Source of the DNA: Gimesia alba
Lineage (GTDB): Bacteria; Planctomycetota; Planctomycetia; Planctomycetales; Planctomycetaceae
Length of the DNA: 64,000 nt
Direction of reading: 5' to 3'
Assembly (NCBI RefSeq): GCF_007744675.1
Contig: NZ_CP036269.1
Span: forward strand, 1,131,501 to 1,195,500
The position numbers and the translations under genes are program-made. The notes beneath the pieces were generated by a model. It did no database searches. It saw only the letters and a program-made list of their open reading frames with translations, and was not told where the DNA came from. Below, in pieces: positions 1 through 64,000 of this stretch (positions within the stretch are counted from its first letter, which is position 1; each line of letters opens with the position of its first letter).

Positions 1-521
1 TCCAAAATGTACCGGAAATTCTGGCAGCCAAATATTCCTTGAATAAAGGGACCGTGATTCGTGCGGATGATCTGATGTGGGTCAGGCCTGAGAAAAACCA
101 GACAGGCATTACCGATCCCCGGCTGGTCATCGGTCGGGAGTTGACGCGAACCGTGCACCAGTCAAATGTGATGCGGAGCCAGGATCTGATGGAGGTGCCT
201 CTGATTCGAGACGGTGCCATCGTAACGGTTTATGCACGACGTGGCGGGATCAGTGTCAAAAGAGAAATGCGAGCACGCGGCACAGGGGGAATGGGTGATT
301 CAATCACACTGATTGCTCTGGAAGGCCGCGATCGATTGACGGCAACCGTCACCGGGTACAATCAGGCTGAGGTGAATTATCGGCCCGCGAGTGAAGTCCA
401 ACGTTCAGCAGGGATTCAATTCATTTCCGGTACTGCAGAACCCACCGGTTCTATTCAACGCACCGGTGGGGTCCGCAATGCAAGGGGACCAGCGATTCGA
501 AGAGGGGGAATTCGAAGATGA
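1..521 (+). CDS. flgA: Flagellar P-ring assembly chaperone FlgA, C-terminal part (5' end outside window)
   Basis: The frame is open from the window edge with no stop before position 521, so the true start lies upstream. The visible part (about 170 codons) has the SAF/ChapFlgA pattern: a lysine- and arginine-containing segment giving 'G..I...DL', then two further beta-rich repeats with 'V..V.A..G...V' character ending in the typical 'G..I.V.N' position. FlgA acts in the periplasm as chaperone for FlgI during P-ring formation. Its stop overlaps the flgH start by 4 bases (ATGA), which indicates translational coupling. Assignment is firm because flgH, flgI and flgJ follow directly. Confidence 0.9.
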   Translation, partial: QNVPEILAAKYSLNKGTVIRADDLMWVRPEKNQTGITDPRLVIGRELTRTVHQSNVMRSQDLMEVPLIRDGAIVTVYARRGGISVKREMRARGTGGMGDSITLIALEGRDRLTATVTGYNQAEVNYRPASEVQRSAGIQFISGTAEPTGSIQRTGGVRNARGPAIRRGGIRR

Positions 522-1465
522 AATGGCACACGAAAAAATGGCAGTCTCTCAGAGAGATGCAGGGAAACAGTGAGCGAATCTGCCAGCAGCAAGGGTTGTT
601 GGCAGTATTACGGGAGGCGATTTCCCTGGGATGTATCGTATTGTTTTGTTCTTCGGTAGCTCAAGCACAGTCTCCAGCAGTGCAAGGAGCAGTACAGGCA
701 AATCCAAACACGACAATTCGATCATCCCAGGGTACTTCCGCCGCCAATGACTCACAGCAAATAAAATCACCTCAAATCAAGCGACAAAGGCGAACAGAAC
801 GAGTGGCGGCCCAGGTGGATGAGTTCGGCTTTTCAGCCGAACCCTTGAGACTGACTTCGTCTCTGGCAAACACGTTTGGTCAGGGAGACTTATATACGAA
901 CTCTCCCAAGCCACCACTGATTCGAGATTATTCTCTGATTTATGTACCAGCGCCGGAACCCATTGTCGTGAAAGTTCACGATATTATTTCGATTCTGGTT
1001 GATGAAAAATCGAGTGTGACTGTGGATTCCCGTTTTAACCGGAATCGTACAGAAACATTAAAAGCCGAGTTAAAAGAGTTCATGCGAATTAATGAAATGG
1101 GGAACCTGGCACCAGCCGCCTTGGACAGTCCCAAGATCGATACTCAGCTTCAGGGACGACTGCAAAGTACAGGGCAGTTAGCAGACCGTGAAGGGATTCA
1201 GTATCGGATTGCTGCGATTGTGGTTGATATTCGGCCTAACGGGAATCTGATTCTGGAAGCTCGCAAGAGCATTCGTACCAATCGCGATGTGTGGGAGTAT
1301 CGTTTGACGGGGGAAATTCGCAGTAAAGATGTGAACCGTGACAACACTGCCTTAAGTGAAAATATTGCGAACCTGAATATTGAAAAACACCAGAGGGGCA
1401 AAGTTTATCAGAGTACGAAGCGACCGTGGGGAGTTGTTCTGTACGACTGGTTCTTTCCCTTTTAA
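518..1465 (+). CDS. flgH: Flagellar L-ring protein FlgH
   Basis: A 315-residue FlgH, the outer-membrane ring subunit of the basal body. The conserved core is visible from about residue 135 on ('VKVHDIISILVDEKSSVT', later 'L.......F.G.G...R', 'G.I.....V.I..NG.L...G.....N......L.G.IR..D'). An N-terminal hydrophobic segment at about residues 26-50 ends in an AQA-type signal peptidase I site. I do not see a good lipobox, unlike enterobacterial FlgH, which is a lipoprotein. The start overlaps the flgA stop. The protein is longer than usual because of a polar stretch between the signal and the core. Confidence 0.93.
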   Translation: MKWHTKKWQSLREMQGNSERICQQQGLLAVLREAISLGCIVLFCSSVAQAQSPAVQGAVQANPNTTIRSSQGTSAANDSQQIKSPQIKRQRRTERVAAQVDEFGFSAEPLRLTSSLANTFGQGDLYTNSPKPPLIRDYSLIYVPAPEPIVVKVHDIISILVDEKSSVTVDSRFNRNRTETLKAELKEFMRINEMGNLAPAALDSPKIDTQLQGRLQSTGQLADREGIQYRIAAIVVDIRPNGNLILEARKSIRTNRDVWEYRLTGEIRSKDVNRDNTALSENIANLNIEKHQRGKVYQSTKRPWGVVLYDWFFPF

Positions 1466-1503
1466 TCCAATGTCCTTATGTTGATCTGCCTCGGGAAGGT
1501 ATT

Positions 1504-2586
1504 ATGAAAACCCGGTCATTTAAATCTGTTGCCCTGCTGATTCTTTCGGTCGGCTTCCTACAGTGTTCTGCCACAACACTTTGGGCGCGGACACGCGTCG
1601 AAAATATCTGCACTGTTTATGGAATGAAAGAAATCAAACTGTCTGGCATGGGGCTGGTCGTCGGATTGGATGGAACCGGTGATGGTGGAAAAAATCTACC
1701 TACCATACGCAGCCTGGCAGCGGCTTTGAAACATTTAAATAATCCTGTGGTTGATTTAAAAGATCTGACTGCTGCGAATAACGTGGCGCTGGTATTGATT
1801 GAAGCCACAATCCCGGCAAGTGGAATTCGTAAAGGCCAGAAACTGGATTGTTTTGTCAGCTCGATGCTGGGAGCCAAAAGTTTGCGTGGCGGACGTCTGT
1901 TGGTCGCGCCCGCGTCGACAACGGAAATCGGAAATGAAGTTTTAGCAGGGCTCTGTTCCGGGGCTGTGATCCTGGAAGATGAAACATCCCTGGCCACCGG
2001 AAGAATTATCAATGGTCTGGTCATGGAACGGAATTTCGAGCTGCCGTTTATTGACCGTAGAACGCGTTCGATTACTCTACTGATTGACAGGCAGCATACC
2101 GGTTTTCATACCGCTAGTGAGGTGTCACGTGTCATCAACTCGGAGTTCAGCTTTGAAGCCGGGAATCAGGCGCTGGCGATTGCACAGGGACCGGGAAGAG
2201 TCTTTATTCGAATTCCCAAACAGTATATGGAGTCACCCGTTGAATTCGTTGCTGCCGTGATGGAAGTGGGCATTGATCGTCCCCATCAACAGGCGCGTGT
2301 TGTGGTGAATCCGAAATCGCAAACTGTCGTTGTGACCGGCGAAGTGGAAATCAGTCCGGTCATCATTTCACATAAAAATTTGACTGTTGGCGTTGGCAAT
2401 GTTGAGGGGGGACTACCGGGAGGCTTTGTGCCGCTCGTGGATCAGCAGGGACAGCAGAGCACGCAACGTCTGCAGCAGTTAGTCGAGGCTTTGAATCAGC
2501 TGCGGGTACCGACCGAGGATGTCATCAGCATCATTCGCGAGTTGCATCGCTCGGGAAAATTGCATGCCGAATATGACGAGCATTGA
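1504..2586 (+). CDS. flgI: Flagellar P-ring protein FlgI
   Basis: A 360-residue FlgI, the periplasmic P-ring subunit. The start ATG at 1504 follows a GGGAAGG-like ribosome site; the open frame runs further upstream, but the extension lacks a signal peptide and overlaps flgH. A signal peptide covers residues 1-28 and ends near WA-R. The mature N-terminus has the family signature 'GLVVGLDGTGDGG'. Later parts ('PASG.RKGQKLD..VSS..GA.SLRGG.L..AP') are typical. It lies 38 bases after flgH, in the same operon. Confidence 0.95.
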   Translation: MKTRSFKSVALLILSVGFLQCSATTLWARTRVENICTVYGMKEIKLSGMGLVVGLDGTGDGGKNLPTIRSLAAALKHLNNPVVDLKDLTAANNVALVLIEATIPASGIRKGQKLDCFVSSMLGAKSLRGGRLLVAPASTTEIGNEVLAGLCSGAVILEDETSLATGRIINGLVMERNFELPFIDRRTRSITLLIDRQHTGFHTASEVSRVINSEFSFEAGNQALAIAQGPGRVFIRIPKQYMESPVEFVAAVMEVGIDRPHQQARVVVNPKSQTVVVTGEVEISPVIISHKNLTVGVGNVEGGLPGGFVPLVDQQGQQSTQRLQQLVEALNQLRVPTEDVISIIRELHRSGKLHAEYDEH

Positions 2587-2646
2587 TTCCCGTTGATTTC
2601 AAACCGAGTCCGATTTTTTTTCCCCCTATTTCAGGAATAACCAGTC

Positions 2647-3021
2647 ATGACATCCCTGTCTGGAATTCAGCCATCCCTCAATCAGACATCACTGTTATCA
2701 GAGGCGACAAGCGCCCCTTCGACTTTAGATCAGGCAAAGAAAAAGTCGCCTGAACTCAAAGAAGCATTTCAGGATTTTGTCGCGGGAACGTTTTACAAGC
2801 AGATGTTCAAATCGTTGCGATCTGCACAAAATAAGCCTGCTTATTTTCATGGGGGTCAGGCGGAAGAGATGTTTCAGGCCCAGTTGGATCAGCAGATCTC
2901 AGAAGATCTGGCGAAAGGTCAGGGCAGTGCCTTCTCGGATACTCTGTTTTCCGCATTTTCACGACAAATGAACGCACAGTCGGTGAAATCTCTCGAATCG
3001 GCTCCCAGTGTAATCCCTTAA
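2647..3021 (+). CDS. flgJ: Rod-binding protein, FlgJ N-terminal domain only
   Basis: This 124-residue protein contains only the rod-binding (FlgJ N-terminal) domain. It shows 'L..AF.DFV.GTFYKQMFKSLR', the 'GG.AEEMF...LDQQ' element, and a C-terminal alpha-helical stretch. The peptidoglycan-hydrolase domain found in enterobacterial FlgJ is absent, as in many non-gamma-proteobacteria. It should cap or nucleate rod assembly in the periplasm. The start is preceded by AGGAATAA. It lies 60 bases after flgI. Confidence 0.88.
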   Translation: MTSLSGIQPSLNQTSLLSEATSAPSTLDQAKKKSPELKEAFQDFVAGTFYKQMFKSLRSAQNKPAYFHGGQAEEMFQAQLDQQISEDLAKGQGSAFSDTLFSAFSRQMNAQSVKSLESAPSVIP

Positions 3022-3085
3022 TCAGGCAGGTTTTACGCAAGGAAAAAGGATTCTGGTTAAATCAGACGCGAGAGATGGATCGATT

Positions 3086-3100
3086 GTGCCGATTATAACG
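3086..3100 (+). promoter_or_regulatory. Possible flagellar sigma-28-like -10 element before the flgN-like gene
   Basis: The 139-base gap between flgJ and the flgN-like gene contains GCCGATTA (3088-3095), close to the FliA -10 consensus GCCGATAA. No TAAA box lies at the expected 15-base spacing upstream, so this may be chance. If real, it would give flgN-flgK-flgL a late-class promoter inside the operon. Confidence 0.2.
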
Positions 3101-3160
3101 ATAGGCGATTTTCTCCGCTCTGCGGGGCGGAATATGTAATCCGGGAGAAAGGGGGCTCCC

Positions 3161-3682
3161 ATGCATGCAGAACAGACTGCGTCTACGCAGGCCAATGATC
3201 AGCAAATGCAGGGGCAGTTGGTCGGGATCATCAAAGATTTAGAACCCATCCAGACACAACTGCTCGCGCTGTATCAGGAAAAATCGAAGGCACTCAAGCA
3301 GGTTGATGTCAAACGCATTGATCAGCTGGCAGTGGTGGAAGAAGAGCTGACACGGGAACTGCAATTCGTATTGCTCCGGCGACAGCAGTTGCTTCAGGCT
3401 GCCGAACAGCGAGGTTTGCCTTCCGGTTCGTTGCAGGAACTGCTAACCGGAATGGGGGTGCCTGAAAGTGCCGCCATTTTTCAGCAAATTGACGAAGCAC
3501 AGCAGCGTTCGCAGCAATTACGACACGAAAGCTGGGTGCAGTGGATTGTTTCACAGCGGTCGTATCAGCACTACTCGCAGATTCTGGAACTGATTGCCCA
3601 TGCAGGACAAAAAGTTCCCACATATTCACGCGGACAAAATGAAAGCAGTACAGGGGGGGCGATTTTTGACGCATCTGCTTAA
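3161..3682 (+). CDS. flgN: FlgN-like flagellar export chaperone
   Basis: This 173-residue, strongly helical protein sits directly before flgK and flgL, the position expected for FlgN, the cytosolic chaperone for these two hook-associated proteins. The sequence is rich in Gln and Leu, with coiled-coil character over residues 20-120. It ends with the FlgN-like pattern 'W......S..Y...ILELIA..G....TYSR'. A GGGAGAAAGGGGG purine run precedes the ATG. The assignment rests mainly on position plus this weak pattern, because FlgN sequences diverge widely. Confidence 0.72.
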   Translation: MHAEQTASTQANDQQMQGQLVGIIKDLEPIQTQLLALYQEKSKALKQVDVKRIDQLAVVEEELTRELQFVLLRRQQLLQAAEQRGLPSGSLQELLTGMGVPESAAIFQQIDEAQQRSQQLRHESWVQWIVSQRSYQHYSQILELIAHAGQKVPTYSRGQNESSTGGAIFDASA

Positions 3683-3753
3683 GTTCTTCTCTCCAGGACG
3701 GGAGGGTCGAATCGATGTGCTAAGATCGCGTCATTCGTTACGGGATTGTTGCT

Positions 3754-5454
3754 ATGGGACTTAACGCAGCGCTATCAATGGCCAAGCAGTCGCTTGAAAT
3801 ATTCGGGACCGGGATCCAGGTATCCGGCCAGAATATTTCCAACGCGGGCACTCCCGGATATATCCGCGAAGAATTAGTTCTCAATGCCGCCGATCCATTT
3901 CGCCAGGGGGCACTCGTTCTGGGGACGGGGGTCGAAGTTTCTGGTATTCAGCAGCAGATCGATCTGTTTCTGGAAACGCGGATTCATTCTGCCAACACGG
4001 AATACTCCTCAATCGAAGAACGAAACCTGATTTATAAACAGTTAGAGGCTGAGTTAAGGGAACTAACCGAAGGGGACCTTTCCTCAGGGATGAATGAGTT
4101 TTTAGCGACCATTAATAATGTCGTGAATCAGCCGAATTCGATTCCGGATCGTGAATTTGTCATCAATGAAGCGGAAAAGTTTGCAGCCGAAATCAGCTCC
4201 TTGCGCCTGCGCGTGAATGACCTTCGAGAAGTGCAGTCTGTCAATGTCGAAAACCTGGTCAAAGAAGCCAATGAGCTGATTGATACGATCATTGAACTGA
4301 ATCCCAAAATTTCCAAACTGGAAGCTTCCGGTTTACTGCAGAGCGACGCCGGCGCACTCAGAACGCAACGTTATACTGCTCTGAATCGACTTTCCGAATT
4401 GATTCCCATTCGTTATCGCGAACGCTCTGATGGTGCCATTGATTTATTTACCGGTTCTGATTATCTGGTTCTGGCGGGATCCTCTCAGAAGCTGACGTTA
4501 CAAACGGGGACTGATCGCGGTGTGGTGACTCATGAAGTGCTACTCTCGCGGACGAACAGTAATATTTCGCGTACGGGGGGCGAGTTGAAAGGAGTGATCG
4601 AAGGCCGGGATGATATTCTGGGGAGTTTTGTCGATCAGCTGGATACATACACTTCTAATTTGATTTTTGAGTTTAACAAGATTCATGCTTCCGGCGAGGG
4701 GACGGCTGGTTTCGAACAATTGACGGCCGCGTCCAGCGCCCTTGATCCAACGGCCGCGTTGAATTCCACCCAGTCCGGACTTCCGTTTCAGGCAACGCAC
4801 GGTAGTTTCCAGATCAAGGTGACTAACAAAACAACGGGTTTGACCAACACGACCACGATTAACGTTGACCTGGATGGGATTGGCGCTGATACCACGTTAA
4901 ACAGTTTATCGGCGGCCATTGGCGGTGTAACCAATTTAAGTTCTTCTGTGTCCACAGACGGACGACTCTCGATTACCGCCGGCTCTGATTACGAGTTTCG
5001 TTTTTCGAATGATACCAGTGGTGCCTTAGCTGCGATTGGCATCAATACCCTGTTCACGGGAGCGGACTCCAGTGATATTCAAATCAATTCCGTAATCCAG
5101 CAAAATCAGCAGTTTCTGGCAACCGGTCAGGGGGGAGGTCCTTCTGACGGGAGTAATGCCGTGTTGCTGGCTGCTTTTGCTGAGAATCCCATTGATTCCC
5201 TGGGAGGCATCAGTCTGGATGGGTATTACGAAAAAGTGGTTTCGAATATTGCGCAGGCTTCAGCTTCTGAGGCCGCACTGTCCGAAGGATCGCAGGCCTT
5301 CAGGGACTCATTGCTGGGACAGCGCGAGCAGTTTTCCGGCGTTAGTATCGACGAAGAAACAATCAATGTTTTGACGTATCAGAGAGCGTATCAGTCAGCA
5401 GCGCGGCTGGTGAGCACGATTGATGAATTGTTTACGGTTTTACTGAATATTTGA
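3754..5454 (+). CDS. flgK: Flagellar hook-associated protein 1 FlgK
   Basis: A 566-residue FlgK, which with FlgL forms the hook-filament junction. The N-terminal rod/hook helix is present ('GIQVSGQNISNAGTPGYIRE', residues about 20-40), followed by 'LGTGVEVSGI'. The C-terminal D0 helix contains 'EETINVLTYQRAYQSAARLVSTIDELF'-type residues. The centre (about 340-440) is Thr/Ser/Gly-rich and variable. Length is close to usual for the family. It is preceded by the flgN-like chaperone gene and followed by flgL at a 69-base gap. Confidence 0.95.
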   Translation: MGLNAALSMAKQSLEIFGTGIQVSGQNISNAGTPGYIREELVLNAADPFRQGALVLGTGVEVSGIQQQIDLFLETRIHSANTEYSSIEERNLIYKQLEAELRELTEGDLSSGMNEFLATINNVVNQPNSIPDREFVINEAEKFAAEISSLRLRVNDLREVQSVNVENLVKEANELIDTIIELNPKISKLEASGLLQSDAGALRTQRYTALNRLSELIPIRYRERSDGAIDLFTGSDYLVLAGSSQKLTLQTGTDRGVVTHEVLLSRTNSNISRTGGELKGVIEGRDDILGSFVDQLDTYTSNLIFEFNKIHASGEGTAGFEQLTAASSALDPTAALNSTQSGLPFQATHGSFQIKVTNKTTGLTNTTTINVDLDGIGADTTLNSLSAAIGGVTNLSSSVSTDGRLSITAGSDYEFRFSNDTSGALAAIGINTLFTGADSSDIQINSVIQQNQQFLATGQGGGPSDGSNAVLLAAFAENPIDSLGGISLDGYYEKVVSNIAQASASEAALSEGSQAFRDSLLGQREQFSGVSIDEETINVLTYQRAYQSAARLVSTIDELFTVLLNI

Positions 5455-5523
5455 AAGCAAAATTTTTTGAGACCCGATCGGTTCTCAATTTCTGTTTCGT
5501 TGACTTTTTTGGTGTGATGAATC

Positions 5524-7785
5524 ATGGGTATTGGTCCTATATTGCCAGGCCGTCTGCCTTCAACAATGCTTTCCGAGCGGTTGAAGGTTTCGCTGAATGA
5601 CAATGCGCGTGAATTAGTCAATCTGCAACAACAGGTGGCCACGGGGCAATTGTTTTCCATTGCCAGCGAATCTCCCGGAGCAGCGCTGCGCACGATTATT
5701 CTGCAGTCAACGTACGAACGCCAGGCGCAGTACCAGACAAATATCGGCACCAATCTCAGTTTACTGACGATGAGCGAATCCGCTTTGGGAAGTGTAGGAG
5801 ACGCATTAAACCAGGCAAAATCCATTTCATTACTGGGCGTGGGGAATACGGTGACTGAAGCCGAGCGCGTTGCGCTGGCGAATGAAATTGCTTCACTCAG
5901 AACGCAGGTTGTGAATGCCGGCAATACGACGTTCCGGGGACAGTATCTTTTTTCCGGGAGTCAGACCAATACCACTCCCTTTGAGGAACGGGCGGACGGT
6001 CAGGTGGTTTATCATGGCGATAATCACCAGATTCAATCCTATATCGATGTGCAAACTTTATTACCCAATAACTATGACGGGATTTCCGCATTCGCTGCCA
6101 GCACGCCCGAGGTTGGCGGCGATATCAATCCTGCGTTAACTTTGCAGAGTAAAATCTCTGATTTGAACAGTGGTCGCGGTCTCAATCTGGGATCCATCAC
6201 AGTCACATTGGACAATGGTACTCCGCAGACACAAACGGTGGATCTGTCTGGTGCCGAAACCATCCAGGACCTCAAGACCGTTTTGGAAGACGCGTTTTCA
6301 GCGGGGCCTTTGACACTCACGGTGGACATTGATCCCGCTAGTCAGAATGGCCTGCGGTTCACTCCCTCCGCGGGTACGGTTGCGGTTTCCAATGTGGTGG
6401 GATCGACGTCCGCCACCGAACTGGGAATCGCCAGTACTGCGGTCGCGCAGATCAATGGGTTGGACCTCGATCCGGGAATCACGCTGCAGACGACATTGGC
6501 ATCGCTGAACGGCGGCACGGGAATTGGCTCGACCGTCGGCACTGGTCTGGTCATCAATAACGGCGGGAAAACGGAAACGATTGACCTTTCCACTGCCACT
6601 ACGATCGAAGATGTTTTTAATCTGATTCGCACACAAGACCCTGATCTCAATCTGGGTATTAATCAAAGTCAGAACGGATTGGCGATTTCGAGTCGGATCA
6701 GCGGTGCAGATTTCTCAATCGGTGAGAACAATGGAGGCACGAATGCCGCCGGTCTGGGAATTGCTACGTTCTCTGCCAGTACTCCCCTTTCCGAATTGAA
6801 TTACGGGCGGGGAGTCGATGTCGATTCCACGAATCAACTCCAGGTGATCCGACGTGATGGAACAACCATCAATCTGGACCTCAGCGGTTCGGTCACCGTG
6901 CAGGATGTGATCGACAAGATCAATGATTTTGAGACGTTCGACGGAACCACACTACTGGCGGATTTGAATCTGGGGCAGGGTGTTCCCGTGGGGGCGACCA
7001 CTCTGGATATTACGCGCCGGGATGCATCGGTGGTGAATGTGAGCCTGGCCGGTGATGCGACCGTTCAGGACGTACTGGATTCGATTAATGCCGTCGATCC
7101 GGGAAACCTGGTTGCCAGTATCGATCCCACTACGAATGCCATTCAGATCACTGATAACTCGGGGGCGGGGCCCTTGAGTATCGCCAGTAATGTGGTTTCT
7201 GATGCACTGGGGCTGGCGGTGACGGAGCCGGGGGCGATTAATACCGTGCCGCTGCAGGGGAATTTTATTCCAATCAAGCTGCAGGCCACGCTCAATACGA
7301 CGGGCAATGGTCTCACGATCTTCGATGCCTCGGGAACCGGTCCTCTGGAAATTCCTCCCATTGAAATTGCTTACGCCCTGGGCATTGATGGTGTTGAGAC
7401 CGGCACTGATCCCCTGGTGGGACTGGTCGGAAAAGAACCAAATCCAAAGGAATCCACGGGCGTCATCAGCTTACTGTCCCGGCTGGAAAAGGGCTTGAGG
7501 AATGGCGATGATCGTGAAATTGAGCGGATTGGAGTCCTGCTGGATGTCGAAATCGGTCGGATGAATCGTGTGCGGGCGGATATCGGGAGCCGAATGAAGG
7601 TTCTTGAAGAGGCGGATAACCGCCTCAAAGATCAGGAAGTCAAAATAGAAGAGGCGATTTCCAACGAATTTCACACCGATCTGACAGAAGTAATTGTCGA
7701 GATTACTCAGCGTCAGACCGCCTTTGAGGCGAATCTGAAAATCACGTCGCAGTCGCTCCAGTTGAGTCTGCTGTCCTACCTGTAA
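5524..7785 (+). CDS. flgL: Flagellar hook-associated protein 3 FlgL with an enlarged, repeat-bearing central region
   Basis: A 753-residue FlgL, more than twice the length of the E. coli protein (about 317). Both flagellin-like ends are intact: the N-terminal helix at residues 1-120 ('LQQQVATGQLFSIASESPGAA', 'ALGSVGDALNQAKSISLLGV') and the C-terminal helices at about 640-753. Between them are four copies of a flagellin hook IN-type unit beginning near residues 213, 328, 424 and 481, each with 'LN.G.G' and then 'DLS....T..DV...I'. The protein connects FlgK to the filament, and the extra domains should be exposed on the surface of the junction. The start is supported by ATG at 5524 after a short leader. 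Confidence 0.92.
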   Translation: MGIGPILPGRLPSTMLSERLKVSLNDNARELVNLQQQVATGQLFSIASESPGAALRTIILQSTYERQAQYQTNIGTNLSLLTMSESALGSVGDALNQAKSISLLGVGNTVTEAERVALANEIASLRTQVVNAGNTTFRGQYLFSGSQTNTTPFEERADGQVVYHGDNHQIQSYIDVQTLLPNNYDGISAFAASTPEVGGDINPALTLQSKISDLNSGRGLNLGSITVTLDNGTPQTQTVDLSGAETIQDLKTVLEDAFSAGPLTLTVDIDPASQNGLRFTPSAGTVAVSNVVGSTSATELGIASTAVAQINGLDLDPGITLQTTLASLNGGTGIGSTVGTGLVINNGGKTETIDLSTATTIEDVFNLIRTQDPDLNLGINQSQNGLAISSRISGADFSIGENNGGTNAAGLGIATFSASTPLSELNYGRGVDVDSTNQLQVIRRDGTTINLDLSGSVTVQDVIDKINDFETFDGTTLLADLNLGQGVPVGATTLDITRRDASVVNVSLAGDATVQDVLDSINAVDPGNLVASIDPTTNAIQITDNSGAGPLSIASNVVSDALGLAVTEPGAINTVPLQGNFIPIKLQATLNTTGNGLTIFDASGTGPLEIPPIEIAYALGIDGVETGTDPLVGLVGKEPNPKESTGVISLLSRLEKGLRNGDDREIERIGVLLDVEIGRMNRVRADIGSRMKVLEEADNRLKDQEVKIEEAISNEFHTDLTEVIVEITQRQTAFEANLKITSQSLQLSLLSYL

Positions 7786-8135
7786 TCAACTGAATTCTCT
7801 CTTCAGAATGGTGGTTCAGAGACTCCGTCTGTGATAATGTAGGGGAATTCGGGAGTGGAGAATTCAGGTATTCTGATTTCCAGATAGATCCCGAGCAAAA
7901 AAGTGGCTTTTCTGTGCTTTTTTGTGTTCCAGCTCAGATTTTCCGCCTCGCTGAAGTTGAAGAGGGACCTTAAAAAGGTTACTGTTATCCGCTCCCTTGC
8001 GATTGGTATGCGCTCGCTTTGCCGGCGTTTTTCTGATCGATACGAGGGAGATTGACTACAATTTGACATGCCTTTTTGAAGTGCATATTGACATAAGTGT
8101 AGAATATTATATCGTTTACGTTTGAGGAATGACCG
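7786..8135. other. Intergenic region before rplM
   Basis: These 350 bases separate the flagellar operon from the ribosomal genes. No convincing gene is seen. Two TTGACA hexamers (8063-8068 and 8088-8093) and an AT-rich stretch at 8101-8112 near the rplM start mark a likely promoter zone, but no pair has ideal spacing with a -10 box, so I do not fix a promoter. Confidence 0.4.
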
Positions 8136-8624
8136 GTGTCTACGACAAAAACTTATATGGCAAAAGCATCCACTGTCGACCCAAAATGGTTCGTTGTTGA
8201 TGCAGATAATCAAATTGTGGGACGTCTGGCCACAAAGATTGCGACTGTTTTAATGGGCAAGCATAAGCCCACATATACTCCCCACGTCGATACCGGGGAT
8301 TATGTGATCGTCGTAAACTGTGACAGAGTAAAGTTTTCCGGTAAGGAACTTGCTCACGACTCTCATCCCTATTTCTCATCGAAGATGCTGAATAAAGGCT
8401 ATGCTTCGTATAGTGGTTATCCCAGCGGTTTGAAAGTGGTCACTGCTGAAAAGAAACTGGAGCGAGGCCAGTCAACGCAAGTGCTTTCTGAAGCGGTTCG
8501 CCGGATGCTTCCCAAGAATAAGCTGGGGCGTCAGATGCTGAAGAAGCTCAAGTTGTTTGCAGGTCCGACTCACGAACATCAGTCGCAGCAACCTCAAGAT
8601 ATGCCAGCCCATCTGCTGCCATAA
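8136..8624 (+). CDS. rplM: 50S ribosomal protein L13
   Basis: A 162-residue L13 with the family core 'WFVVDADNQIVGRLATKIA..L.GKHKPTYTPHVDTGDYVIVVNC' and 'GYPSGLK'. I chose the GTG at 8136 because GAGGA lies 7 bases before it (8124-8128); the ATG at codon 8 is the conventional L13-type start and remains possible. The C-terminus carries a short His/Gln-rich tail. It is followed by rpsI after 70 bases, the widely conserved rplM-rpsI pair of the large and small subunits. Confidence 0.97.
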   Translation: MSTTKTYMAKASTVDPKWFVVDADNQIVGRLATKIATVLMGKHKPTYTPHVDTGDYVIVVNCDRVKFSGKELAHDSHPYFSSKMLNKGYASYSGYPSGLKVVTAEKKLERGQSTQVLSEAVRRMLPKNKLGRQMLKKLKLFAGPTHEHQSQQPQDMPAHLLP

Positions 8625-8694
8625 GTAGAATCACAGGCATACGAACTTCTATTTATTCCTTTTCAAAATAATAAGATAAGAGTAGTTGACCGTC

Positions 8695-9306
8695 ATGGAA
8701 AATGAGACTCCGGAAGAAAATGTAACAGAAGAAACGACAGAACAGCAGACGCCGGTCGAGGCGGAAACAGCGACTTCAGAAGAAGCCACTGCGGAGTCGA
8801 TGACGACCGATTCTGGCGTTCCTGAATTGACTCTGGGCTCCACTCTACCGACTGAAGGTGAAGGCGATGCGGAAGACGTCATCAAGCCAGAACCGATCAT
8901 TCGTGGTAAGCTGGACAAGCACGGTGTCGCCATGGGAACCGGACGTCGTAAGACTGCTGTGGCCCGTGTTCGAATCAAAGCTGGTTCCGGAAATCTGACG
9001 ATCAACGGCGGTTCTCTGGAAGACTATCTGAAAGTCGAACGTGATCGCCAGATGGTGGAAGCGCCTCTGAAGGCAACCGAGACATATGGTAAAGTTGATG
9101 TCTGGGTTCGCGTCAACGGCGGCGGAACCACAGGGCAGACCGGAGCGATTGTATTGGGTATCGCACGTGCTCTGGAAGCATACAATAACCAGTTCCATGA
9201 AACCTTGAGTGCAGGACGATTCTTAACACGTGACAGCCGCATGGTTGAACGTAAGAAGTTTGGTTACAAGAAAGCACGTAAGAGCTTTCAGTTCTCCAAG
9301 CGTTGA
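8695..9306 (+). CDS. rpsI: 30S ribosomal protein S9 with acidic N-terminal extension
   Basis: A 203-residue S9. The ordinary S9 domain starts near residue 77 ('GTGRRKTAVARVR') and ends with the typical basic tail 'KKFGYKKARKSFQFSKR', whose last Arg contacts P-site tRNA. The first 70 or so residues are an additional Glu/Asp/Thr-rich segment with about 20 acidic residues and no basic residue before residue 64. Bacterial S9 is usually about 130 residues. ATG at 8695 was preferred over TTG at 8686. The gene is paired with rplM and followed by a strong terminator. Confidence 0.96.
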   Translation: MENETPEENVTEETTEQQTPVEAETATSEEATAESMTTDSGVPELTLGSTLPTEGEGDAEDVIKPEPIIRGKLDKHGVAMGTGRRKTAVARVRIKAGSGNLTINGGSLEDYLKVERDRQMVEAPLKATETYGKVDVWVRVNGGGTTGQTGAIVLGIARALEAYNNQFHETLSAGRFLTRDSRMVERKKFGYKKARKSFQFSKR

Positions 9307-9363
9307 TCTGCGAATGGTTATTTTCAGGCGATGCTTCTGTGTGTTGTCTGTATGAAGTCATCG

Positions 9364-9404
9364 ACACCCTGACTGGCAACTTATTCCAGTGAGGGTGTTT
9401 TTTT
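9364..9404 (+). terminator. Rho-independent terminator after rpsI
   Basis: A 13-bp stem with one mismatch (ACACCCTGACTGG with CCAGTGAGGGTGT) and an 8-base loop is followed by eight T residues. It closes the rplM-rpsI transcript 57 bases after the rpsI stop. Confidence 0.93.
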
Positions 9405-9519
9405 ACGGTAATTCTCAGGCTGAAGACGACCGTTAATCATAATATCTGTACTGGCAGGCGCTTTGCCCAGGTCAAGTTTGTTGATCAAGCAATATCGGTA
9501 AGACAAAGGGACATCAACA

Positions 9520-10866
9520 ATGTATGGTCGATTATTGCTGCCAGAACTTCAGGTGATGCTGAACGAAAATGATACGGAAGGTGTCAAGGAGTTTTGTGAT
9601 GCCCTCTATCCCGCCGTCACAGCGGAAATTCTGGAAGAGCTGAACAGCCAGGATGTGTGGCGCGTGCTGGCCTGTAGTACTCCCGAGAAGCAGGCCGAGA
9701 TTTTTCAGTTTCTCGCGTTACCGCAACAGATTGAAATTGTGGGCGTGATTGACCGGGAGCCTCTCTCCAAGCTGATCGAAGAGATGGCACCTGACGACCG
9801 GGTCGACCTGTTGTCGCGGATGGACGATGATCACGTCGAAGAGCTCCTGCCGCTAATTGCGCAGGCAGAGCGGCGGGATATCCGCAAGCTGCTCTCCTAT
9901 CCGGAAGACAGTGCCGGCGCGATTATGACGACCGAATATGCGTCGCTTCCGGAAAATATTTCCGTGTCGCAGGCACTGGAAAGATTGCGTCTGCAGGCAC
10001 CGGATAGTGAAATTATTTCCTATATCTATGTCGTTGATGAGGGGCGTCGATTACAGGGGATCGTTTCATTGCGAGAATTGATCTTTGCCCGTCCCACACG
10101 TCCTCTGTCGGAGTTGATCAATCGGGATGTGATTTCCGTACGTGTGGATGATGACCAGGAATTTGTCGCACAGCAGATGGCAAAATATGACTTCGTGGCG
10201 ATTCCTGTCGTCGATCGTCAAAATCAACTGGTCGGGATTGTCACGCACGACGATGCGATCGACATTATGCAGGAAGAGGCAACGGAAGATACGTATCGTC
10301 TGGCTGCGGTCGAGCCCTTGGAAGACAGTTATTTGTCTACCTCGGTCAAGACTGTGATTCAGAAACGAATTGGCTGGCTGATTTTTCTGCTGGTTCCCTC
10401 ATTTCTGGCAGCAAAGGTCCTCGAGCATTACGAAGCGATCTCAGATAAATACGAATGGCTGGTGTTGTTTATCCCGCTGATTCTCGCCAGTGGGGGAAAT
10501 GCGGGTTCACAGTCGGCGACGTTGATCATTCGTGCGATGGCACTGGAGTCGAACATTCAGCAAGGGGATTTACGTGCCTTATTACGAAAAGAGCTACAGC
10601 TGGGGTTACTGCTGGGAAGTGGACTCGCTTTGATCAGTTTTTTCATCTCCTGGGCGTTTACGGCTCAATTGATTCAGGCGTCTGTCGTAGGTCTGGCTGT
10701 ATTTTTAGTCGTACTGATGGGGATTTCGGCAGGGGGGATGCTGCCGATGGGGTTCCGGCGCTTAGGGATGGACCCGGCTTTGATGTCGAACCCGTTTATT
10801 ACCGCACTGGTTGATATCCTGGGCCTGATCATCTATTTTCAGGTCGCCATGTATCTGGTCAGCTGA
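9520..10866 (+). CDS. mgtE: Magnesium transporter MgtE
   Basis: A 448-residue MgtE-family Mg2+ channel. The order is a cytosolic MgtE N domain (about residues 25-130, with 'MAPDDRVDLLSRMDDD' and 'LLSYPEDSAGAIMT'), a pair of CBS domains (about 135-255), a connecting plug helix, and five predicted membrane segments (about 285-447). The pore motif region 'PLILASGGNAGSQSATLIIRA' is intact. CBS and N domains close the pore when cytosolic Mg2+ is high. No M-box leader was recognised in the 115-base gap upstream. It runs convergently into the MutS-like gene, leaving only 17 bases between stops. Confidence 0.95.
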   Translation: MYGRLLLPELQVMLNENDTEGVKEFCDALYPAVTAEILEELNSQDVWRVLACSTPEKQAEIFQFLALPQQIEIVGVIDREPLSKLIEEMAPDDRVDLLSRMDDDHVEELLPLIAQAERRDIRKLLSYPEDSAGAIMTTEYASLPENISVSQALERLRLQAPDSEIISYIYVVDEGRRLQGIVSLRELIFARPTRPLSELINRDVISVRVDDDQEFVAQQMAKYDFVAIPVVDRQNQLVGIVTHDDAIDIMQEEATEDTYRLAAVEPLEDSYLSTSVKTVIQKRIGWLIFLLVPSFLAAKVLEHYEAISDKYEWLVLFIPLILASGGNAGSQSATLIIRAMALESNIQQGDLRALLRKELQLGLLLGSGLALISFFISWAFTAQLIQASVVGLAVFLVVLMGISAGGMLPMGFRRLGMDPALMSNPFITALVDILGLIIYFQVAMYLVS

Positions 10867-10883
10867 GTGCCTCTCGGACGGCG

Positions 10884-12734
10884 TTATGAAGGTTCGTGTT
10901 CCGTTTCCGTTTTGACATCTTTCAGTACGATGCCCATCATCTTCATCAGTTCCAGGGCGTTGCTATGCTTGACGACGCCTGGCTGCATGCGGTAATCGAA
11001 GGTCATTTTGCCATCAATCAGCTGGTCTTCAAAATGCACGTTCTTTGCCTGTGTGCCAAACTGAGCGGTGATTTCGGTTAAAGCGAGGTCATGTGTCGTG
11101 ACAATGCCGATGCCTCCCCGTTCGATCAGGGTTTCAATCACGCTTTGGGCCCCGATCCGACGGTCGTGTGAATTCGTGCCCTGTAGAATTTCATCCAGTA
11201 GAAACAGAACCGGCATCGGCTTATCTGCCAGGTGGACGACGGCAGAAAGTCGTGCGACGGACTGATAAAACAGCGAGGCACCCTGTTGCAGCGAGTCCTG
11301 CACCCGCATCGCGGTTCCCGCCTGCATGGGAGAGACGGTCAGGCGGGTCGCTCGTACCGGGGCGCCTGTCATCGCCAGCACAAAGTTCGTTCCGACGGTT
11401 CGCATCAAGGTGCTCTTGCCCGACATGTTTGAGCCACTGATCATGAGTAGCCGATTTTCCGCGTTCAAGGTGACATCGTTACGGACGACCTGCTGCAAGG
11501 GGATCAGCGGGTGCCCTAAATCAACTCCCTCCAGCCGGGGGCCGTCAGCCTCTGTTTCCACAATCTCGGGAAACGGGTCTTGCGGGTGTTCGTACGCGTA
11601 GCCGGCCAGCGAGCAGAGTGCTTCGAATTCTCCCACAGCGGAGAGCCATTCAGGGCAATGCGGGCCGACATGTTTTAACCAGCGATCAATGGCAAACATG
11701 TAATGAAAGGGAATTCCCAGCAGCACCGCCAGCGGGGCGGAAAACTGGTTGCGAAAACAGTTGTTGAGCCCCTGAATCTGTCGTCGTAACTGGGCAATCG
11801 ATCGCGAAGGGGGAACGCCGTCTGTCTGCAGCGCTGTCACGATCGCTTTTAAGTGCGGAGATTCAAATTGTCGTTGTTCAATCAGAGACAGAACATCGGA
11901 GAGAACGGATAAGCCGTCGCGGACTTCATCGGTCTGGTTCAATAATTCGCGAATGCGGGGACCAATGAAAAACAGCAGGCAGACCTGGATGATAATTGCC
12001 ACGCATATCGGCGCGATTCCGCTATACGAGAGCAGCCAACTGACGACGGATAACGCGGCGAAGCCACCTGTGATCATGGAGGCCCATTTCAATACAGCGG
12101 GGACTTCGGTCAGCGGCTGCTTGACCCATTCCGCAAGATGAGTCTGTTCAATGTCGCTATGAGTTTCCGCTTCCAGCAATTCCAGTTCTTCGCGGAAGTC
12201 CAATTCGTTGCGCAGTTCTTCAACAGACTCTTGCCGCTGCTTGATTTCATCTGTGGTCGCGGGAGACAGCAGCCAGCGTGCTAAGGTTTCTTCTCCCAGT
12301 TTCGTGCGAGCACTGCAGATGAGTTGAAACAGGGAGCCACGTCCCAGCAGGTCGAGGTCGCCGGCATACATGTGCTCGGGATCATAAAATTCGTCTCCCG
12401 TCGGGCGGACGTCGATCCACTGGTCGTTCAGCCGGTCCAGAGAGGTTTTGTAGTAGGTTTCTGCCTGTCGCGCCTGCTTCAGGCGGCGGATACAGCGGGC
12501 GTGTAAGATAACGAGAATCACAAAGCTCAGCACCGGGAGTCCGATCCACTTCAGGCTGAGGAGTCCCCAGATTGTGGAGGCCATCAAAATAGCAATCGCG
12601 GCCAGGAAGAGCAGGCCTCTGAAGGTCGAAAACTGGTCACTTTGTTTAACCAGTGCCCGTACCTTGCTTGCCCGGCTTTCGAGCCGTTGCTCATATTCTG
12701 ACTGGGGATTCTGTTGGATTGGGGAAGGTTGCAT
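10884..12734 (-). CDS. Membrane-anchored MutS-family ATPase
   Basis: This 616-residue protein carries the MutS domain V ATPase at its C-terminus: Walker A 'GSNMSGKST' (residues 434-442) and Walker B 'LFLLDEI' (510-516), followed by 'GTNSHDRR' and the 'THD' switch. It lacks the mismatch-recognition and connector domains of MutS. Instead it has two hydrophobic regions, at about residues 39-80 and 220-258, that should form membrane hairpins. Such proteins are known in planctomycetes and Bacteroidetes as MutS-related, with unestablished function, so I give no gene symbol. A role in mismatch repair is doubtful because the recognition domain is missing. Confidence 0.85.
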   Translation of the reverse strand: MQPSPIQQNPQSEYEQRLESRASKVRALVKQSDQFSTFRGLLFLAAIAILMASTIWGLLSLKWIGLPVLSFVILVILHARCIRRLKQARQAETYYKTSLDRLNDQWIDVRPTGDEFYDPEHMYAGDLDLLGRGSLFQLICSARTKLGEETLARWLLSPATTDEIKQRQESVEELRNELDFREELELLEAETHSDIEQTHLAEWVKQPLTEVPAVLKWASMITGGFAALSVVSWLLSYSGIAPICVAIIIQVCLLFFIGPRIRELLNQTDEVRDGLSVLSDVLSLIEQRQFESPHLKAIVTALQTDGVPPSRSIAQLRRQIQGLNNCFRNQFSAPLAVLLGIPFHYMFAIDRWLKHVGPHCPEWLSAVGEFEALCSLAGYAYEHPQDPFPEIVETEADGPRLEGVDLGHPLIPLQQVVRNDVTLNAENRLLMISGSNMSGKSTLMRTVGTNFVLAMTGAPVRATRLTVSPMQAGTAMRVQDSLQQGASLFYQSVARLSAVVHLADKPMPVLFLLDEILQGTNSHDRRIGAQSVIETLIERGGIGIVTTHDLALTEITAQFGTQAKNVHFEDQLIDGKMTFDYRMQPGVVKHSNALELMKMMGIVLKDVKTETEHEPS

Positions 12735-12856
12735 CGAGTTAATAATTCATCGAAAACGCTGATTGGGTAAAGCTCACTTCTAACCGATTGAACGGTTCAA
12801 TACCAGCGTAAACAGAAGTGAAATGTGAATTGCAATGAGTCTGTGTACAGAGTAAA

Positions 12857-12963
12857 ACTAGTAGAGTTTCATTATTAAATATTGGGTTGATAAATACAAC
12901 GAGAGTGCGACAACGGAGCACGTCAACAACACCCCCAACCCTCAATTTCTAGCTTGACAAAGC
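12857..12963. repeat. Tandem 107-bp repeat, copy 1
   Basis: First unit of a direct duplication upstream of the MutS-like gene. It begins ACTAGTAGAGTTTCATTATT and ends GACAAAGC. It differs from copy 2 at about nine positions, so the duplication is not recent. Each unit contains GGGTTG and CCCAACCC segments that could pair imperfectly. Confidence 0.9.
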
Positions 12964-13071
12964 ACTAGTGGAGTTTCATTTTTAAATATTGGGTTGATAA
13001 ATATAACGAGAGTACGACAACGGAGCACGTCAACAATACTCCCAACCCTTCAATTTCTAGCTTGAGAAAGC
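12964..13071. repeat. Tandem 107-bp repeat, copy 2
   Basis: Second unit, directly abutting copy 1, beginning ACTAGTGGAGTTTCATTTTT. It carries one extra T (CCCTTCAAT against CCCTCAAT). No open frame runs through both units. Confidence 0.9.
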
Positions 13072-13118
13072 ACCAGATAACGTTTCTGATATTCGAATGC
13101 CTCTTGGCAAATGGAAGA

Positions 13119-13206
13119 AACCGGGGCTAACGCCCTTCGGCTAATAAGTCATTCCGGTTGGGAAATCACCAAAAACCGGATCAGCCGCACGGCGTTAGCC
13201 GCGGTT
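13119..13206. repeat. REP-like nested hairpin element
   Basis: An 88-base imperfect palindrome. Outer arms of 16 bases (AACCGGGGCTAACGCC at 13119-13134 and GGCGTTAGCCGCGGTT at 13191-13206) match with one exception. Inner pairs follow: CGGCT/AGCCG and CCGGTT/AACCGG. The layout resembles the short dispersed REP/BIME-type hairpins of planctomycete genomes. There is no transposase in the window. Confidence 0.8.
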
Positions 13207-13309
13207 AATGCCGATCTCGATAAGGTTACAATCATGAGAATCGCACTCAAAACCAATTAATGAACGCTACCCAGGCATCAATTCTATTTCCTAACAGCGG
13301 AGCCCTGCC

Positions 13310-14182
13310 ATGCATCCAATGCCCGTTATTGATACTCATCACCATCTCTGGGATTTGGATCTGTTTGACCTGCCCTGGCTCGAATTACCCGGCATGGATC
13401 CACTGCGGTGCAGTTTTCGCATGGATGATTATCTGGAAGCGACGCAGAACTGTCAGATCGAAAAGTCGGTGTATATGGAAGTCAATGTCCACCCGGACCT
13501 GCATCAACAGGAGGCGCGAGCTGTTCTGGAGTTGTGCAGTCAGGCTGACAATCCGCTGGCCGGTGCGGTGATAGGCGGCAGGCCGGGAGAAGCAAGCTTC
13601 AGCAAGTACCTCGAAGAGTTTGCCGACAACCCATTCTTAAAAGGGGTCAGGACTATTTTACACGATCCGGATCGGCCGCGGGGCATGTGTTTACAGCCAC
13701 AGTTCAAACAGAACATTCAACTGCTGGGCGAGCATGGCTTGAGTTTTGATTTGTGTATGCGGCCGGCCGAAATTCAGGACGCGGTCGAACTGGTCGACGC
13801 CTGCCCGAAGACGCGGTTTATCGTCGATCATTGCGGCAATATGAGCGTGCAGCCTGATCAGCAGGTGGATCGAGCTGCCTGGGAAAACGGCATGCGACAG
13901 ATGGCAGAGCGCGAACAGGTGATGTGCAAGATTTCCGGAATCGTCGCGACCGCCACGAAAGGGAAATGGCAGCCCGAAGATCTAAAACAGAATATTGACT
14001 TCTGTCTGGACACATTCGGGGAAGACCACGTCTTCTTCGGCGGCGACTGGCCGGTCTGCACCATGACGTCCTCGTACGAGTCCTGGCTCAACGCGCTGAA
14101 ATGGATCGTCCAGGACCGATCAGAAACGTTTCAGCGGAAGTTGTTTCACGACAATGCAGAAACGTTTTATCGTTTGAGTTGA
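13310..14182 (+). CDS. Amidohydrolase-2 family metal-dependent hydrolase
   Basis: A 290-residue TIM-barrel hydrolase of the Amidohydrolase_2 class (related to L-fuconolactonase and 2-pyrone-dicarboxylate lactonase). It opens with the metal-binding 'DTHHHLWD' (residues 7-14). A 'DHCGN' element in the middle supplies a further His, and the C-terminal 'GGDWPVC' supplies the catalytic Asp. There is no signal peptide, so it is cytosolic. The substrate cannot be told from sequence; a sugar lactone is plausible by family. A secreted hypothetical follows after 63 bases and may be co-transcribed. Confidence 0.85.
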   Translation: MHPMPVIDTHHHLWDLDLFDLPWLELPGMDPLRCSFRMDDYLEATQNCQIEKSVYMEVNVHPDLHQQEARAVLELCSQADNPLAGAVIGGRPGEASFSKYLEEFADNPFLKGVRTILHDPDRPRGMCLQPQFKQNIQLLGEHGLSFDLCMRPAEIQDAVELVDACPKTRFIVDHCGNMSVQPDQQVDRAAWENGMRQMAEREQVMCKISGIVATATKGKWQPEDLKQNIDFCLDTFGEDHVFFGGDWPVCTMTSSYESWLNALKWIVQDRSETFQRKLFHDNAETFYRLS

Positions 14183-14245
14183 CCCTTTTCAACCCCCTAT
14201 TGTGAGTTGATCTGTAAGCTGATTCTGTACCAGGGAGGCAGGAAT

Positions 14246-15148
14246 ATGAGACGAATGATTTTCGCGGGCCTGATTCTGATGATTCTGCCCCAGGTGGCAT
14301 TCACGGAAGAGATCGATGCAGCAGCGGGAGACGCGCTGATGAAGCTGAATGGTGACTTCATTAATGCGCACACGGCCGCCCGAAAGTTGGACCTCGCGTC
14401 TGGCGGGCCGATCATTCTGCTTAAAGATGGCAAGCTTGTGCTGATTCGCAACGGGCAGGAAACGACGTCAGAAATTCTGCTTTCCCGGTACGATACGCTC
14501 AAAGTCTTTGCCCATATGCCGGTCGCGATCTACCTCATGCTCGGCCCACCCGGCGCCGGCAAGCTCGACACGCAACGCCTGCAACAACTGGCTGAGTATC
14601 ACGGAAAGATCGACCGGGTCGAGAAACAGCTCGATCACATGGGGCTCGAAGGCGAAAAACTCAATCGGCAGAAACAGCTTCTGGCGGGTTCGAAGCAGTT
14701 CCTGGAGAAGGTGATTCAACAGCAGCAGTTCAGCACCGAGGAGCTGCATGCTTTCACGCGGAGTATGCTGCCGATGATTCAAGCGAATATTGCCGGAGCA
14801 GCGGCGAGCCAACTTGATGCCATGCATCGGCAGGTCATGGCCTGGAAAAAAGAAATGACGCCTGAAGAATGGCAGAAACTACGCGTCTCGGTGAAAGGCG
14901 CCGTACTGGCCCGCGAGGGCAATCTGGCCATGCAGTATTTTGAGCGTCTGTTGAATCTCAAGGGACCCGGCATGCGGCTCATATACATGGAGCGTTATGT
15001 GCCACCGACACCCATGTTGACCTTGCTGGCGACCCGCTCCGTCGATCGCGGTATCAGCATCGCCTTTTTCGACAATCCCGACCGCATGTTCCGCGACGTC
15101 CTGGCAGACGCCGCGGCGGAGCACATCAAGAAGATGAACTTCGATTAG
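14246..15148 (+). CDS. Secreted hypothetical protein
   Basis: I do not recognise this 300-residue protein. The start ATG at 14246 is fixed by GGGAGG at 14233-14238 and by a signal peptide (about residues 1-20, 'MIFAGLILMILPQVAFT'). The open frame extends to 14207 but without signal features. The mature part has a beta-like N-terminal segment ('IILLKDGKLVLIRNGQE'), then Gln/Leu/Lys-rich helices at about 100-200 with coiled-coil character, and a final alpha/beta portion. Probably periplasmic. Confidence 0.72.
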   Translation: MRRMIFAGLILMILPQVAFTEEIDAAAGDALMKLNGDFINAHTAARKLDLASGGPIILLKDGKLVLIRNGQETTSEILLSRYDTLKVFAHMPVAIYLMLGPPGAGKLDTQRLQQLAEYHGKIDRVEKQLDHMGLEGEKLNRQKQLLAGSKQFLEKVIQQQQFSTEELHAFTRSMLPMIQANIAGAAASQLDAMHRQVMAWKKEMTPEEWQKLRVSVKGAVLAREGNLAMQYFERLLNLKGPGMRLIYMERYVPPTPMLTLLATRSVDRGISIAFFDNPDRMFRDVLADAAAEHIKKMNFD

Positions 15149-15178
15149 AATGTCGAGTGTGTGATCTGTTGTGATTTT

Positions 15179-15198
15179 ACTACCACGAAAAACACGAA
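15179..15198 (+). repeat. Short dispersed repeat, copy 1
   Basis: ACTACCACGAAAAACACGAA, a perfect 20-base match to 15969-15988. Lies just after the secreted hypothetical gene. Confidence 0.75.
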
Positions 15199-15407
15199 TT
15201 CAAGAATAAAAGGGGGCAGAAAAATAAAAGGCCTTTTCCTGTCCATTCATACCAAAACCCCCAAAAAGCGATTTTGCCTTCACTGTCTCATGGGAATTTC
15301 TTCGTATCTACTCGGCATTCAGTATTGAAAACTTTCGAGCCGAACACTCCAATAGAGTTAGACGCTTTACTTCGATTCGCATTCTGGAATGCAAAGGAGA
15401 TGTTCCG

Positions 15408-15749
15408 ATGTTTCACAAGTCTCAAATGGATTCATACAACCACAAGTTTCCTTATGATACACAAGGATTTGTGCCCCACCCCGGCGATCATTGGCGGGAC
15501 ATGAATTTTGAGGAGGAAGGGCTCGATCCTGACGAGGAGGGGATCTCTCTGGAAGAACACGACCGCCGCGTTGCCTATCTCAATTCCACTTGGTGGCCGG
15601 AGGTCCTAAAGCGCGTGGAGGAGGAGAAGCAACGCTTGGAAATTGAGCACGGGGAAACCTTCGCCAAACATTGGAAGCACGTATTGGAAGTTCCTACGTC
15701 CCACCCTCACGGCTTCGGTGTGGGCAATCAAGACACCGGGACGGACTAG
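15408..15749 (+). CDS. Small hypothetical protein
   Basis: A 113-residue acidic protein without recognised domain. The start has AAAGGAGATG immediately upstream (SD at about 15394-15399, ATG at 15408). The composition is coding-like: Asp/Glu-rich centre ('EEEGLDPDEEGISLEEHDRR'), Trp-containing helix ('STWWPEVLKRVEEEKQRL'), and His-containing tail. Soluble, no signal. It sits between two stretches of non-coding, repeat-bearing DNA, so it may be accessory. Confidence 0.6.
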   Translation: MFHKSQMDSYNHKFPYDTQGFVPHPGDHWRDMNFEEEGLDPDEEGISLEEHDRRVAYLNSTWWPEVLKRVEEEKQRLEIEHGETFAKHWKHVLEVPTSHPHGFGVGNQDTGTD

Positions 15750-15796
15750 GGATCCAATTGGATCAGTCGCAGATTAAAAGGGGGCAGGCGCAGATT

Positions 15797-15840
15797 AAAA
15801 GGGGTCGGGACTCTTTGATTATAGGTTCCTGACCCCTTTT
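15797..15840. repeat. Inverted repeat of the AAAAGGGGTC family
   Basis: Arms AAAAGGGGTCGGGA (15797-15810) and TCCTGACCCCTTTT (15827-15840) pair with one mismatch around a 16-base loop. The right arm ends in four T residues, so it could also work as a weak terminator for the hypothetical gene upstream. Confidence 0.65.
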
Positions 15841-15968
15841 ACGGTCTCCGGTCTTTTACGGTCTCTGTATTTAAACCAGCACCGTCGGACAAGCCGAGCG
15901 GTGGCACACAGGAACGTTTCCCCGTCTGTGGGATCGTGTTCAATGGTGTGATTGTAATTGGATTGATG

Positions 15969-15988
15969 ACTACCACGAAAAACACGAA
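15969..15988 (+). repeat. Short dispersed repeat, copy 2
   Basis: Second perfect copy of the 20-base sequence at 15179-15198, in the same orientation, 790 bases away. The small hypothetical gene (15408-15749) lies between the copies. Confidence 0.75.
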
Positions 15989-16749
15989 CACGCGAAAAGA
16001 ACGAGTTCTCTGTCAATTCGTCGCTGTTCCATTCAGCCGTTGGTGCGGTATGTTCATCTGAGAGGGGCTGGTGATATCTGGTAGGATTGGTTTGCCGCTG
16101 ATTTGTTTTCGCACTCTGGTTGCAAACGGCGGTTGGTGCCGCGCTGCTCACTTTTTTGCAGGCCGCGCTGGTTCCATTTACGCGGTGATTTGAAATTGAA
16201 TGTCGCCAGGCGGGCGGCCACATAGGGCCGCTCCCTACTTTTTGCGGAAGAAATCATGTTTGTGAAAAAGATCATCGTCAATGGCGTGGGTGAGTCAAGG
16301 GGCGTCCGCATATTTTCTTTAGGATCGTCATGTGATCTCCTGGGATCGTTCTATGAAGCTCTGGGATTGCGGAGTGAAGGCCTGCGATGTCGTTTGATAA
16401 CTGAGGTGCGGGTGAGTAGTGGTTTGGAAAATCGTGCTAAAACGAGTGGGTTTTATGGTGCCGGTTTTTTCAGTGATTCAGATACTTCAGCTGAACCAGT
16501 AGTGTTTTCGCGCGCGACGCTAACTACGCTACATCATTTTAGAGGGCGCGAGGCGGTCAAGATGAATTTATTCAGCAGAGCGCGATGAAGGTTCAGACGT
16601 GAAGATGCTGTATTGGTTTCGAAGAGGAATGATACGCGCGGGACGGGGGCTGAATTGACGTTGATATCGTGCCAACAATAGAAAAGCCAGACATGAAAGG
16701 GGAAGAATCAGCGGGTGTATGAACGCAAACCCTGCCCCCTTTTGTGGCG

Positions 16750-18162
16750 TTATGATCGTTCCGGCTCGAAGTCTTCCTGGAAATCGTCATGGTCGATCAT
16801 ATCCAGACTGGGGCCGCCGTCTTCTTTGAGATCTTTCGAGCGATAATAGATTTTGATCGGAATCTCTTTGAACGGGAGCTGTTCCCGCAGGACGCCGCTG
16901 AGGTAGCGTTTCCAGGAGTCGGTAAAGAGTTTCGAATCGTTACACTTCAGAACAATCGTCGGTGGTTCTGTTGCGACCTGGGTGGCGTAGAAAATTTTGG
17001 GACGACGGTTTTTGGAATAGGGAGGCTGATTATTCTGGATCGCCGCTCGGACAATTTTATTCAGTCGTCCCGTCGAAACGCGAATGCGGGATTGTTTATA
17101 AATCGTCTGAGCCAGGTTGATGACTTGTTTAATGTTTCGTGAATCGCGGGCGGTTACGAATGCCACGGGGGCATGCCGCATGGTGCGGAATTGTGAGGTC
17201 AGATATTCATCCCATTTTTCAGAGGTCATCTTACTCTCGCGGCCCAGGTCCCATTTATTGATCACGAAGATGCAAGGCTTATAATTCTCTTCAATTTCGG
17301 TGACGAGCTGCTTGTCGACTTTGGAAATTGTTTGCTGCGAATCAAAAAACATCAGTACGACATTGGCGCGGCGGATGCTGCGTTTGGCGCGGGCTAAACC
17401 GTAAAATTCGATGTCATTCGCGAGGCTTTTGCGTTTGCGTACGCCGGGAGTATCAATGGCGAGAAATGATTTGTCGTCGAATTCAAATCGAATATCCACA
17501 CTGTCGCGCGTGGTGCCGGCAACTTCGCTGACGATCATGCGTTCGGATTCCGCAAGGGCATTGATGAACGTGCTTTTGCCAACGTTGCGGCGGCCGACGA
17601 TGGCAATTTTCAACTCGGGTTCGGCTGAAAGTGTTTCGCCTTCCGTTTCTTCAAACTCTTCGGCGGGAGGCAGTTGATCCAATAATGCCTGGATCAATTC
17701 GTTACGGTTCCGATTTCCTTTGACGCTGGTTAAGACCACCGGGGCATTTGTCAGGCGAAAGAACTGAGCCGCTTCGTCATCGGTTTTTGTTGAGTCGCAT
17801 TTGTTGATGCAGAGGATCTTCGGTTTTTCGATCGACCTGAGTCTCTGAGCGACTTCTTCATCGAGGTGGGCCAGGCCCATGGTGCCGTCAACGACAAACA
17901 GAATCAGATCGGCCTCATCAATGCCGACCTGAATCTGGCGTTCAATATCTTCCGAGAGGTCGTCGCTGTCGGTGATTCCAATTCCGCCGGTATCCACCAG
18001 TTCGAAGTAGCGATCTTTTTCATGAACCAGGTACGTAACCCGATCGCGGGTCACACCGGCTGTCGGGTCGACAATGGCGACACGGTGACCGGCAAGCCAG
18101 TTGAAAATCGAACTTTTGCCTACATTGGGTCGGCCCACGATGGCAATTTTTGGTACGGCCAT
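16750..18162 (-). CDS. der: Ribosome-assembly GTPase Der (EngA)
   Basis: A 470-residue GTPase with two consecutive G domains, the hallmark of Der. Domain 1 has 'GRPNVGKSS' (residues 10-18), 'DPTAGVTRDR' and 'DTGG', with 'NKCD'. Domain 2 has 'GRRNVGKST' (about 194-202), 'VAGTTRDSVD', 'DTPG' and 'NKWD'. A KH-like C-terminal domain follows ('RIRVSTGRLNKIVRAAI'). It acts in 50S subunit maturation in the cytosol. The C-terminus has an acidic tail. The start ATG at 18162 follows an AGAAA-type site. Confidence 0.97.
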   Translation of the reverse strand: MAVPKIAIVGRPNVGKSSIFNWLAGHRVAIVDPTAGVTRDRVTYLVHEKDRYFELVDTGGIGITDSDDLSEDIERQIQVGIDEADLILFVVDGTMGLAHLDEEVAQRLRSIEKPKILCINKCDSTKTDDEAAQFFRLTNAPVVLTSVKGNRNRNELIQALLDQLPPAEEFEETEGETLSAEPELKIAIVGRRNVGKSTFINALAESERMIVSEVAGTTRDSVDIRFEFDDKSFLAIDTPGVRKRKSLANDIEFYGLARAKRSIRRANVVLMFFDSQQTISKVDKQLVTEIEENYKPCIFVINKWDLGRESKMTSEKWDEYLTSQFRTMRHAPVAFVTARDSRNIKQVINLAQTIYKQSRIRVSTGRLNKIVRAAIQNNQPPYSKNRRPKIFYATQVATEPPTIVLKCNDSKLFTDSWKRYLSGVLREQLPFKEIPIKIYYRSKDLKEDGGPSLDMIDHDDFQEDFEPERS

Positions 18163-18461
18163 GATTTTACGTTTTTCTAAAGAAATCGTTTTCAGTTGGA
18201 ATCGGCGGGGATTGGGTTTGCTCGCTTGATTTCCAGACCCGGGGCTTGTATCCCTGAGTGTGCTGGTATCAGAATCTTTTGAGCGCCCGTCGATTCGGAG
18301 TTTTTCTCTGTGCTGATGCCGGGCGGCAAGAAACAGAACTCTGCAATCCGTCTTATGACGGTGATGGCATATTATGCGGCTGAGTCATATATCCATAGAA
18401 TATCCAGTTAGCGGACGATTGTTAATCAACTGGAGCATTGCGTTTGGGAACTTCCGGCTAA

Positions 18462-19436
18462 ATGACGGTATTTGAGCAAGAATTGACCGCTTGGGGGCCC
18501 GATTCTTCCTATTATGAGGGAACGGATGCTCCAATCGACGTGGAGCAGGCCCGGGAATACTGCCGTAAGATTGCCCTGGGGCATTACGAAAATTTTCCCG
18601 TTGTCTCCTGGGCATTGCCGCGTGACCTGCGCCCGCACTTTTTCAACGTGTATGCTTTCTGTCGCTGGGCCGATGATCTGGGAGATGAAATTCAGGACGC
18701 AGAGACCTCACTCGCGATGCTCGCCTGGTGGCGATCCCAGCTAGAGGAATGCTATCAGGGGATCTCGAGCACTAACGCCGATCCACAAAGGCCTGCGCCG
18801 CGCCTGCATCCGGTGTTTGTCGCTTTGGCGCCAACGATCAAGGAGTTTGCGCTGCCTCAAGATGCGTTTGATGATCTGATTCAAGCCTTTGAGCAGGATC
18901 AGCGTGTCACCGAGTATCAGTCGTTTGCGCAGCTAGAGGAGTATTGCCAGAAGAGTGCCAATCCGGTGGGGCGACTGGTGCTGCATCTCTGCCGATCCGC
19001 TTCGTCTGAGACGCTGGCCTGGTCCGATTCGATTTGCACCGGGTTACAACTGGCGAATTTCTGGCAGGACGTAGCACGCGATTTTGCGATGGGACGCATT
19101 TATCTACCCGCCGAAGATCGACGTCAATTCGGCTATACCGATGAAGAATTGCAGAGAAACGAGTTTAATGAATCATTTCAAAAAATGATGGCATTTGAAG
19201 TGCAGCGCGCCCGCCAGTTTCTCTTGGATGGTTTACCACTGGTTGCTCAGCTTCCCGGGCGATTGCAGGTTGACATAGATCTGTTTGTTCGTGGCGGCCT
19301 GAAAATCCTGGATCACATCGAACGGCAGCGGTTCAATGTCTGGAAAAATCGCCCTGTGGTGTCCCGCTTTGAGTTTGCTCTGATGCTGATTCAAAGTCTG
19401 AAAAGACGGCTGTTTTCCGGTTCCCATCGGAAATGA
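18462..19436 (+). CDS. hpnC: Hydroxysqualene synthase-like HpnC (squalene/hopanoid pathway)
   Basis: A 324-residue trans-isoprenyl diphosphate synthase of the squalene/phytoene synthase family. The first Asp-rich motif is 'DDLGDE' (residues 71-76) in 'YAFCRWADDLGDE', and the second is 'NFWQDVARDF' (199-208). The overall pattern ('ALPRDLRPHFFNVYAFCR', 'ANPVGRLVLHL') matches HpnC, which turns presqualene diphosphate into hydroxysqualene in the HpnCDE route. The partners hpnD and hpnE are not in the window. A phytoene synthase-type activity is the main alternative. Transcribed divergently from der. Confidence 0.82.
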   Translation: MTVFEQELTAWGPDSSYYEGTDAPIDVEQAREYCRKIALGHYENFPVVSWALPRDLRPHFFNVYAFCRWADDLGDEIQDAETSLAMLAWWRSQLEECYQGISSTNADPQRPAPRLHPVFVALAPTIKEFALPQDAFDDLIQAFEQDQRVTEYQSFAQLEEYCQKSANPVGRLVLHLCRSASSETLAWSDSICTGLQLANFWQDVARDFAMGRIYLPAEDRRQFGYTDEELQRNEFNESFQKMMAFEVQRARQFLLDGLPLVAQLPGRLQVDIDLFVRGGLKILDHIERQRFNVWKNRPVVSRFEFALMLIQSLKRRLFSGSHRK

Positions 19437-19686
19437 GCCGCGCTGGCATCTCTTTGAATTGCATATGAAGTTCCCATGAAGAGTCGCATCATTGCTCGAT
19501 TTGCCCTTCTTCAAGCTGGTGTCTTCCCACAAGATGAACGGGCATTTTAAAGTTTGACGGTCAGTGGATTGAGAAAGATTTCTTTTGCACTTTTTCATGA
19601 TCTCGGGATTGGATTTGAATGAAATTTGTGTGTAGTTTCTACAAATATAGGGTTTTGCTGAGTCTTGCTAATGATTCTTGACATCT

Positions 19687-19701
19687 TTGGACGATGTCCA
19701 A
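19687..19701. promoter_or_regulatory. Palindrome TTGGAC-GAT-GTCCAA upstream of the nrd promoter
   Basis: A perfect 6-base inverted repeat with a 3-base centre, ten bases before the proposed -35 box. Its position fits a repressor or activator operator. The protein that binds it is unknown. Confidence 0.45.
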
Positions 19702-19710
19702 CATTTAGTA

Positions 19711-19738
19711 TTGACTACTGAAATATACACACTATATT
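19711..19738 (+). promoter_or_regulatory. Candidate nrdAB promoter
   Basis: TTGACT (19711-19716) and TATATT (19733-19738) are separated by 16 bases, close to the sigma-70 consensus. The -10 box lies inside the candidate NrdR box, which would let NrdR block RNA polymerase. Confidence 0.5.
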
Positions 19739-19744
19739 GGGTGT
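19729..19744. promoter_or_regulatory. Candidate NrdR box
   Basis: ACACTATATTGGGTGT matches the NrdR consensus ACACWATATATWGTGT at 13 of 16 positions. NrdR represses ribonucleotide reductase genes. NrdR boxes normally come in pairs. A second, much weaker match (ACGCTATACAAGTGGT, 19768-19783) is 39 bases downstream, which is not the usual spacing. Confidence 0.5.
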
Positions 19745-20216
19745 TATGAGTGAGTGGCTCAGACAAAACGCTATACAAGTGGTTCTGTTTGGGGCACGAT
19801 AAAGTTGATTTTGCCAGATATTTAACCAGTGTTTTTTTGAATAGATGCGGGCCTTGTTTTTGTCTCTGATCAGAGCGGACATGGTGTCTGATTTATGCTC
19901 GAAAAACCTGTCTCTCAGGTGTTTGGTGAAATCTTAGCTCTCACATTCAGATGGTTTTAGAAATTGAATTTCAGATCAGTGAGGGTTCTTAAGAGCAAAG
20001 GGAGTTGCCAGTTCACGCACCAAGGTGATGTTGTCTGCCTTTCCCTGTCTCTTTATGTTTCCCTTCTTTTCTGTTTGTCATTTCTGGCAATCTGGTGCGA
20101 GTGTATTGTGTGCCACGAGATGCTGGTATCACCACATCCCAATTATGAATACAACAAGCTGCTGTCGGCATGGACACAGCCGGATTTTTAGCATTCCATT
20201 TTAAGGAGGCAATCGA

Positions 20217-23063
20217 ATGATTCGAGCGCAAACAGAATGGATCGTCACGAAGCGGGGGGGAAGAACAGCTTCCTTTGATGCATCGTTGATCGGTCGTGCA
20301 ATCTCTAACGCTTTCCGCGCAGAACTGAATCTCGCAGATAATCAGCCACTCGACGACGAAATTCGGATGGAAATTCCGGAAATGGTCGAGTCGGTGGCGA
20401 ATGAAATTGCTGCCGCCGCCAGTAGTGATTCTGGTGTTGAAGTAGAAAAGATTCAGGACGTCGTCGAGATGATGTTAATGCGACGCGGTCACTACCGTAT
20501 TGCACGTCGCTACATTGTCTACCGTGCTGAACGTGCCAAGCTGCGTGCGTTACGCGGATCGAATGAGCTGGCGGATGAGTCTGATGAGATCAAATCAACG
20601 GCCCCCCGGTTTCATGTCATTCTCAAAGACGGAACCAAAGTTCCCTTTGATGAAGGACGAATTTTAGCACGGCTTTCCGAAGCTTGTCGCGGACTGGAAG
20701 GGGACTGTTCGGCTGAGGATCTGCTCGAAGAAGTGATGCGTTCGATTTTCGATGGGATTTCTGTCGAAGAATTGTATCGTGCCATGATTCTGGCAGCCCG
20801 GACTCGTATCGAACGTGATCCTGCCTACGATACGGTTGCTTCACGTTTGATGCTGAAGATTATTTACAACGACGCTCTGGGAAATGCGCCCTCTGACGTC
20901 AATGAATTAAATCAACTCTATGTGGATCGTTTTACACAGTTCCTCAATGATGGAATTGAAGCCAAACGATTGACTCCCGATCTGCACAAGTTCGATCTGA
21001 ACCGGATTGCTCTGGCTCTCAAGCCGGAACGCGATCACCTGTTCCAGTATCTGGGATTGCAGGCTATTTTCGATCGTTACCTGCTGCACATTGATGGTCG
21101 CCGTATTGAAACGCCTCAATATTTCTGGATGCGTGTTTCCATGGGACTGGCGATTCAGGAAGCCGGCGATTTTACCGGACGGGCGATTGAGTTCTATAAC
21201 ATTCTCTCTACGTTCCGATTTACCTCGGCGACACCGACCCTGTTTAACTCGGCCACGCTGCATCCTCAGTTGAGCTCCTGTTATCTTTCGACCGTCGACG
21301 ACGATCTGGACCACATTTTCAAATGTGTTGCCGACAACGCCAAGCTCTCCAAGTGGGCCGGCGGACTGGGGAATGACTGGACTCAAATCCGGGCGACCAA
21401 TTCGCACATCAGTGGTACCAACGGTCAAAGTCAGGGCGTAATTCCGTTCCTGAAGGTCGTGAATGATACTGCTGTGGCTGTGAACCAGGGTGGCAAACGC
21501 AAAGGTGCCGTCTGTTCCTACCTGGAAACATGGCACATGGATGTTGAAGAGTTCCTCGACCTGCGTAAGAACACAGGCGATGACCGACGACGTACCCATG
21601 ACATGCATACGGCGAACTGGATTCCCGATCTGTTTATGCGTCGTGTTCGCGAAGATGCCGAGTGGACTCTGTTCAGCCCGAATGATGTTCCCGATCTGCA
21701 TGACCTTTACGGCCAGGCGTTCGAACGGCGTTATACCGAATACGAAAAGATGACAGAAACCGGCGAGATCAAACTCTTCCGTCGTATTTCTGCTGTCGAA
21801 TTGTGGCGTAAGATGCTGACCCGTCTGTTTGAAACTGGTCATCCCTGGATTACCTGGAAAGATCCTTCTAATCTGCGATCGCCTCAGGACCATACGGGTG
21901 TGGTTCACAGCAGTAACCTGTGTACCGAGATTCTGTTGAATACCTCCCGGGATGAGACGGCTGTCTGTAACCTGGGTTCTGTGAACCTCAAGCTGCACAT
22001 TGTTGATGGTCAGCTTGATCTCGGAATGCTGGAAGAGACTGTTCGGACTGCGATGCGAATGCTGGATAACGTGATTGACATCAATTACTATCCGACGGAT
22101 GAAGCCCGTAATTCGAATACACGTCATCGTCCCGTTGGTCTGGGTGTAATGGGTTTCCAGGATGCTCTCCTGGCCCAGGGGATCAGTTATGCCAGCATGC
22201 AGGCCGTCGAGTTTGCTGATGCCAGCATGGAAGCGATTTCCTATTACGCGATCCTGGCTTCGTCTGAATTGGCGGGTGAGCGTGGTCGTTATGGCTCTTA
22301 CGCTGGTTCCAAGTGGGACCGCGGTTTGCTGCCGATTGACACACTGGACCTGCACGAAAAAGAACGGGAGATTCCGATTGAAGTGGATCGGCAGACCCGC
22401 CTGAACTGGCAAGTCGTTCGGGATTCGATCGCACAGAATGGGATGCGTAACAGCAACGTGATGGCGATTGCACCTACGGCGACGATTTCCACCATCATTG
22501 GTGTATCTCAATCAATTGAGCCTTCCTATAAGCATCTGTATGTGAAGAGCAACCTGTCCGGCGAGTTTACTCAGGTCAACCGCTTACTGGTGGATGATTT
22601 GAAGGCGCTTGGATTATGGGATGCGGACATGCTGGAAGCCCTCAAGTATTATGATGGTTCGGTCACAGAGATCGAACGCATTCCTGATGACTTGAAGGCC
22701 CGCTATCTGACGGCGTTCGAAGTCGAACCCAAGTGGACGATTGAATGTGCCGCCCATCGCCAGAAATGGATTGATATGGGACAGTCACTCAATCTGTATC
22801 TGGCAGAACCTTCGGGTAAGAAACTGCATGAGATGTATATGCTGGCCTGGGAACGCGGGTTGAAGACAACCTACTATCTGCGAACTCTGGCAGCGACTCA
22901 GGTTGAGAAATCAACCGTGGACGTCAACAAATTCGGAATTCAGCCTCGCTGGATGAAAAACGCAAGTGCGTCAGGTGATATTCAGGTCGAACGGGCAGCA
23001 GCCACGCTGGTCACTCCCGGTGAGACCTGCAACCTGGATGGTGACTGTGAAGCATGTCAGTAA
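20217..23063 (+). CDS. nrdA: Class I ribonucleoside-diphosphate reductase, alpha subunit
   Basis: A 948-residue catalytic subunit that reduces NDPs to dNDPs. It starts with two ATP-cone allosteric domains (about residues 5-105 and 131-220), then the ten-stranded barrel. Cysteines expected for catalysis are visible in 'LSSCYLST' and '[12 protein letters not shown]', with '[10 protein letters not shown]' following, and the C-terminal redox pair in '[11 protein letters not shown]'. AAGGAGG lies 8 bases before the ATG. The downstream nrdB encodes its partner. The double ATP-cone and length recall the chlamydial enzyme, in agreement with the NrdB type. Confidence 0.96.
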
Positions 23064-23134
23064 GCCTGATGTTTCGTTCCACAATCAATTGTGCTCAGTT
23101 TAAGTTTACTAATGGATTTTAAAGAGGTGTTATG

Positions 23135-24214
23135 ATGACAATTCTTAATTCGAATACAGCAGCTACTCCAGCAGTCACACCTGTGGGAGATACTCCCACG
23201 GGACGCTTTAAAGCAGATAATAAGCGACTGATTAATTGCTCTCAGGTCGACGTCAATCAATTGATGCCTTTGAAGTATCATTGGGCCTGGGAACATTATC
23301 TGAATGGTTGTGCCAACCACTGGATGCCTACCGAAGTTGGTATGACCAAAGACATCGAAATGTGGCGTTCCAGCAAACTTAGTGATGGCGAACGTTTTGT
23401 GATTATGCGGAACCTCGGTTTCTTTGCGACAGCCGAGAGCCTGGTTGCCAATAACATTGTGTTGGCGATTTTCAAGCATGTGACCAATGCGGAATGCCGT
23501 CAGTATCTGCTGCGTCAGGCATTTGAGGAAGCCGTGCATACTCACACGTTCCTGTACATTGTCGAAAGCCTCGGACTGAATGAGTCAGAAGTATTCAACA
23601 TGTACCATGAAGTTCCAGCGATTGCCAAAAAAGATCAGTTGGAAATGGAACTGACGTCTGAAATTCTCGATCCTGAATTCACTACGGATACGTTTGAAGG
23701 GGCTCAGGCTTTCTTGAAGAACCTGATCGGTTACTACCTGATCATGGAAGGGCTTTTCTTCTATACCGGGTTTGTGATGGTGCTGTCGTTCCATCGCCGC
23801 AATATGATGACGGGGATTGGCGAACAGTTCCAGTACATCCTGCGGGATGAAACGATTCACTTGAACTTTGGTATCGACTTGATCAATGGCATCAAACAGG
23901 AAAATCCTGAGCTTTGGACTCCTGAATTCCAGCAGACCATTATCGACCGCATCAAGTATGCTGCCGAGTTGGAAATTGAATACGCCAAGGATTGCCTGCC
24001 TACCGGAATTCTGGGATTGAACGGCGATCTGTTCCGCGAATACGTGCAGCACATTGCTGACCGTCGTCTGGAACGTATCGGCCTGCCGGCTCAGTATGGT
24101 TCTTCGAATCCATTCCCCTGGATGAGCGAAACGATGGACCTGTCCAAAGAGAAAAACTTCTTTGAAACCCGAGTGACCGAATATCAGAGCTCCGGTTCTT
24201 TAAGCTGGGACTGA
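23135..24214 (+). CDS. nrdB: Class Ic-like ribonucleotide reductase beta subunit (Phe in place of the radical Tyr)
   Basis: A ferritin-like R2 subunit of about 360 residues. Counting from the ATG at 23132, the first-half metal ligands are Glu102 ('TAESL'), Glu133 and His136 in '[10 protein letters not shown]'. The residue four after His136, where class Ia enzymes have the radical Tyr, is Phe140. The second-half ligands are in '[10 protein letters not shown]' and 'RDETIHLNF'. This is the pattern of Chlamydia trachomatis NrdB, which uses a Mn/Fe cofactor. Two ATGs are adjacent (23132 and 23135); the second has the better distance to GAGGTG. It follows nrdA by 71 bases. Confidence 0.95.
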
Positions 24215-24248
24215 TTTGTCCACGACAAAAAAACAAGGCACCCTCGAA

Positions 24249-24277
24249 GGGACCACCAGCCGGTGGTCCCTTTTTTT
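24249..24277 (+). terminator. Rho-independent terminator after nrdB
   Basis: A perfect 9-bp stem (GGGACCACC with GGTGGTCCC) with AGCC loop, followed by seven T residues, 35 bases after the nrdB stop. Confidence 0.95.
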
Positions 24278-24454
24278 GTGCGTGAAGGTTTGATGTTATC
24301 AGCAGTGAAACAAAGCAGCCGGGATACCCTTGGTCGGGGCAAGGGGACCTGTACCTGATTCTCCGGAGTTCAAAAAATAATGATCCAATTGGGGGGGCGT
24401 CATGCGTTAAGCATCAGATAGCCTTTCTGAACACATGACTTTCTGGAGATTCTG

Positions 24455-24580
24455 ATGAATACAACCCCGCATTGCCCTGATTGTAAAATGGAGATGGAAA
24501 AATGATTTGTCCCGGATAATACTTTCTGTACAGTTCCCGCTCAGGTCGCTGTATTGATTCTGTCACAGGTTCACTCCTGA
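24455..24580 (+). pseudogene. Possible decayed small zinc-ribbon-type ORF with an internal TGA
   Basis: ATG at 24455, after a TGGAGA ribosome-like site, gives 16 residues ('MNTTPHCPDCKMEMEK') and a TGA at 24503-24505. Reading on in the same frame gives 'FVPDNTFCTV...' to a second stop at 24578. The order CPxC, MExEK, then a Phe-containing turn resembles small planctomycete CPxC-MEKG-type zinc-ribbon proteins, where a Gly codon (GGA) would sit where TGA is. This is a judgement from pattern only. Confidence 0.3.
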
Positions 24581-25028
24581 AATGAGGGAATGGAGAGTTC
24601 ACCGTCATGTGATCCTGGTGAGATCTGGTGCGAAATTAATTGGCAATCTTCAAAAAGTTATGGCACTTACTGAGTTATTGTCTGTCGTCTCGATGTCCGA
24701 AATTTCTGAGACGATGAAATAGTATTTCCCGTAAGTCAATATTCGAAAACAGGTTGTGTTTTGGCGGCCGGTGAGCTGGGTTTTTTGACCGACCTTTTTA
24801 TACTCCCGGCGGCACGTTCTTTGCAGAACTGTGTGCTGGAACATGGTGCTCTGTCCTCCCCCTGTTGAAGACCTCTAGACGAGCCTTCAGGTTGAACGTT
24901 TTCTTGCTTCATACCACTCAACTACGACACCGGGACAAGAACATGAGTTACTGATTGGAAAACAATTCCTTGTGCATTCTGTAAGCCCCTTTTTCTTTCC
25001 TGGAAACGGCGATTCAGAAGGTGAGTCA

Positions 25029-25061
25029 GTAGCCAGATTTTTTCGTTGGCTACTCCCTTTT
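25029..25061 (+). terminator. Weak terminator-like stem-loop
   Basis: A 7-bp stem GTAGCCA/TGGCTAC with an 11-base T-rich loop, followed by a pyrimidine-rich stretch with a short T run. No gene obviously needs it, so it may belong to a small RNA or be chance. Confidence 0.25.
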
Positions 25062-25261
25062 ATTTCAGGGACTTATGGTCATTTGAGGACATCGTGTCGA
25101 ATAAGCGGCTTAATCATTATTTAATAAATATTTAATAAATATCATTCTATTCCCACTACTAATACGTTAGAACTGAAATACAATATCAATCATTGCTTAT
25201 GAGTATCCTGCCCCATTACATCACCACAAAACCACTGCATCACACATACCAGCTTCAACGC

Positions 25262-25301
25262 TTTCTAATCCTGTGAATTTATTTCTAATCCTATGAATTT
25301 A
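25262..25301 (+). repeat. 20-bp tandem duplication before the DUF1559 gene
   Basis: TTTCTAATCCTGTGAATTTA and TTTCTAATCCTATGAATTTA abut and differ at one base. The second copy ends at the ribosome-binding site AAAGAGGGAG of the DUF1559 gene, so the repeat lies in its 5' leader. Confidence 0.85.
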
Positions 25302-25317
25302 AAGAGGGAGTTATTTG

Positions 25318-26304
25318 ATGTCGAGGAACATATCCAGAAAGAAGGGTTTTACCCTCATTGAACTGCTCGTTGTCATCGCGATTATTGCCATTTTAATCGC
25401 ATTGCTGCTCCCTGCCGTGCAGCAGGCTCGCGAAGCGGCTCGCCGTTCCTCCTGCAAGAATAATATGAAGCAGCTTGGCCTGGCGCTGCACAATTATCAC
25501 GACGCGCACACCAAGTTCCCCTACTCGAGTGCCAACAATGCCATGGTCTGGAAGCAGGCCGGAGATCCGATTCTGAATACATCCGGCTGGACGCTGCTGC
25601 TGCCCTATCTGGAACAGTCTGCGCTTTATAATCAATTCAACTTCACCGCCGCCCAGCGCGACAGTACGTTCAGCGGGTGGTCTTCGACCAGTGCGGGAAC
25701 GGTGATGGGGTCGACTGCGGACATTACCGCGAATATGGAACTGACAAAAAAGGTCATCGCCGTTTTCAATTGTCCGAGTGATGACAACAACCAGACCTAC
25801 AATTCCGTGACTTCCTACTACGGCTGTGGTGTCTCGGGAAGTGCCATGACCAACTACGGGTTCAGCGTCAGCTCCGGCACAGGACCCTGGGCGTTGTGGG
25901 GAAATGAAGGAATTACCACGAGAGCGCTCTTCGGGGAGAATTCCAATTCCGATATTTCGAAGATCAAGGATGGCGCCAGTAATACTGTCATGGTATGCGA
26001 AACGACTCGTCAGGTGCGGGATGGAACCGGTAACTACTGGGGATGTAGCGTCTACGCGGGCAATGGCGTCAACCTGGCCCACAGCCGCGGAATCAACTAC
26101 TGGCTCTGTTGCTCCTGGACTCCTCCGATGACGGAACGGCCCGGCGTACTGGGATCTTACAGTATGCCCGGAAGTTCCCATGTCGGAGGATGTATGATCC
26201 TGCTCGCGGATGGTGCTGTGCGATTTATCAGCGAGAACATCGATGCCACGACCCGCACCAATCTCTCCCGGATCAAAGACAGCCAGGTACTCGGCGAGTT
26301 CTGA
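25318..26304 (+). CDS. DUF1559 protein with type IV pilin-like N-terminus
   Basis: A 328-residue member of the planctomycete DUF1559 family (also called H-X9-DG proteins), which occur in dozens per genome. The N-terminus is a class III signal: basic leader, then cleavage before F in '[17 protein letters not shown]', a hydrophobic helix, and '[31 protein letters not shown]'. The C-terminal half ends with the family's 'S.H.GG......DG.VRFI...ID' element. Function is not established; by similarity it is exported and assembled or anchored like a pseudopilin. The ATG at 25318 is 7 bases after AAAGAGGGAG. It is paired with the following lipoprotein gene, a common arrangement. Confidence 0.93.
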
Positions 26305-26334
26305 TCCGGAAATTTGTTTGCCGGGATGTTCCCA

Positions 26335-26375
26335 CGCTCACGGATGAGGATACCCGTGAGCGACGGGCTCTTTTT
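26335..26375 (+). terminator. Stem-loop with T run between the DUF1559 gene and the lipoprotein gene
   Basis: CGCTCACGG (26335-26343) pairs perfectly with CCGTGAGCG (26354-26362), with a 10-base loop. A T-rich tract starts about eight bases later. It could attenuate expression of the downstream lipoprotein relative to the DUF1559 gene. Confidence 0.5.
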
Positions 26376-26416
26376 CTCTTAATCAATCCTGCTTCTTTCA
26401 GCTCTGGTGGATCAAC

Positions 26417-26929
26417 ATGAGTGCTTGCTTACATACGACGCGTAAATTGACTCGAGGATTGGCAATACCGTTCGCGGTTCTGCTTGTTTCCCTTTCCGGT
26501 TGCGGGGGTTCGGATTCCGGTCCCGACATTGAAATGATTCCTGTTTCGGGATCCGTGGCGATGGATGGTCAACCGCTCGTCGGTGCGATGGTGGAATTTC
26601 ATCCCACTGCCGGAACAAAAGGGAATGGCGGATTTGGCCTGACCGATGAAGCAGGCAAGTTTACTTTGACCGACTATCATTCGAATCCGGGTTGCCCTCC
26701 GGGGGAGTACGGTGTGACCTTCTCGAAGCTCACACTACCGGACGGGTCTCCGATCCCTCCCGATTCCCAACAAGGTGGGGTCGGGATGAAAGAACAGATT
26801 CCCCCAGCCTATAACCTGTTCAAGCCGCATGCGATCGTCCAGGGAGCCACAGTCAAAGCGCCGGAATCAAAATTCGAGTTTCAGCTCGACTCAAAATTCA
26901 AACCCCCGCGTTCGTTTTTTCAAGACTAA
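26417..26929 (+). CDS. Carboxypeptidase-regulatory-like small lipoprotein
   Basis: A 170-residue lipoprotein: signal peptide with lipobox 'LSGC' (Cys at about residue 31), then a short Ser/Asp-rich linker and one beta-sandwich of the transthyretin/CarboxypepD_reg type ('VSGSVAMDGQPLVGAMVEFHP', 'TDEAGKFTLTDY', 'PPGEYGVTFSKL'). Such proteins very often follow DUF1559 genes in planctomycetes. The role is unknown; likely at the outer surface of the inner membrane or in the outer membrane. ATG at 26417 is preceded by GGTGGATCAAC. Confidence 0.82.
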   Translation: MSACLHTTRKLTRGLAIPFAVLLVSLSGCGGSDSGPDIEMIPVSGSVAMDGQPLVGAMVEFHPTAGTKGNGGFGLTDEAGKFTLTDYHSNPGCPPGEYGVTFSKLTLPDGSPIPPDSQQGGVGMKEQIPPAYNLFKPHAIVQGATVKAPESKFEFQLDSKFKPPRSFFQD

Positions 26930-26972
26930 TCATCGAGTCTCAAGGGGTGTTTGCAGCTCGTCGGAAGATACT

Positions 26973-27009
26973 AAAGGGGAAGGTCTCAAAAGAGACCTTC
27001 CCCTTTTTT
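26973..27009 (+). terminator. Rho-independent terminator after the lipoprotein gene
   Basis: A perfect 15-bp stem (AAAGGGGAAGGTCTC with its complement), AAAA loop, and T tail. It ends the DUF1559-lipoprotein transcript. Confidence 0.95.
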
Positions 27010-27100
27010 CTGATCGTATGCCGAGTGACTATATTTCGGGAAAGGGAAGATTTATATCAAAAGAAAACCACTTGAGATATAATTCCCCTCGCACTATTTC

Positions 27101-27607
27101 ATGAAAAGAAGCCCGATGAGTTTTGATGAGTTGATTGAGGCAATGTGTGCCCGTGATCAGTATGACGACTTTGGGAATCTTGCCAGGACGATCTACTCGA
27201 ACAACCCTGATAAGTTTTATTCTGATTTCTTTGACAAAGTCAGACAGTTCCTCAAGGAAGGGGGGGATTTACATCAATCATTTCCGCCAATGGGGTGGTC
27301 CTTAATGCATCTTGCCTGCGAGAAAAGAGACGTCCGATTGATCAAAGGGCTTTTGGAAGTTGATCGGAATTTACTTCATACAAGTGCAGATTGTAACTAC
27401 CCTCCGATATTCCAGGCATTAGATTCTGATATCGATTGTCATATACAAGTCGGTAAACCAATTACGTTGGAAACCACAAAAGCAATGCTTGAACTGGGGG
27501 CAGATCCGGATGCCAGGGATCAAAATAACTTGTCTTTACGAGAGTTTGCCAGGAGTTATGGAACTTCTGTTGTTCAAATATTTGATGAGATCATCGGACT
27601 GTACTAA
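27101..27607 (+). CDS. Ankyrin-repeat-like hypothetical protein
   Basis: A 168-residue soluble protein. Residues 55-150 show ankyrin-like units: 'GWSLMHLACEKRDVRLIKGLLE', then 'NYPPIFQAL', then 'TTKAMLELGADPDARDQNNLSLREFA'. The N-terminal 50 residues are helical and charged. No Shine-Dalgarno is evident before ATG 27101, and an internal ATG at codon 6 is an alternative start. Likely a protein-binding module; no partner can be named. Confidence 0.7.
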   Translation: MKRSPMSFDELIEAMCARDQYDDFGNLARTIYSNNPDKFYSDFFDKVRQFLKEGGDLHQSFPPMGWSLMHLACEKRDVRLIKGLLEVDRNLLHTSADCNYPPIFQALDSDIDCHIQVGKPITLETTKAMLELGADPDARDQNNLSLREFARSYGTSVVQIFDEIIGLY

Positions 27608-28303
27608 ATGAAAAACAGGCAAAAAAATGGGAACTTCTCTACTGATTTGTGTGTCATGATGTCAGAATTCATCCTTGCACCGAATGACCGTTTTGACTGA
27701 TTTAAAGTTGACGAAACGGGAAACGCGTGTTACTCTCGTCGCAATTGGAATTGAGAACGCACCCTGATGGGGTTTTTCTTCCAGCGCCCTTTTCGTTTTC
27801 ACAGGAAAACAGGTATGACTCTATATATGCAGCGCGTCCACTGGTGTGACCGACTGTATGTCTCGCCCGAATACAGACGGGTTGGAGACGCCGACGACGC
27901 TGAGTCTGACATGCCCTTGGTCTGAAACGGACACTCTTTTTGCGCGCATCACGGTCTGAATGCGTCTGTCTCTGCGCGGAGCATCTAGAATCTCTTCGCG
28001 CAGATTCCAGATCTGTTGCTTTCTTTGATCTGAAGAACGTTTCTGCCTGCGCGCAGCCTGTATGAACCTGGCGACTTTTGTTGGCTAGTATGCGGCGTCC
28101 TGTTTTGGACCATTAAACTCATCGACCCACTCACTGTTTTTTATCACGGTTTGTGAACACAGTTCCGGTCTGCGCGCAGCGTGCGCCTGCGGTTCAAAAA
28201 TGTCACAAACACGTTCCGGCTACCGGTGCGCAAATTGGAACGCGTATAATGCCGGTAGCCATGTTACTTCAAATATCCTTCTCAAAATAAAAGGAGCCAC
28301 CAC
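27608..28303. other. Long leader region of metE with repeated CTGCGCGCAG palindromes
   Basis: Almost 700 bases without a gene. The decamer palindrome CTGCGCGCAG occurs at 28047-28056 and 28170-28179; its core TGCGCGCA is also at 27941-27948, with partial forms at 27973 and 27996. GGCTACCGG (28218-28226) pairs with CCGGTAGCC (28252-28260), and CGTTCC (28212) can alternatively pair with GGAACG (28238). This suggests folded RNA or several operator sites. I could not match it to a known riboswitch class. Confidence 0.5.
28218..28260 (+). promoter_or_regulatory. Stem-loop 40 bases before metE
   Basis: Perfect 9-bp arms GGCTACCGG and CCGGTAGCC enclose 25 bases. A competing pair CGTTCC/GGAACG overlaps it. 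Mutually exclusive pairings close to the ribosome site (AAAAGGAG at 28288-28295) are typical of translational control elements. Confidence 0.45.
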
Positions 28304-30622
28304 ATGGCTATTGCGACAAATTTAGGTTTCCCCCGTATTGGATCTCAGCGCGAACTGAAGTGGGCTGTCGAAAAATTCTGGTCTGGAAAAATTGACGAAG
28401 CGGAATTGTCGTCTGTCTGTCACGAACTGCGGGTCGCGCACTGGAAACAGCAGCAGACAGCAGGACTTACGCATATTCCGTCGAACGATTTTTCGCTCTA
28501 CGATCAGGTACTGGATACGGCGGCGCTGGTGGGAGCGGTTTCCAGACGTTTTGAATGGTCTGGGGGTAACGTTGACTTTTCGACCTATTTTGCGATGGCG
28601 CGGGGCGGTAAAGGGGGCCAGTCGGTGACTGCATCAACCGTCGGCGTTGCGGCGCTGGAGATGACCAAGTGGTTCGACACGAACTACCATTATCTCGTTC
28701 CCGAATTCGAGGCACAGCAGGAGTTTCAACTCTCTTCAACTAAACCGGTGGACGAATATCTCGAAGCGAAAGCACTCGGGATTGAAACCCGTCCCGTATT
28801 ATTGGGGCCGGTTTCCTTTCTGCTGCTGGGCAAGACCTGGGAAGAACAGATTGATCCGTTGAGTCTGCTGGACCGTCTGTTGCCCGTTTATTGTGACGTG
28901 TTGGCAAAGTTGGCGGCAGCAGGTGCGGCGTGGGTTCAGATCGATGAGCCCTGCCTGGTGCTGGATTTGACCGGAGCACAGCAGGCCGCTTTTCAGCGTG
29001 CTTATCATGAGCTCGTGAACCATACCGGCGGAATGCAGATTTTACTGGCAACCTATTTTGGATCGCTAAAGGAAAATTTGCAGACGGCTGTTTCATTGCC
29101 GGTAAATGCATTGCACATTGATCTGGTGCGAGCGCCGGAACAACTGGATGCGGTTTTGGATCTGCTGCCCGAAGAGACGTCGCTTTCATTGGGTATCGTC
29201 GATGGGCGCAATATCTGGAAGAACGATTTTGAACAGTCACTGGCTTTGATTGAAAAGGCAGTGAATCGAATTAGCGCGGAGCGGATTCTGATCGGTCCTT
29301 CCTGCTCGTTGCTGCACACTCCCGTGGATCTGGCTGATGAAACGGATCTGGATGACGAACTCAAACAGTGGCTAGCCTACGCACAGCAGAAGCTGGAAGA
29401 AATCGCTGTGTTGACGCGGTGCGTGAACCAGGGACGAGAGAGTGTGGCCGTTGAACTGGCAGAAAACCAGGCCGCCATTGAAGCCCGTCGCAATTCACCC
29501 CGCGTACATCGAACCGATGTCAAAACGCGGTGCGCGGCTGTGACCGAATCAATGCGGGAACGACAGTCCCCGTACCCGGAACGTCAGGTGGTCCAGGCCG
29601 CTCATCTGGACTTGCCTCTATTTCCCACGACCACCATTGGCTCGTTTCCGCAGACCGATGAAATTCGCAAAGCGCGCGCCGCGTATAAGAAAGGTGAACT
29701 TGCTGATGAGGCGTATGAAGAATTTCTCGAGAACTGTATTGCCGACGATATTCATTACCAGGAAGAAGTCGGCCTGGATGTGCTGGTGCATGGAGAAGCC
29801 GAACGGAATGATATGGTCGAATATTTTGGCGAACAGCTGGAAGGTTTTATCGCGACCAAAAACGGCTGGGTGCAGAGTTATGGTTCCCGGTGTGTGAAGC
29901 CGCCGATTATTTTCGGTGACATTCAGCGCAAAGGACCGATGACGGTGAAGTGGACGAAGTACGCGCAGTCCTGTACCGAGAAACTGATGAAAGGCATGTT
30001 GACCGGGCCGGTGACGATTCTGCAATGGTCGTTTGTGCGAGATGACCAGCCTCGCAGTGAAACGTGTCAGCAGATCGCGCTCGCGATTCGTGATGAAGTT
30101 CTGGATCTGGAAGCGGCCGGCATCAAGATCATTCAGATTGATGAGCCGGCGGTCCGCGAAGGCCTGCCGTTACTACATTCCGACTGGGACGTTTATCTGA
30201 AATGGGCCGTTGATTGTTTTCGCCTGGCGTCAGCAGGTGTGAAAGACGAGACGCAGATTCATACTCACATGTGTTATTCTGAGTTCAATGATATCATAGA
30301 AGCCATTGCCGCGCTGGACGCCGACGTGATTTCGATTGAAACCTCACGGAGCAATATGGAACTGCTGGATGTGTTTGCCCGGTTCAGGTACCCGAATGAA
30401 ATTGGTCCCGGCGTGTATGATATTCATTCGCCTCGCGTGCCGACGGTGGAGTGGATGGAAGAGCTGCTGGAAAAAGCACTGGAGGTTCTGGAGCCTCGCC
30501 AGTTATGGGTGAATCCGGATTGCGGACTTAAGACACGCAAATGGGACGAGGTGAAACCGTCGTTGAAGAACATGGTGGAAGCCGCGAAAGTGTTGCGCGA
30601 TAAAGTGAAACCTGCAAACTGA
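28304..30622 (+). CDS. metE: Cobalamin-independent methionine synthase MetE
   Basis: A 772-residue MetE, which transfers a methyl group from 5-methyltetrahydropteroyltri-glutamate to homocysteine without B12. The N-terminal half begins 'NLGFPRIGSQRELKWAVEKFW'. The C-terminal catalytic half carries 'TTTIGSFPQTDEIRKAR', the Zn ligands in 'HTHMCYSEF' and 'VNPDCGLKTR', and 'DVISIETSRSNMELL'. Length is normal. AAAAGGAGCC precedes the ATG. The genes directly downstream encode a cobalamin importer, suggesting B12-dependent control of the locus. Confidence 0.97.
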   Translation: MAIATNLGFPRIGSQRELKWAVEKFWSGKIDEAELSSVCHELRVAHWKQQQTAGLTHIPSNDFSLYDQVLDTAALVGAVSRRFEWSGGNVDFSTYFAMARGGKGGQSVTASTVGVAALEMTKWFDTNYHYLVPEFEAQQEFQLSSTKPVDEYLEAKALGIETRPVLLGPVSFLLLGKTWEEQIDPLSLLDRLLPVYCDVLAKLAAAGAAWVQIDEPCLVLDLTGAQQAAFQRAYHELVNHTGGMQILLATYFGSLKENLQTAVSLPVNALHIDLVRAPEQLDAVLDLLPEETSLSLGIVDGRNIWKNDFEQSLALIEKAVNRISAERILIGPSCSLLHTPVDLADETDLDDELKQWLAYAQQKLEEIAVLTRCVNQGRESVAVELAENQAAIEARRNSPRVHRTDVKTRCAAVTESMRERQSPYPERQVVQAAHLDLPLFPTTTIGSFPQTDEIRKARAAYKKGELADEAYEEFLENCIADDIHYQEEVGLDVLVHGEAERNDMVEYFGEQLEGFIATKNGWVQSYGSRCVKPPIIFGDIQRKGPMTVKWTKYAQSCTEKLMKGMLTGPVTILQWSFVRDDQPRSETCQQIALAIRDEVLDLEAAGIKIIQIDEPAVREGLPLLHSDWDVYLKWAVDCFRLASAGVKDETQIHTHMCYSEFNDIIEAIAALDADVISIETSRSNMELLDVFARFRYPNEIGPGVYDIHSPRVPTVEWMEELLEKALEVLEPRQLWVNPDCGLKTRKWDEVKPSLKNMVEAAKVLRDKVKPAN

Positions 30623-30656
30623 TTTCCAGTGTTATGGTTTTCTGGAGAATCATGTG

Positions 30657-30697
30657 ATCAGCTCCGGAATGCGCAAAAACGTTCATTCCGGGCTGAT
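30657..30697 (+). promoter_or_regulatory. Stem-loop between metE and the BtuF-like gene
   Basis: ATCAGC-T-CCGGAATG (30657-30671) pairs with CATTCCGG-GCTGAT (30684-30697): 14 base pairs with a single bulge. It is followed by TTGATAATG without a strong T run, so it may be a weak terminator or an mRNA-processing hairpin. Confidence 0.5.
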
Positions 30698-30757
30698 TTG
30701 ATAATGTAGAATGTATGCCGCTTCCAATTTTCTTGAGGATTCGATACCAACAGATTA

Positions 30758-31777
30758 ATGAATACCAATTATTATAAATCGATTTTGATACTTCTGGCTC
30801 TGGTCGTGAGTTCCGGCTGTGGTTCCGGGGCCTCTGAAACGACGTCCCGTTCCGATTCGCCTGCGACTGAGATCACGCAAGCGCAGAGTGTTGCGGATTT
30901 TCCGATCGTCATTAAAGATGATCGGGGGCTGGAAGTCAGTGTTCCGAAAAAGCCGTTACGGATTGTTTCGCTGCTGCCGTCGCATACCGAAATTCTGTAT
31001 GCTGTTGGTGCAGGGAAGCAAATGGTGGGCTGTACGACGTTCTGCAATTATCCTGAGGAAACCGGTCAGCTCGAAAAAGTGGCACTGTCGAATCCGGGTA
31101 GTGTGAGCCTGGAAACGCTGGTTGCGCTCAAGCCGGATCTGATCTTTCTGGGGGGCGATTATCAACGCCAGTTGGCAGAGCAACTCACCAAGTTGAAGAT
31201 CCCCGTTTTATCGTTTGAGTCACAATCGGTGGCAGACATCGAACGCTCGATACGGGGCATCTCCCGTGCTACGGGGCATACTCAAGCGGGGGAAAAATTA
31301 ATCGCGAAGATCAAAAAAGAGATAAAGTCGATTCAGAAACGGGTAGCGCCTTATCAGAAACAGGGCCCGCCGCGCGTGTTTTACCAGGTGTGGGACCAAC
31401 CGTTGATGACTGCGGGGCCCGCTTCTTTTATTGGTGAGTTGATCGACTTGATTGGGGCAGAGAATGTATTTGAGGATGTGAAAATTGCGTATCCCCAGGT
31501 CAGCGAGGAGACGTTGATCGTGCGCAATCCGGATGTGATTCTGATGCCGCAAACCAAAAAAGCGGAGGCTCCTGATTTGGCAGAGACGATTTCTCGTTTG
31601 CATGAACGGCCAGGATGGAAGCAAATGAGTGCGGTAAAGAATCAGCGAATCTATCTGATTGAGGATGATCTCATTTCCCGGCCGGGGCCACGTGTGGTGC
31701 TGGGACTACAAAAAATGGCTCAGGCGTTGTACCCTGAAGCATATCAGGCACACTCATCTTCAGAGCGGACTCAATAG
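30758..31777 (+). CDS. btuF: Cobalamin-binding periplasmic lipoprotein (BtuF-like)
   Basis: A 339-residue substrate-binding lipoprotein. The lipobox 'SSGC' has its Cys near residue 21. The fold is the two-lobed helical-backbone type of cluster A-II ABC systems. Features favouring cobalamin over Fe-siderophore are 'RIVSLLPSHTEILYAVGAG', 'GCTTFCNYP', 'VWDQPLMTAGPASFIGELIDLIGAENVF' and 'RPGPRVVLGLQKMAQALYPE'. It should deliver B12 to the permease encoded 3 bases downstream. A role in haem or siderophore uptake is the alternative. Confidence 0.85.
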   Translation: MNTNYYKSILILLALVVSSGCGSGASETTSRSDSPATEITQAQSVADFPIVIKDDRGLEVSVPKKPLRIVSLLPSHTEILYAVGAGKQMVGCTTFCNYPEETGQLEKVALSNPGSVSLETLVALKPDLIFLGGDYQRQLAEQLTKLKIPVLSFESQSVADIERSIRGISRATGHTQAGEKLIAKIKKEIKSIQKRVAPYQKQGPPRVFYQVWDQPLMTAGPASFIGELIDLIGAENVFEDVKIAYPQVSEETLIVRNPDVILMPQTKKAEAPDLAETISRLHERPGWKQMSAVKNQRIYLIEDDLISRPGPRVVLGLQKMAQALYPEAYQAHSSSERTQ

Positions 31778-31780
31778 TTC

Positions 31781-32818
31781 ATGCAACCCCGGCAACGTAT
31801 TCTGGTCTGGCGAATGATCCCGCTGGCGGGTTTCCTGCTGACGGCGCTTGTGGTGGGAATTCACCTGGGAGCGGTTGAGCTTTCCCTGGCCCAGATCTGG
31901 CAAGGTCTCGGGAGCTCGTCCGATGGTTCGCACGTCGAGACGATTCTCTGGCAAATTCGCTTGCCGCGCGTGATTCTGGCGGCCTGTGTTGGCGGAGGTC
32001 TGGCGGTCGCGGGGGCGGCGTTTCAAGGCGTTTTTCGTAATCCGCTGGCGGACCCTTTTGTGATTGGTGCTTCGAGTGGTGCGGCGCTGGGAGCAACATT
32101 GGCACTACTCTGCATTGCGGGTAGCGCAACTGTCATCACTGCGACCTGGCAAATACCGTGGTTGATTTTGTCTGCGTTTGCCGGTGCGATTCTGGTTGTC
32201 TGCGCGGTGTTTGTGATCGCGGCACTGAGTAACATCGGTCGCAATGCGCCGCTATTGACATTAATCCTGGCAGGTATGGCGCTCAGCAGCTTTACCGGGG
32301 CACTCGTGTCTCTGATCATGTTTCTGAATCACGAGATGCTGACGACGATTTTCAGTTGGCTATTGGGTAGCTTTTCGGGGCGACACTGGAATGAGATTAT
32401 GATGGCAGGGCCGGTGATTCTGGGCAGCGGAATCGTGCTGTGGCTGATGTCGCGTCCGTTGGATTTACTTTCGTTTGGTGATGAGACGGCGCTGACACTG
32501 GGCCTGTCGATTGGCAAATATCGTATGCTGATTCTGATTGCAGCTACATTATGTACGGCGGCGTGCGTGGCTGTTTCGGGGGTGATTGGATTTCTGGGTT
32601 TGATCGCGCCGCATATGACGCGTATCCTGCTCGGACCGCGGCACAGTTTGCTGATTCCCGGCAGTTGTCTGTTGGGCGCGACGTTGATGGTCGTCGCGGA
32701 TACTCTGGCGCGAACGATCATTGCACCGGCGGAAATTCCGGTGGGTATTGTGACGGCGTTGATGGGCTGCCCGTTTTTTCTTTTCCTGTTGATCAGTCGC
32801 GGACAACAAACCAAATGA
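31781..32818 (+). CDS. btuC: FecCD-family ABC permease, probable cobalamin transporter BtuC
   Basis: A 345-residue inner-membrane permease with about ten hydrophobic segments. Family signatures include 'LPRVILAACVGGGLAVAGAAFQG', 'NPLADPFVIGASSGAALGA' and 'GVIGFLGLIAPHMTRILLGPRHSLLIPGSCLLGA'. The start lies 3 bases after the BtuF-like stop, and the ATPase gene follows after 15 bases. The three form one importer operon. Confidence 0.9.
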   Translation: MQPRQRILVWRMIPLAGFLLTALVVGIHLGAVELSLAQIWQGLGSSSDGSHVETILWQIRLPRVILAACVGGGLAVAGAAFQGVFRNPLADPFVIGASSGAALGATLALLCIAGSATVITATWQIPWLILSAFAGAILVVCAVFVIAALSNIGRNAPLLTLILAGMALSSFTGALVSLIMFLNHEMLTTIFSWLLGSFSGRHWNEIMMAGPVILGSGIVLWLMSRPLDLLSFGDETALTLGLSIGKYRMLILIAATLCTAACVAVSGVIGFLGLIAPHMTRILLGPRHSLLIPGSCLLGATLMVVADTLARTIIAPAEIPVGIVTALMGCPFFLFLLISRGQQTK

Positions 32819-32833
32819 GCAAAGGCAATCGGC

Positions 32834-33610
32834 ATGAATCAGCTTGAACTCAATCAGGTTTCCTGTGGTTACGCAGACCGGGACGTATTGAAACAGGTCT
32901 CCCTGTGTGTGGAGCCAGGCAAGGTGATGGTCTTACTGGGGCCCAATGGTTCGGGGAAAACAACCCTGTTGCGCGCCCTGTTTAATCTGGTGGATGTGAA
33001 AGAAGGACAGGCTTTGATTGAAGGTCAGGAGATCAGGCGGCTGTCCCGTAAAGAGATCGCACAGAAACTCGCACTCTCACCGCAAATGGAACTGCCACAA
33101 TGGCCGATGACGGTGGAAGAAACGGTTCAACTGGGCCGGAGTTCGCACCGAGGTTGGGTGCAGCCTTTCCAGTCTGATGATGCGGCGCATGTCGAACAGG
33201 CGCTCCAGCAGACGGGGCTGACTGAATTGCGTCAAAGAAAGATCACCGAACTATCCGGGGGAGAGTGGCGGCGGACGTTAATTGCCCGGGCCCTGGCACA
33301 ACAGACAAACGTGCTTTGTCTGGATGAACCCACAACGGGGCTGGATTTGAAATACCAGGTCGAAATCCTGTCATTGATTCGCGACCTGGCACATGAGCGG
33401 GATCTGACCGTGATGCTGACGATTCACGATTTGAATCTGGCCAGTTGCTTTGCCGATCAGTTTGTGTTGCTCCATCAGGGGCGCATCGCGGCGATGGGAA
33501 CCGGAGAAGAAGTTCTGACCGAGGCGCGGCTGACGGAAGTCTATCAGACCAAAGTCAAAGTGGTGCCGCACCCGGAATATCAGACGCCGTTGATTGTGCC
33601 CGTCCTCTGA
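32834..33610 (+). CDS. btuD: ABC transporter ATPase, probable cobalamin importer BtuD
   Basis: A 258-residue ATPase with Walker A 'GPNGSGKTT' (residues 36-44), Q-loop, signature 'LSGGEWRR', Walker B 'VLCLDEP', D-loop 'TTGLD' and switch His in 'TIHDLN'. It belongs to the FecE/BtuD cluster and closes the btuFCD-like operon. Convergent with the Dabb gene, 19 bases between stops. Confidence 0.9.
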   Translation: MNQLELNQVSCGYADRDVLKQVSLCVEPGKVMVLLGPNGSGKTTLLRALFNLVDVKEGQALIEGQEIRRLSRKEIAQKLALSPQMELPQWPMTVEETVQLGRSSHRGWVQPFQSDDAAHVEQALQQTGLTELRQRKITELSGGEWRRTLIARALAQQTNVLCLDEPTTGLDLKYQVEILSLIRDLAHERDLTVMLTIHDLNLASCFADQFVLLHQGRIAAMGTGEEVLTEARLTEVYQTKVKVVPHPEYQTPLIVPVL

Positions 33611-33629
33611 TGGATTCACATCGTTTCGG

Positions 33630-33950
33630 CTAGCTGCGAACGTAGCTGTCAAAGACGCGCACTTTGGCCCACTTCTCCTTATTTTCCGCAATGAAGGTGA
33701 GGTGATCGTCGACGACTTGATACTTGTCGTGCGACTCTTTGCTGTCAAAGACGACATTCAAGGCGACGTGAAATTCCTGATCATTGACTTCCCGTTGAAA
33801 TTCAGGGCCACGCGAACCGGCGGAAAAGTACACCACGCCCGGATGAGCTTTCAGATATTTGTGACAGGCCTCTACCATCGCCTCTATGGAGGCAGGAGAA
33901 TCATCTTTGAGGGTGAAATAAACCATGTGCGCCAGTTGGGTGTCGGCCAT
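33630..33950 (-). CDS. Stress-responsive alpha/beta barrel (Dabb) domain protein
   Basis: A 106-residue protein that is one Dabb/dimeric ferredoxin-like barrel: 'LAHMVYFTLKDDSPASIEAMVEACHKYL', 'GVVYFSAGSRG', 'FHVALNVVFDSKESHDKYQVVDDHLTFI'. Small cytosolic proteins of this fold form dimers. The biochemical role varies and cannot be told here. The start ATG at 33950 is preceded on the minus strand by an AGGAACC sequence. Confidence 0.85.
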   Translation of the reverse strand: MADTQLAHMVYFTLKDDSPASIEAMVEACHKYLKAHPGVVYFSAGSRGPEFQREVNDQEFHVALNVVFDSKESHDKYQVVDDHLTFIAENKEKWAKVRVFDSYVRS

Positions 33951-34271
33951 CGGTCGGTTCCTTCTGTGTGTGTTAGAGTGCTTAAGTTGTATCGTGTCAT
34001 GATTTTAAGGAAACAAACCAGAGTAAAAGTGTCTGATTTCATTTACCTATCTTCTCAAAATGTGGCCCCAATGTCACTGGAACGGGGGGCGAATGAATTT
34101 CGTAAATTGTGAAATTTAAAATAAAGAGACTTTAACGATTATGCCGATAAATGAGAAAGGTGGGTTCTTCGTTTCGGTTCATCCCGTCGAGCCAGTGTTT
34201 CCATTTGTGGGAAACAGAGACGAAATCAAGGAGTGCCATCCAGCACACTTAGCAAAAAAAGGAGTTTTTCG
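33951..34271. other. Divergent intergenic region
   Basis: About 320 bases between the divergent Dabb and Cys/Pro-rich protein genes. AT-rich in its middle, expected to hold both promoters. I see no repeat, RNA or small gene in it. Confidence 0.4.
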
Positions 34272-35213
34272 ATGTCCCCCTGGATTCGAAATTTAGTAAT
34301 TGTCGCCTCAGTCTTAACTTTATTTTCCAGCAACAATGAAGCGGAAGCACACATCTTCGGCGGTCGGTTGTTTAACCGATGCGGAACACGTTGTTGTTAT
34401 CCACAGCATAGTCGTTGCGGTCATCGTTGTCGCAAACTGGCCCGGCGTTATTTCCGTCGCTGTGCTCCTGTGACATCCTGTTGCCCCGGTGTCTGCACAC
34501 CGCCTCCGCCACGGGTCTGCTATCAGGACATTATCTGCACCGAATATCGCATGATTCCCCAGACTCGAAACGTGCCTGTGACCACCTATAAGCAGGTTAC
34601 GGTGGATGAAGGATGCTGGCAACGCGTCTGGGTTCCTAAAATGGTCACTAAACAGATTCCCCAGACTTGCTATCGTCGTGAAACAACGTATGTGCGACAA
34701 CCATATCAGGTTCGTAAGCGAGTTCCTGTGATGAGTTCTCCCTCGACCTGTACCGACTGTATGAATGGAACGCCTTCCATGCTCAGTCCTTCGATTGTTC
34801 CTTCGACACCAACCCCAGTCCCTTCGACAGTTCCCACGCCTACGCCAATGTCTTCGACGTCATTGGATATGGGCGCGTATCCAACACTGGCACCGACTGT
34901 GGGAGCTTATCCTACTGTGCCCGCGTATCCAACTGTGGCAGCCCAACCGGCTGTTTCCTGGGGCGGAACGACTTCAGGGCCTGCTCTGGCAAGTTCGGGA
35001 CCGGCTTTTACAACAAGTCCGACCGTACTTCAAACTCCAGAACTTCAGTCCAACTCAGACTGGCAGACGATTCCTTCGCAAAATTCGTACTTGAAAACGC
35101 AGTCTGCCTACGATGATTCTGCTTCACGAACTGCAAACGCAAGAGGGGCATTTGTGCCAGCACCGTCTGCTGCGACTGTCTGGAATACGCCTCGCCGACA
35201 AAGCCTCAACTAA
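34272..35213 (+). CDS. Exported Cys-rich/Pro-Thr-rich hypothetical protein
   Basis: A 313-residue protein with a signal peptide ending 'EAEA' before 'HIFGG'. The start at 34272 is chosen for AAAAAGGAG 7 bases upstream; a GTG at 34233 is possible. Residues 30-90 are rich in Cys and Arg. Residues 95-160 contain a planctomycete-type motif ('VPVTTYKQVTVDEGCWQRVW', 'VPKMVTKQIPQTCYR', 'PYQVRKRVPVM') with short repeats. Residues 165-235 are low-complexity Pro/Thr/Ser ('YPT' repeats). It is probably a surface or outer-membrane-associated protein, disulfide-linked. No function known. Confidence 0.8.
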   Translation: MSPWIRNLVIVASVLTLFSSNNEAEAHIFGGRLFNRCGTRCCYPQHSRCGHRCRKLARRYFRRCAPVTSCCPGVCTPPPPRVCYQDIICTEYRMIPQTRNVPVTTYKQVTVDEGCWQRVWVPKMVTKQIPQTCYRRETTYVRQPYQVRKRVPVMSSPSTCTDCMNGTPSMLSPSIVPSTPTPVPSTVPTPTPMSSTSLDMGAYPTLAPTVGAYPTVPAYPTVAAQPAVSWGGTTSGPALASSGPAFTTSPTVLQTPELQSNSDWQTIPSQNSYLKTQSAYDDSASRTANARGAFVPAPSAATVWNTPRRQSLN

Positions 35214-35234
35214 CTGATCAGCTTTGTGAGAATA

Positions 35235-35546
35235 TCACTCATTTGAACCGGAGTCTGCATCTGATGAATGCGGGGTCCGGTTTTTTTCTTGCTCGCGCAA
35301 TGCCTGCTGCTCACGACGGTTCATCTTGTAGAACGCGACGCCAAAACCGGACAGCAGAATGGCAGGCATGGTGAGCATGAAAGTGATGCTATACATGTAA
35401 GCGCGCGGTTTCTGATCGTCGGTTTCATTCAACTGTTTACACATCGGACAGGCTGCAGCCTGACTAATGACGGCGGGACTGGAAAACAGGCCGAGCAATG
35501 CGCTGGCGAGTAAACAGGATCGAATCAATGAATGTCGCTTAAACAT
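35235..35546 (-). CDS. Small membrane protein at the end of the oxidase operon
   Basis: A 103-residue protein from ATG 35546 (the open frame runs further upstream through the overlapping SCO1-DUF420 gene region, which is not credible as coding). Signal or first membrane helix at residues 8-30, then 'ACPMCKQLNETDDQ', one membrane helix at about 50-70 ('YSITFMLTMPAILLSGFGVAFY') and a basic then acidic tail. The CPMC pair could bind metal, perhaps copper. It follows the SCO1-DUF420 gene by 89 bases on the same strand. Confidence 0.7.
   Translation of the reverse strand: MFKRHSLIRSCLLASALLGLFSSPAVISQAAACPMCKQLNETDDQKPRAYMYSITFMLTMPAILLSGFGVAFYKMNRREQQALREQEKNRTPHSSDADSGSNE
35246..35287 (+). terminator. 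Terminator of the Cys/Pro-rich protein gene
   Basis: AACCGGA (35246-35252) pairs with TCCGGTT (35276-35282), and inner GCAT with ATGC, followed by a T run to 35287. It lies inside the 3' end of the opposite-strand small membrane protein gene. Confidence 0.75.
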
Positions 35547-35635
35547 GTGTGAAATCACTTTTGTAACAATGATGGTCTGACAGGCTCTACAATAACAAAT
35601 ATAAGAGCCTAAGCCAACCGAATTATGTACACTTC

Positions 35636-37036
35636 TCAGGCGGTGCCACCGGGCAAGTGATACAGCATGAAATAGATCACCACGCCGGTGATCGAGACAT
35701 ACAGCCAGATCGGGAAGGTGATTTTGGCGATGCGGCGATGCGCTTTCCACTGCTGTTTCAGTCCGCGTCGGATCGTTACCCAGGCCAGTACGGGTACTGC
35801 TGCGGCAAGGACGACGTGTGTGAGCAGAATGAAATAGTAAATCGGTCTGATCAGGCCTTCGCCTTCAAATTTGCGCGACGCATTTCCGGTGTAGCTTTGC
35901 AGAGCAAAGTGGTACAGCAGATAGAAGCCCAGGAAGAGAATCGAGGTTCCGAAGGCCGTCAGCATGGTTTTTTTATGTTTCTCTTTTTCCCCTTTGCGAA
36001 TGAACCAGTAACCGACCATCAGTAGAATGGTCGCCAGTCCATTCAAGACGGCGTTGACGGCGGGAAGCTGCATTACCCATTCAGGTGCCGTTTTGACTTC
36101 TTCCGGTTGTTCTCTCGTTTCTTCTGTGACAACTTCTTCTTCCACCGCTGGCTGTTCGGTTTCTGCTTGCGCGAAGAGTGTTGATGTCAGTGCCTTCGAG
36201 ATCATGGGAAATATGAGTGGACTCAGCGAGACCATTCCGGCTTTCGGGGGCGTAACTGGTTTGGGAGGCTCGTCTGGTTTAACTTCCTTCGTCTCTGTTT
36301 TCTTCTCTTCCGGTTTGTCATCCTCGATTAGTTTGCGAACTGCTTTTCGCAGTGCCGCCAGTTCTTCGTCATTGACGGCGTTATATTTTCCGAGGACGCG
36401 TCCATTTTTATCAACCAGCATGACGTTGGTGGTGTGGATGACTTCGAATCCGGGCTTACGGGCCGGGCCTGTGTTTTCCTGAACGGGCATCAGAAAACTT
36501 TTTTCTATCAAATGGAAGATGTCTTTCTGATCGCCGGTCAAAAACAGCCATTTTTCCGGGTCGGCTCCGACAGACTCTGCATATTGAGTTAAGACTTCGG
36601 GTGTGTCGTTTTTCGGGTCGACGGTGATCGTGACCAACTTGAAGTCCAGGTCTTTCAGATCTTTTTGCAATTGATAAAACTGACCCGACACACGGGGGCA
36701 GGGACCAGCGCAACGGGTAAACACAAAGCAGGCCACCCACGGTTTTCCCAGCAGATCTTTTTTCGTGACTGTCTTACCACTACGTTCGGTGAGCGAGAAA
36801 TCCTCGATGCCCTCTTCCGGCCAGATCGGAGCATCGGATTTGACTTCGATAGTGCCCTCTTCCGGCGCTTCCTTTTTCGCTTGCGCGGAGGCTGCTTCCT
36901 CAGTTTTGATTTGTTCTAAGGCGAGATCGTGTTCCTTTTTCAGATTCCAGGTGGCGAACGCGCTGATGGCGACCAGTACCCAGAGAATGATGATCAAAAA
37001 AAGGGGAATGCGTCGGATTCGTTTAGTCTCGTTCAT
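35636..37036 (-). CDS. SCO1-DUF420 fusion protein
   Basis: A 466-residue two-part protein. Residues 1-30 anchor it in the membrane. Residues 70-235 are a SCO1/SenC thioredoxin-like domain with the copper ligands Cys109 and Cys113 ('CAGPC') and His201 ('EVIHTTN'). A Lys/Glu/Pro-rich linker at about 240-320 follows, then a four-helix DUF420 membrane domain (about 325-466) with several His on or near helices. SCO1 inserts Cu into the CuA site of oxidase subunit II. DUF420 is an oxidase-associated membrane family. The two are normally separate genes. Position in the cta operon supports a CuA assembly role. Confidence 0.88.
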   Translation of the reverse strand: MNETKRIRRIPLFLIIILWVLVAISAFATWNLKKEHDLALEQIKTEEAASAQAKKEAPEEGTIEVKSDAPIWPEEGIEDFSLTERSGKTVTKKDLLGKPWVACFVFTRCAGPCPRVSGQFYQLQKDLKDLDFKLVTITVDPKNDTPEVLTQYAESVGADPEKWLFLTGDQKDIFHLIEKSFLMPVQENTGPARKPGFEVIHTTNVMLVDKNGRVLGKYNAVNDEELAALRKAVRKLIEDDKPEEKKTETKEVKPDEPPKPVTPPKAGMVSLSPLIFPMISKALTSTLFAQAETEQPAVEEEVVTEETREQPEEVKTAPEWVMQLPAVNAVLNGLATILLMVGYWFIRKGEKEKHKKTMLTAFGTSILFLGFYLLYHFALQSYTGNASRKFEGEGLIRPIYYFILLTHVVLAAAVPVLAWVTIRRGLKQQWKAHRRIAKITFPIWLYVSITGVVIYFMLYHLPGGTA

Positions 37037-37080
37037 TCTGAAAGATCTTTATTTGTGATTAAGTATTCGATTTCGCGACA

Positions 37081-37941
37081 TTAACGGGCGTTTCGGGTGG
37101 CCCGTTGTTGCGTCATCCAGATGGCGATAGCTACATAAATTATACACACGAGAGCAGTGACAGTCAGGCAGACAATCATGGAAGGATTACCGGGGGCACT
37201 TGGCAGCCCCGGTCCCGATGTCAGAATCCGGCGCAGGCCGGTGACGCCGTAAGTTAAGGGGTTGGCCCGAATGATCCAGGAAAGCCAGCCCGATTCACCA
37301 GCGGGGAAAAAGGAACCGGAGAGTAACCACATGGGCATTAAAAAGACGGACATGATGGCGTGAAACCCTTGTGTGGATTCCATCGGCCAGGCAATCAGAT
37401 AGCCGAGGGCCGTCAGGCTGAAGCCGAGCAGGAACAGAAACAGGATCAGCGGCACCAGACCGGCGAGTGTGATTCCCGTTTCAAAATCGGGCGCTAATCC
37501 GACAATCTTTAACAGGGGACCGAGAAAGATAAACAGGACAGCTTGTAAAACAGCAAGGATCGTTCCGCCGAGCAGTTTTCCGAGCACGATCGAGGTGCGG
37601 GGAACGGGCGAGACTAAAACTCCTTGCAGGAAACCTTCCTTGCGATCTTCGATGATGGAGATCGTGGAGAAGATCGCCGTGAACATTAAAATCATGACAG
37701 CGACGCCGGGGAAGAAATATTCCTGGTAGGTCATGCCGGCCGTGGCCCATGCGGGGGCTTTGAAGGAACCGCGCAAGCCGGCTCCGAACAGAATCCAGAA
37801 CAGGATTGGCTGAATCAAGGCGCCAATCACGCGGGTGCGTTGTCGGACAAAGCGAACCACTTCGCGCTGCGCGAGTGTCATGATCGGCAGCAAAAACAAT
37901 TTAGTAGTTCCAGCAGGCGGGAGCGAAGCGAGGTGGTTCAT
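37081..37941 (-). CDS. ABC-2 type permease
   Basis: A 286-residue ABC-2 membrane protein with six hydrophobic segments and the family pattern 'VRFVRQRTRVIGALIQPILFWILFG', 'YFFPGVAVMILMFTAIF' and 'DRKEGFLQGVLVSPVPR'. It starts inside the ATPase gene (4-base overlap ATGA), so the two are co-translated. The substrate is unknown. Being embedded between oxidase and SCO1 genes, an assembly, haem or copper-related transport role is likely but unproven. Confidence 0.88.
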   Translation of the reverse strand: MNHLASLPPAGTTKLFLLPIMTLAQREVVRFVRQRTRVIGALIQPILFWILFGAGLRGSFKAPAWATAGMTYQEYFFPGVAVMILMFTAIFSTISIIEDRKEGFLQGVLVSPVPRTSIVLGKLLGGTILAVLQAVLFIFLGPLLKIVGLAPDFETGITLAGLVPLILFLFLLGFSLTALGYLIAWPMESTQGFHAIMSVFLMPMWLLSGSFFPAGESGWLSWIIRANPLTYGVTGLRRILTSGPGLPSAPGNPSMIVCLTVTALVCIIYVAIAIWMTQQRATRNAR

Positions 37942-38900
37942 ACTAATTCCTCCGCTTGCCAGAATTGATGGCCGGTTTCATGGATGAAGACATCTTCGAG
38001 TGTCGGCTTCCCAAGCGAGACAGATGTGACGAGTTCCGGAAGGGCGTCGATCAGGTCTTTGAGGAATTCGTGTCCGCGGGCATGTTCCAGTCGCAGGCTA
38101 TGATTAACCATCTGTGGGGTGACGCCGAACTTTGCTGAGATTTGTTGGCTCAGTTGTTCGAGATTGTCCGAGTGAATTGTGAGGCAGTCGCCGCCGACCG
38201 AAGCCCGCAATTCATCGGGGGTTCCCAGCGCTACCAGTTCACCCTGATGCAGAATTCCCAATCGGTCACAGTGTTCTGCTTCTTCCATTAAGTGGGTTGT
38301 GATGAGAATGGTCACACCCTCTTCGTGCTGCAGCTGTTTCAGATATTTCCATAGATCGTGTCGTGCGCCAGGATCGAGGCCGGTACTCGGTTCATCAAGC
38401 AACAGGACTTTTGGCGAATGCAACAGACCTTTGGCGATTTCCACGCGACGTTTCAAACCGCCGGACAACGATTCTGCAAGATCGTGTCTGCGGTCGGTCA
38501 GTCCCAGATGTTGCAGCGCCGATTGAATGCGTTCCCGCATTAATGCTCCGGAAATGCCGTAAAGGTGAGCCTGGTGTTTCAGGTTTTCCTGCACCGTTAA
38601 TTTGCCGTCCAGGCTGGGGGATTGAAAAGTCACGCCGATCAACGTGCGGATCTGTCGTGCGTGTGTCGCGAGATCCAGTTCGGCAATCGAGGCGGAACCG
38701 GACTGGATTGGCAGGAGTGTTGAGAGCAGGCGGAACAGGGTTGTTTTTCCGCCGCCGTTCGGTCCCAGTAGGCCGAAGATTTCTGCGGTGCGGACTTCGA
38801 AACTGAGTTGATTCAGAGCCAGCCGTTCGCCGTATCGGTGCGAGATTTCGTTGACACAGATTTGGGAAGCCGTTTCCTGAAATTGTGGATTACTGGGCAT
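37938..38900 (-). CDS. ABC transporter ATPase (oxidase operon)
   Basis: A 320-residue ATPase of the DrrA/CcmA-like type: Walker A 'GPNGGGKTT', signature 'LSGGLKRR', Walker B 'VLLLDEP', 'STGLDPGAR' and switch 'THLMEEAEHCDRLG'. A C-terminal DUF4162-like extension (about 245-315) follows. The start overlaps the ctaF stop by 11 bases, and its stop overlaps the permease start by 4. All of these point to one operon. Confidence 0.9.
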   Translation of the reverse strand: MPSNPQFQETASQICVNEISHRYGERLALNQLSFEVRTAEIFGLLGPNGGGKTTLFRLLSTLLPIQSGSASIAELDLATHARQIRTLIGVTFQSPSLDGKLTVQENLKHQAHLYGISGALMRERIQSALQHLGLTDRRHDLAESLSGGLKRRVEIAKGLLHSPKVLLLDEPSTGLDPGARHDLWKYLKQLQHEEGVTILITTHLMEEAEHCDRLGILHQGELVALGTPDELRASVGGDCLTIHSDNLEQLSQQISAKFGVTPQMVNHSLRLEHARGHEFLKDLIDALPELVTSVSLGKPTLEDVFIHETGHQFWQAEELV

Positions 38901-39300
38901 GACTGTTTTCGGCGTTTTTGGCAGAGCTATCTTCGGAACTCGCCTGTTGTGCCTGTTTCAGATAATCGATCTGTGGTGATTCATTTGTGTAATAATGAAT
39001 GCCGATATCGGGTGTCATCGCGATGGTCAGCCCCATCGCCAGAATGATGGTCGGGCTGAGCAGGACGTATTTCCATTTGCCTTCGAACTTAAGGTGCATG
39101 AAATAAATCATCACGAACAGGGCTTTCGCACAGGCAACCGCCAGCACCAGAAATGCGAGCAGGATAAATCCCTTGATGCCCACGACATCTTTTTCCTTCA
39201 GATCGAGGACATCGAAAATGATAGAGAGCACAGTGCAGACGCAGAGGGCATAAAAGATGGTTGAGTATTTGACATACGAGTGAGTTGGTGATTCAGACAT
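38890..39300 (-). CDS. ctaF: Cytochrome c oxidase subunit IV (caa3 type)
   Basis: A 136-residue protein with three hydrophobic helices (about residues 14-34, 42-64, 76-96). It matches prokaryotic COX4 ('LALAFLVLAVACAKALFVMIYFMHLKFE'-like core with 'YFMHLKFEGKWKYV'). The C-terminus is polar. Located right after subunit III, as in other caa3 operons. Confidence 0.85.
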   Translation of the reverse strand: MSESPTHSYVKYSTIFYALCVCTVLSIIFDVLDLKEKDVVGIKGFILLAFLVLAVACAKALFVMIYFMHLKFEGKWKYVLLSPTIILAMGLTIAMTPDIGIHYYTNESPQIDYLKQAQQASSEDSSAKNAENSHAQ

Positions 39301-39379
39301 CGTGTAATAACTCTCAAAAAGATCAACGGGCAGATTGACGCGTAGGTGTTTTCTGCGAACTCAGATGATTTCAACTCGT

Positions 39380-40396
39380 TTAAATAATGTAAATCAGTGG
39401 GAACAGGAAGATCCAGACCAAGTCTACAAAGTGCCAATACAGGCCAATGTTTTCGACATAATCATTCCATTTCTCACAAAGTCGTTTTCCCTGGACCAGT
39501 ACAATCAGGAACAGAATCATGCCGATGACAACATGCAGTGCATGAAATCCGGTCAGCAGGAAGTAAACGGAAGCGAACAGGTTTCCGTAGATAATTGGTT
39601 GCAAGTGATGCACGGGAGCAAGGAAGGCACCGTACTCCGGATTTTTCTTGAGCGTCTCGAGTTCTTGATTCATCTCGGGCAGCGTGATCGATTCATCGAG
39701 GGCCTGTTTATTTAATTCCCGGTATTTATTCTCGAGTGCGAAGAACGCGGTGAGTTCTTTTTTTCGGGCTGCGGATGTATCCGGCGAGTCCAGTTCTGTC
39801 CTCAGTTGTTGTTGGAGTTCTTCGATGGGCGTTTCGAGCGCTTCCGTTTTTTCGTCTTTGACGCCGGACAATTCGACTGTTTCTTCGGGATTCGCAGGTT
39901 CTGCTTTTTCCGGGAGTTTGGTAGCGTTGGCCAGAGCAATGGTGCGGTTGTCAATGACCTGTTTCATTTCCCGCATTGATTTATCAATGGCCATTTGCGG
40001 TGTTTCGGGAATGTGTCCGGGCAGGATGTCGTATTCAAATTTACCCGAATATTCGTATGCTTTAATACCCAGAAAGACACAGGCCAGCAGAAAGACCAGA
40101 ACGAGGTAGCGGCGTGCTTTGGCAAAGTCTTCCGCTTTCATGCCTTCCAGTGCGACGACAACAAAGTAACTGGAGAGAATCAGCACGAATGTATTCAGTC
40201 CGCCTGCCCAGATGCGGATGTGCGTGATTTCGGCATCGGTGGGCCAGCCGGGAGAACCGGCGCGGAGCACAATGTAAGCGCCAATGAAGGCAGAGAAGAA
40301 CATGATTTCTGTTGCCAGAAACAGCCACATGCCTAATTTGGAATGTGGTATGGGAAGTCCCATGCGATATTGTGGTGAATTACTTTCGTGACTCAT
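39380..40396 (-). CDS. ctaE: Cytochrome c oxidase subunit III with a large internal insertion
   Basis: A 338-residue COX3. Normal helices are at about 21-47, 62-85, 95-115 and, after the insertion, 265-338 ('[25 protein letters not shown]' region with the family's '[10 protein letters not shown]'). Residues about 118-262 form a hydrophilic, Glu/Lys-rich, probably coiled insertion between membrane helices 3 and 4, which makes the protein about 140 residues longer than usual five-helix forms. The N-terminus is '[19 protein letters not shown]'-like, typical. Confidence 0.9.
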
Positions 40397-40462
40397 TGGT
40401 ATCTTTCACTTCACAGGTGCGCAACCAGCGGTTGGTCTCTGAAACGGTCTCTTGTGGAAAAA

Positions 40463-41395
40463 TCAGTTAAAAAGTTGCAGTCGATCCCAAGTCAGTGTTA
40501 ATAGCATAACGGGGAGATAAACCAGCGAGAACCAGATTAGCTCCCGGGCTGTTTTCCGGGATTCATCAATTAAAAATCGGATCGAAAAAATCAGGTAACC
40601 GACTCCGAGTACGAATGCGACAGCGGAATACAGTGTGCCCGCCAGGGAGACATACTGAGGAAGCAGGCTGACAGGAATCAGCAGCGTAGCATAGATCACG
40701 CACATCCAGCCAATGGTACCGCGAGCTGGCTCAGCAGCGGGTAACATTTTCAGGCCGGCCTGATGGTACTGATGACGATAGAGCCAGGCGATCGCCAGAA
40801 AGTGCGGGAACTGCCAGAAGAACATGATCGCGAAGATGGTAAAGGAGGATGTATTCAAATTTCCGCCGGCAGCCGTCCAGCCCAGAATGGGAGGCATGGC
40901 ACCGGGAATCGCACCGATGGTCGTGCAGAGCGAGGTAAAGCGTTTGAGCGGTGTATATACGAGGACGTACAGGACCAGAGTCATCATTGATAAGAAAGCG
41001 GTCAGTAAATTCACCATGATCGCCAGATAGAAGATGCCGAAGAGAGCCGCGGTAATTCCAAAGATGAGTACTTCGGAGAGTGAGATTCTGCCGGAGGGCA
41101 GCGGCCGATTCGCGGTCCGCGTCATCAGGGCATCGCTTTTGATTTCCAGCAACTGGTTCAGCGAATTGCATCCCACGGCAACACAACCAATGCCGAGCAT
41201 CGCGTGAATCAATGGCAGTAATGACCAGGAGTGAGCGCTGGCCAGAGTGTAGCCCAGTGCCACCGAGATCAACGCCATCGTCGAGATTCGCGGTTTGATC
41301 AATTCAATGTAATCAGAAAGCCGGGCCAGACTGACAGGTTTGGCGGCAGCTTTCGATTCTTCAACGGCGATATAGGATTGTTGTGTGGTCGACAT
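40463..41395 (-). CDS. ctaB: Protoheme IX farnesyltransferase (haem O synthase)
   Basis: A 310-residue, polytopic UbiA-family prenyltransferase that makes haem O. Active-site loops are 'NSLNQLLEIKSDALMTRTANRPL' (N..E...D..M.RT..RPL) and the second Asp-poor loop near 'YRHQYHQAGLKMLP'. 'LIKPRISTMALISVALGY' is the usual beginning. I chose the ATG at 41395, which directly follows the ctaA stop, over the one at 41416, which has no ribosome site. The product feeds CtaA, encoded just upstream. Confidence 0.93.
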   Translation of the reverse strand: MSTTQQSYIAVEESKAAAKPVSLARLSDYIELIKPRISTMALISVALGYTLASAHSWSLLPLIHAMLGIGCVAVGCNSLNQLLEIKSDALMTRTANRPLPSGRISLSEVLIFGITAALFGIFYLAIMVNLLTAFLSMMTLVLYVLVYTPLKRFTSLCTTIGAIPGAMPPILGWTAAGGNLNTSSFTIFAIMFFWQFPHFLAIAWLYRHQYHQAGLKMLPAAEPARGTIGWMCVIYATLLIPVSLLPQYVSLAGTLYSAVAFVLGVGYLIFSIRFLIDESRKTARELIWFSLVYLPVMLLTLTWDRLQLFN

Positions 41396-41396
41396 A

Positions 41397-42362
41397 TTAA
41401 GCGTTACCTTCGGCATTCGGTAAGGAATCAGTAGCGGAGAGAGTTTGTCCCGACTGTATGTTATTTGTTTTATTGAGTTGATGAAGACGGAAGACCCGGA
41501 TGGAGTACAAGGTCGTTGTCATCAGGAACAAGATCCCGGTAATCAAGTGCGCGGTGCGGAACAGCGATTGTTGCCAGGAACCGATTTCTGCAACGATTCC
41601 AGCAGCGGGCAATCCAAATGTGGTCATCCAGGCACCAATCCCGAGCAGGATCTGGAAGATACCAATATGCAGCATGCCCATGGCGGGTCGTTTCAGCCAT
41701 TTGACACCCGACTTGCGAGCGCTGCGAAATTCAATGATCACGAAGATCAAAACCACAAATGCAAAGCTCATGTGCGGATGCAGGCCGATTTTAAAGTGTC
41801 TGAGGAATCCCCCCAGGAAATATTGAAAGAGGACAACCAGTGGCACCGTGATTGCCAGACGGCGTCCATAGCCTGCAGGTAGCGCGGGGGGATCATTGCC
41901 GATCGCAATCCAGCGTTTGCCAGTGACCATCGTCAGAAAGGCCATCAGCGTAAAGACACAGGCACCGAAGAGTCCATGTGCCATCGCGAGGGCCTTGCTG
42001 TTTTCCGTGACGCGTGTGCCTCCCAGGATGCCTTGAATGATGACACAGACCAGAACCGCGATACAGATATTCCGGATCCATTTTTGCTGTTCGACTTTAA
42101 AGGCAACAATGACCAGTACAATAGATAAGAAGCCGACCAGCGTCCCCAGCAGTCGGTGTACGTGCTCAAAAAATTTATCAGTGGGTAAACCGAATATGGG
42201 GTAAGTAAACATATTTTGCCCGTCAGAACTCGGCCAGCCGTCTACTGCCATACCGTAACCTTCGGTGGTGACATGGCCACCCATAATCATCAGCGGCAGC
42301 GTAGCGACAGCGGTCGCCAGTGCGATTCTAAAGAGCCACGGATGATATTGTTGCTGGTTCAT
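41397..42362 (-). CDS. ctaA: Haem A synthase CtaA (COX15)
   Basis: A 321-residue, eight-helix protein of the COX15/CtaA family that oxidises haem O to haem A. It has the early 'GGHVTTEGYGMAVDGWP' element, 'EHVHRLLGTLVGFL' with a haem-ligand His, 'GILGGTRVTE', and a late 'RTAHLITGILF' His pair. It sits between ctaD and ctaB in the operon, the two enzymes acting in sequence. Confidence 0.93.
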   Translation of the reverse strand: MNQQQYHPWLFRIALATAVATLPLMIMGGHVTTEGYGMAVDGWPSSDGQNMFTYPIFGLPTDKFFEHVHRLLGTLVGFLSIVLVIVAFKVEQQKWIRNICIAVLVCVIIQGILGGTRVTENSKALAMAHGLFGACVFTLMAFLTMVTGKRWIAIGNDPPALPAGYGRRLAITVPLVVLFQYFLGGFLRHFKIGLHPHMSFAFVVLIFVIIEFRSARKSGVKWLKRPAMGMLHIGIFQILLGIGAWMTTFGLPAAGIVAEIGSWQQSLFRTAHLITGILFLMTTTLYSIRVFRLHQLNKTNNIQSGQTLSATDSLPNAEGNA

Positions 42363-42389
42363 AAAACTACTTGATACTTTAAAAGCTGG

Positions 42390-44231
42390 TTAACTGGATT
42401 GTTCCTGATCGTTGTCTGTATCGTTATTTTCGTCTGCTTCAGCTGGTTTGGGGGGCTGACATTCCTTTTCGGTCTGCATCAGGAAGTCGTGATCCCCATT
42501 ATGGACGGCATATTCGTTCGGGCCGTGGAAGACGATCGGAAGCACATCAAAGTTGCCATGCGGTGGCGGCGAAGGCGCGGTCCACTCCAGGGTTGTTGCG
42601 TGCCAGGGGTTGCGACCCGCTTTAGGGCCCCAGAACATGCTGTAGAAAATATTGATGAACAGCAGGATTTGAGCGGCTCCCATGACAATCGCAGAGATCG
42701 TCATGAACTGATTCATCGGCAGGAGATGCTCCAGGTAGCCGTGCAGATAGGGGTCTGCATAGCGGCGGGGCATGCCCTGCATTCCGAGAAAGTGCATTGG
42801 GAAAAACGTTCCGTTGGCACCGATGAAGGTCAGCACGAAATGCGTTTTGCCCAGCTTCTCATTCATCATGCGGCCGAACATTTTCGGGAACCAGAACTGG
42901 ATGGCGGCAAAGACGCCAAACAGGGTGGCACCAAACAGTACATAATGGAAGTGGGCGACGATGAAATAGGTATCGTGAAAATAGACATCGACCGGGACAG
43001 CAGCCATGAAGATTCCGCTGAGTCCGCCGACGATGAACATCGACAAAAAGCCGATGCAATTTAAGGTGACGGTGTTAAATTGAACTTTTCCACCCCAGAT
43101 GGTGGCGGTCCAGTTGAAGGTTTTGACGGCCGAGGGAAGGGCGATCATCATGGTGGCGACCATAAAGGCCATGCCGACGGCGGGATTCATGCCGCTTGTA
43201 TACATGTGGTGGCCCCAGACGATGAATCCGAGGCTGGCGATGGCCGACATCGAGATTACCATTGGCTTATATCCGAACAGTGGTTTGCGGCACATGCAGC
43301 TGAGCATATCAGAGACCATGCCCATCACAGGGAGCAGCATGATGTAAACAGCCGGGTGTGAATAGAACCAGAACAGGTGCTGCCATAACAGAGCCTGCCC
43401 ACCGCCGACGGTGGGGGCAGCGTTGTTGATGACCAGTCCGGACGGATAAAAGAAACAGGTTCCCAGTAGACGGTCAGTGACCTGCATGAATCCGCCGGCT
43501 GTCAGCACGGGCAGAGCGAAGGCTTGCAGGATGGCTGTGATAAACAGTCCCCAGATCGTCATCGGCATACGGAAGAAGGTCATGCCGGGGGCACGCATAT
43601 TGATGATGGTCGTCATATAGTTGATCGAACCCATCATCGATGAGAAACCAATGAAGGTGACGCCCAGCAGCCAGTAAGTTTGTGCAGTTCCCGAACCGGG
43701 GGCTGCCTGAGGCAGGTCGGCCAGAATCGGATAGGAGGTCCAACCGGCGGCCGGGCCTCCCGCGTACGCGAAGCTCATGCCGAAGCAGGCAATCGCGGGC
43801 CACATAAACCAGTAGCTCAGCATGTTGAGCTTGGGAAACGCCATATCGTCGGCACCGATCATCAGTGGGATCAGGAAGTTTCCGAACGTGCCTGCCAGAA
43901 TTGGAATGATCACCAGGAAGATCATCACGGTAGCATGCATCGTGAAGAGCATGGTGTAGAATTCGGGAGAAATCTGCCCGCCTTCGGCGGCGAACAGCCA
44001 GGGGCCGACAATCGGCATTGATTCCCAGGGGAACGCCAGTTGCCAGCGAACGGCGAGTGCCAGTGCACCTCCGACAATCATCATCAGCAGTGTCGTAAAC
44101 AGAAACTGAATCGCGATGACTTTATGATCGGTGGAAAAGATATATTTCGTGATGAAGTTACCGGGCGCATGATGCGCCTGCGGTTTCAGGATCGGCTGCA
44201 GTCCGGTAGGTGATGGATTCAATACACTCAT
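42390..44231 (-). CDS. ctaD: Cytochrome c oxidase subunit I
   Basis: A 613-residue haem-copper oxidase subunit I with about 12-13 helices. Haem and CuB ligands are recognisable: 'FTMHATVMIF' (haem a His), 'FWFYSHPAVYIMLLP' (CuB His and cross-linked Tyr), 'GHHMYTSG' (CuB His pair) and 'DTYFIVAHFHYVLFG' (haem a3 and a His). The YSHPAVY motif points to the A-type family. The C-terminus has a hydrophilic, Asp/Glu-rich tail. Starts within the last codons of ctaC (4-base overlap). Confidence 0.97.
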   Translation of the reverse strand: MSVLNPSPTGLQPILKPQAHHAPGNFITKYIFSTDHKVIAIQFLFTTLLMMIVGGALALAVRWQLAFPWESMPIVGPWLFAAEGGQISPEFYTMLFTMHATVMIFLVIIPILAGTFGNFLIPLMIGADDMAFPKLNMLSYWFMWPAIACFGMSFAYAGGPAAGWTSYPILADLPQAAPGSGTAQTYWLLGVTFIGFSSMMGSINYMTTIINMRAPGMTFFRMPMTIWGLFITAILQAFALPVLTAGGFMQVTDRLLGTCFFYPSGLVINNAAPTVGGGQALLWQHLFWFYSHPAVYIMLLPVMGMVSDMLSCMCRKPLFGYKPMVISMSAIASLGFIVWGHHMYTSGMNPAVGMAFMVATMMIALPSAVKTFNWTATIWGGKVQFNTVTLNCIGFLSMFIVGGLSGIFMAAVPVDVYFHDTYFIVAHFHYVLFGATLFGVFAAIQFWFPKMFGRMMNEKLGKTHFVLTFIGANGTFFPMHFLGMQGMPRRYADPYLHGYLEHLLPMNQFMTISAIVMGAAQILLFINIFYSMFWGPKAGRNPWHATTLEWTAPSPPPHGNFDVLPIVFHGPNEYAVHNGDHDFLMQTEKECQPPKPAEADENNDTDNDQEQSS

Positions 44232-45064
44232 TTCTCAGTCGCCTCACTCTCCGAGCCGTTCTCCGTGGCGGCAATTTTTCCGAGTCCATCGTAGAATTGT
44301 TGCTCGGTGAGGGTTTTCAGATATTCCTGATACTCTTCTTCAGGTTGTACGATGACATGGGCTTTCATCTTATAGTGACCCCAGCCACACAGCTCAGCAC
44401 AGACCAGATCATAGGTGCCGGGTTTGTTGGCTTCGAACCAGACGGGGATCTGTAAGCCGGGCAGGGCATCCTGCTTAATTCGTAATGCGGGCAGAAAAAA
44501 CGAGTGTTGCACGTCGTCGCTGCGAAGCTGAATCATGACTGGTTTGCCGAAGGGAACGTGCAGTTCATTCACGGAATGCAGGTCGTCAGGCTGGGGTTTT
44601 TGCTGAAGTTTTTTGCCGATGGCGGGGTAACGAAAACGCCATTCAAACTGACGCGCGGTGACTTCGGCGATCGGGGCTTTGACGGCGACTTCCGGGTAAA
44701 ACTTTTTGATACGGAAATCAGCCCAGATATTCATCTGGTAAATGGCCAGAAACAAGAGGATTACTCCGGGGATGATTGACCAGACGAGTTCCAGTTTATG
44801 GTTGCCGTGGACACAGTCTGCACGTTCTTCGCGGTTATTTGCACCGCGCCACAGAGCATACACGATCGCTGCCTGGGTGCCGACAAATACGATGGCGGTT
44901 ACGATCAGGATTAAATAAAACAACCCGTCAATGCGAATGCCCAGGTTACTGGCGGCTTGCGCATTGTCATAGGGGAAAGACCAGCCGATCCAGGGAGCCA
45001 TCGCGCAAGACACGACGGCCGCGATTGGCCAGAACAGAAAAAATAAACACCATCCTTTACCCAC
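44228..45064 (-). CDS. ctaC: Cytochrome c oxidase subunit II
   Basis: A 278-residue subunit II with three hydrophobic stretches (about residues 5-25, 44-72, 92-112) and a periplasmic cupredoxin domain. The CuA ligands are all present: His187, Cys222, Glu224, Cys226, His230 and Met233 in 'CAELCGWGHYKM'. No fused cytochrome c domain; the separate diheme lipoprotein encoded upstream may supply electrons. No canonical lipobox. Confidence 0.95.
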   Translation of the reverse strand: MGKGWCLFFLFWPIAAVVSCAMAPWIGWSFPYDNAQAASNLGIRIDGLFYLILIVTAIVFVGTQAAIVYALWRGANNREERADCVHGNHKLELVWSIIPGVILLFLAIYQMNIWADFRIKKFYPEVAVKAPIAEVTARQFEWRFRYPAIGKKLQQKPQPDDLHSVNELHVPFGKPVMIQLRSDDVQHSFFLPALRIKQDALPGLQIPVWFEANKPGTYDLVCAELCGWGHYKMKAHVIVQPEEEYQEYLKTLTEQQFYDGLGKIAATENGSESEATEK

Positions 45065-45163
45065 TACAGGTCTCCCGTTCGGTTTTCATGTTGAGGATAC
45101 AATTGGTTGTCAAAGTCATTTTGAAAATCAGTTATGTAGTTCGTTCGATCAGTCTGTCAGGAA

Positions 45164-46519
45164 TCAGCGGTTTCCATCATAGGGCAGGCTCATGACGTAG
45201 TTGACCAGATCCCATAATTCTTCATCCGATAAGGAACCACCAAAGGCGGGCATCGGTGTGCCTTTGATGCCTGCGGCCAGACGGCGGTATGTATCAATTG
45301 GTCTGCGGCCGCCCCGATAAATGCCACGGTGCAAATCTCTTGGTGGAAGCTGATTCCCCCAGATATCGTGCAGTCCTCGATTTTTGTATTTCTCGTTGGT
45401 TGCCGGGTTAGTCCAGAAATCCTGGGTAGCCGTACCATTGCCGCGCCCTTGCGGTCCGTGACAGGAGGCACATTTGGTTTTTTGACTAAGATAGAGTTTG
45501 CGGCCTCGCTCGCGGGATTCCGGCGTATCCGGAACTCGGGGCATTTTGGGAATGACCAAAGCATCTTCTTCGTTCGCTTCTTCCCAGGCTTCTGAGACGC
45601 TATCGGTTGCAAATTCCAATGTATCAGGAAAATCGAGTTCCATAAATTCTTTTAACTCTTCGAGGACCTCTTCGCGTGTCTCGCCACCCTCTTCGCTGGT
45701 GCGTTCGTCGTACACTTCTTGGGAATAATCAAGAAACAGCTCGTCATCCAGTTTCTTTTCCGTTTCACCACGGATCGAAAGCCAGATCACGTAGTTGACA
45801 ATTGCGGAGACTTCATCTTCGGTCAGGAGTTTGAAGGAAGGCATGTATGTGCCGGCAATGCCTTCTTTCACTGTGCGTTCCAAGTCTGCTTCCTGAGCTT
45901 TGCTGGTGGACTTGGTCGACGTGTATTTGTAAATGCCGAGACGGAAGTCGCGGGGCGGGGGATTCAGATAGCGCGAGGTGGGACCGGTGCCTTCGCCACT
46001 CATGCCGTGGCAGTGCATGCAGTGCCGATTATATAGATCCCGGCCAAACTGCAGACGGACGCATTCAACCTTAAAGGTATCCCCAGGTTGAGGATCGATC
46101 TCGGCTGATTTTTCAACGGCAATCGTACCGGTCTCAAAGTTGTATTCTTTAATCCGTGAAATGTGGCCTTGCCCTTTGCCGGACGTCCATTCGAGAGGCA
46201 GACCCTGTAATTTGTCATAAGAGTCTGCCAGGCCGGTGGCTTGAAAACGGATCAGGGGCTGGTCGGCTCCGGATGCTTCGACGGTTTTTACCGTTCCTTC
46301 GACATCACCGAATTTGGTTGGCAGGCCTTCGAACTGCGTGAGTGCAAAAGGATTGCCGAACTGCTTCACCAATGCTTCTTTGACCGGCTTGGCGGCTTCC
46401 GGCATGAGCTCGTTGGTCTTTTTAGCGAACACGAACTCGACTTGCGGCTGTTCGCAACCTGGGAGGCTGATCAGCGGAAAGAGAAGCAACAAGATTAGAC
46501 GACTGAACCCAAATCTCAC
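45164..46519 (-). CDS. Diheme cytochrome c lipoprotein
   Basis: A 451-residue lipoprotein (lipobox 'LPGC', Cys22) with two class I cytochrome c domains, haem sites Cys167/Cys170/His171 ('CMHCH') and Cys350/Cys353/His354 ('CASCH'). Met ligands are plausible in 'GTYMPSFKLLTEDEV' and 'GTPMPAFGGSLSDEE'. Residues 30-150 form an extra N-terminal domain, and 255-320 an acidic linker. It is first in the oxidase operon, so it is the likely electron donor to CtaC. The GTG start at 46519 has GAGGA 9 bases upstream. Confidence 0.88.
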   Translation of the reverse strand: MRFGFSRLILLLLFPLISLPGCEQPQVEFVFAKKTNELMPEAAKPVKEALVKQFGNPFALTQFEGLPTKFGDVEGTVKTVEASGADQPLIRFQATGLADSYDKLQGLPLEWTSGKGQGHISRIKEYNFETGTIAVEKSAEIDPQPGDTFKVECVRLQFGRDLYNRHCMHCHGMSGEGTGPTSRYLNPPPRDFRLGIYKYTSTKSTSKAQEADLERTVKEGIAGTYMPSFKLLTEDEVSAIVNYVIWLSIRGETEKKLDDELFLDYSQEVYDERTSEEGGETREEVLEELKEFMELDFPDTLEFATDSVSEAWEEANEEDALVIPKMPRVPDTPESRERGRKLYLSQKTKCASCHGPQGRGNGTATQDFWTNPATNEKYKNRGLHDIWGNQLPPRDLHRGIYRGGRRPIDTYRRLAAGIKGTPMPAFGGSLSDEELWDLVNYVMSLPYDGNR

Positions 46520-47086
46520 AGAAGTGAATCCTCACTTTATATTTATGACAGAAAACCGGTTTCTCTCTGATGGAAACAGTTCCACCCCCGTAGACCGGGA
46601 TACGACAGAGCCACAGGTACTTACCAATCACCTGCTGTCTGCAGGTGATCCCGTAACGCCAACAATGTCCAAAATGTAAAGAAAAAAACTGAGACTGATC
46701 TGTTCAAATCCGCAATCATTTTCTGACAGGTTTGCTTGCGCGGGGTGGGAGGCATTACAGCCTGATTACTTAAGTAATTCTGGCAATGCCCAGACGTTCT
46801 GACAACCAGCGTTTCCCTTAAGAGAACCTTTTCTCACAAGCAGGAAGGTCAATATGGTAGTGGTCCCAATCGCGGGAATTGCACGTGGAATATGGTATTT
46901 TCTTTGTCTCTTTTTTTCAATCGGTACAGCCTGTTGTTTCGTCAGGAACCCGAGTAAACTGGCGAAACAGGGAGTTCCGCCTTGATTTTCAGATTCGATT
47001 GTGGTTTGACTTTGACTTCTCGTCAGGCATGCGATCCCTCGAATCGATTCCGTGTTCCGCACGTCTGTGCAAGTGAATGGGCTTGA
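46520..47086. other. Divergent regulatory region upstream of the oxidase operon
   Basis: 567 bases between divergent genes. It contains a perfect 9-base palindrome (46627-46649). No coding frame here looks genuine. Confidence 0.45.
46627..46649. promoter_or_regulatory. Palindrome upstream of the oxidase operon
   Basis: ATCACCTGC-TGTCT-GCAGGTGAT, perfect 9-base arms around 5 bases, about 107 bases before the first gene of the minus-strand operon. Position and symmetry suggest an operator. Confidence 0.5.
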
Positions 47087-48094
47087 ATGGGCAACTCAGA
47101 TTTAGACATCATTCGTGAATTTGATCGCCTGATTCGTCGCGATCCAGGTAAACGGGGGCTGATTGACTCAGAAGTTCAGTTTGGACCTCTCTGTCAGGAT
47201 CATTTACTGGATGCAACCCGATCGCTGGTGCAGAATTCCACACAAGTCGTGATTACGACAGGTTTTTACGTTCCTTCTGCCGAAATTCCCGCTGCCGAAA
47301 CGGATGGCCCGCCGGGAGCAGTTCTGCTGGCTCTGGTGTTGGAAGCATGTGGCATCAATACATCAGTCGTTACCGATGAGTTGTGTGCTCCCGTCGTGTC
47401 CGCTGCTGTAGACGCGTATTCCTATCCCAAGCCGCAATTTAATGTACTGCAAACCGATGAAGAAAATTGGCTCGAGTCGTTTTTTGGTCGACAGAGTATC
47501 AGTCATTTAATCTCAGTGGAACGAGTGGGGCCGAGCCACACGCCGGAGACCTGGGCCGGTCAGCAGGAGGCTCCTGGCACAGAGCGGGGCGATTTTCATA
47601 CGAAGGTTCCGCAGGACCATTTTGACCGCTGTCATAATATGCGGGGCGAAATCATTGATGCGTTCACGGCTCCCCTGCATCAAATGTTTGAGCGATTATC
47701 CGAGTTTTTTCCGGAAGCCCAGACGATTGGCGTGGGGGATGGGGGCAATGAAATTGGCATGGGGGCGATTTCCTGGGAAGAACTGGACCGCCGGATCGCC
47801 TCTGATCATTCGGGGTTGATTCCCTGCCGGATTGCAACCGACTGGAATATTGTTGCAGGAACCAGCAACTGGGGGGCATCGGCGCTGGCGGCAGCGGTCG
47901 CTCTTCAGAAAAAAGAAACGGGGATTCTGTTCGAGTGGCAGAGAGATGAACAGCAAACTGTTCTGGAAGCGATGGTCAGCCAGGCCAACGCCGTTGACGG
48001 AGTGACGAAGCAGCGGGAGCCGACCGTTGATGGGCTTCCGTTTCTGACTTATATGCAGCCCTGGGAAGGAATCCTCCAGATTCTGGCCCGCTAA
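47087..48094 (+). CDS. D-glutamate cyclase-like (DUF4392) protein
   Basis: A 335-residue protein that corresponds to the DUF4392/GLUCM-like C-terminal domain (mammalian D-glutamate cyclase relative). Characteristic patterns are 'VITTGFYVP', 'ETDGPPGAVLLALVLEACG', 'ISVERVGPS', and 'GVGDGGNEIGMG' near residue 216. Human D-glutamate cyclase interconverts D-glutamate and 5-oxoproline; whether this holds here is unknown. Cytosolic, no signal. No operon partner. Confidence 0.8.
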   Translation: MGNSDLDIIREFDRLIRRDPGKRGLIDSEVQFGPLCQDHLLDATRSLVQNSTQVVITTGFYVPSAEIPAAETDGPPGAVLLALVLEACGINTSVVTDELCAPVVSAAVDAYSYPKPQFNVLQTDEENWLESFFGRQSISHLISVERVGPSHTPETWAGQQEAPGTERGDFHTKVPQDHFDRCHNMRGEIIDAFTAPLHQMFERLSEFFPEAQTIGVGDGGNEIGMGAISWEELDRRIASDHSGLIPCRIATDWNIVAGTSNWGASALAAAVALQKKETGILFEWQRDEQQTVLEAMVSQANAVDGVTKQREPTVDGLPFLTYMQPWEGILQILAR

Positions 48095-48255
48095 ATGCGG
48101 TTTCCCGGCGTAAGACATCAGGAGGAAAGTCGATCTGGCGAGGGGAAATCACTTGCAATGTACGGTATGAAACAGGTTAGAATGGGCCTGTGATGATGAT
48201 ATTGGTTTCTCTGCTCGCATTTCCTGACGCGTGATTATAAAGAAAATGGACCGTG

Positions 48256-50661
48256 ATGAACTTCATGAAAACGAATTGCCGGACTCTTGTTCAATGGACT
48301 CCTTTTACCAGTTTGCTGTGTTGGGCACTGTTGCTGACATCGGGATCTCTCGTGTATGGCCAGGCTGTGAGCAACGGGAAATTCAAGCAGGAGGATAAGT
48401 TCCGGCAGTTAGACGAAGTGCTGCCGACTCCAAACGGATTTCGCAATGCCTCTGGTGCGCCGGGAGAAAAATACTGGCAGCAGCAGGCCGACTATGAAAT
48501 TGATGTTGAGCTGGATGACAAGCTGCAGAAAATTATCGGCTCGGAGAAAATTACCTATACCAACCGCTCCCCCGATACTTTGAGCTATCTCTGGCTGCAG
48601 CTGGACACCAATATTCTCTCATTTGATTCGGACGCGCATCTGACCGGCACCAGTTCGCCGCTGGGTAAAGTCGGATATAAATCGATGAAGCAGTTACTCG
48701 CGAAAGAATCCTTTGATGGCAGTATGAAAATCGAAGCGGTCCGCGATGCGAAAGGAGAACCGCTGCCTTACACCGTGATCAAAACGATGATGCGGATTGA
48801 TCTGCCGCGACCTCTGGCCAGTGGTGAAAGCACGCAGTTTTCGGTGAGCTGGAGCTATCTGATTAATGATTCTCAAAGCAGGCCCGCGCGAACCGGCTAT
48901 GAATACTTCAAAGAGGACAAAAACTTTCTATACGAGATTGCCCATTGGTTTCCGCGGATGGTGGCGTATACCGATAACACGGGCTGGCAGCATAAACAGT
49001 TTCTGGGGCGCGGCGAGTTTACGCTTGAGTTCGGGAATTATCTGGTGCGGATTACAGTGCCCGACGATCACGTCGTCGCAGCGACAGGGCTGTTGCAGAA
49101 TCCGGAAAAGGTGCTGACTGCAGAACAGCAGAAGCGGCTGAAGCAGGCCGAAACCGCCCAAAAACCGATGTTTGTGATCACGCCGGAAGAAGCCAAAAAG
49201 AACGAATCGTCAAAACCAACAGGCAAAAAGACCTGGGAGTTCAAAGCCGAGAATGTGCGCGACTTTGCGTTTGCCAGTTCGCGTAAATTCATCTGGGATG
49301 CGCAGGGACATCAATTGCCAGGAAAGAAAGGCCCGGTGATGGCGATGTCGTTTTATCCCAATGAGGGGGAGCCTCTCTGGAGTAAATATTCGACGCATGC
49401 CATCATTCATACGCTGAATGTATTTTCGAAATACACGTTTCCTTATCCATATCCGGTCGCGATTTCGGTCAATGGCCCGGTGGGGGGAATGGAATATCCG
49501 ATGATCTGTTTTAACGGTCCCCGTCCCGAAAAGGACGGCACGTATTCGAAACGGACCAAGTACGGGTTGATCTCAGTCATCATTCACGAAGTAGGACACA
49601 ATTACTTTCCGATGATTGTGAACAGCGACGAACGGCAGTGGACCTGGATGGATGAAGGAATTACTACATTTCTGCAGTTTCTGACTGAGCAGGAGTGGGA
49701 GCCCGATTATCCCTCGCGCCGTGGTGAGCCGCGCGATATGGTGAACTATATGAAAAGTGGCTATCAGGTTCCGATCATGACCAATTCCGAGTCGATTTTG
49801 CAGTTTGGGAATAATGCCTACGGCAAACCGGCGACGGCGTTGAATGTGCTTCGCGAAACGGTGTTGGGGCGGGAACTGTTCGATTATGCGTTCAAGGAAT
49901 ACACACGGCGGTGGATGTTTAAGCGTCCGACGCCCGCTGACTTTTTCCGTACCATGGAAGATGCTTCCGGCGTAGACCTGGACTGGTTCTGGCGTGGCTG
50001 GTTCTATACGACCGACCATACTGATATCGCGGTCGAGAACGTTCGGCAGTACCAGATGGAAACCGGCGATCCTTACGTCGATAAAGTGCGACGAAAAAAG
50101 AAACGCGACGAAGAACCCGAGTCTCTGTCCAAGATTCGGAATAAAAAACTACCCAAGCGAACTGACAAGTTTCCGGAATTGAAAGATTTTTATAATGAAT
50201 ATGACGATCTGGATGTGACCGACGCCGATCGAAAAAAATTCGAGGCACACCTCAAGCAATTGGATGCAGACGAAAAGAAACTGTTGGAGACGCAGCACTA
50301 TTTTTATCTGGTCGATTTGAAAAATCATGGCGGACTGGTGATGCCGGTGATTTTAAAGCTGACGTTTGATGATGACTCGACACAGATGTTGCGGATTCCG
50401 GCAGAGATCTGGCGATGGAATAATCAGAGTGTTTCCAAACTGATCTTAACGGAAAAACCGCTCAAGAGCCTGACGCTTGATCCGCATCGGGAAACCGCCG
50501 ATACGCAGCTTTCCAACAATGAGTTTCCTCGTACGATCGGCAAATCCTTTTTCCAATTGGAAAAATCGAAAAAGTCGAAGAACGAAATGCAGAAACAACA
50601 AAAGGAAAAAGAAAAGAGCAAAGCATCAGAGGACGAAGACAAGCAACAGGACAAAAAGTAG
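48256..50661 (+). CDS. Secreted M1-family metallopeptidase
   Basis: A roughly 800-residue protein with signal peptide (about residues 1-35, ending 'VYGQA') and a gluzincin catalytic domain. The zinc site is His444, His448 ('HEVGH') and Glu467 ('WMDEG'), spaced as in M1 enzymes. 'GPVGGMEYPMI' replaces the classic GAMEN exopeptidase motif. The N-terminal half is the M1 beta-domain. The C-terminal third has a charged region and a Lys/Glu/Gln-rich tail (about 770-802). ATGs at 48256 and 48265 compete. Likely periplasmic aminopeptidase-like enzyme. Confidence 0.88.
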   Translation: MNFMKTNCRTLVQWTPFTSLLCWALLLTSGSLVYGQAVSNGKFKQEDKFRQLDEVLPTPNGFRNASGAPGEKYWQQQADYEIDVELDDKLQKIIGSEKITYTNRSPDTLSYLWLQLDTNILSFDSDAHLTGTSSPLGKVGYKSMKQLLAKESFDGSMKIEAVRDAKGEPLPYTVIKTMMRIDLPRPLASGESTQFSVSWSYLINDSQSRPARTGYEYFKEDKNFLYEIAHWFPRMVAYTDNTGWQHKQFLGRGEFTLEFGNYLVRITVPDDHVVAATGLLQNPEKVLTAEQQKRLKQAETAQKPMFVITPEEAKKNESSKPTGKKTWEFKAENVRDFAFASSRKFIWDAQGHQLPGKKGPVMAMSFYPNEGEPLWSKYSTHAIIHTLNVFSKYTFPYPYPVAISVNGPVGGMEYPMICFNGPRPEKDGTYSKRTKYGLISVIIHEVGHNYFPMIVNSDERQWTWMDEGITTFLQFLTEQEWEPDYPSRRGEPRDMVNYMKSGYQVPIMTNSESILQFGNNAYGKPATALNVLRETVLGRELFDYAFKEYTRRWMFKRPTPADFFRTMEDASGVDLDWFWRGWFYTTDHTDIAVENVRQYQMETGDPYVDKVRRKKKRDEEPESLSKIRNKKLPKRTDKFPELKDFYNEYDDLDVTDADRKKFEAHLKQLDADEKKLLETQHYFYLVDLKNHGGLVMPVILKLTFDDDSTQMLRIPAEIWRWNNQSVSKLILTEKPLKSLTLDPHRETADTQLSNNEFPRTIGKSFFQLEKSKKSKNEMQKQQKEKEKSKASEDEDKQQDKK

Positions 50662-50677
50662 CTCTGGTTTCGTAAAT

Positions 50678-51001
50678 TCAGTCTTGGGGAAAGTGGGAGA
50701 CGGATTCGATTTTGGCGATTTCAATGGTAAAGTCCCGATACCATTTCTGCTTCCCAAGTCGTTGTGCTGTCTGATGTTCCGAGTTTTCTTTCCAGTTTCG
50801 AATTGAAGGGAGATCCTGCCAGTACGAAACGGTAATTCCTTTTCCCTCTGGTGAACGAACGGACTCCAGGCCAAGAAATCCGGGCTGTTGCTGAGCCAGT
50901 TCCTGCATTCGGGCCGCCATTTCCGCGTATCCCTGCTGCGTATCGGTCTGTGTTGATCTAAAAATCACAGCATAACAGGGCATTTTTCGCGTTTCATGCA
51001 T
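50678..51001 (-). CDS. Antibiotic biosynthesis monooxygenase (ABM) domain protein
   Basis: A 107-residue single ABM/dimeric ferredoxin-like barrel: 'YAVIFRSTQTD', 'AARMQELAQQQPGFLGLESVR', 'ITVSYWQDLPSIRNWKENSEH', 'WYRDFTIEIAKIE'. Members include haem-degrading and quinol monooxygenases, but many have no known substrate. Cytosolic. Convergent to the M1 peptidase gene, 16 bases apart. An internal Met at codon 7 is an alternative start. Confidence 0.85.
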   Translation of the reverse strand: MHETRKMPCYAVIFRSTQTDTQQGYAEMAARMQELAQQQPGFLGLESVRSPEGKGITVSYWQDLPSIRNWKENSEHQTAQRLGKQKWYRDFTIEIAKIESVSHFPQD

Positions 51002-51175
51002 GGTGGTCGCCTGGTTTTAAAATACAAAGAGAAGCGCTCAATGATTGTTGGAACCGCGTTTCTGGAGAATGAGTTTACTGATTTTTAGGCTTGCTACAAA
51101 TTCTGCTTTCATAAATAATTTACCTAAGACGCAAACTCGAATTCGATTGTATTTTTCAAAAGGGAGGCAGCTCAA

Positions 51176-51331
51176 GTGACGGGTTATACGGTCCACACAG
51201 GTTCGACAGAAGATTTCTCGAAAGGATGGGACCAAATCTTTGGTGACAAGGCCGTCAAGAAAGAGAAAAAAAAGAAGAAATCAAAGAAAAAAACAACCGC
51301 AAAGAAGGATTCGAAAAAGAAAAAGAAATGA
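51176..51331 (+). CDS. Small protein with lysine-rich tail
   Basis: A 51-residue gene from GTG 51176, with AGGGAGG 8 bases upstream (51161-51167). The first 27 residues form a compact, conserved-looking head ('TGYTVHTGSTEDFSKGWDQIFG'), and the last 24 are nearly all Lys with a few Ser/Thr/Asp. The clear ribosome site, stop at 51329 and charge pattern argue for a real gene. A nucleic-acid- or membrane-binding tail is likely. No known domain. Confidence 0.7.
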   Translation: MTGYTVHTGSTEDFSKGWDQIFGDKAVKKEKKKKKSKKKTTAKKDSKKKKK

Positions 51332-51528
51332 TGATGCATTTCGCTTCTTTTCCGACAGAGTCAATTGAAAAATTTGAACCGTGAGGCGAATCCCGGATTT
51401 TGAAAGTTCGTCGATTCGTCTGGTAATTTTTGCACAGGGCAGTGCTAATGCTTTAAGCTTGGAAGGCCGATAAATAAATTCGTGCTTTTCCTGCTTATTG
51501 TTGTCAATCACAGGACATGGAGGTAACG

Positions 51529-51762
51529 ATGTCAGAAGAAAACGAAGAGCAATTTGAAGAAATCACCAGTGAAGAAGTCGACCGTGTAGTCGCACAACTG
51601 GAAACCTTGATCGAATCTACAGACAGCGAAAATATTCGTTCTTATCTGGAAGAAGCGATGAACGAGATTTACTATCTCGTATACGAAGAAGAAGACGAAG
51701 AATTGGATTCCGAAGTGGAAGCCTGCAGCGAAGAAGACGAAGATCTTTCAGAAGCTGCCTGA
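51529..51762 (+). CDS. Small acidic hypothetical protein
   Basis: A 77-residue, strongly acidic protein (Glu/Asp make up more than a third). GGAGG at 51519-51523 fixes ATG 51529 as start rather than the in-frame ATG at 51517, which overlaps that site. Residues 15-60 are predicted helical ('VDRVVAQLETLIESTDSENI'). It follows the Lys-rich small protein by 197 bases; their opposite charges invite the idea of interaction, without evidence. A strong terminator follows. Confidence 0.75.
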   Translation: MSEENEEQFEEITSEEVDRVVAQLETLIESTDSENIRSYLEEAMNEIYYLVYEEEDEELDSEVEACSEEDEDLSEAA

Positions 51763-51807
51763 TTTCGTTTGACGATTTAATGATTGCTGCGCAAACCAGC
51801 AAAACGT

Positions 51808-51846
51808 AAGGCCACTTCCTATTGTTCACAGGAAGTGGCCTTTTTT
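51808..51846. terminator. Bidirectional terminator
   Basis: AAGGCCACTTCCT pairs with AGGAAGTGGCCTT (13 bp) around 9 bases, followed by a T run. It serves the acidic protein gene and, on the other strand, the end of the lipoprotein gene at 51871. Confidence 0.93.
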
Positions 51847-51870
51847 CGTGTATCGCAGTGGAATCAGCAG

Positions 51871-53118
51871 TTATTTTTTGAGTTCCACGGTGATCGAGCG
51901 GGTTTTGGGATCGACCTTGGTGGCCTTACCAAATTTGATTTTCTTGGCAAACCCCTCGATGTCCGCAACTGGTGAAATCTCGAATATCGTTGTTTCCCCT
52001 TCAACAGTCGGAACAACATTGATGTTGTCAGAATCGTCGGCTGATTGCAGGAGTTCCTCAATAATCGGGTCTTGATCTGCATTCGACAGCTTCTTGGCGA
52101 TCACGATGGTGACCATAGTGTTCGGATCCGCGGGTTTGCCGTCTCCCAGGCTGGGGCCTCCCGGACCACCCATCGCTGGCTGACCACCTAGCTGCATCAT
52201 CATCATGGGGGCGAGCATGGCAACCGGAGCGAGAATTGGAGAGAGGGTTTTGTTAAATTCTTCCTCAGTTTTCGCGCTTTCCAGTTGTGCCAGAATGTCA
52301 TTGGTTTTCTTGAGACCAGCCAGTGTCTGTTCTTTCTGAGCGGTTACTTTTTCCGGTGTGAGTTCGGCCAATTGTTTGTGAGCGTCTTCCATCTGGGTTT
52401 TCCATTTGTCTGCCAGAGTTTTGGGAATCCACTTTTCTTCGACTTTGACCATCATCTGTTCTTTAGGCTCTTCGCCGGGGGCTTCGATTTTAATCGTCGC
52501 GGTATCTCCTTCGGTAGAAACAACGCTGACTTTGGTCTGTTTCATTTTTTCGGAAAGACTGAGTTCCCCTTCTTTGGTAGGAATCAGGTCCGAGAATGAG
52601 ACGATGTCTTTTGCCACCTGATTACCTGTGCTGGAGAGAAACTTCCCGCCATCAAATGTTTTCAGTTTGTCCAGGCTGGAAACGTCGCTATTCACAATGG
52701 CCGCCAGGATGCCGACCGTGGGAGCCCAATATTGGGCGACTTTCTCCTGAGGTACAGGCAAACCTTCGATCATCGGGTTTTTGAGAATATATTCTTTCTT
52801 GTCTTTCAACAGCTTGGCAATCCGCTGGCCGGTTTGAAAGGTGCCGTTGTACATTTCCGGATCCATTTTCGTGGAGAACTCATGTACCAGGCCGTTAACG
52901 TCTTTCTGGTAACTGCCGGGCAGAAAATTCCAGACGGCCTGCATCTCTTGGTTATTGACGCCGTCAATCAGTGCCTGCATTGATTCAGCCGGACCTAATG
53001 GTTTGGCGGGCTGTGCTGCTTCTTGTGCCCCTTGCTCTGCAGGTTTTCCACAGCCAGAGAGGATGGGGAGCGTTACGATGAGGACAAGTAAGGTTAGAAA
53101 TGAGAATGATTTCTTCAT
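51871..53118 (-). CDS. Large hypothetical lipoprotein
   Basis: A 415-residue lipoprotein (lipobox 'LSGC', Cys at about residue 23). I do not recognise a named domain. The mature part starts with an Ala/Pro/Gln linker, then a helical region of DUF4878/NTF2-like character ('ESMQALIDGVNNQEMQAVWNFLP'), a beta-rich part with 'VSVVSTEGDTATIKIEAPGEEP...MMVKVEEKWIP', a Lys/Glu helix, a Met/Gly/Pro-rich loop ('MMMMQLGGQPAMGGPGGP') and a final beta domain. Probably periplasmic. Confidence 0.78.
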   Translation of the reverse strand: MKKSFSFLTLLVLIVTLPILSGCGKPAEQGAQEAAQPAKPLGPAESMQALIDGVNNQEMQAVWNFLPGSYQKDVNGLVHEFSTKMDPEMYNGTFQTGQRIAKLLKDKKEYILKNPMIEGLPVPQEKVAQYWAPTVGILAAIVNSDVSSLDKLKTFDGGKFLSSTGNQVAKDIVSFSDLIPTKEGELSLSEKMKQTKVSVVSTEGDTATIKIEAPGEEPKEQMMVKVEEKWIPKTLADKWKTQMEDAHKQLAELTPEKVTAQKEQTLAGLKKTNDILAQLESAKTEEEFNKTLSPILAPVAMLAPMMMMQLGGQPAMGGPGGPSLGDGKPADPNTMVTIVIAKKLSNADQDPIIEELLQSADDSDNINVVPTVEGETTIFEISPVADIEGFAKKIKFGKATKVDPKTRSITVELKK

Positions 53119-53737
53119 CAGAGTTCCTTTAATCGAGTGAAAGAAAAGACGGGAGATGAACAGGAGCAGCTGTATTCTTTTGCAGTATTAACCGTTGATC
53201 TTAACTTTGCACGGGCGAGTTGAGTAGGTTTGCGAACTGTTTTGTCTTTTCAGATTTCTAAATTTGTGTTTTTGTTTGTACATAAACTGAGTCCATTGCT
53301 TCTATTATCCGGTTTATTTCTGCCGTGAATTCGACTCAGTTTATGACAAGCATAGTTCAGAATTTGTATAGAGCCTGCTCTTCCTGTGTACTATTAGTAA
53401 ATTTAATACCCCCAACGTGTAAAATTAGTGTCAGGATTAAACAAAGTGGTCAGAAGAGGCAATATTTTATGATGTTTCAACTCAGGAGGTTTGAGTCTTT
53501 CTGAAGACCGGAGTAATTTTCGTCTGACGTTTCATTAAACGGTGTGTTTGTAAGTGTTTATTGATAATGGTTTTGCGTAATTGGGTGTTTTCGTAAGGTT
53601 TACAGGGCTTTATTTTCAATCTTGCGTGCGCTTGACTTCCTGCGTCTTTGATCCCTACACTGTGCGGTATTCGAAATTGAAATACTTCAAACCGGCTATT
53701 ATTAGTTTTCCTTATAAATCAGGCAGGTTTCACTTCC
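53119..53737. other. Intergenic region before the LysR gene
   Basis: 619 AT-rich bases between divergent genes, without a credible gene. It contains a perfect 13-base inverted repeat (53281-53345). Confidence 0.45.
53281..53345. repeat. 13-bp inverted repeat with 39-base spacer
   Basis: CATAAACTGAGTC (53281-53293) and GACTCAGTTTATG (53333-53345) are perfect complements, and three outer bases pair after one bulge. This may be a stem-loop, a looped operator, or the ends of a tiny element. Confidence 0.6.
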
Positions 53738-54727
53738 ATGCATCTGCGTAATGCCGAGCTTTTCTGTGATGTCGTCGTACAAGGCAGCTTTTCCAAAGCT
53801 GCTGAGGTTCGTCGTGTGTCCCAGTCGGCAGCCAGTCAGGCCGTGCATGCCTTGGAAAAGCGACTGGGGGCACAACTGATCGATCGATCCAAGCGTCCCT
53901 TCGAACTGACACCGGCCGGTGCGATTTATTTTGACGGTTGCCAGCAGTTATTGAGATCGTTCGAGCAGGTTGAAGAGCGCGTACGGCAGGCTGTCGGTCA
54001 AACCAAAAGCCGAGTGAGGATCGCTGCGATTTACTCAGTCGGATTAGCACAAATGCATGATTATGTGGAGCACTTTCAGTTTCTTTATCCGGATGTCATG
54101 GTTACATTGGATTACCTGCATCCGGACGAAGTTTACCAGCGGGTTTATGAAAATCAGGCCGAACTGGGTTTAGTCTCCTTTCCGAAGGAGGACAAAGATC
54201 TCACCAGCATTCTGTGGCAGGAACAACCGATGGTTTTGGTGGTCCCTCCCAGTCATGAGCTGGCAGATCGGGGTCAGTGTCCGGTTAGCGCCATTGAAGA
54301 TGAGCCGTTTGTGGCATTCACATCAGAATTAGTCGTTCGACAGAAGATAGATCGCTGGTTACGAAAAGCTGGTGTTCACGTACAGTTGATTCATGAGTTT
54401 GATAATATTGAAAACATTAAACGTGCCGTGGAAGCAGAAGCCGGCATTGCGATCCTGCCTTTGCCTACGGTGACGAAAGAAGTTCAGGATCAATCACTGA
54501 AAGTAGTGCACCTGGAAGAAGTCGAATGGTTTCGCCCGATTGGAATCATTCAAAGAAAACAGAAATCGACGCCCGATGTGGTGTCGAAGTTCATAGAAGT
54601 CTTGCATGAAGACCCCGCGAATTTCTCTAACGCTCGCAGAGAATCGGCTGAGGTGAATGCATCGGACGAAGAGAAATCTTCGAACCGGGATGCGTTTTCA
54701 TTCGGTCCTTTGATAGCGCGAGAGTAA
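53738..54727 (+). CDS. LysR-family transcriptional regulator
   Basis: A 329-residue LysR protein: winged helix at residues 1-60 ('NAELFCDVVVQGSFSKAAEVRRVSQSAASQAVHALEKRLG'), then the effector-binding domain (about 88-290) with 'RIAAIYSVGLAQM' and 'EAEAGIAILPLPTV'. A polar tail follows. It lies just before gltB in the same orientation, and a T-N11-A palindrome lies before gltB, so control of glutamate synthase, as by GltC, is a reasonable guess. Confidence 0.9.
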   Translation: MHLRNAELFCDVVVQGSFSKAAEVRRVSQSAASQAVHALEKRLGAQLIDRSKRPFELTPAGAIYFDGCQQLLRSFEQVEERVRQAVGQTKSRVRIAAIYSVGLAQMHDYVEHFQFLYPDVMVTLDYLHPDEVYQRVYENQAELGLVSFPKEDKDLTSILWQEQPMVLVVPPSHELADRGQCPVSAIEDEPFVAFTSELVVRQKIDRWLRKAGVHVQLIHEFDNIENIKRAVEAEAGIAILPLPTVTKEVQDQSLKVVHLEEVEWFRPIGIIQRKQKSTPDVVSKFIEVLHEDPANFSNARRESAEVNASDEEKSSNRDAFSFGPLIARE

Positions 54728-54941
54728 ATCGGTTGTTTCTCTGCAGGTATTTTTTCTTGTTCGGATGGATCCAGCGATTATGAGTCAGGAGAAGACTCTC
54801 CAGATAAGCGACTCAGAAGAATCGATAGTTGATCTTTGACAGAAAACGTTCCGGTGAATTCCGGTAAGAGTCAGGCCTTTGTCTCTCCAGGACAGGGTGC
54901 CAATATGGAAACCAGAGTGCGACGTTTGTTCGCGATAACAG

Positions 54942-54958
54942 GATGCCAGACTGGCATC
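54942..54958. promoter_or_regulatory. LysR-type T-N11-A palindrome before gltB
   Basis: GATGCCAG-A-CTGGCATC is a perfect 8-base inverted repeat. It contains T at 54944 and A at 54956 with 11 bases between, the general LysR-binding pattern. It ends 36 bases before the gltB start. Confidence 0.6.
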
Positions 54959-54994
54959 GATTTAGTTAAACATTAGTTTGAATGGTGAAGTAAG

Positions 54995-57900
54995 ATGACA
55001 AGTCGAACCGTTCGACGTGGAATTGATTCCGAAAACAAAGCACGCAACTCCATTTTTCAAGTGGGGCGTTTACCGGAAGCTCACGGGCTTTACGATCCGG
55101 AATTCGAGCATGACAGTTGTGGTGTCGGATTTGTCGCCCATATTAAAGGCGAACGTTCGCACCAGATTGTGCTGGATGCCGACGAAATGCTGCGTCACAT
55201 GACTCACCGTGGGGCATGTGGGTGCGAAGAAAATACCGGCGATGGCGCTGGAATTCTGGTTTCGATTCCGCATGACTTCCTGTCTCGGGTTGTTAAACAG
55301 GACCTGGATCTGGATCTGCCTGAGCAGGGCAATTACGGCATGGGGGTTGTGTTTTTACCGACCGATGCCGCCCAGCGAGAGCATTGCAAAAAGGTCGTCA
55401 CCGAAACCGTTCAGAATCAGGGACTGGTTGTATTGGGCTGGCGTGAATTGCCAGTGAGCCCCGAAAAGGCCGACATCGGACCTTCTGCGCTGCGGGCGAT
55501 GCCACACATGGAGCAGATCTTCATCTCGACTCCCAACGGCAAGATCGCTGATCAGGAACATCTGGAACGCCAGCTTTACATCATCTTGAAGGCTTCCAGC
55601 CGACAGTTGCGTCAAGGCAGCCTGCCTCAAGGGTTGATGTTCTACTTCTGCTCGCTCTCCAGCAAGGTCGTTGTTTACAAAGGGATGCTCACTCCCGATC
55701 AGGTAATGCCCTTCTATCCGGACCTGCAGGCAGAAGACTTCACCAGCCATTTGGCGATGGTCCACTCCCGCTTCTCCACAAACACGTTCCCCAGTTGGGA
55801 CCGTGCTCAGCCATGCCGTTTCATGGCTCATAACGGAGAGATCAATACATTGCGCGGCAATGCCAACTGGATGTATGCCCGACAGGGGATGATGTCCAGT
55901 GACTTGTTCGGGGCTGACCTGAAGAAGTTGTTTCCGATCATCGAGCCGCAGTGTTCGGACTCCGGTAACTTCGATAATGCGTTGGAACTGCTGTTGATGT
56001 CAGGCCGTCCTTTACCGGAAGTCATGATGATGATGATTCCCGAAGCCTGGCAGAACCATCATTCCATTTCAGTCGCGAAGCGTGCCTTCTATGAATATCA
56101 CTCGGCCCTGCAGGAACCGTGGGACGGGCCGGCGTCTGTCTCCTTCACCGATGGTCAGTGTATCGGCGCTGTGCTGGACCGAAATGGTCTGCGGCCCAGC
56201 CGTTATTATGTTACTCACGACGACCGGGTCATCATGGCCAGTGAAGTCGGCGTGCTGGAAGTTGATCCGAAAATCGTCAAAGAAAAAGGCCGCCTGCAAC
56301 CGGGGAAAATGTTCCTGGTTGACTTTGAAGAAGGGCGTCTGATTCCCGATGAAGAGATCAAGCAAAAGTACGCGACAAAGCGGCCTTACCACGAATGGCT
56401 GCAGAACCAGCGAATTCATTTGAACGATCTTCCGCCTGCCGATGAAGTGGAAGAAGTTCCTACGTCTGAGTTACTCTCCCGTTTACAGGCATTCGGGTTT
56501 ACTTTCGAAACTCTGAAGTTCATGCTGATTCCGTTGATCAAAGCCAAGAAAGATCCGATTGGCTCAATGGGCAACGATGCGGCACTGGCCTGTCTGAGCG
56601 ATAAGTCACGCTTGATTTATGATTACTTCCATCAGTTGTTTGCCCAGGTGACGAACCCGGCCATCGATTCGATTCGCGAAGAAGTCATCATGACGCTTGA
56701 GTGCTATATCGGACCGGAAGGCAACCTGCTCGATTCTTCGGAAGAGCAGTGTAACCGGTTGTTGATTCCCGAACCGATCATCAGTAATGAAGAGATGGCT
56801 GCGATCAAATCCATGGATTATCGTGGCTGGAAAAATAAGACCATCGATGTGACGTATCCCAAGTCAGAAGGGGAAGCCGGCTTCCGTGCTGCCCTGGACC
56901 GAATCCGGGAAGAAGCATCACAGGCGATCGCTGACGGATTCAGTCTGATCACGTTGTCTGACCGTGCGGTGAGCCAGGATCGAATTGGTCTGCCGGCCCT
57001 CATTTCCTGTGGCGCCATTCACCATCACCTGGTGCGTAATGAACAGCGAACGCAGATTGGAATCGTACTGGAAACAGGCGAAGCCCGCGAAGTGCATCAT
57101 CACTGTCTGCTGTTTGGTTACGGTGCCGATGCGATCAATCCTTATATGGCATTTGAAGCATTGTGGCATTCGCTGGATGCTGGTGAACTGGATGCTGCCA
57201 AGTGGGATCGAGATTCGATTGTCGCCGCTTACCGCAAAGGGGTGGGCAAAGGCATGCTGAAAGTGATGGCCAAAATGGGCATCTCAACGCTGCAAAGCTA
57301 TAAAGGCGCCCAGATCTTCGAAGCCGTTGGTTTGAATAAGGAAATCATCGATACCTGTTTTGCTGGTACCGCCAGCCGAATCAAGGGGATCGGTTTTGAT
57401 GTGGTTGCCAAAGAATGCGAAATGCGGCACGACATCGGTTATCCGCATCGGGAACAGCATCGCGTTCCCGGTCTGCCTAACCCCGGCGTATATCATTGGC
57501 GTGCCAATGGCGAAAAGCATTCCTGGTCTCCAGAAAACATTGCCAACCTGCAGGCAGCTGCCAGCTCGGGCGATAAGGGTGCCTATAAGCAATTTGCCAA
57601 AGCCGTTAACGAGCAGACGACACGCGAATGTCACCTGCGTGGTTTGTTGAAATTCAAGCAACGCGAATCGATTCCGCTGGATGAAGTCGAGCCGGTTACC
57701 GAAATCGTCAAACGCTTCTGTACCGGAGCGATGAGTTACGGTTCGATTTCAGCCGAATCGCACGAAGCATTGGCGGTTGCCATGAATCGACTGGGCGGCA
57801 AGAGTAATACCGGCGAAGGGGGCGAAGATTATTCGCGCTTCAAGCCATTGGACAATGGCGACTCCAAACGATCGGCCATCAAGCAGATCGCTTCCGGGCG

Positions 57901-59611
57901 GTTTGGCGTAACCAGCTGGTATCTGACCAATGCCGATGAACTGCAGATCAAGATTTCTCAAGGTGCCAAGCCGGGAGAAGGGGGCGAATTGCCCGGGCAT
58001 AAGGTTAACAAGATCATTGCCTCGGTCCGTCACTCGACTCCGGGTGTGGGCTTAATCAGTCCGCCTCCGCATCACGACATTTATTCGATTGAAGACTTGT
58101 CGCAGTTGATCTACGACCTGAAGAATACGAATCCCTCTGCACGGATCAGCGTCAAGCTGGTTTCGGAAGTCGGCGTGGGAACCATTGCCTCAGGTGTGGC
58201 CAAAGGTCATGCCGATAATATTCTGATCTCAGGTGCTTCCGGCGGTACAGGGGCTTCTCCGCTGACCAGCGTTAAGCATGCCGGTCTGCCCTGGGAACTG
58301 GGGATTTCCGAAACGCACCAGACACTGGTGATGAACGATCTTCGCAGCCGGGTTCGACTGCAGACCGATGGTCAGTTGAAAACGGGCCGTGATATTGTGG
58401 TTGGTTGTCTGCTGGGAGCCGAAGAATTCGGGTTCTCAACCGGTCCGCTGATTACGATGGGCTGTATCATGATGCGGAAGTGTCATCTCAATACCTGTCC
58501 TGTGGGAATTGCGACGCAGAATCCGGAACTCCGCAAGAAATTTGCCGGTCAGCCGGAACACGTGGTGAACTACTTCTTCCTGTTGGCAGAAGAGGCCCGC
58601 GAACTGATGGCGGAACTGGGCTTCCGCACCATGGATGAAATGGTGGGCCGCAGCGATGTGCTGCAGCTGGATGAGGGCATCGCACACTGGAAAGCGAAGC
58701 ACCTGGATCTGACACCAATTCTGAGACTGGCTGAAAAACCGCATCCGAATGTGGGTACCTATTGTACTCAGGACCAACAGCATGGTCTGGAAGTGGTTCT
58801 GGATAACGTGCTCATTGATCAGTGTCAGCCTGCGATTAAGAATCGTGAGTCTGTCGTGGTGGATGTGAAATTGAAGAATACAGACCGTACTTTCGGCACG
58901 ATGCTCAGTCATGAAGTTTCGAAGCACCATGGTGCAGAGGGGCTGCCTGATGAAACGATCCACATCAACAGTAAAGGTTCCGCCGGACAAAGTCTGGGGG
59001 CCTGGCTGGCACACGGAATTACCATCGAACACGAAGGCGATGCGAACGACTATGTCGGTAAAGGACTCAGCGGCGGACGAATTATTATCTATCCGCCTGA
59101 AGACTCCACCTTCGAGCCGGAAGACAACATCATCGTTGGTAACGTGAATCTTTACGGTGCCACCGAAGGGGAAGTTTACATTCGCGGTCAGGCTGCCGAA
59201 CGTTTCTGCGTGAGAAACTCAGGGGCACGGGCAGTCGTAGAAGGCATTGGCGATCATGGTTGTGAATATATGACCGGCGGTCGCGCTGTGATTCTGGGTG
59301 AAACCGGCAGAAACTTTGCTGCCGGGATGTCGGGGGGTGTGGCTTATGTCTACGACCCCGATGGATTGCTGCTGCAAAACTGTAACCTGGAAACCGTCGA
59401 ACTGGAACAAGTGGAAGAGGCGGATGATATCGCCGAACTGAAAACGATGGTTGACAATCATCGTAAATTTACCGGTTCGACTGTTGCTAAGTCGATCATC
59501 GATAACTGGGACGCAGAGCTTGAGTTGTTCAAGAAAGTGATGCCTGTGGATTACAAACGGGCTTTGCTGGAAATGGCAGCTGAAGAGGCGGAAGCAGCTG
59601 CCAGCGTTTAG
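54995..59611 (+). CDS. gltB: Glutamate synthase, large subunit
   Basis: A 1538-residue GltB. After a propeptide of about 41 residues the class II amidotransferase domain begins at Cys42 ('DSCGVGFVAHIKG'). Central and FMN/synthase domains follow ('MSYGSISAESHEALAVAMNRLGG', 'GEGGELPGHKVNKIIA', 'SGASGGTGASPLTSVKHAGLPWELG'). The 3Fe-4S cysteines are in 'CIMMRKCHLNTCPVGIA'. The C-terminal beta-helix GXGXG domain ends the protein. It converts glutamine and 2-oxoglutarate to two glutamates. gltD follows after 112 bases. Confidence 0.97.
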   Translation: MTSRTVRRGIDSENKARNSIFQVGRLPEAHGLYDPEFEHDSCGVGFVAHIKGERSHQIVLDADEMLRHMTHRGACGCEENTGDGAGILVSIPHDFLSRVVKQDLDLDLPEQGNYGMGVVFLPTDAAQREHCKKVVTETVQNQGLVVLGWRELPVSPEKADIGPSALRAMPHMEQIFISTPNGKIADQEHLERQLYIILKASSRQLRQGSLPQGLMFYFCSLSSKVVVYKGMLTPDQVMPFYPDLQAEDFTSHLAMVHSRFSTNTFPSWDRAQPCRFMAHNGEINTLRGNANWMYARQGMMSSDLFGADLKKLFPIIEPQCSDSGNFDNALELLLMSGRPLPEVMMMMIPEAWQNHHSISVAKRAFYEYHSALQEPWDGPASVSFTDGQCIGAVLDRNGLRPSRYYVTHDDRVIMASEVGVLEVDPKIVKEKGRLQPGKMFLVDFEEGRLIPDEEIKQKYATKRPYHEWLQNQRIHLNDLPPADEVEEVPTSELLSRLQAFGFTFETLKFMLIPLIKAKKDPIGSMGNDAALACLSDKSRLIYDYFHQLFAQVTNPAIDSIREEVIMTLECYIGPEGNLLDSSEEQCNRLLIPEPIISNEEMAAIKSMDYRGWKNKTIDVTYPKSEGEAGFRAALDRIREEASQAIADGFSLITLSDRAVSQDRIGLPALISCGAIHHHLVRNEQRTQIGIVLETGEAREVHHHCLLFGYGADAINPYMAFEALWHSLDAGELDAAKWDRDSIVAAYRKGVGKGMLKVMAKMGISTLQSYKGAQIFEAVGLNKEIIDTCFAGTASRIKGIGFDVVAKECEMRHDIGYPHREQHRVPGLPNPGVYHWRANGEKHSWSPENIANLQAAASSGDKGAYKQFAKAVNEQTTRECHLRGLLKFKQRESIPLDEVEPVTEIVKRFCTGAMSYGSISAESHEALAVAMNRLGGKSNTGEGGEDYSRFKPLDNGDSKRSAIKQIASGRFGVTSWYLTNADELQIKISQGAKPGEGGELPGHKVNKIIASVRHSTPGVGLISPPPHHDIYSIEDLSQLIYDLKNTNPSARISVKLVSEVGVGTIASGVAKGHADNILISGASGGTGASPLTSVKHAGLPWELGISETHQTLVMNDLRSRVRLQTDGQLKTGRDIVVGCLLGAEEFGFSTGPLITMGCIMMRKCHLNTCPVGIATQNPELRKKFAGQPEHVVNYFFLLAEEARELMAELGFRTMDEMVGRSDVLQLDEGIAHWKAKHLDLTPILRLAEKPHPNVGTYCTQDQQHGLEVVLDNVLIDQCQPAIKNRESVVVDVKLKNTDRTFGTMLSHEVSKHHGAEGLPDETIHINSKGSAGQSLGAWLAHGITIEHEGDANDYVGKGLSGGRIIIYPPEDSTFEPEDNIIVGNVNLYGATEGEVYIRGQAAERFCVRNSGARAVVEGIGDHGCEYMTGGRAVILGETGRNFAAGMSGGVAYVYDPDGLLLQNCNLETVELEQVEEADDIAELKTMVDNHRKFTGSTVAKSIIDNWDAELELFKKVMPVDYKRALLEMAAEEAEAAASV

Positions 59612-59621
59612 CAAAACAAAT

Positions 59622-59656
59622 CGTTCCTGTCTGACCTGATCCGGACGGCAGGAACG
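59622..59656 (+). promoter_or_regulatory. Stem-loop between gltB and gltD
   Basis: CGTTCCTG (59622-59629) pairs perfectly with CAGGAACG (59649-59656). No T run follows, so it more likely affects mRNA stability or relative expression than termination. Confidence 0.5.
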
Positions 59657-59723
59657 TCTTTCCGAGACACGATTTCTTCCTCAGAATCAAAAGCGAACAC
59701 ATTTTTAAGAGTGAGATAGAACT

Positions 59724-61232
59724 ATGGGTAAGCCAACGGGCTTTATGGAATTTTCGCGAGAACTGGGTGCCGACAGAAAACCAGAATTGCGCATTCTTGA
59801 CTGGAACGAATTTCACGATCACCTGACGGATGACGAACTCAAAAATCAGGGTGCCCGTTGTATGGATTGCGGCATTCCTTTTTGTCATACCGGCAAAACG
59901 CTGGCCGGCATGGCGTCGGGCTGTCCGATTAATAACCTGATCCCGGAATGGAACGACCACATCTACAACGGTCGCTGGCAGGATGCGATTGACAGTCTGC
60001 ACAAGACCAACAACTTCCCCGAGTTCACCGGTCGCGTCTGTCCGGCTCCCTGTGAAGGGGCCTGTGTACTGGGAATTCACGAGCCGCCCGTGACAATCAA
60101 AAACATTGAGAATTCAATCATCGATCACGCCTTCGATCAGGGCTGGGTCGTCGCGAATCCTCCCGAAGTGCGCACCGGCAAGAAAGTGGCTGTTGTCGGC
60201 TCTGGTCCTGCTGGTCTGGCAGCTGCCGCTCAGCTCAATAATGCCGGTCACAGTGTCACCGTTTATGAACGCGACGACCGGATCGGTGGCCTGTTGATGT
60301 ACGGCATTCCCAACATGAAGCTGGAAAAGTGGATTGTGCAACGTCGCGTAGATCTACTGGCCGATGAAGGGGTCGAGTTTATCACGAACACCTCGATCGG
60401 CGTGGACATCACCGCCGACCAGTTGATGAAGGACTTCGATGCCGTCGTGCTCTGCACCGGAGCCACGAAGCCCCGCGATTTGCCGATTCCCGGCCGCGAT
60501 CTCAAAGGCGTACATTTCGCGATGGAATATCTGTCAAAGAATACCAAAAGCCTGTTGGAATCCGGCCTGGAAAACACGCACTATCAGAATTCACCCGTCG
60601 AAAACTTCATCAACGCCGAAGGTAAAAAAGTCGTCGTCATCGGCGGTGGTGACACGGGGAATGACTGTCTGGGGACCGCACTGCGACAAAAATGCGAAAG
60701 TGTGATTAACCTGGAAATTGTGCCGCAACCTCCCAATGAACGGGCTGCGAGTAACCCCTGGCCTCAATGGCCGAAAATTTTCCGTGTGGACTACGGTCAT
60801 GAAGAAGCGGCCGCTGTCTTCGGGAAAGATCCACGAATGTTCCAGATGTCGACGGTCGAATTTGTCGACGACGGTCAAGGCAATCTGAAAGGGATCAAGA
60901 TCTGTGAAGTCGACTGGTCCAAGCCGGTCGAGAACGGCCCTCCGTTCAGCGTCGTTCCCGGTTCGGAGCAGGAACTGGAATGCGATCTGGTCTTCCTGGC
61001 ACTTGGTTTCTTAGGCCCCGAGCACATCATCAGCGAGCAGCTCAGTCTGGAAACAGACGCCCGCTCGAACTTCAAGGCCGAGCATGAGCAGTACACGACC
61101 AACATCGAAGGCGTGTTCGCTGCCGGCGACTGCCGTCGAGGTCAGAGTCTGATCGTCTGGGCGATCAACGAAGGCCGCGGCGCCGCTCGCGAATGCGACC
61201 GTTACCTGATGGGAGCCACCGAACTGCCCTAA
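59724..61232 (+). CDS. gltD: Glutamate synthase, small subunit
   Basis: A 502-residue GltD. The N-terminal 4Fe-4S domain carries '[10 protein letters not shown]', '[12 protein letters not shown]', '[11 protein letters not shown]'. The FAD site is '[20 protein letters not shown]', the NADPH site is '[13 protein letters not shown]'. '[13 protein letters not shown]' is typical. It supplies electrons from NADPH to GltB. A 10-bp stem-loop spans its stop codon (61219-61244). Confidence 0.97.
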
Positions 61233-61244
61233 GCGGCAGTTCGG
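61219..61244 (+). other. Stem-loop spanning the gltD stop codon
   Basis: CCGAACTGCC (61219-61228) and GGCAGTTCGG (61235-61244) form a perfect 10-bp stem; the TAA stop lies in the 6-base loop. No T tract follows. Confidence 0.6.
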
Positions 61245-61305
61245 CCATCGAGCCTGTATTGTCTTAAAACACAACTGTCTAAGTCTACGTCGAGGCAATT
61301 CCAGG

Positions 61306-61695
61306 ATGTCTGATTACGAAGAACAACCCGATCCGGAACAGCCGGACCGTAATCAGCAGGCACGCTCATGGACGGAAACCAATTGCCAGGTCATTGATCT
61401 GCCGCTGACCAAAGAGTCTCTGATTCAGGTGTTGCGCGGCGCGCTGGAGGGGGAGAAGTCGCCCTATACGCATCAGCAAATCGCCTGGTGGGCCGACAAC
61501 TTTCACATGGCCCAGTTCGACTTTGAAAACCCGATCGATCCCGCGGTCGCCGACGTGGCCTTCGATTTGCACGTCCGGTGGCAGATGTATCTGGAAGAGA
61601 CCTACACCCTGGAAGAGTTACAGAACCTGGATTTTTCAAAGGTCCAACTGCCCGCCGCATGGTTTTCCAAATGGTTGGAGCAGCTTGGAGCTTAG
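61306..61695 (+). CDS. Hypothetical protein whose 3' end is duplicated downstream
   Basis: A 129-residue soluble protein without recognised domain. The N-terminal 25 residues are polar, the rest is alpha-rich with several Trp ('HQQIAWWADNFHMAQFDFENP', 'AAWFSKWLEQL'). Its last 50 codons and a few bases past the stop recur at 62781-62945 on the far side of the alpha/beta hydrolase gene. It follows gltD at 73 bases and may be read from the same transcript. Confidence 0.7.
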   Translation: MSDYEEQPDPEQPDRNQQARSWTETNCQVIDLPLTKESLIQVLRGALEGEKSPYTHQQIAWWADNFHMAQFDFENPIDPAVADVAFDLHVRWQMYLEETYTLEELQNLDFSKVQLPAAWFSKWLEQLGA

Positions 61696-61710
61696 CCCTT
61701 TCTAACGCCA
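61546..61710 (+). repeat. Direct repeat flanking the hydrolase gene, left copy
   Basis: The 3' third of the hypothetical gene including its stop and 'CCCTTTCTAACGCCAT'. The right copy is at 62781-62945. Identity is highest over the last 75 coding bases and the trailer. Confidence 0.75.
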
Positions 61711-61911
61711 TTTTCGTCCGAAGACTGAAAGGCGTGATTTGTTGTTCGTTTACTGGACGTGAAATACGAACGTAGCACCAGTCTCGCAATTTGCACTGTT
61801 TGTTTGGCATTATATCTGGGTGACTTATCAGTGTTGCATGTTTTGTATTCGGATACAAACTACATCAGAAACGGCATGCGGAGTATCAAAATATAATTAG
61901 TAAGGCATGAT

Positions 61912-62751
61912 ATGAATCTGAGACCAATTCTGTTTTCCTTGATCGTTTCAGTTCTGCTTGTTGGATGTGAGGGACAGGCTCAGTCCATCGGCACTGATCT
62001 CGCAGCTGCGCGTCAGGAATTTACGACTAAGCTAACGAGACGTGGACCGGCGCCTCAGGAGTATGAAAAGGCTGTTCCCCCAACTGGTGTCACCGAGGTC
62101 GAGTACACATCGGGTGATTTGAGACTCAAAGCCTGGTTATCGGACGATCCCGGTGATGGGAAAAAATACCCGGCTGTCGTGTATTTGCATGGCGGGTGGG
62201 CTTTCTCTGCGATTGATTGGGACGATGTGACACAGTTTGTTGACGCCGGGTTTGTTGTCTTGATGCCGATGCTGCGTGGGGAGAATGGAAACCCTGGCAA
62301 TTATGAAGCATTTTACGGCGAAGTGGATGACGCGATTGCCGCGGGGCGCTTCGTTTCAGAATTGCCGTATGTGGATGCAGATCAGGTGTTTGTTGCCGGA
62401 CATAGCGTGGGGGCTGTGCTGGCGACTCTCGTGGCAATGATACCTTCAAATTATAAAGCGGCAGCCGCTTTGAGCGGTGTGCTTGATATGGCACTCTGGT
62501 CAGCCGAAGGAGATCCTGCTCAGTTTGTCTTCAATATTCGAGACCCAGAAGAGGTTCGTGTACGGAACCCGATGGCGTTTGCGGGCAGCATACAAATTCC
62601 CTTGATCCTTTATGCTGAACGGGGGGGGCATGGATCAGTTCAGTATTGCGTTCCAGGCACAAGCCAAACGCGCCGGCAAGAATTGCGAGTTAGAGATCAT
62701 GTCGGGAGATCATATGACGATGGTTGCTCCTTCAGTCCGGCAGGCCATTAA
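61912..62751 (+). CDS. Alpha/beta hydrolase lipoprotein, frameshifted near its 3' end
   Basis: As read, 279 residues. Lipobox 'LVGC' (Cys near residue 19). The hydrolase fold starts at about residue 80 ('YPAVVYLHGGWAFS', oxyanion HG), with nucleophile Ser in 'GHSVGAVLA'. After a run of eight G (62621-62628) the frame becomes unnatural and ends at 62751. Taking one G away restores a good continuation ('GGMDQFSIAFQAQAKRAG', 'SGDHMTMVAPSVRQAIKWY') with the expected catalytic His, to a stop at 62779. It may be a dipeptidyl-peptidase-like esterase; the substrate is unknown. Lies between two copies of another gene's end. Confidence 0.75.
   Translation: MNLRPILFSLIVSVLLVGCEGQAQSIGTDLAAARQEFTTKLTRRGPAPQEYEKAVPPTGVTEVEYTSGDLRLKAWLSDDPGDGKKYPAVVYLHGGWAFSAIDWDDVTQFVDAGFVVLMPMLRGENGNPGNYEAFYGEVDDAIAAGRFVSELPYVDADQVFVAGHSVGAVLATLVAMIPSNYKAAAALSGVLDMALWSAEGDPAQFVFNIRDPEEVRVRNPMAFAGSIQIPLILYAERGGHGSVQYCVPGTSQTRRQELRVRDHVGRSYDDGCSFSPAGH
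62621..62628 (+). repeat. Homopolymer G8 tract
   Basis: Eight consecutive G bases at the point where the hydrolase frame shifts. Seven would keep the frame (R-G-G-M-D-Q). Such runs are prone to slippage. Confidence 0.85.
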
Positions 62752-62779
62752 ATGGTATCAGAAACAAATGGAGAATTGA
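62630..62779 (+). pseudogene. Displaced 3' end of the alpha/beta hydrolase gene
   Basis: In this frame the codons give 'MDQFSIAFQAQAKR', 'SGDHMTMVAPS' and 'AIKWYQKQMEN', then TGA. It carries the His of the catalytic triad, separated from the main frame by the G8 run. Confidence 0.7.
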
Positions 62780-62780
62780 G

Positions 62781-62930
62781 ATCGCCGATGCGGCCCTTGA
62801 TCTCCATCTGCAGTGGCAGATATTTCTGGACCATACCTGCACGCCGGAAGATTCACAGAACCTGGAATTTTCGAAAGTCCAACTGCCCGCCGCATGGTTT
62901 TCCAAATGGCTGGAGCAGCTTGAGGCTTAG
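62781..62930 (+). pseudogene. Truncated duplicate of the 3' end of the 61306-61695 gene
   Basis: The frame reads 'IADAALDLHLQWQIFLDHTCTPEDSQNLEFSKVQLPAAWF...' in step with the last 50 residues of the upstream hypothetical protein and ends with the same 'KWLEQL.A' and stop. No start or first half is present. The match continues about 15 bases past the stop. Confidence 0.8.
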
Positions 62931-62999
62931 CCCTTTCTAGCGCCATCAAATCTGAACAACGAAAATATTCAGTTAGAACAAGCCAGGACGAAGGCAGAA

Positions 63000-63482
63000 A
63001 TGGATTATCAGAAAATCACAGAATATCTCTTAGACAAGGATGGCAGTAATAGGGATATCAACTTTACTCCCGCAGTTTATGAAAATGTGGGTCTATTGAT
63101 CCGTTTGCTGTTTGCTGATTACCAGAAGGGGAATTTCTTTGACCAGGATGGTGTAGAAATTGAATTTGATTCGAAAGCAGTATGTAGCTTATTTGAAAGA
63201 GATGCTGGATTTATATGCGGATATTTCGAATCAGAAACGGCACTCATCAAAAAATTACAGCTGTTTTTAGATTGGCCGGAAGAAGATCTGTGTGCCGTAG
63301 AACTGTCATTCTTTCCTGGAGACTTACAATCTGACTTTAAGATCGAATTGTTTCTAACAAAGTTAAACATCTGGTGGAACGCCCTGCAAGCTAATGAAGT
63401 TTTTGTACGGTATGAGAATGCCAGTTGGGAATGGTACGATCCAAATGACCTTGGTGTTTTCTATCATCAAATAAGGGCTTAA
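63000..63482 (+). CDS. Hypothetical protein
   Basis: A 160-residue soluble, acidic protein. No recognised domain. Aromatic-rich with a C-terminal 'ENASWEWYDPNDLGVFYHQIRA'. Composition and size resemble small immunity-type proteins, but no toxin gene is near. ATG 63000 is preceded by GAAGGCAG. Slightly AT-richer than its neighbours. Confidence 0.65.
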   Translation: MDYQKITEYLLDKDGSNRDINFTPAVYENVGLLIRLLFADYQKGNFFDQDGVEIEFDSKAVCSLFERDAGFICGYFESETALIKKLQLFLDWPEEDLCAVELSFFPGDLQSDFKIELFLTKLNIWWNALQANEVFVRYENASWEWYDPNDLGVFYHQIRA

Positions 63483-63635
63483 TAAAACCGTCGAGATGAC
63501 GGTCTCGCTCTCTATTGCATGGATTCAATCAGGATAATGACCTGATTTGAACCTAAAAGGTCCTTCTGGTGTCAGCTCTGAACTGCCAATAATGGTTTTC
63601 AGATCACTGCTGTCTCATCAATATGGACCGTTGCC

Positions 63636-64000
63636 ATGCCAACAGATCTTTTACAGAAAAAGCTCCGATTGCAAATCCGATTGACTTCCATCGATGAGCC
63701 TCTATTCCAGGCGTGGGAGCGCTGGTGTGGTGATCTTTCTTTTGTGAGTGTTCATCGTGGATCGATTTTTGATCATGATGCAGATGCGATTGTGAGTCCG
63801 GCGAACAGTTTCGGTTTCATGGACGGCGGCATCGACCGGCTCTGCCTGGAACGGTTTGGAAACGTTCTGCAGGATCGTGTTCAGACGCAGATTCAGCAGG
63901 ACCATGCGGGAGAACTTCTGGTCGGGGCAGCAATGATTGTAGAGACAGACGATGCAGAGATTCCCTTTCTCATCGCGGCACCGACGATGCGAGTGCCGAT
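63636..64000 (+). CDS. Macro-domain protein, 5' part (cut by window edge)
   Basis: From ATG 63636 the frame is open to the window end (121 codons) and clearly continues. It has macro-domain features: 'VHRGSIFDHDADAIVSPANSF', 'FMDGGID' (the ADP-ribose-binding N-S and G-G-I/V-D loops) and 'GELLVGAAMIVETDD' followed by 'FLIAAPTMRVP'. Macro domains bind or hydrolyse ADP-ribose derivatives. The variant 'FGFMDGGID' is like that of phage/bacterial stand-alone macro proteins. Confidence 0.75.
   Translation, partial: MPTDLLQKKLRLQIRLTSIDEPLFQAWERWCGDLSFVSVHRGSIFDHDADAIVSPANSFGFMDGGIDRLCLERFGNVLQDRVQTQIQQDHAGELLVGAAMIVETDDAEIPFLIAAPTMRVP

Follow-up and report, generated by a model that had tools for sequence, protein, structure and literature searches.

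A candidate translation-coupled leader RNA upstream of metE in the planctomycete genus Gimesia

The gene for cobalamin-independent methionine synthase, metE, of Gimesia alba is preceded by three copies of a short palindrome, TGCGCGCA, at positions 27941, 28048 and 28171 of the window, i.e., the whole 64 kb stretch of DNA analyzed here. This arrangement raises the question whether the palindromes are binding sites for a regulatory protein or arms of RNA helices and, in the latter case, what such an RNA might respond to. A sequence-only reading of the window had proposed both, a new regulatory RNA or an array of operators for a methionine or B12 regulator. The locus was therefore considered in its genomic company and across the genus.

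Genomic company of metE and known riboswitch classes

The genes that the leader would serve are the following.

28304..30622, + strand: metE, cobalamin-independent methionine synthase (TIGR01371 at 1148 bits, cut-off 930; Pfam PF08267 and PF01717)
30758..33610, + strand: three genes of a BtuF/BtuC/BtuD-like ABC importer (Peripla_BP_2, FecCD, ABC_tran)

The genome, a single contig of 7.77 Mb, contains one metE match, and metE is matched in 16 of the 17 genus genomes and found full-length in 5 of 42 relatives outside the genus. The order of metE followed by btuF-, btuC- and btuD-like genes is retained in all five genus genomes that were sampled. The NCBIfam models for BtuF and BtuC are among the best matches of the importer, yet they score under their curated cut-offs and heme/iron importers score too, so that B12 is its putative substrate. 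Methionine synthase MetH is encoded in 14 of the 17 genus genomes; where B12 controls metE, metH is usually present as well. A B12-independent enzyme next to probable B12 uptake genes, with the B12-dependent alternative present, suggests that the signal is B12 or methionine status. As side observations, the metE of one genome (G001, L022) is split into two overlapping pieces in different frames, which is a frameshift or a sequencing error, and a gene at 23132-24214, presumably resembling the small subunit of class I ribonucleotide reductase, is located upstream of metE in the window and likewise in three of five sampled relatives (L195, L196, and L197), where a gene of this kind is the nearest upstream among the genes searched for.

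In many bacteria metE and B12 uptake genes are controlled by the cobalamin riboswitch (RF00174). The sequence-only reading could assign the leader to no SAM, SAH or cobalamin class, and this assessment holds: at the Rfam gathering cut-off none of 4227 families, SAM, SAH, and THF classes included, matched in the 64 kb window, nor was any match at gathering score obtained for the 15 other metE loci of the genus. Over 20 relative loci Rfam returned only RF00174 (two) and one tRNA, all outside the genus. At permissive thresholds weak matches to unrelated families appeared, three in the window leader and two in ten relative leaders; RF00174 matched none of these eleven leaders even with E values of 10 allowed, and had no match at E 0.001 in the Gimesia alba genome (150 of 420 first-look candidates scored). 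The distribution of this riboswitch divides the relatives sharply: it was detected in 2 of the 17 genus genomes, Gimesia alba not being one of them, vs. 39 of 42 other relatives (one under the cut-off), by a search with stricter filters that, as in all searches over more than 40 genomes here, misses some weak matches. A cobalamin riboswitch too far diverged to be recognized would fit both the genomic setting and the scarcity of RF00174 in the genus, but a model that recognizes nearly all the other relatives and finds nothing here even at E 10 makes such divergence improbable. What the leader shares with RF00174 is the metE setting, not a match at the thresholds tried.

The few cobalamin riboswitches of the genus are placed elsewhere. 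They lie at about 3374-3562 of L198, 3666-3854 of L199 and 3273-3461 of L200 (minus strand), twice in G003 and once in G013, ~60–110 nt before genes like the one at 25315-26304 of the window and not before metE. The latter gene, which we take to be a DUF1559 gene, is prepilin-like, and its relatives are an odd target for B12 control.

Among the top matches of the open-access literature there was no paper on this metE leader; by word search, the sole passage on Planctomycetes in PMC2864571 is a table entry for the Rhodopirellula-1 motif.

The conserved leader and its upstream ORF

The leader precedes metE in 16 of the 17 genus genomes, Gimesia alba included; the exception, G006, is 76% complete and has no metE match. 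When the sequences before metE, of no more than 700 nt each, are aligned for these 16 genomes, conservation extends from a promoter-like element, TTGACG-17-TAnnCT, to the metE ribosome-binding site. Its first part contains three features.

27708..27736, + strand: promoter-like element, TTGACG, 17 nt, TACTCT preceded by TG (from the alignment)
27795..27810, + strand: hairpin GTTTTC-ACAG-GAAAAC, which overlaps with the small ORF's ribosome-binding site; the stem is invariant across all 16 genomes and the loop variable
27815..27925, + strand: conserved upstream ORF (uORF) of 36 aa plus TGA, MTLYMQRVHWCDRLYVSPEYRRVGDADDAESDMPLV, in all 16 metE-bearing genus genomes

The promoter-like element is located ~600 nt before metE, and its block TTGACG...TGTTA..CT occurs in all 15 genomes with sequence that far (the contig of L009 begins past the element). 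A consensus promoter scan reported no promoter at 27708-27736, where the second hexamer is weak. The hairpin at 27795-27810 is unremarkable as a predicted fold alone (z +0.58).

The uORF, overlooked in the sequence-only reading, has a ribosome-binding site and a coding signature in all 16 genomes. Its peptide has 34–38 residues across the genus, and the length differences are whole codons that retain the frame. Within the first 24 codons the variable sites fall on 12 third, one first and one second position and are mostly silent. For nine hand-picked species pairs compared by the Nei-Gojobori method, dN of the uORF is 0 in seven, while that of metE is 0.04–0.17 (0.043–0.170); dS is 0.06–0.81 for the uORF vs. 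0.60–3.22 for metE where computable, one pair being saturated. Low dN together with slow synonymous sites indicates constraint on the peptide as well as on its RNA, and since these 24 codons surpass metE itself in amino-acid conservation, a nascent-peptide or peptide-RNA sensor is directly testable. An alignment of 9 of the 10 distinct peptides (without that of L019) has 26 invariant columns out of 38; conservation is concentrated in the first two thirds from the N terminus, while the stretch leading up to the stop varies. Attenuation by Met codons was considered and rejected, since the uORF has too few of them: within the conserved 24 codons they are codons 1 and 5 only, with no run.

In protein family searches the peptide gave one Pfam match under the cut-off (E 0.23) and no NCBIfam match. 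Among 397 genomes of the class, 22 had a match with E no higher than 0.01: 15 of them are genus genomes with E below 1e-24, and the seven others, with E 0.001–0.008, are presumed chance. G015 is missing from the matches listed, yet it carries the uORF, and G016 has two extra weak matches (E 0.001–0.008). Apart from matches in this last range, the search for a second uORF copy away from metE gave only weak ones, at E 0.67 and 1.1.

Two other readings depend on this peptide. The uORF may encode an independent small protein that shares its transcript with a new class of metabolite-binding riboswitch located between uORF and metE. Peptide residues conserved beyond the needs of a passive leader would agree with this, as would the near-invariant motifs of a conserved multi-helix RNA; the lack of a strong uORF match away from metE and the slow synonymous sites speak against an independent protein, and so, for the combination as a whole, does the fixed spacing between uORF and RNA described below. 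This reading is considered unlikely. Alternatively, the nascent chain would itself sense a small molecule and stall, the RNA being only the output device. Such an arrest peptide, which overlaps with the explanation preferred below, would account for the invariant columns, for the nearly all synonymous changes of the first 24 codons and for the position of a helix arm (P1) where a terminating ribosome would probably cover it. However, critical residues of known arrest peptides are located near the stall site, and here conservation resides in the N-terminal two thirds while the end by the stop varies; the proposal is therefore judged rather unlikely. Compared with leader-peptide attenuators and arrest peptides such as TnaC and the Erm leaders, the Gimesia leader shares a short ORF followed by putative alternative RNA helices, but no terminator is seen and the peptide end is variable.

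Palindrome copies and the two proposed RNA domains

All three window occurrences of TGCGCGCA are inside the metE leader, in agreement with the sequence-only reading, and so are the four matches to the decamer with up to one mismatch (27972-28179). Three occurrences compare with 1.6 expected from shuffles and are reached in 19 of 100 of them, and four decamer matches are reached in 18 of 100. It is thus the clustering in the leader that is striking, not the total number per window.

27941..27948, + strand: palindrome copy 1, 5′ arm of the putative helix P2 or of a competing local hairpin, Pa; TGCGCGC in 16 of 16 genomes
28048..28055, + strand: palindrome copy 2, which may be the 3′ arm of P2; TGCGCG in 16 of 16 genomes, next base C or T
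28171..28186, + strand: palindrome copy 3, candidate hairpin P5, GCGCGC-AGC-GTGCGC, within P4; all 12 representatives can form the pairing

The full 8-base palindrome is retained in 13 of 16 genus genomes at copy 1, in 5 at copy 2 and in 2 at copy 3. The units under conservation are the shorter cores TGCGCGC, TGCGCG, and, for copy 3, TGCGC, all in 16 of 16 genomes (the last displaced by two bases in L012 and L014), and neither the 8-mer nor the decamer. Conservation of the cores only fits RNA pairing, in which G-U pairs are tolerated, better than a DNA operator. An operator array would also have the decamer before other genes of its regulon, which did not prove to be the case: CTGCGCGCAG occurs at six places genome-wide vs. 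10 for a reversed control pattern, i.e., without enrichment, and each of the four places beyond the leader is within a long open reading frame. Three perfect palindromes within 240 nt do resemble an array of operators to which a methionine or B12 regulator would bind. Nevertheless, the loss of the palindrome at copies 2 and 3, the location of the other decamers in open frames and a position ~205–435 nt downstream of the promoter-like element leave this part of the sequence-only reading highly improbable.

Between the uORF stop and metE there are 355–422 nt in the 16 genomes, and this RNA is proposed to fold into two domains. Domain 1 would consist of helix P1 enclosing P2, P2a and often P3.

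27929..27934, + strand: P1 5′ arm, GGACAC, 3 nt past the uORF stop (covariation score, own-vs.-cross pairing)
28095..28100, + strand: P1 3′ arm, GCGTCC, in relatives GTGTCC, GGTGCA or GCAGTGC (same tests as the 5′ arm)
27971..28004, + strand: hairpin P2a, TCTGCGCGGAG / CTCTTCGCGCAGA, containing the partial decamers of the sequence-only reading; arm sequences differ between clades (p 0.005)
28068..28088, + strand: hairpin P3, CTGGCGAC / GTTGGCTAG

The helices were evaluated by covariation and by a test in which pairing between arms of the same species was compared with pairing between arms of different species (12 representatives, 20,000 permutations). L014, L017, L020, and L022 were omitted from this test and from the folding z-scores as close to others; arms were chosen visually on the alignment, and the permutation takes no account of relatedness, so that the p-values given here are indications. 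For P1, ten distinct, hand-trimmed arm pairs standing for all 16 genomes were counted. Although the window sequence has one A-C mismatch, 87.7% of cells are paired, a level reached by 5 of 500 shuffles, and the covariation score is 0.302, compared with 0.190 for shuffles (5 of 500 again reaching the observed value) and at most 0.196 for slid controls. Double-sided changes in three of the seven pairs, by count, and the number of pair types are not above shuffles (199 and 393 of 500, respectively). In the own-vs.-cross test p was 0.008 for P1, 0.005 for P2a and 0.02 for Pa, which is weak in clade A; for P3 it was 0.0015 in the 8 of 12 representatives with both arms, the arms being absent in the remaining four.

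The pairing of copies 1 and 2 with each other in P2 is less certain. When only domain 1 is folded, the optimal structure contains P2 in 13 of 16 genomes, but not in L009 (2.4 kcal/mol), L019 (3.9), and L021 (7.0), and the ensemble probability of P2 in L013, L016, and L018 is only 0.31–0.55. The P2 arms show no covariation (own-vs.-cross p 0.80, 12 representatives), and when the whole region to metE is folded, P2 appears in the best structure of 6 of 16 genomes (L001, L010, L011, L012, L014, and L015), which suggests that the GCGC-rich elements may swap partners and leaves the partner of copies 1 and 2 uncertain. On paper, P2 and the local hairpin Pa of copy 1 are mutually exclusive.

The most fixed interval of the leader is the distance from the uORF stop to copy 1, 14–15 nt in 16 of 16 genomes, compared with 104–127, 69–115, 74–78, and 83–101 nt for the other intervals. 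This fixed spacing, in a leader whose other spacings drift, is the main reason to link uORF translation with the folding of domain 1.

Domain 2, in which P4 would enclose P5, follows after a run of T, and is succeeded by hairpin P6.

28137..28142, + strand: T-run between the two domains, kept in the genus alignment; a hairpin precedes it in two clades
28147..28213, + strand: P4 domain, CGGTTTGTGA (28147-28156) pairing with TCACAAACACG (28203-28213) with a bulged A and enclosing P5 (from alignment, folds and model)
28218..28232, + strand: predicted P6 5′ half, GGCTACCGGTGCGCA, strongly conserved in 16 genomes; the 3′ half, CCGGTAGCC at 28252-28260, is clade-specific
28291..28298, + strand: metE ribosome-binding site, AAGGAGCC, whose GCC could base-pair with the GGC in ATGGCT; neither AGGAGCC nor ATGGCT varies among the 16 genomes

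The hairpin preceding the T-run gave an own-vs.-cross p of 0.008 (12 representatives). A terminator scan found none at 28137-28142, where the placement of the T-run is unlike a standard terminator, and none conserved in the leader. P4 is in the best whole-region fold of 13 of 16 genomes (own-vs.-cross p 0.02), and in P4 and P5 together 93.9% of cells are paired (12 of 16 genomes counted). Two pairs have double-sided changes, GC/GU/AU and CG/UA/UG, a count not clearly above shuffles (141 of 500); the covariation score of 0.138 is equaled by 38 of 500 shuffles, with slid controls up to 0.080. P5 itself has no covariation signal (p 0.35, 12 representatives); for P5o, a helix flanking P5, p was 0.0003 in the same 12 representatives. 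A covariance model of domain 2 (R1), built from 8 of the 16 sequences (L009, L012, and L013 were misaligned at P5, and L008, L014, L017, L020, and L022 were also out), found one match each in 16 of 17 genus genomes. Among the 42 relatives outside the genus, searched with the stricter filters mentioned above, it gave two weak matches only (E 0.06 and 0.12), both in stretches crowded with long open frames.

Near the metE start, mutually exclusive hairpins had been suggested. One of the two pairings, GGCTACCGG/CCGGTAGCC, is indeed a strong predicted hairpin (28218-28260, z -3.4), and most relatives have a predicted hairpin sharing the P6 5′ half; covariation was not found in P6 (p 0.15 and 0.38). 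A conserved 5′ half with a clade-specific 3′ partner hints that the former has another partner or function. The other pairing, CGTTCC/GGAACG, was rejected: it is not conserved, and arms of the same species pair no better than arms of different species (p 0.49, 12 relatives).

Folding of the alignment of 12 of the 16 genomes was evaluated against 60 shuffles of the columns in each window. Among windows of 120 columns, 9 of 16 had z from -2.8 to -6.3, covering 27668-27862, 27937-28068 and 28069-28266. Four windows in 27785-28010 had z -0.9 to -1.6, and the remaining ones +0.5 (28011-28097), -1.8 (28031-28130), and -1.4 (28205-28300). All six windows of 250 columns had z -2.9 to -4.9, and the fold of the single window sequence 27926-28320 had z -2.8. 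A long, stable 5′ leader that carries no regulatory switch and serves, e.g., mRNA stability would be in keeping with the absence of a conserved terminator and with a predicted fold of domain 1 that varies between genomes, but conservation of the uORF, together with compensatory changes in several helices including P1, renders it quite improbable. The alignment of relatives has thus yielded several covarying helices in a leader alignable throughout the 16 genomes, with a decamer that is not kept as such. As for a new regulatory RNA, the absence of Rfam matches, the genus-wide conservation, the covariation and the folding below column shuffles in part of the short windows lend the sequence-only reading partial support, for an RNA whose regulatory role is putative.

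A possible switch at the uORF stop

The best explanation at present is a genus-specific, translation-coupled metE leader, for which B12 or methionine status is the probable cue; this explanation is given slightly less than an even chance. On this view, metE and the btuFCD-like genes would share a transcript in this one planctomycete genus, and the region would be its long 5′ leader. Transcription from the promoter-like element would give an mRNA that first encodes the conserved peptide, and the RNA beyond it would fold into the two domains, with the palindromes as helix arms. Judged by usual ribosome footprints, a ribosome at the uORF stop would span the P1 5′ arm and end about copy 1. Thus a ribosome that terminates or pauses there may cover the P1 arm and reach the edge of copy 1, and its occupancy would set which helices form; the choice of helices may in turn alter how far RNA polymerase or ribosomes get toward metE. 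The signal would most likely be B12 or methionine status, although B12 is proposed from guilt by association, with importer genes below the NCBIfam equivalog cut-offs. This explanation is supported by the alignment of the leader, the constraint on the uORF, the covariation of P1, the own-vs.-cross pairing, the folding z-scores and the spacing, as well as by the BtuFCD-like neighbors, the presence of metH and the scarcity of the cobalamin riboswitch in the genus. Counted against it are P2, P5 and P6, which do not covary, the minority of whole-region folds that contain P2, the P4/P5 pair counts near shuffles, the 7 of 16 short windows that have no strong folding signal, the lack of a conserved standard terminator and a uORF that is not rich in Met codons.

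Of the described systems found, the closest is the B12 riboswitch of M. tuberculosis metE with its uORF, uMetE2, which likewise combines a metE leader, a short ORF, a structured RNA and a B12 context (PMC11260477). There, translation of the uORF inside the riboswitch lowers metE expression, and conservation of the uORF is limited (PMC11260477). In contrast, the Gimesia leader has no recognizable aptamer, whereas the M. tuberculosis RNA is a recognized B12 aptamer with the uORF within it; moreover, the Gimesia uORF precedes the RNA and encodes a strongly conserved peptide, unlike the uORF of M. tuberculosis (PMC11260477).

The contrast between the genus and its relatives in cobalamin riboswitch content implies that the leader may represent the replacement of this riboswitch for metE. 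A bolder version, regarded as speculative and doubtful, is a new kind of metE control that took over from the cobalamin riboswitch in this one genus, where the nascent peptide and the two-domain RNA would jointly sense B12 or a metabolite of the methionine cycle and a ribosome at the uORF stop would set the switch. Material for comparison is provided by relatives that have a riboswitch upstream of metE: among the five outside the genus with full-length metE, RF00174 is located upstream of the gene in two, ~740 and 260 nt away.
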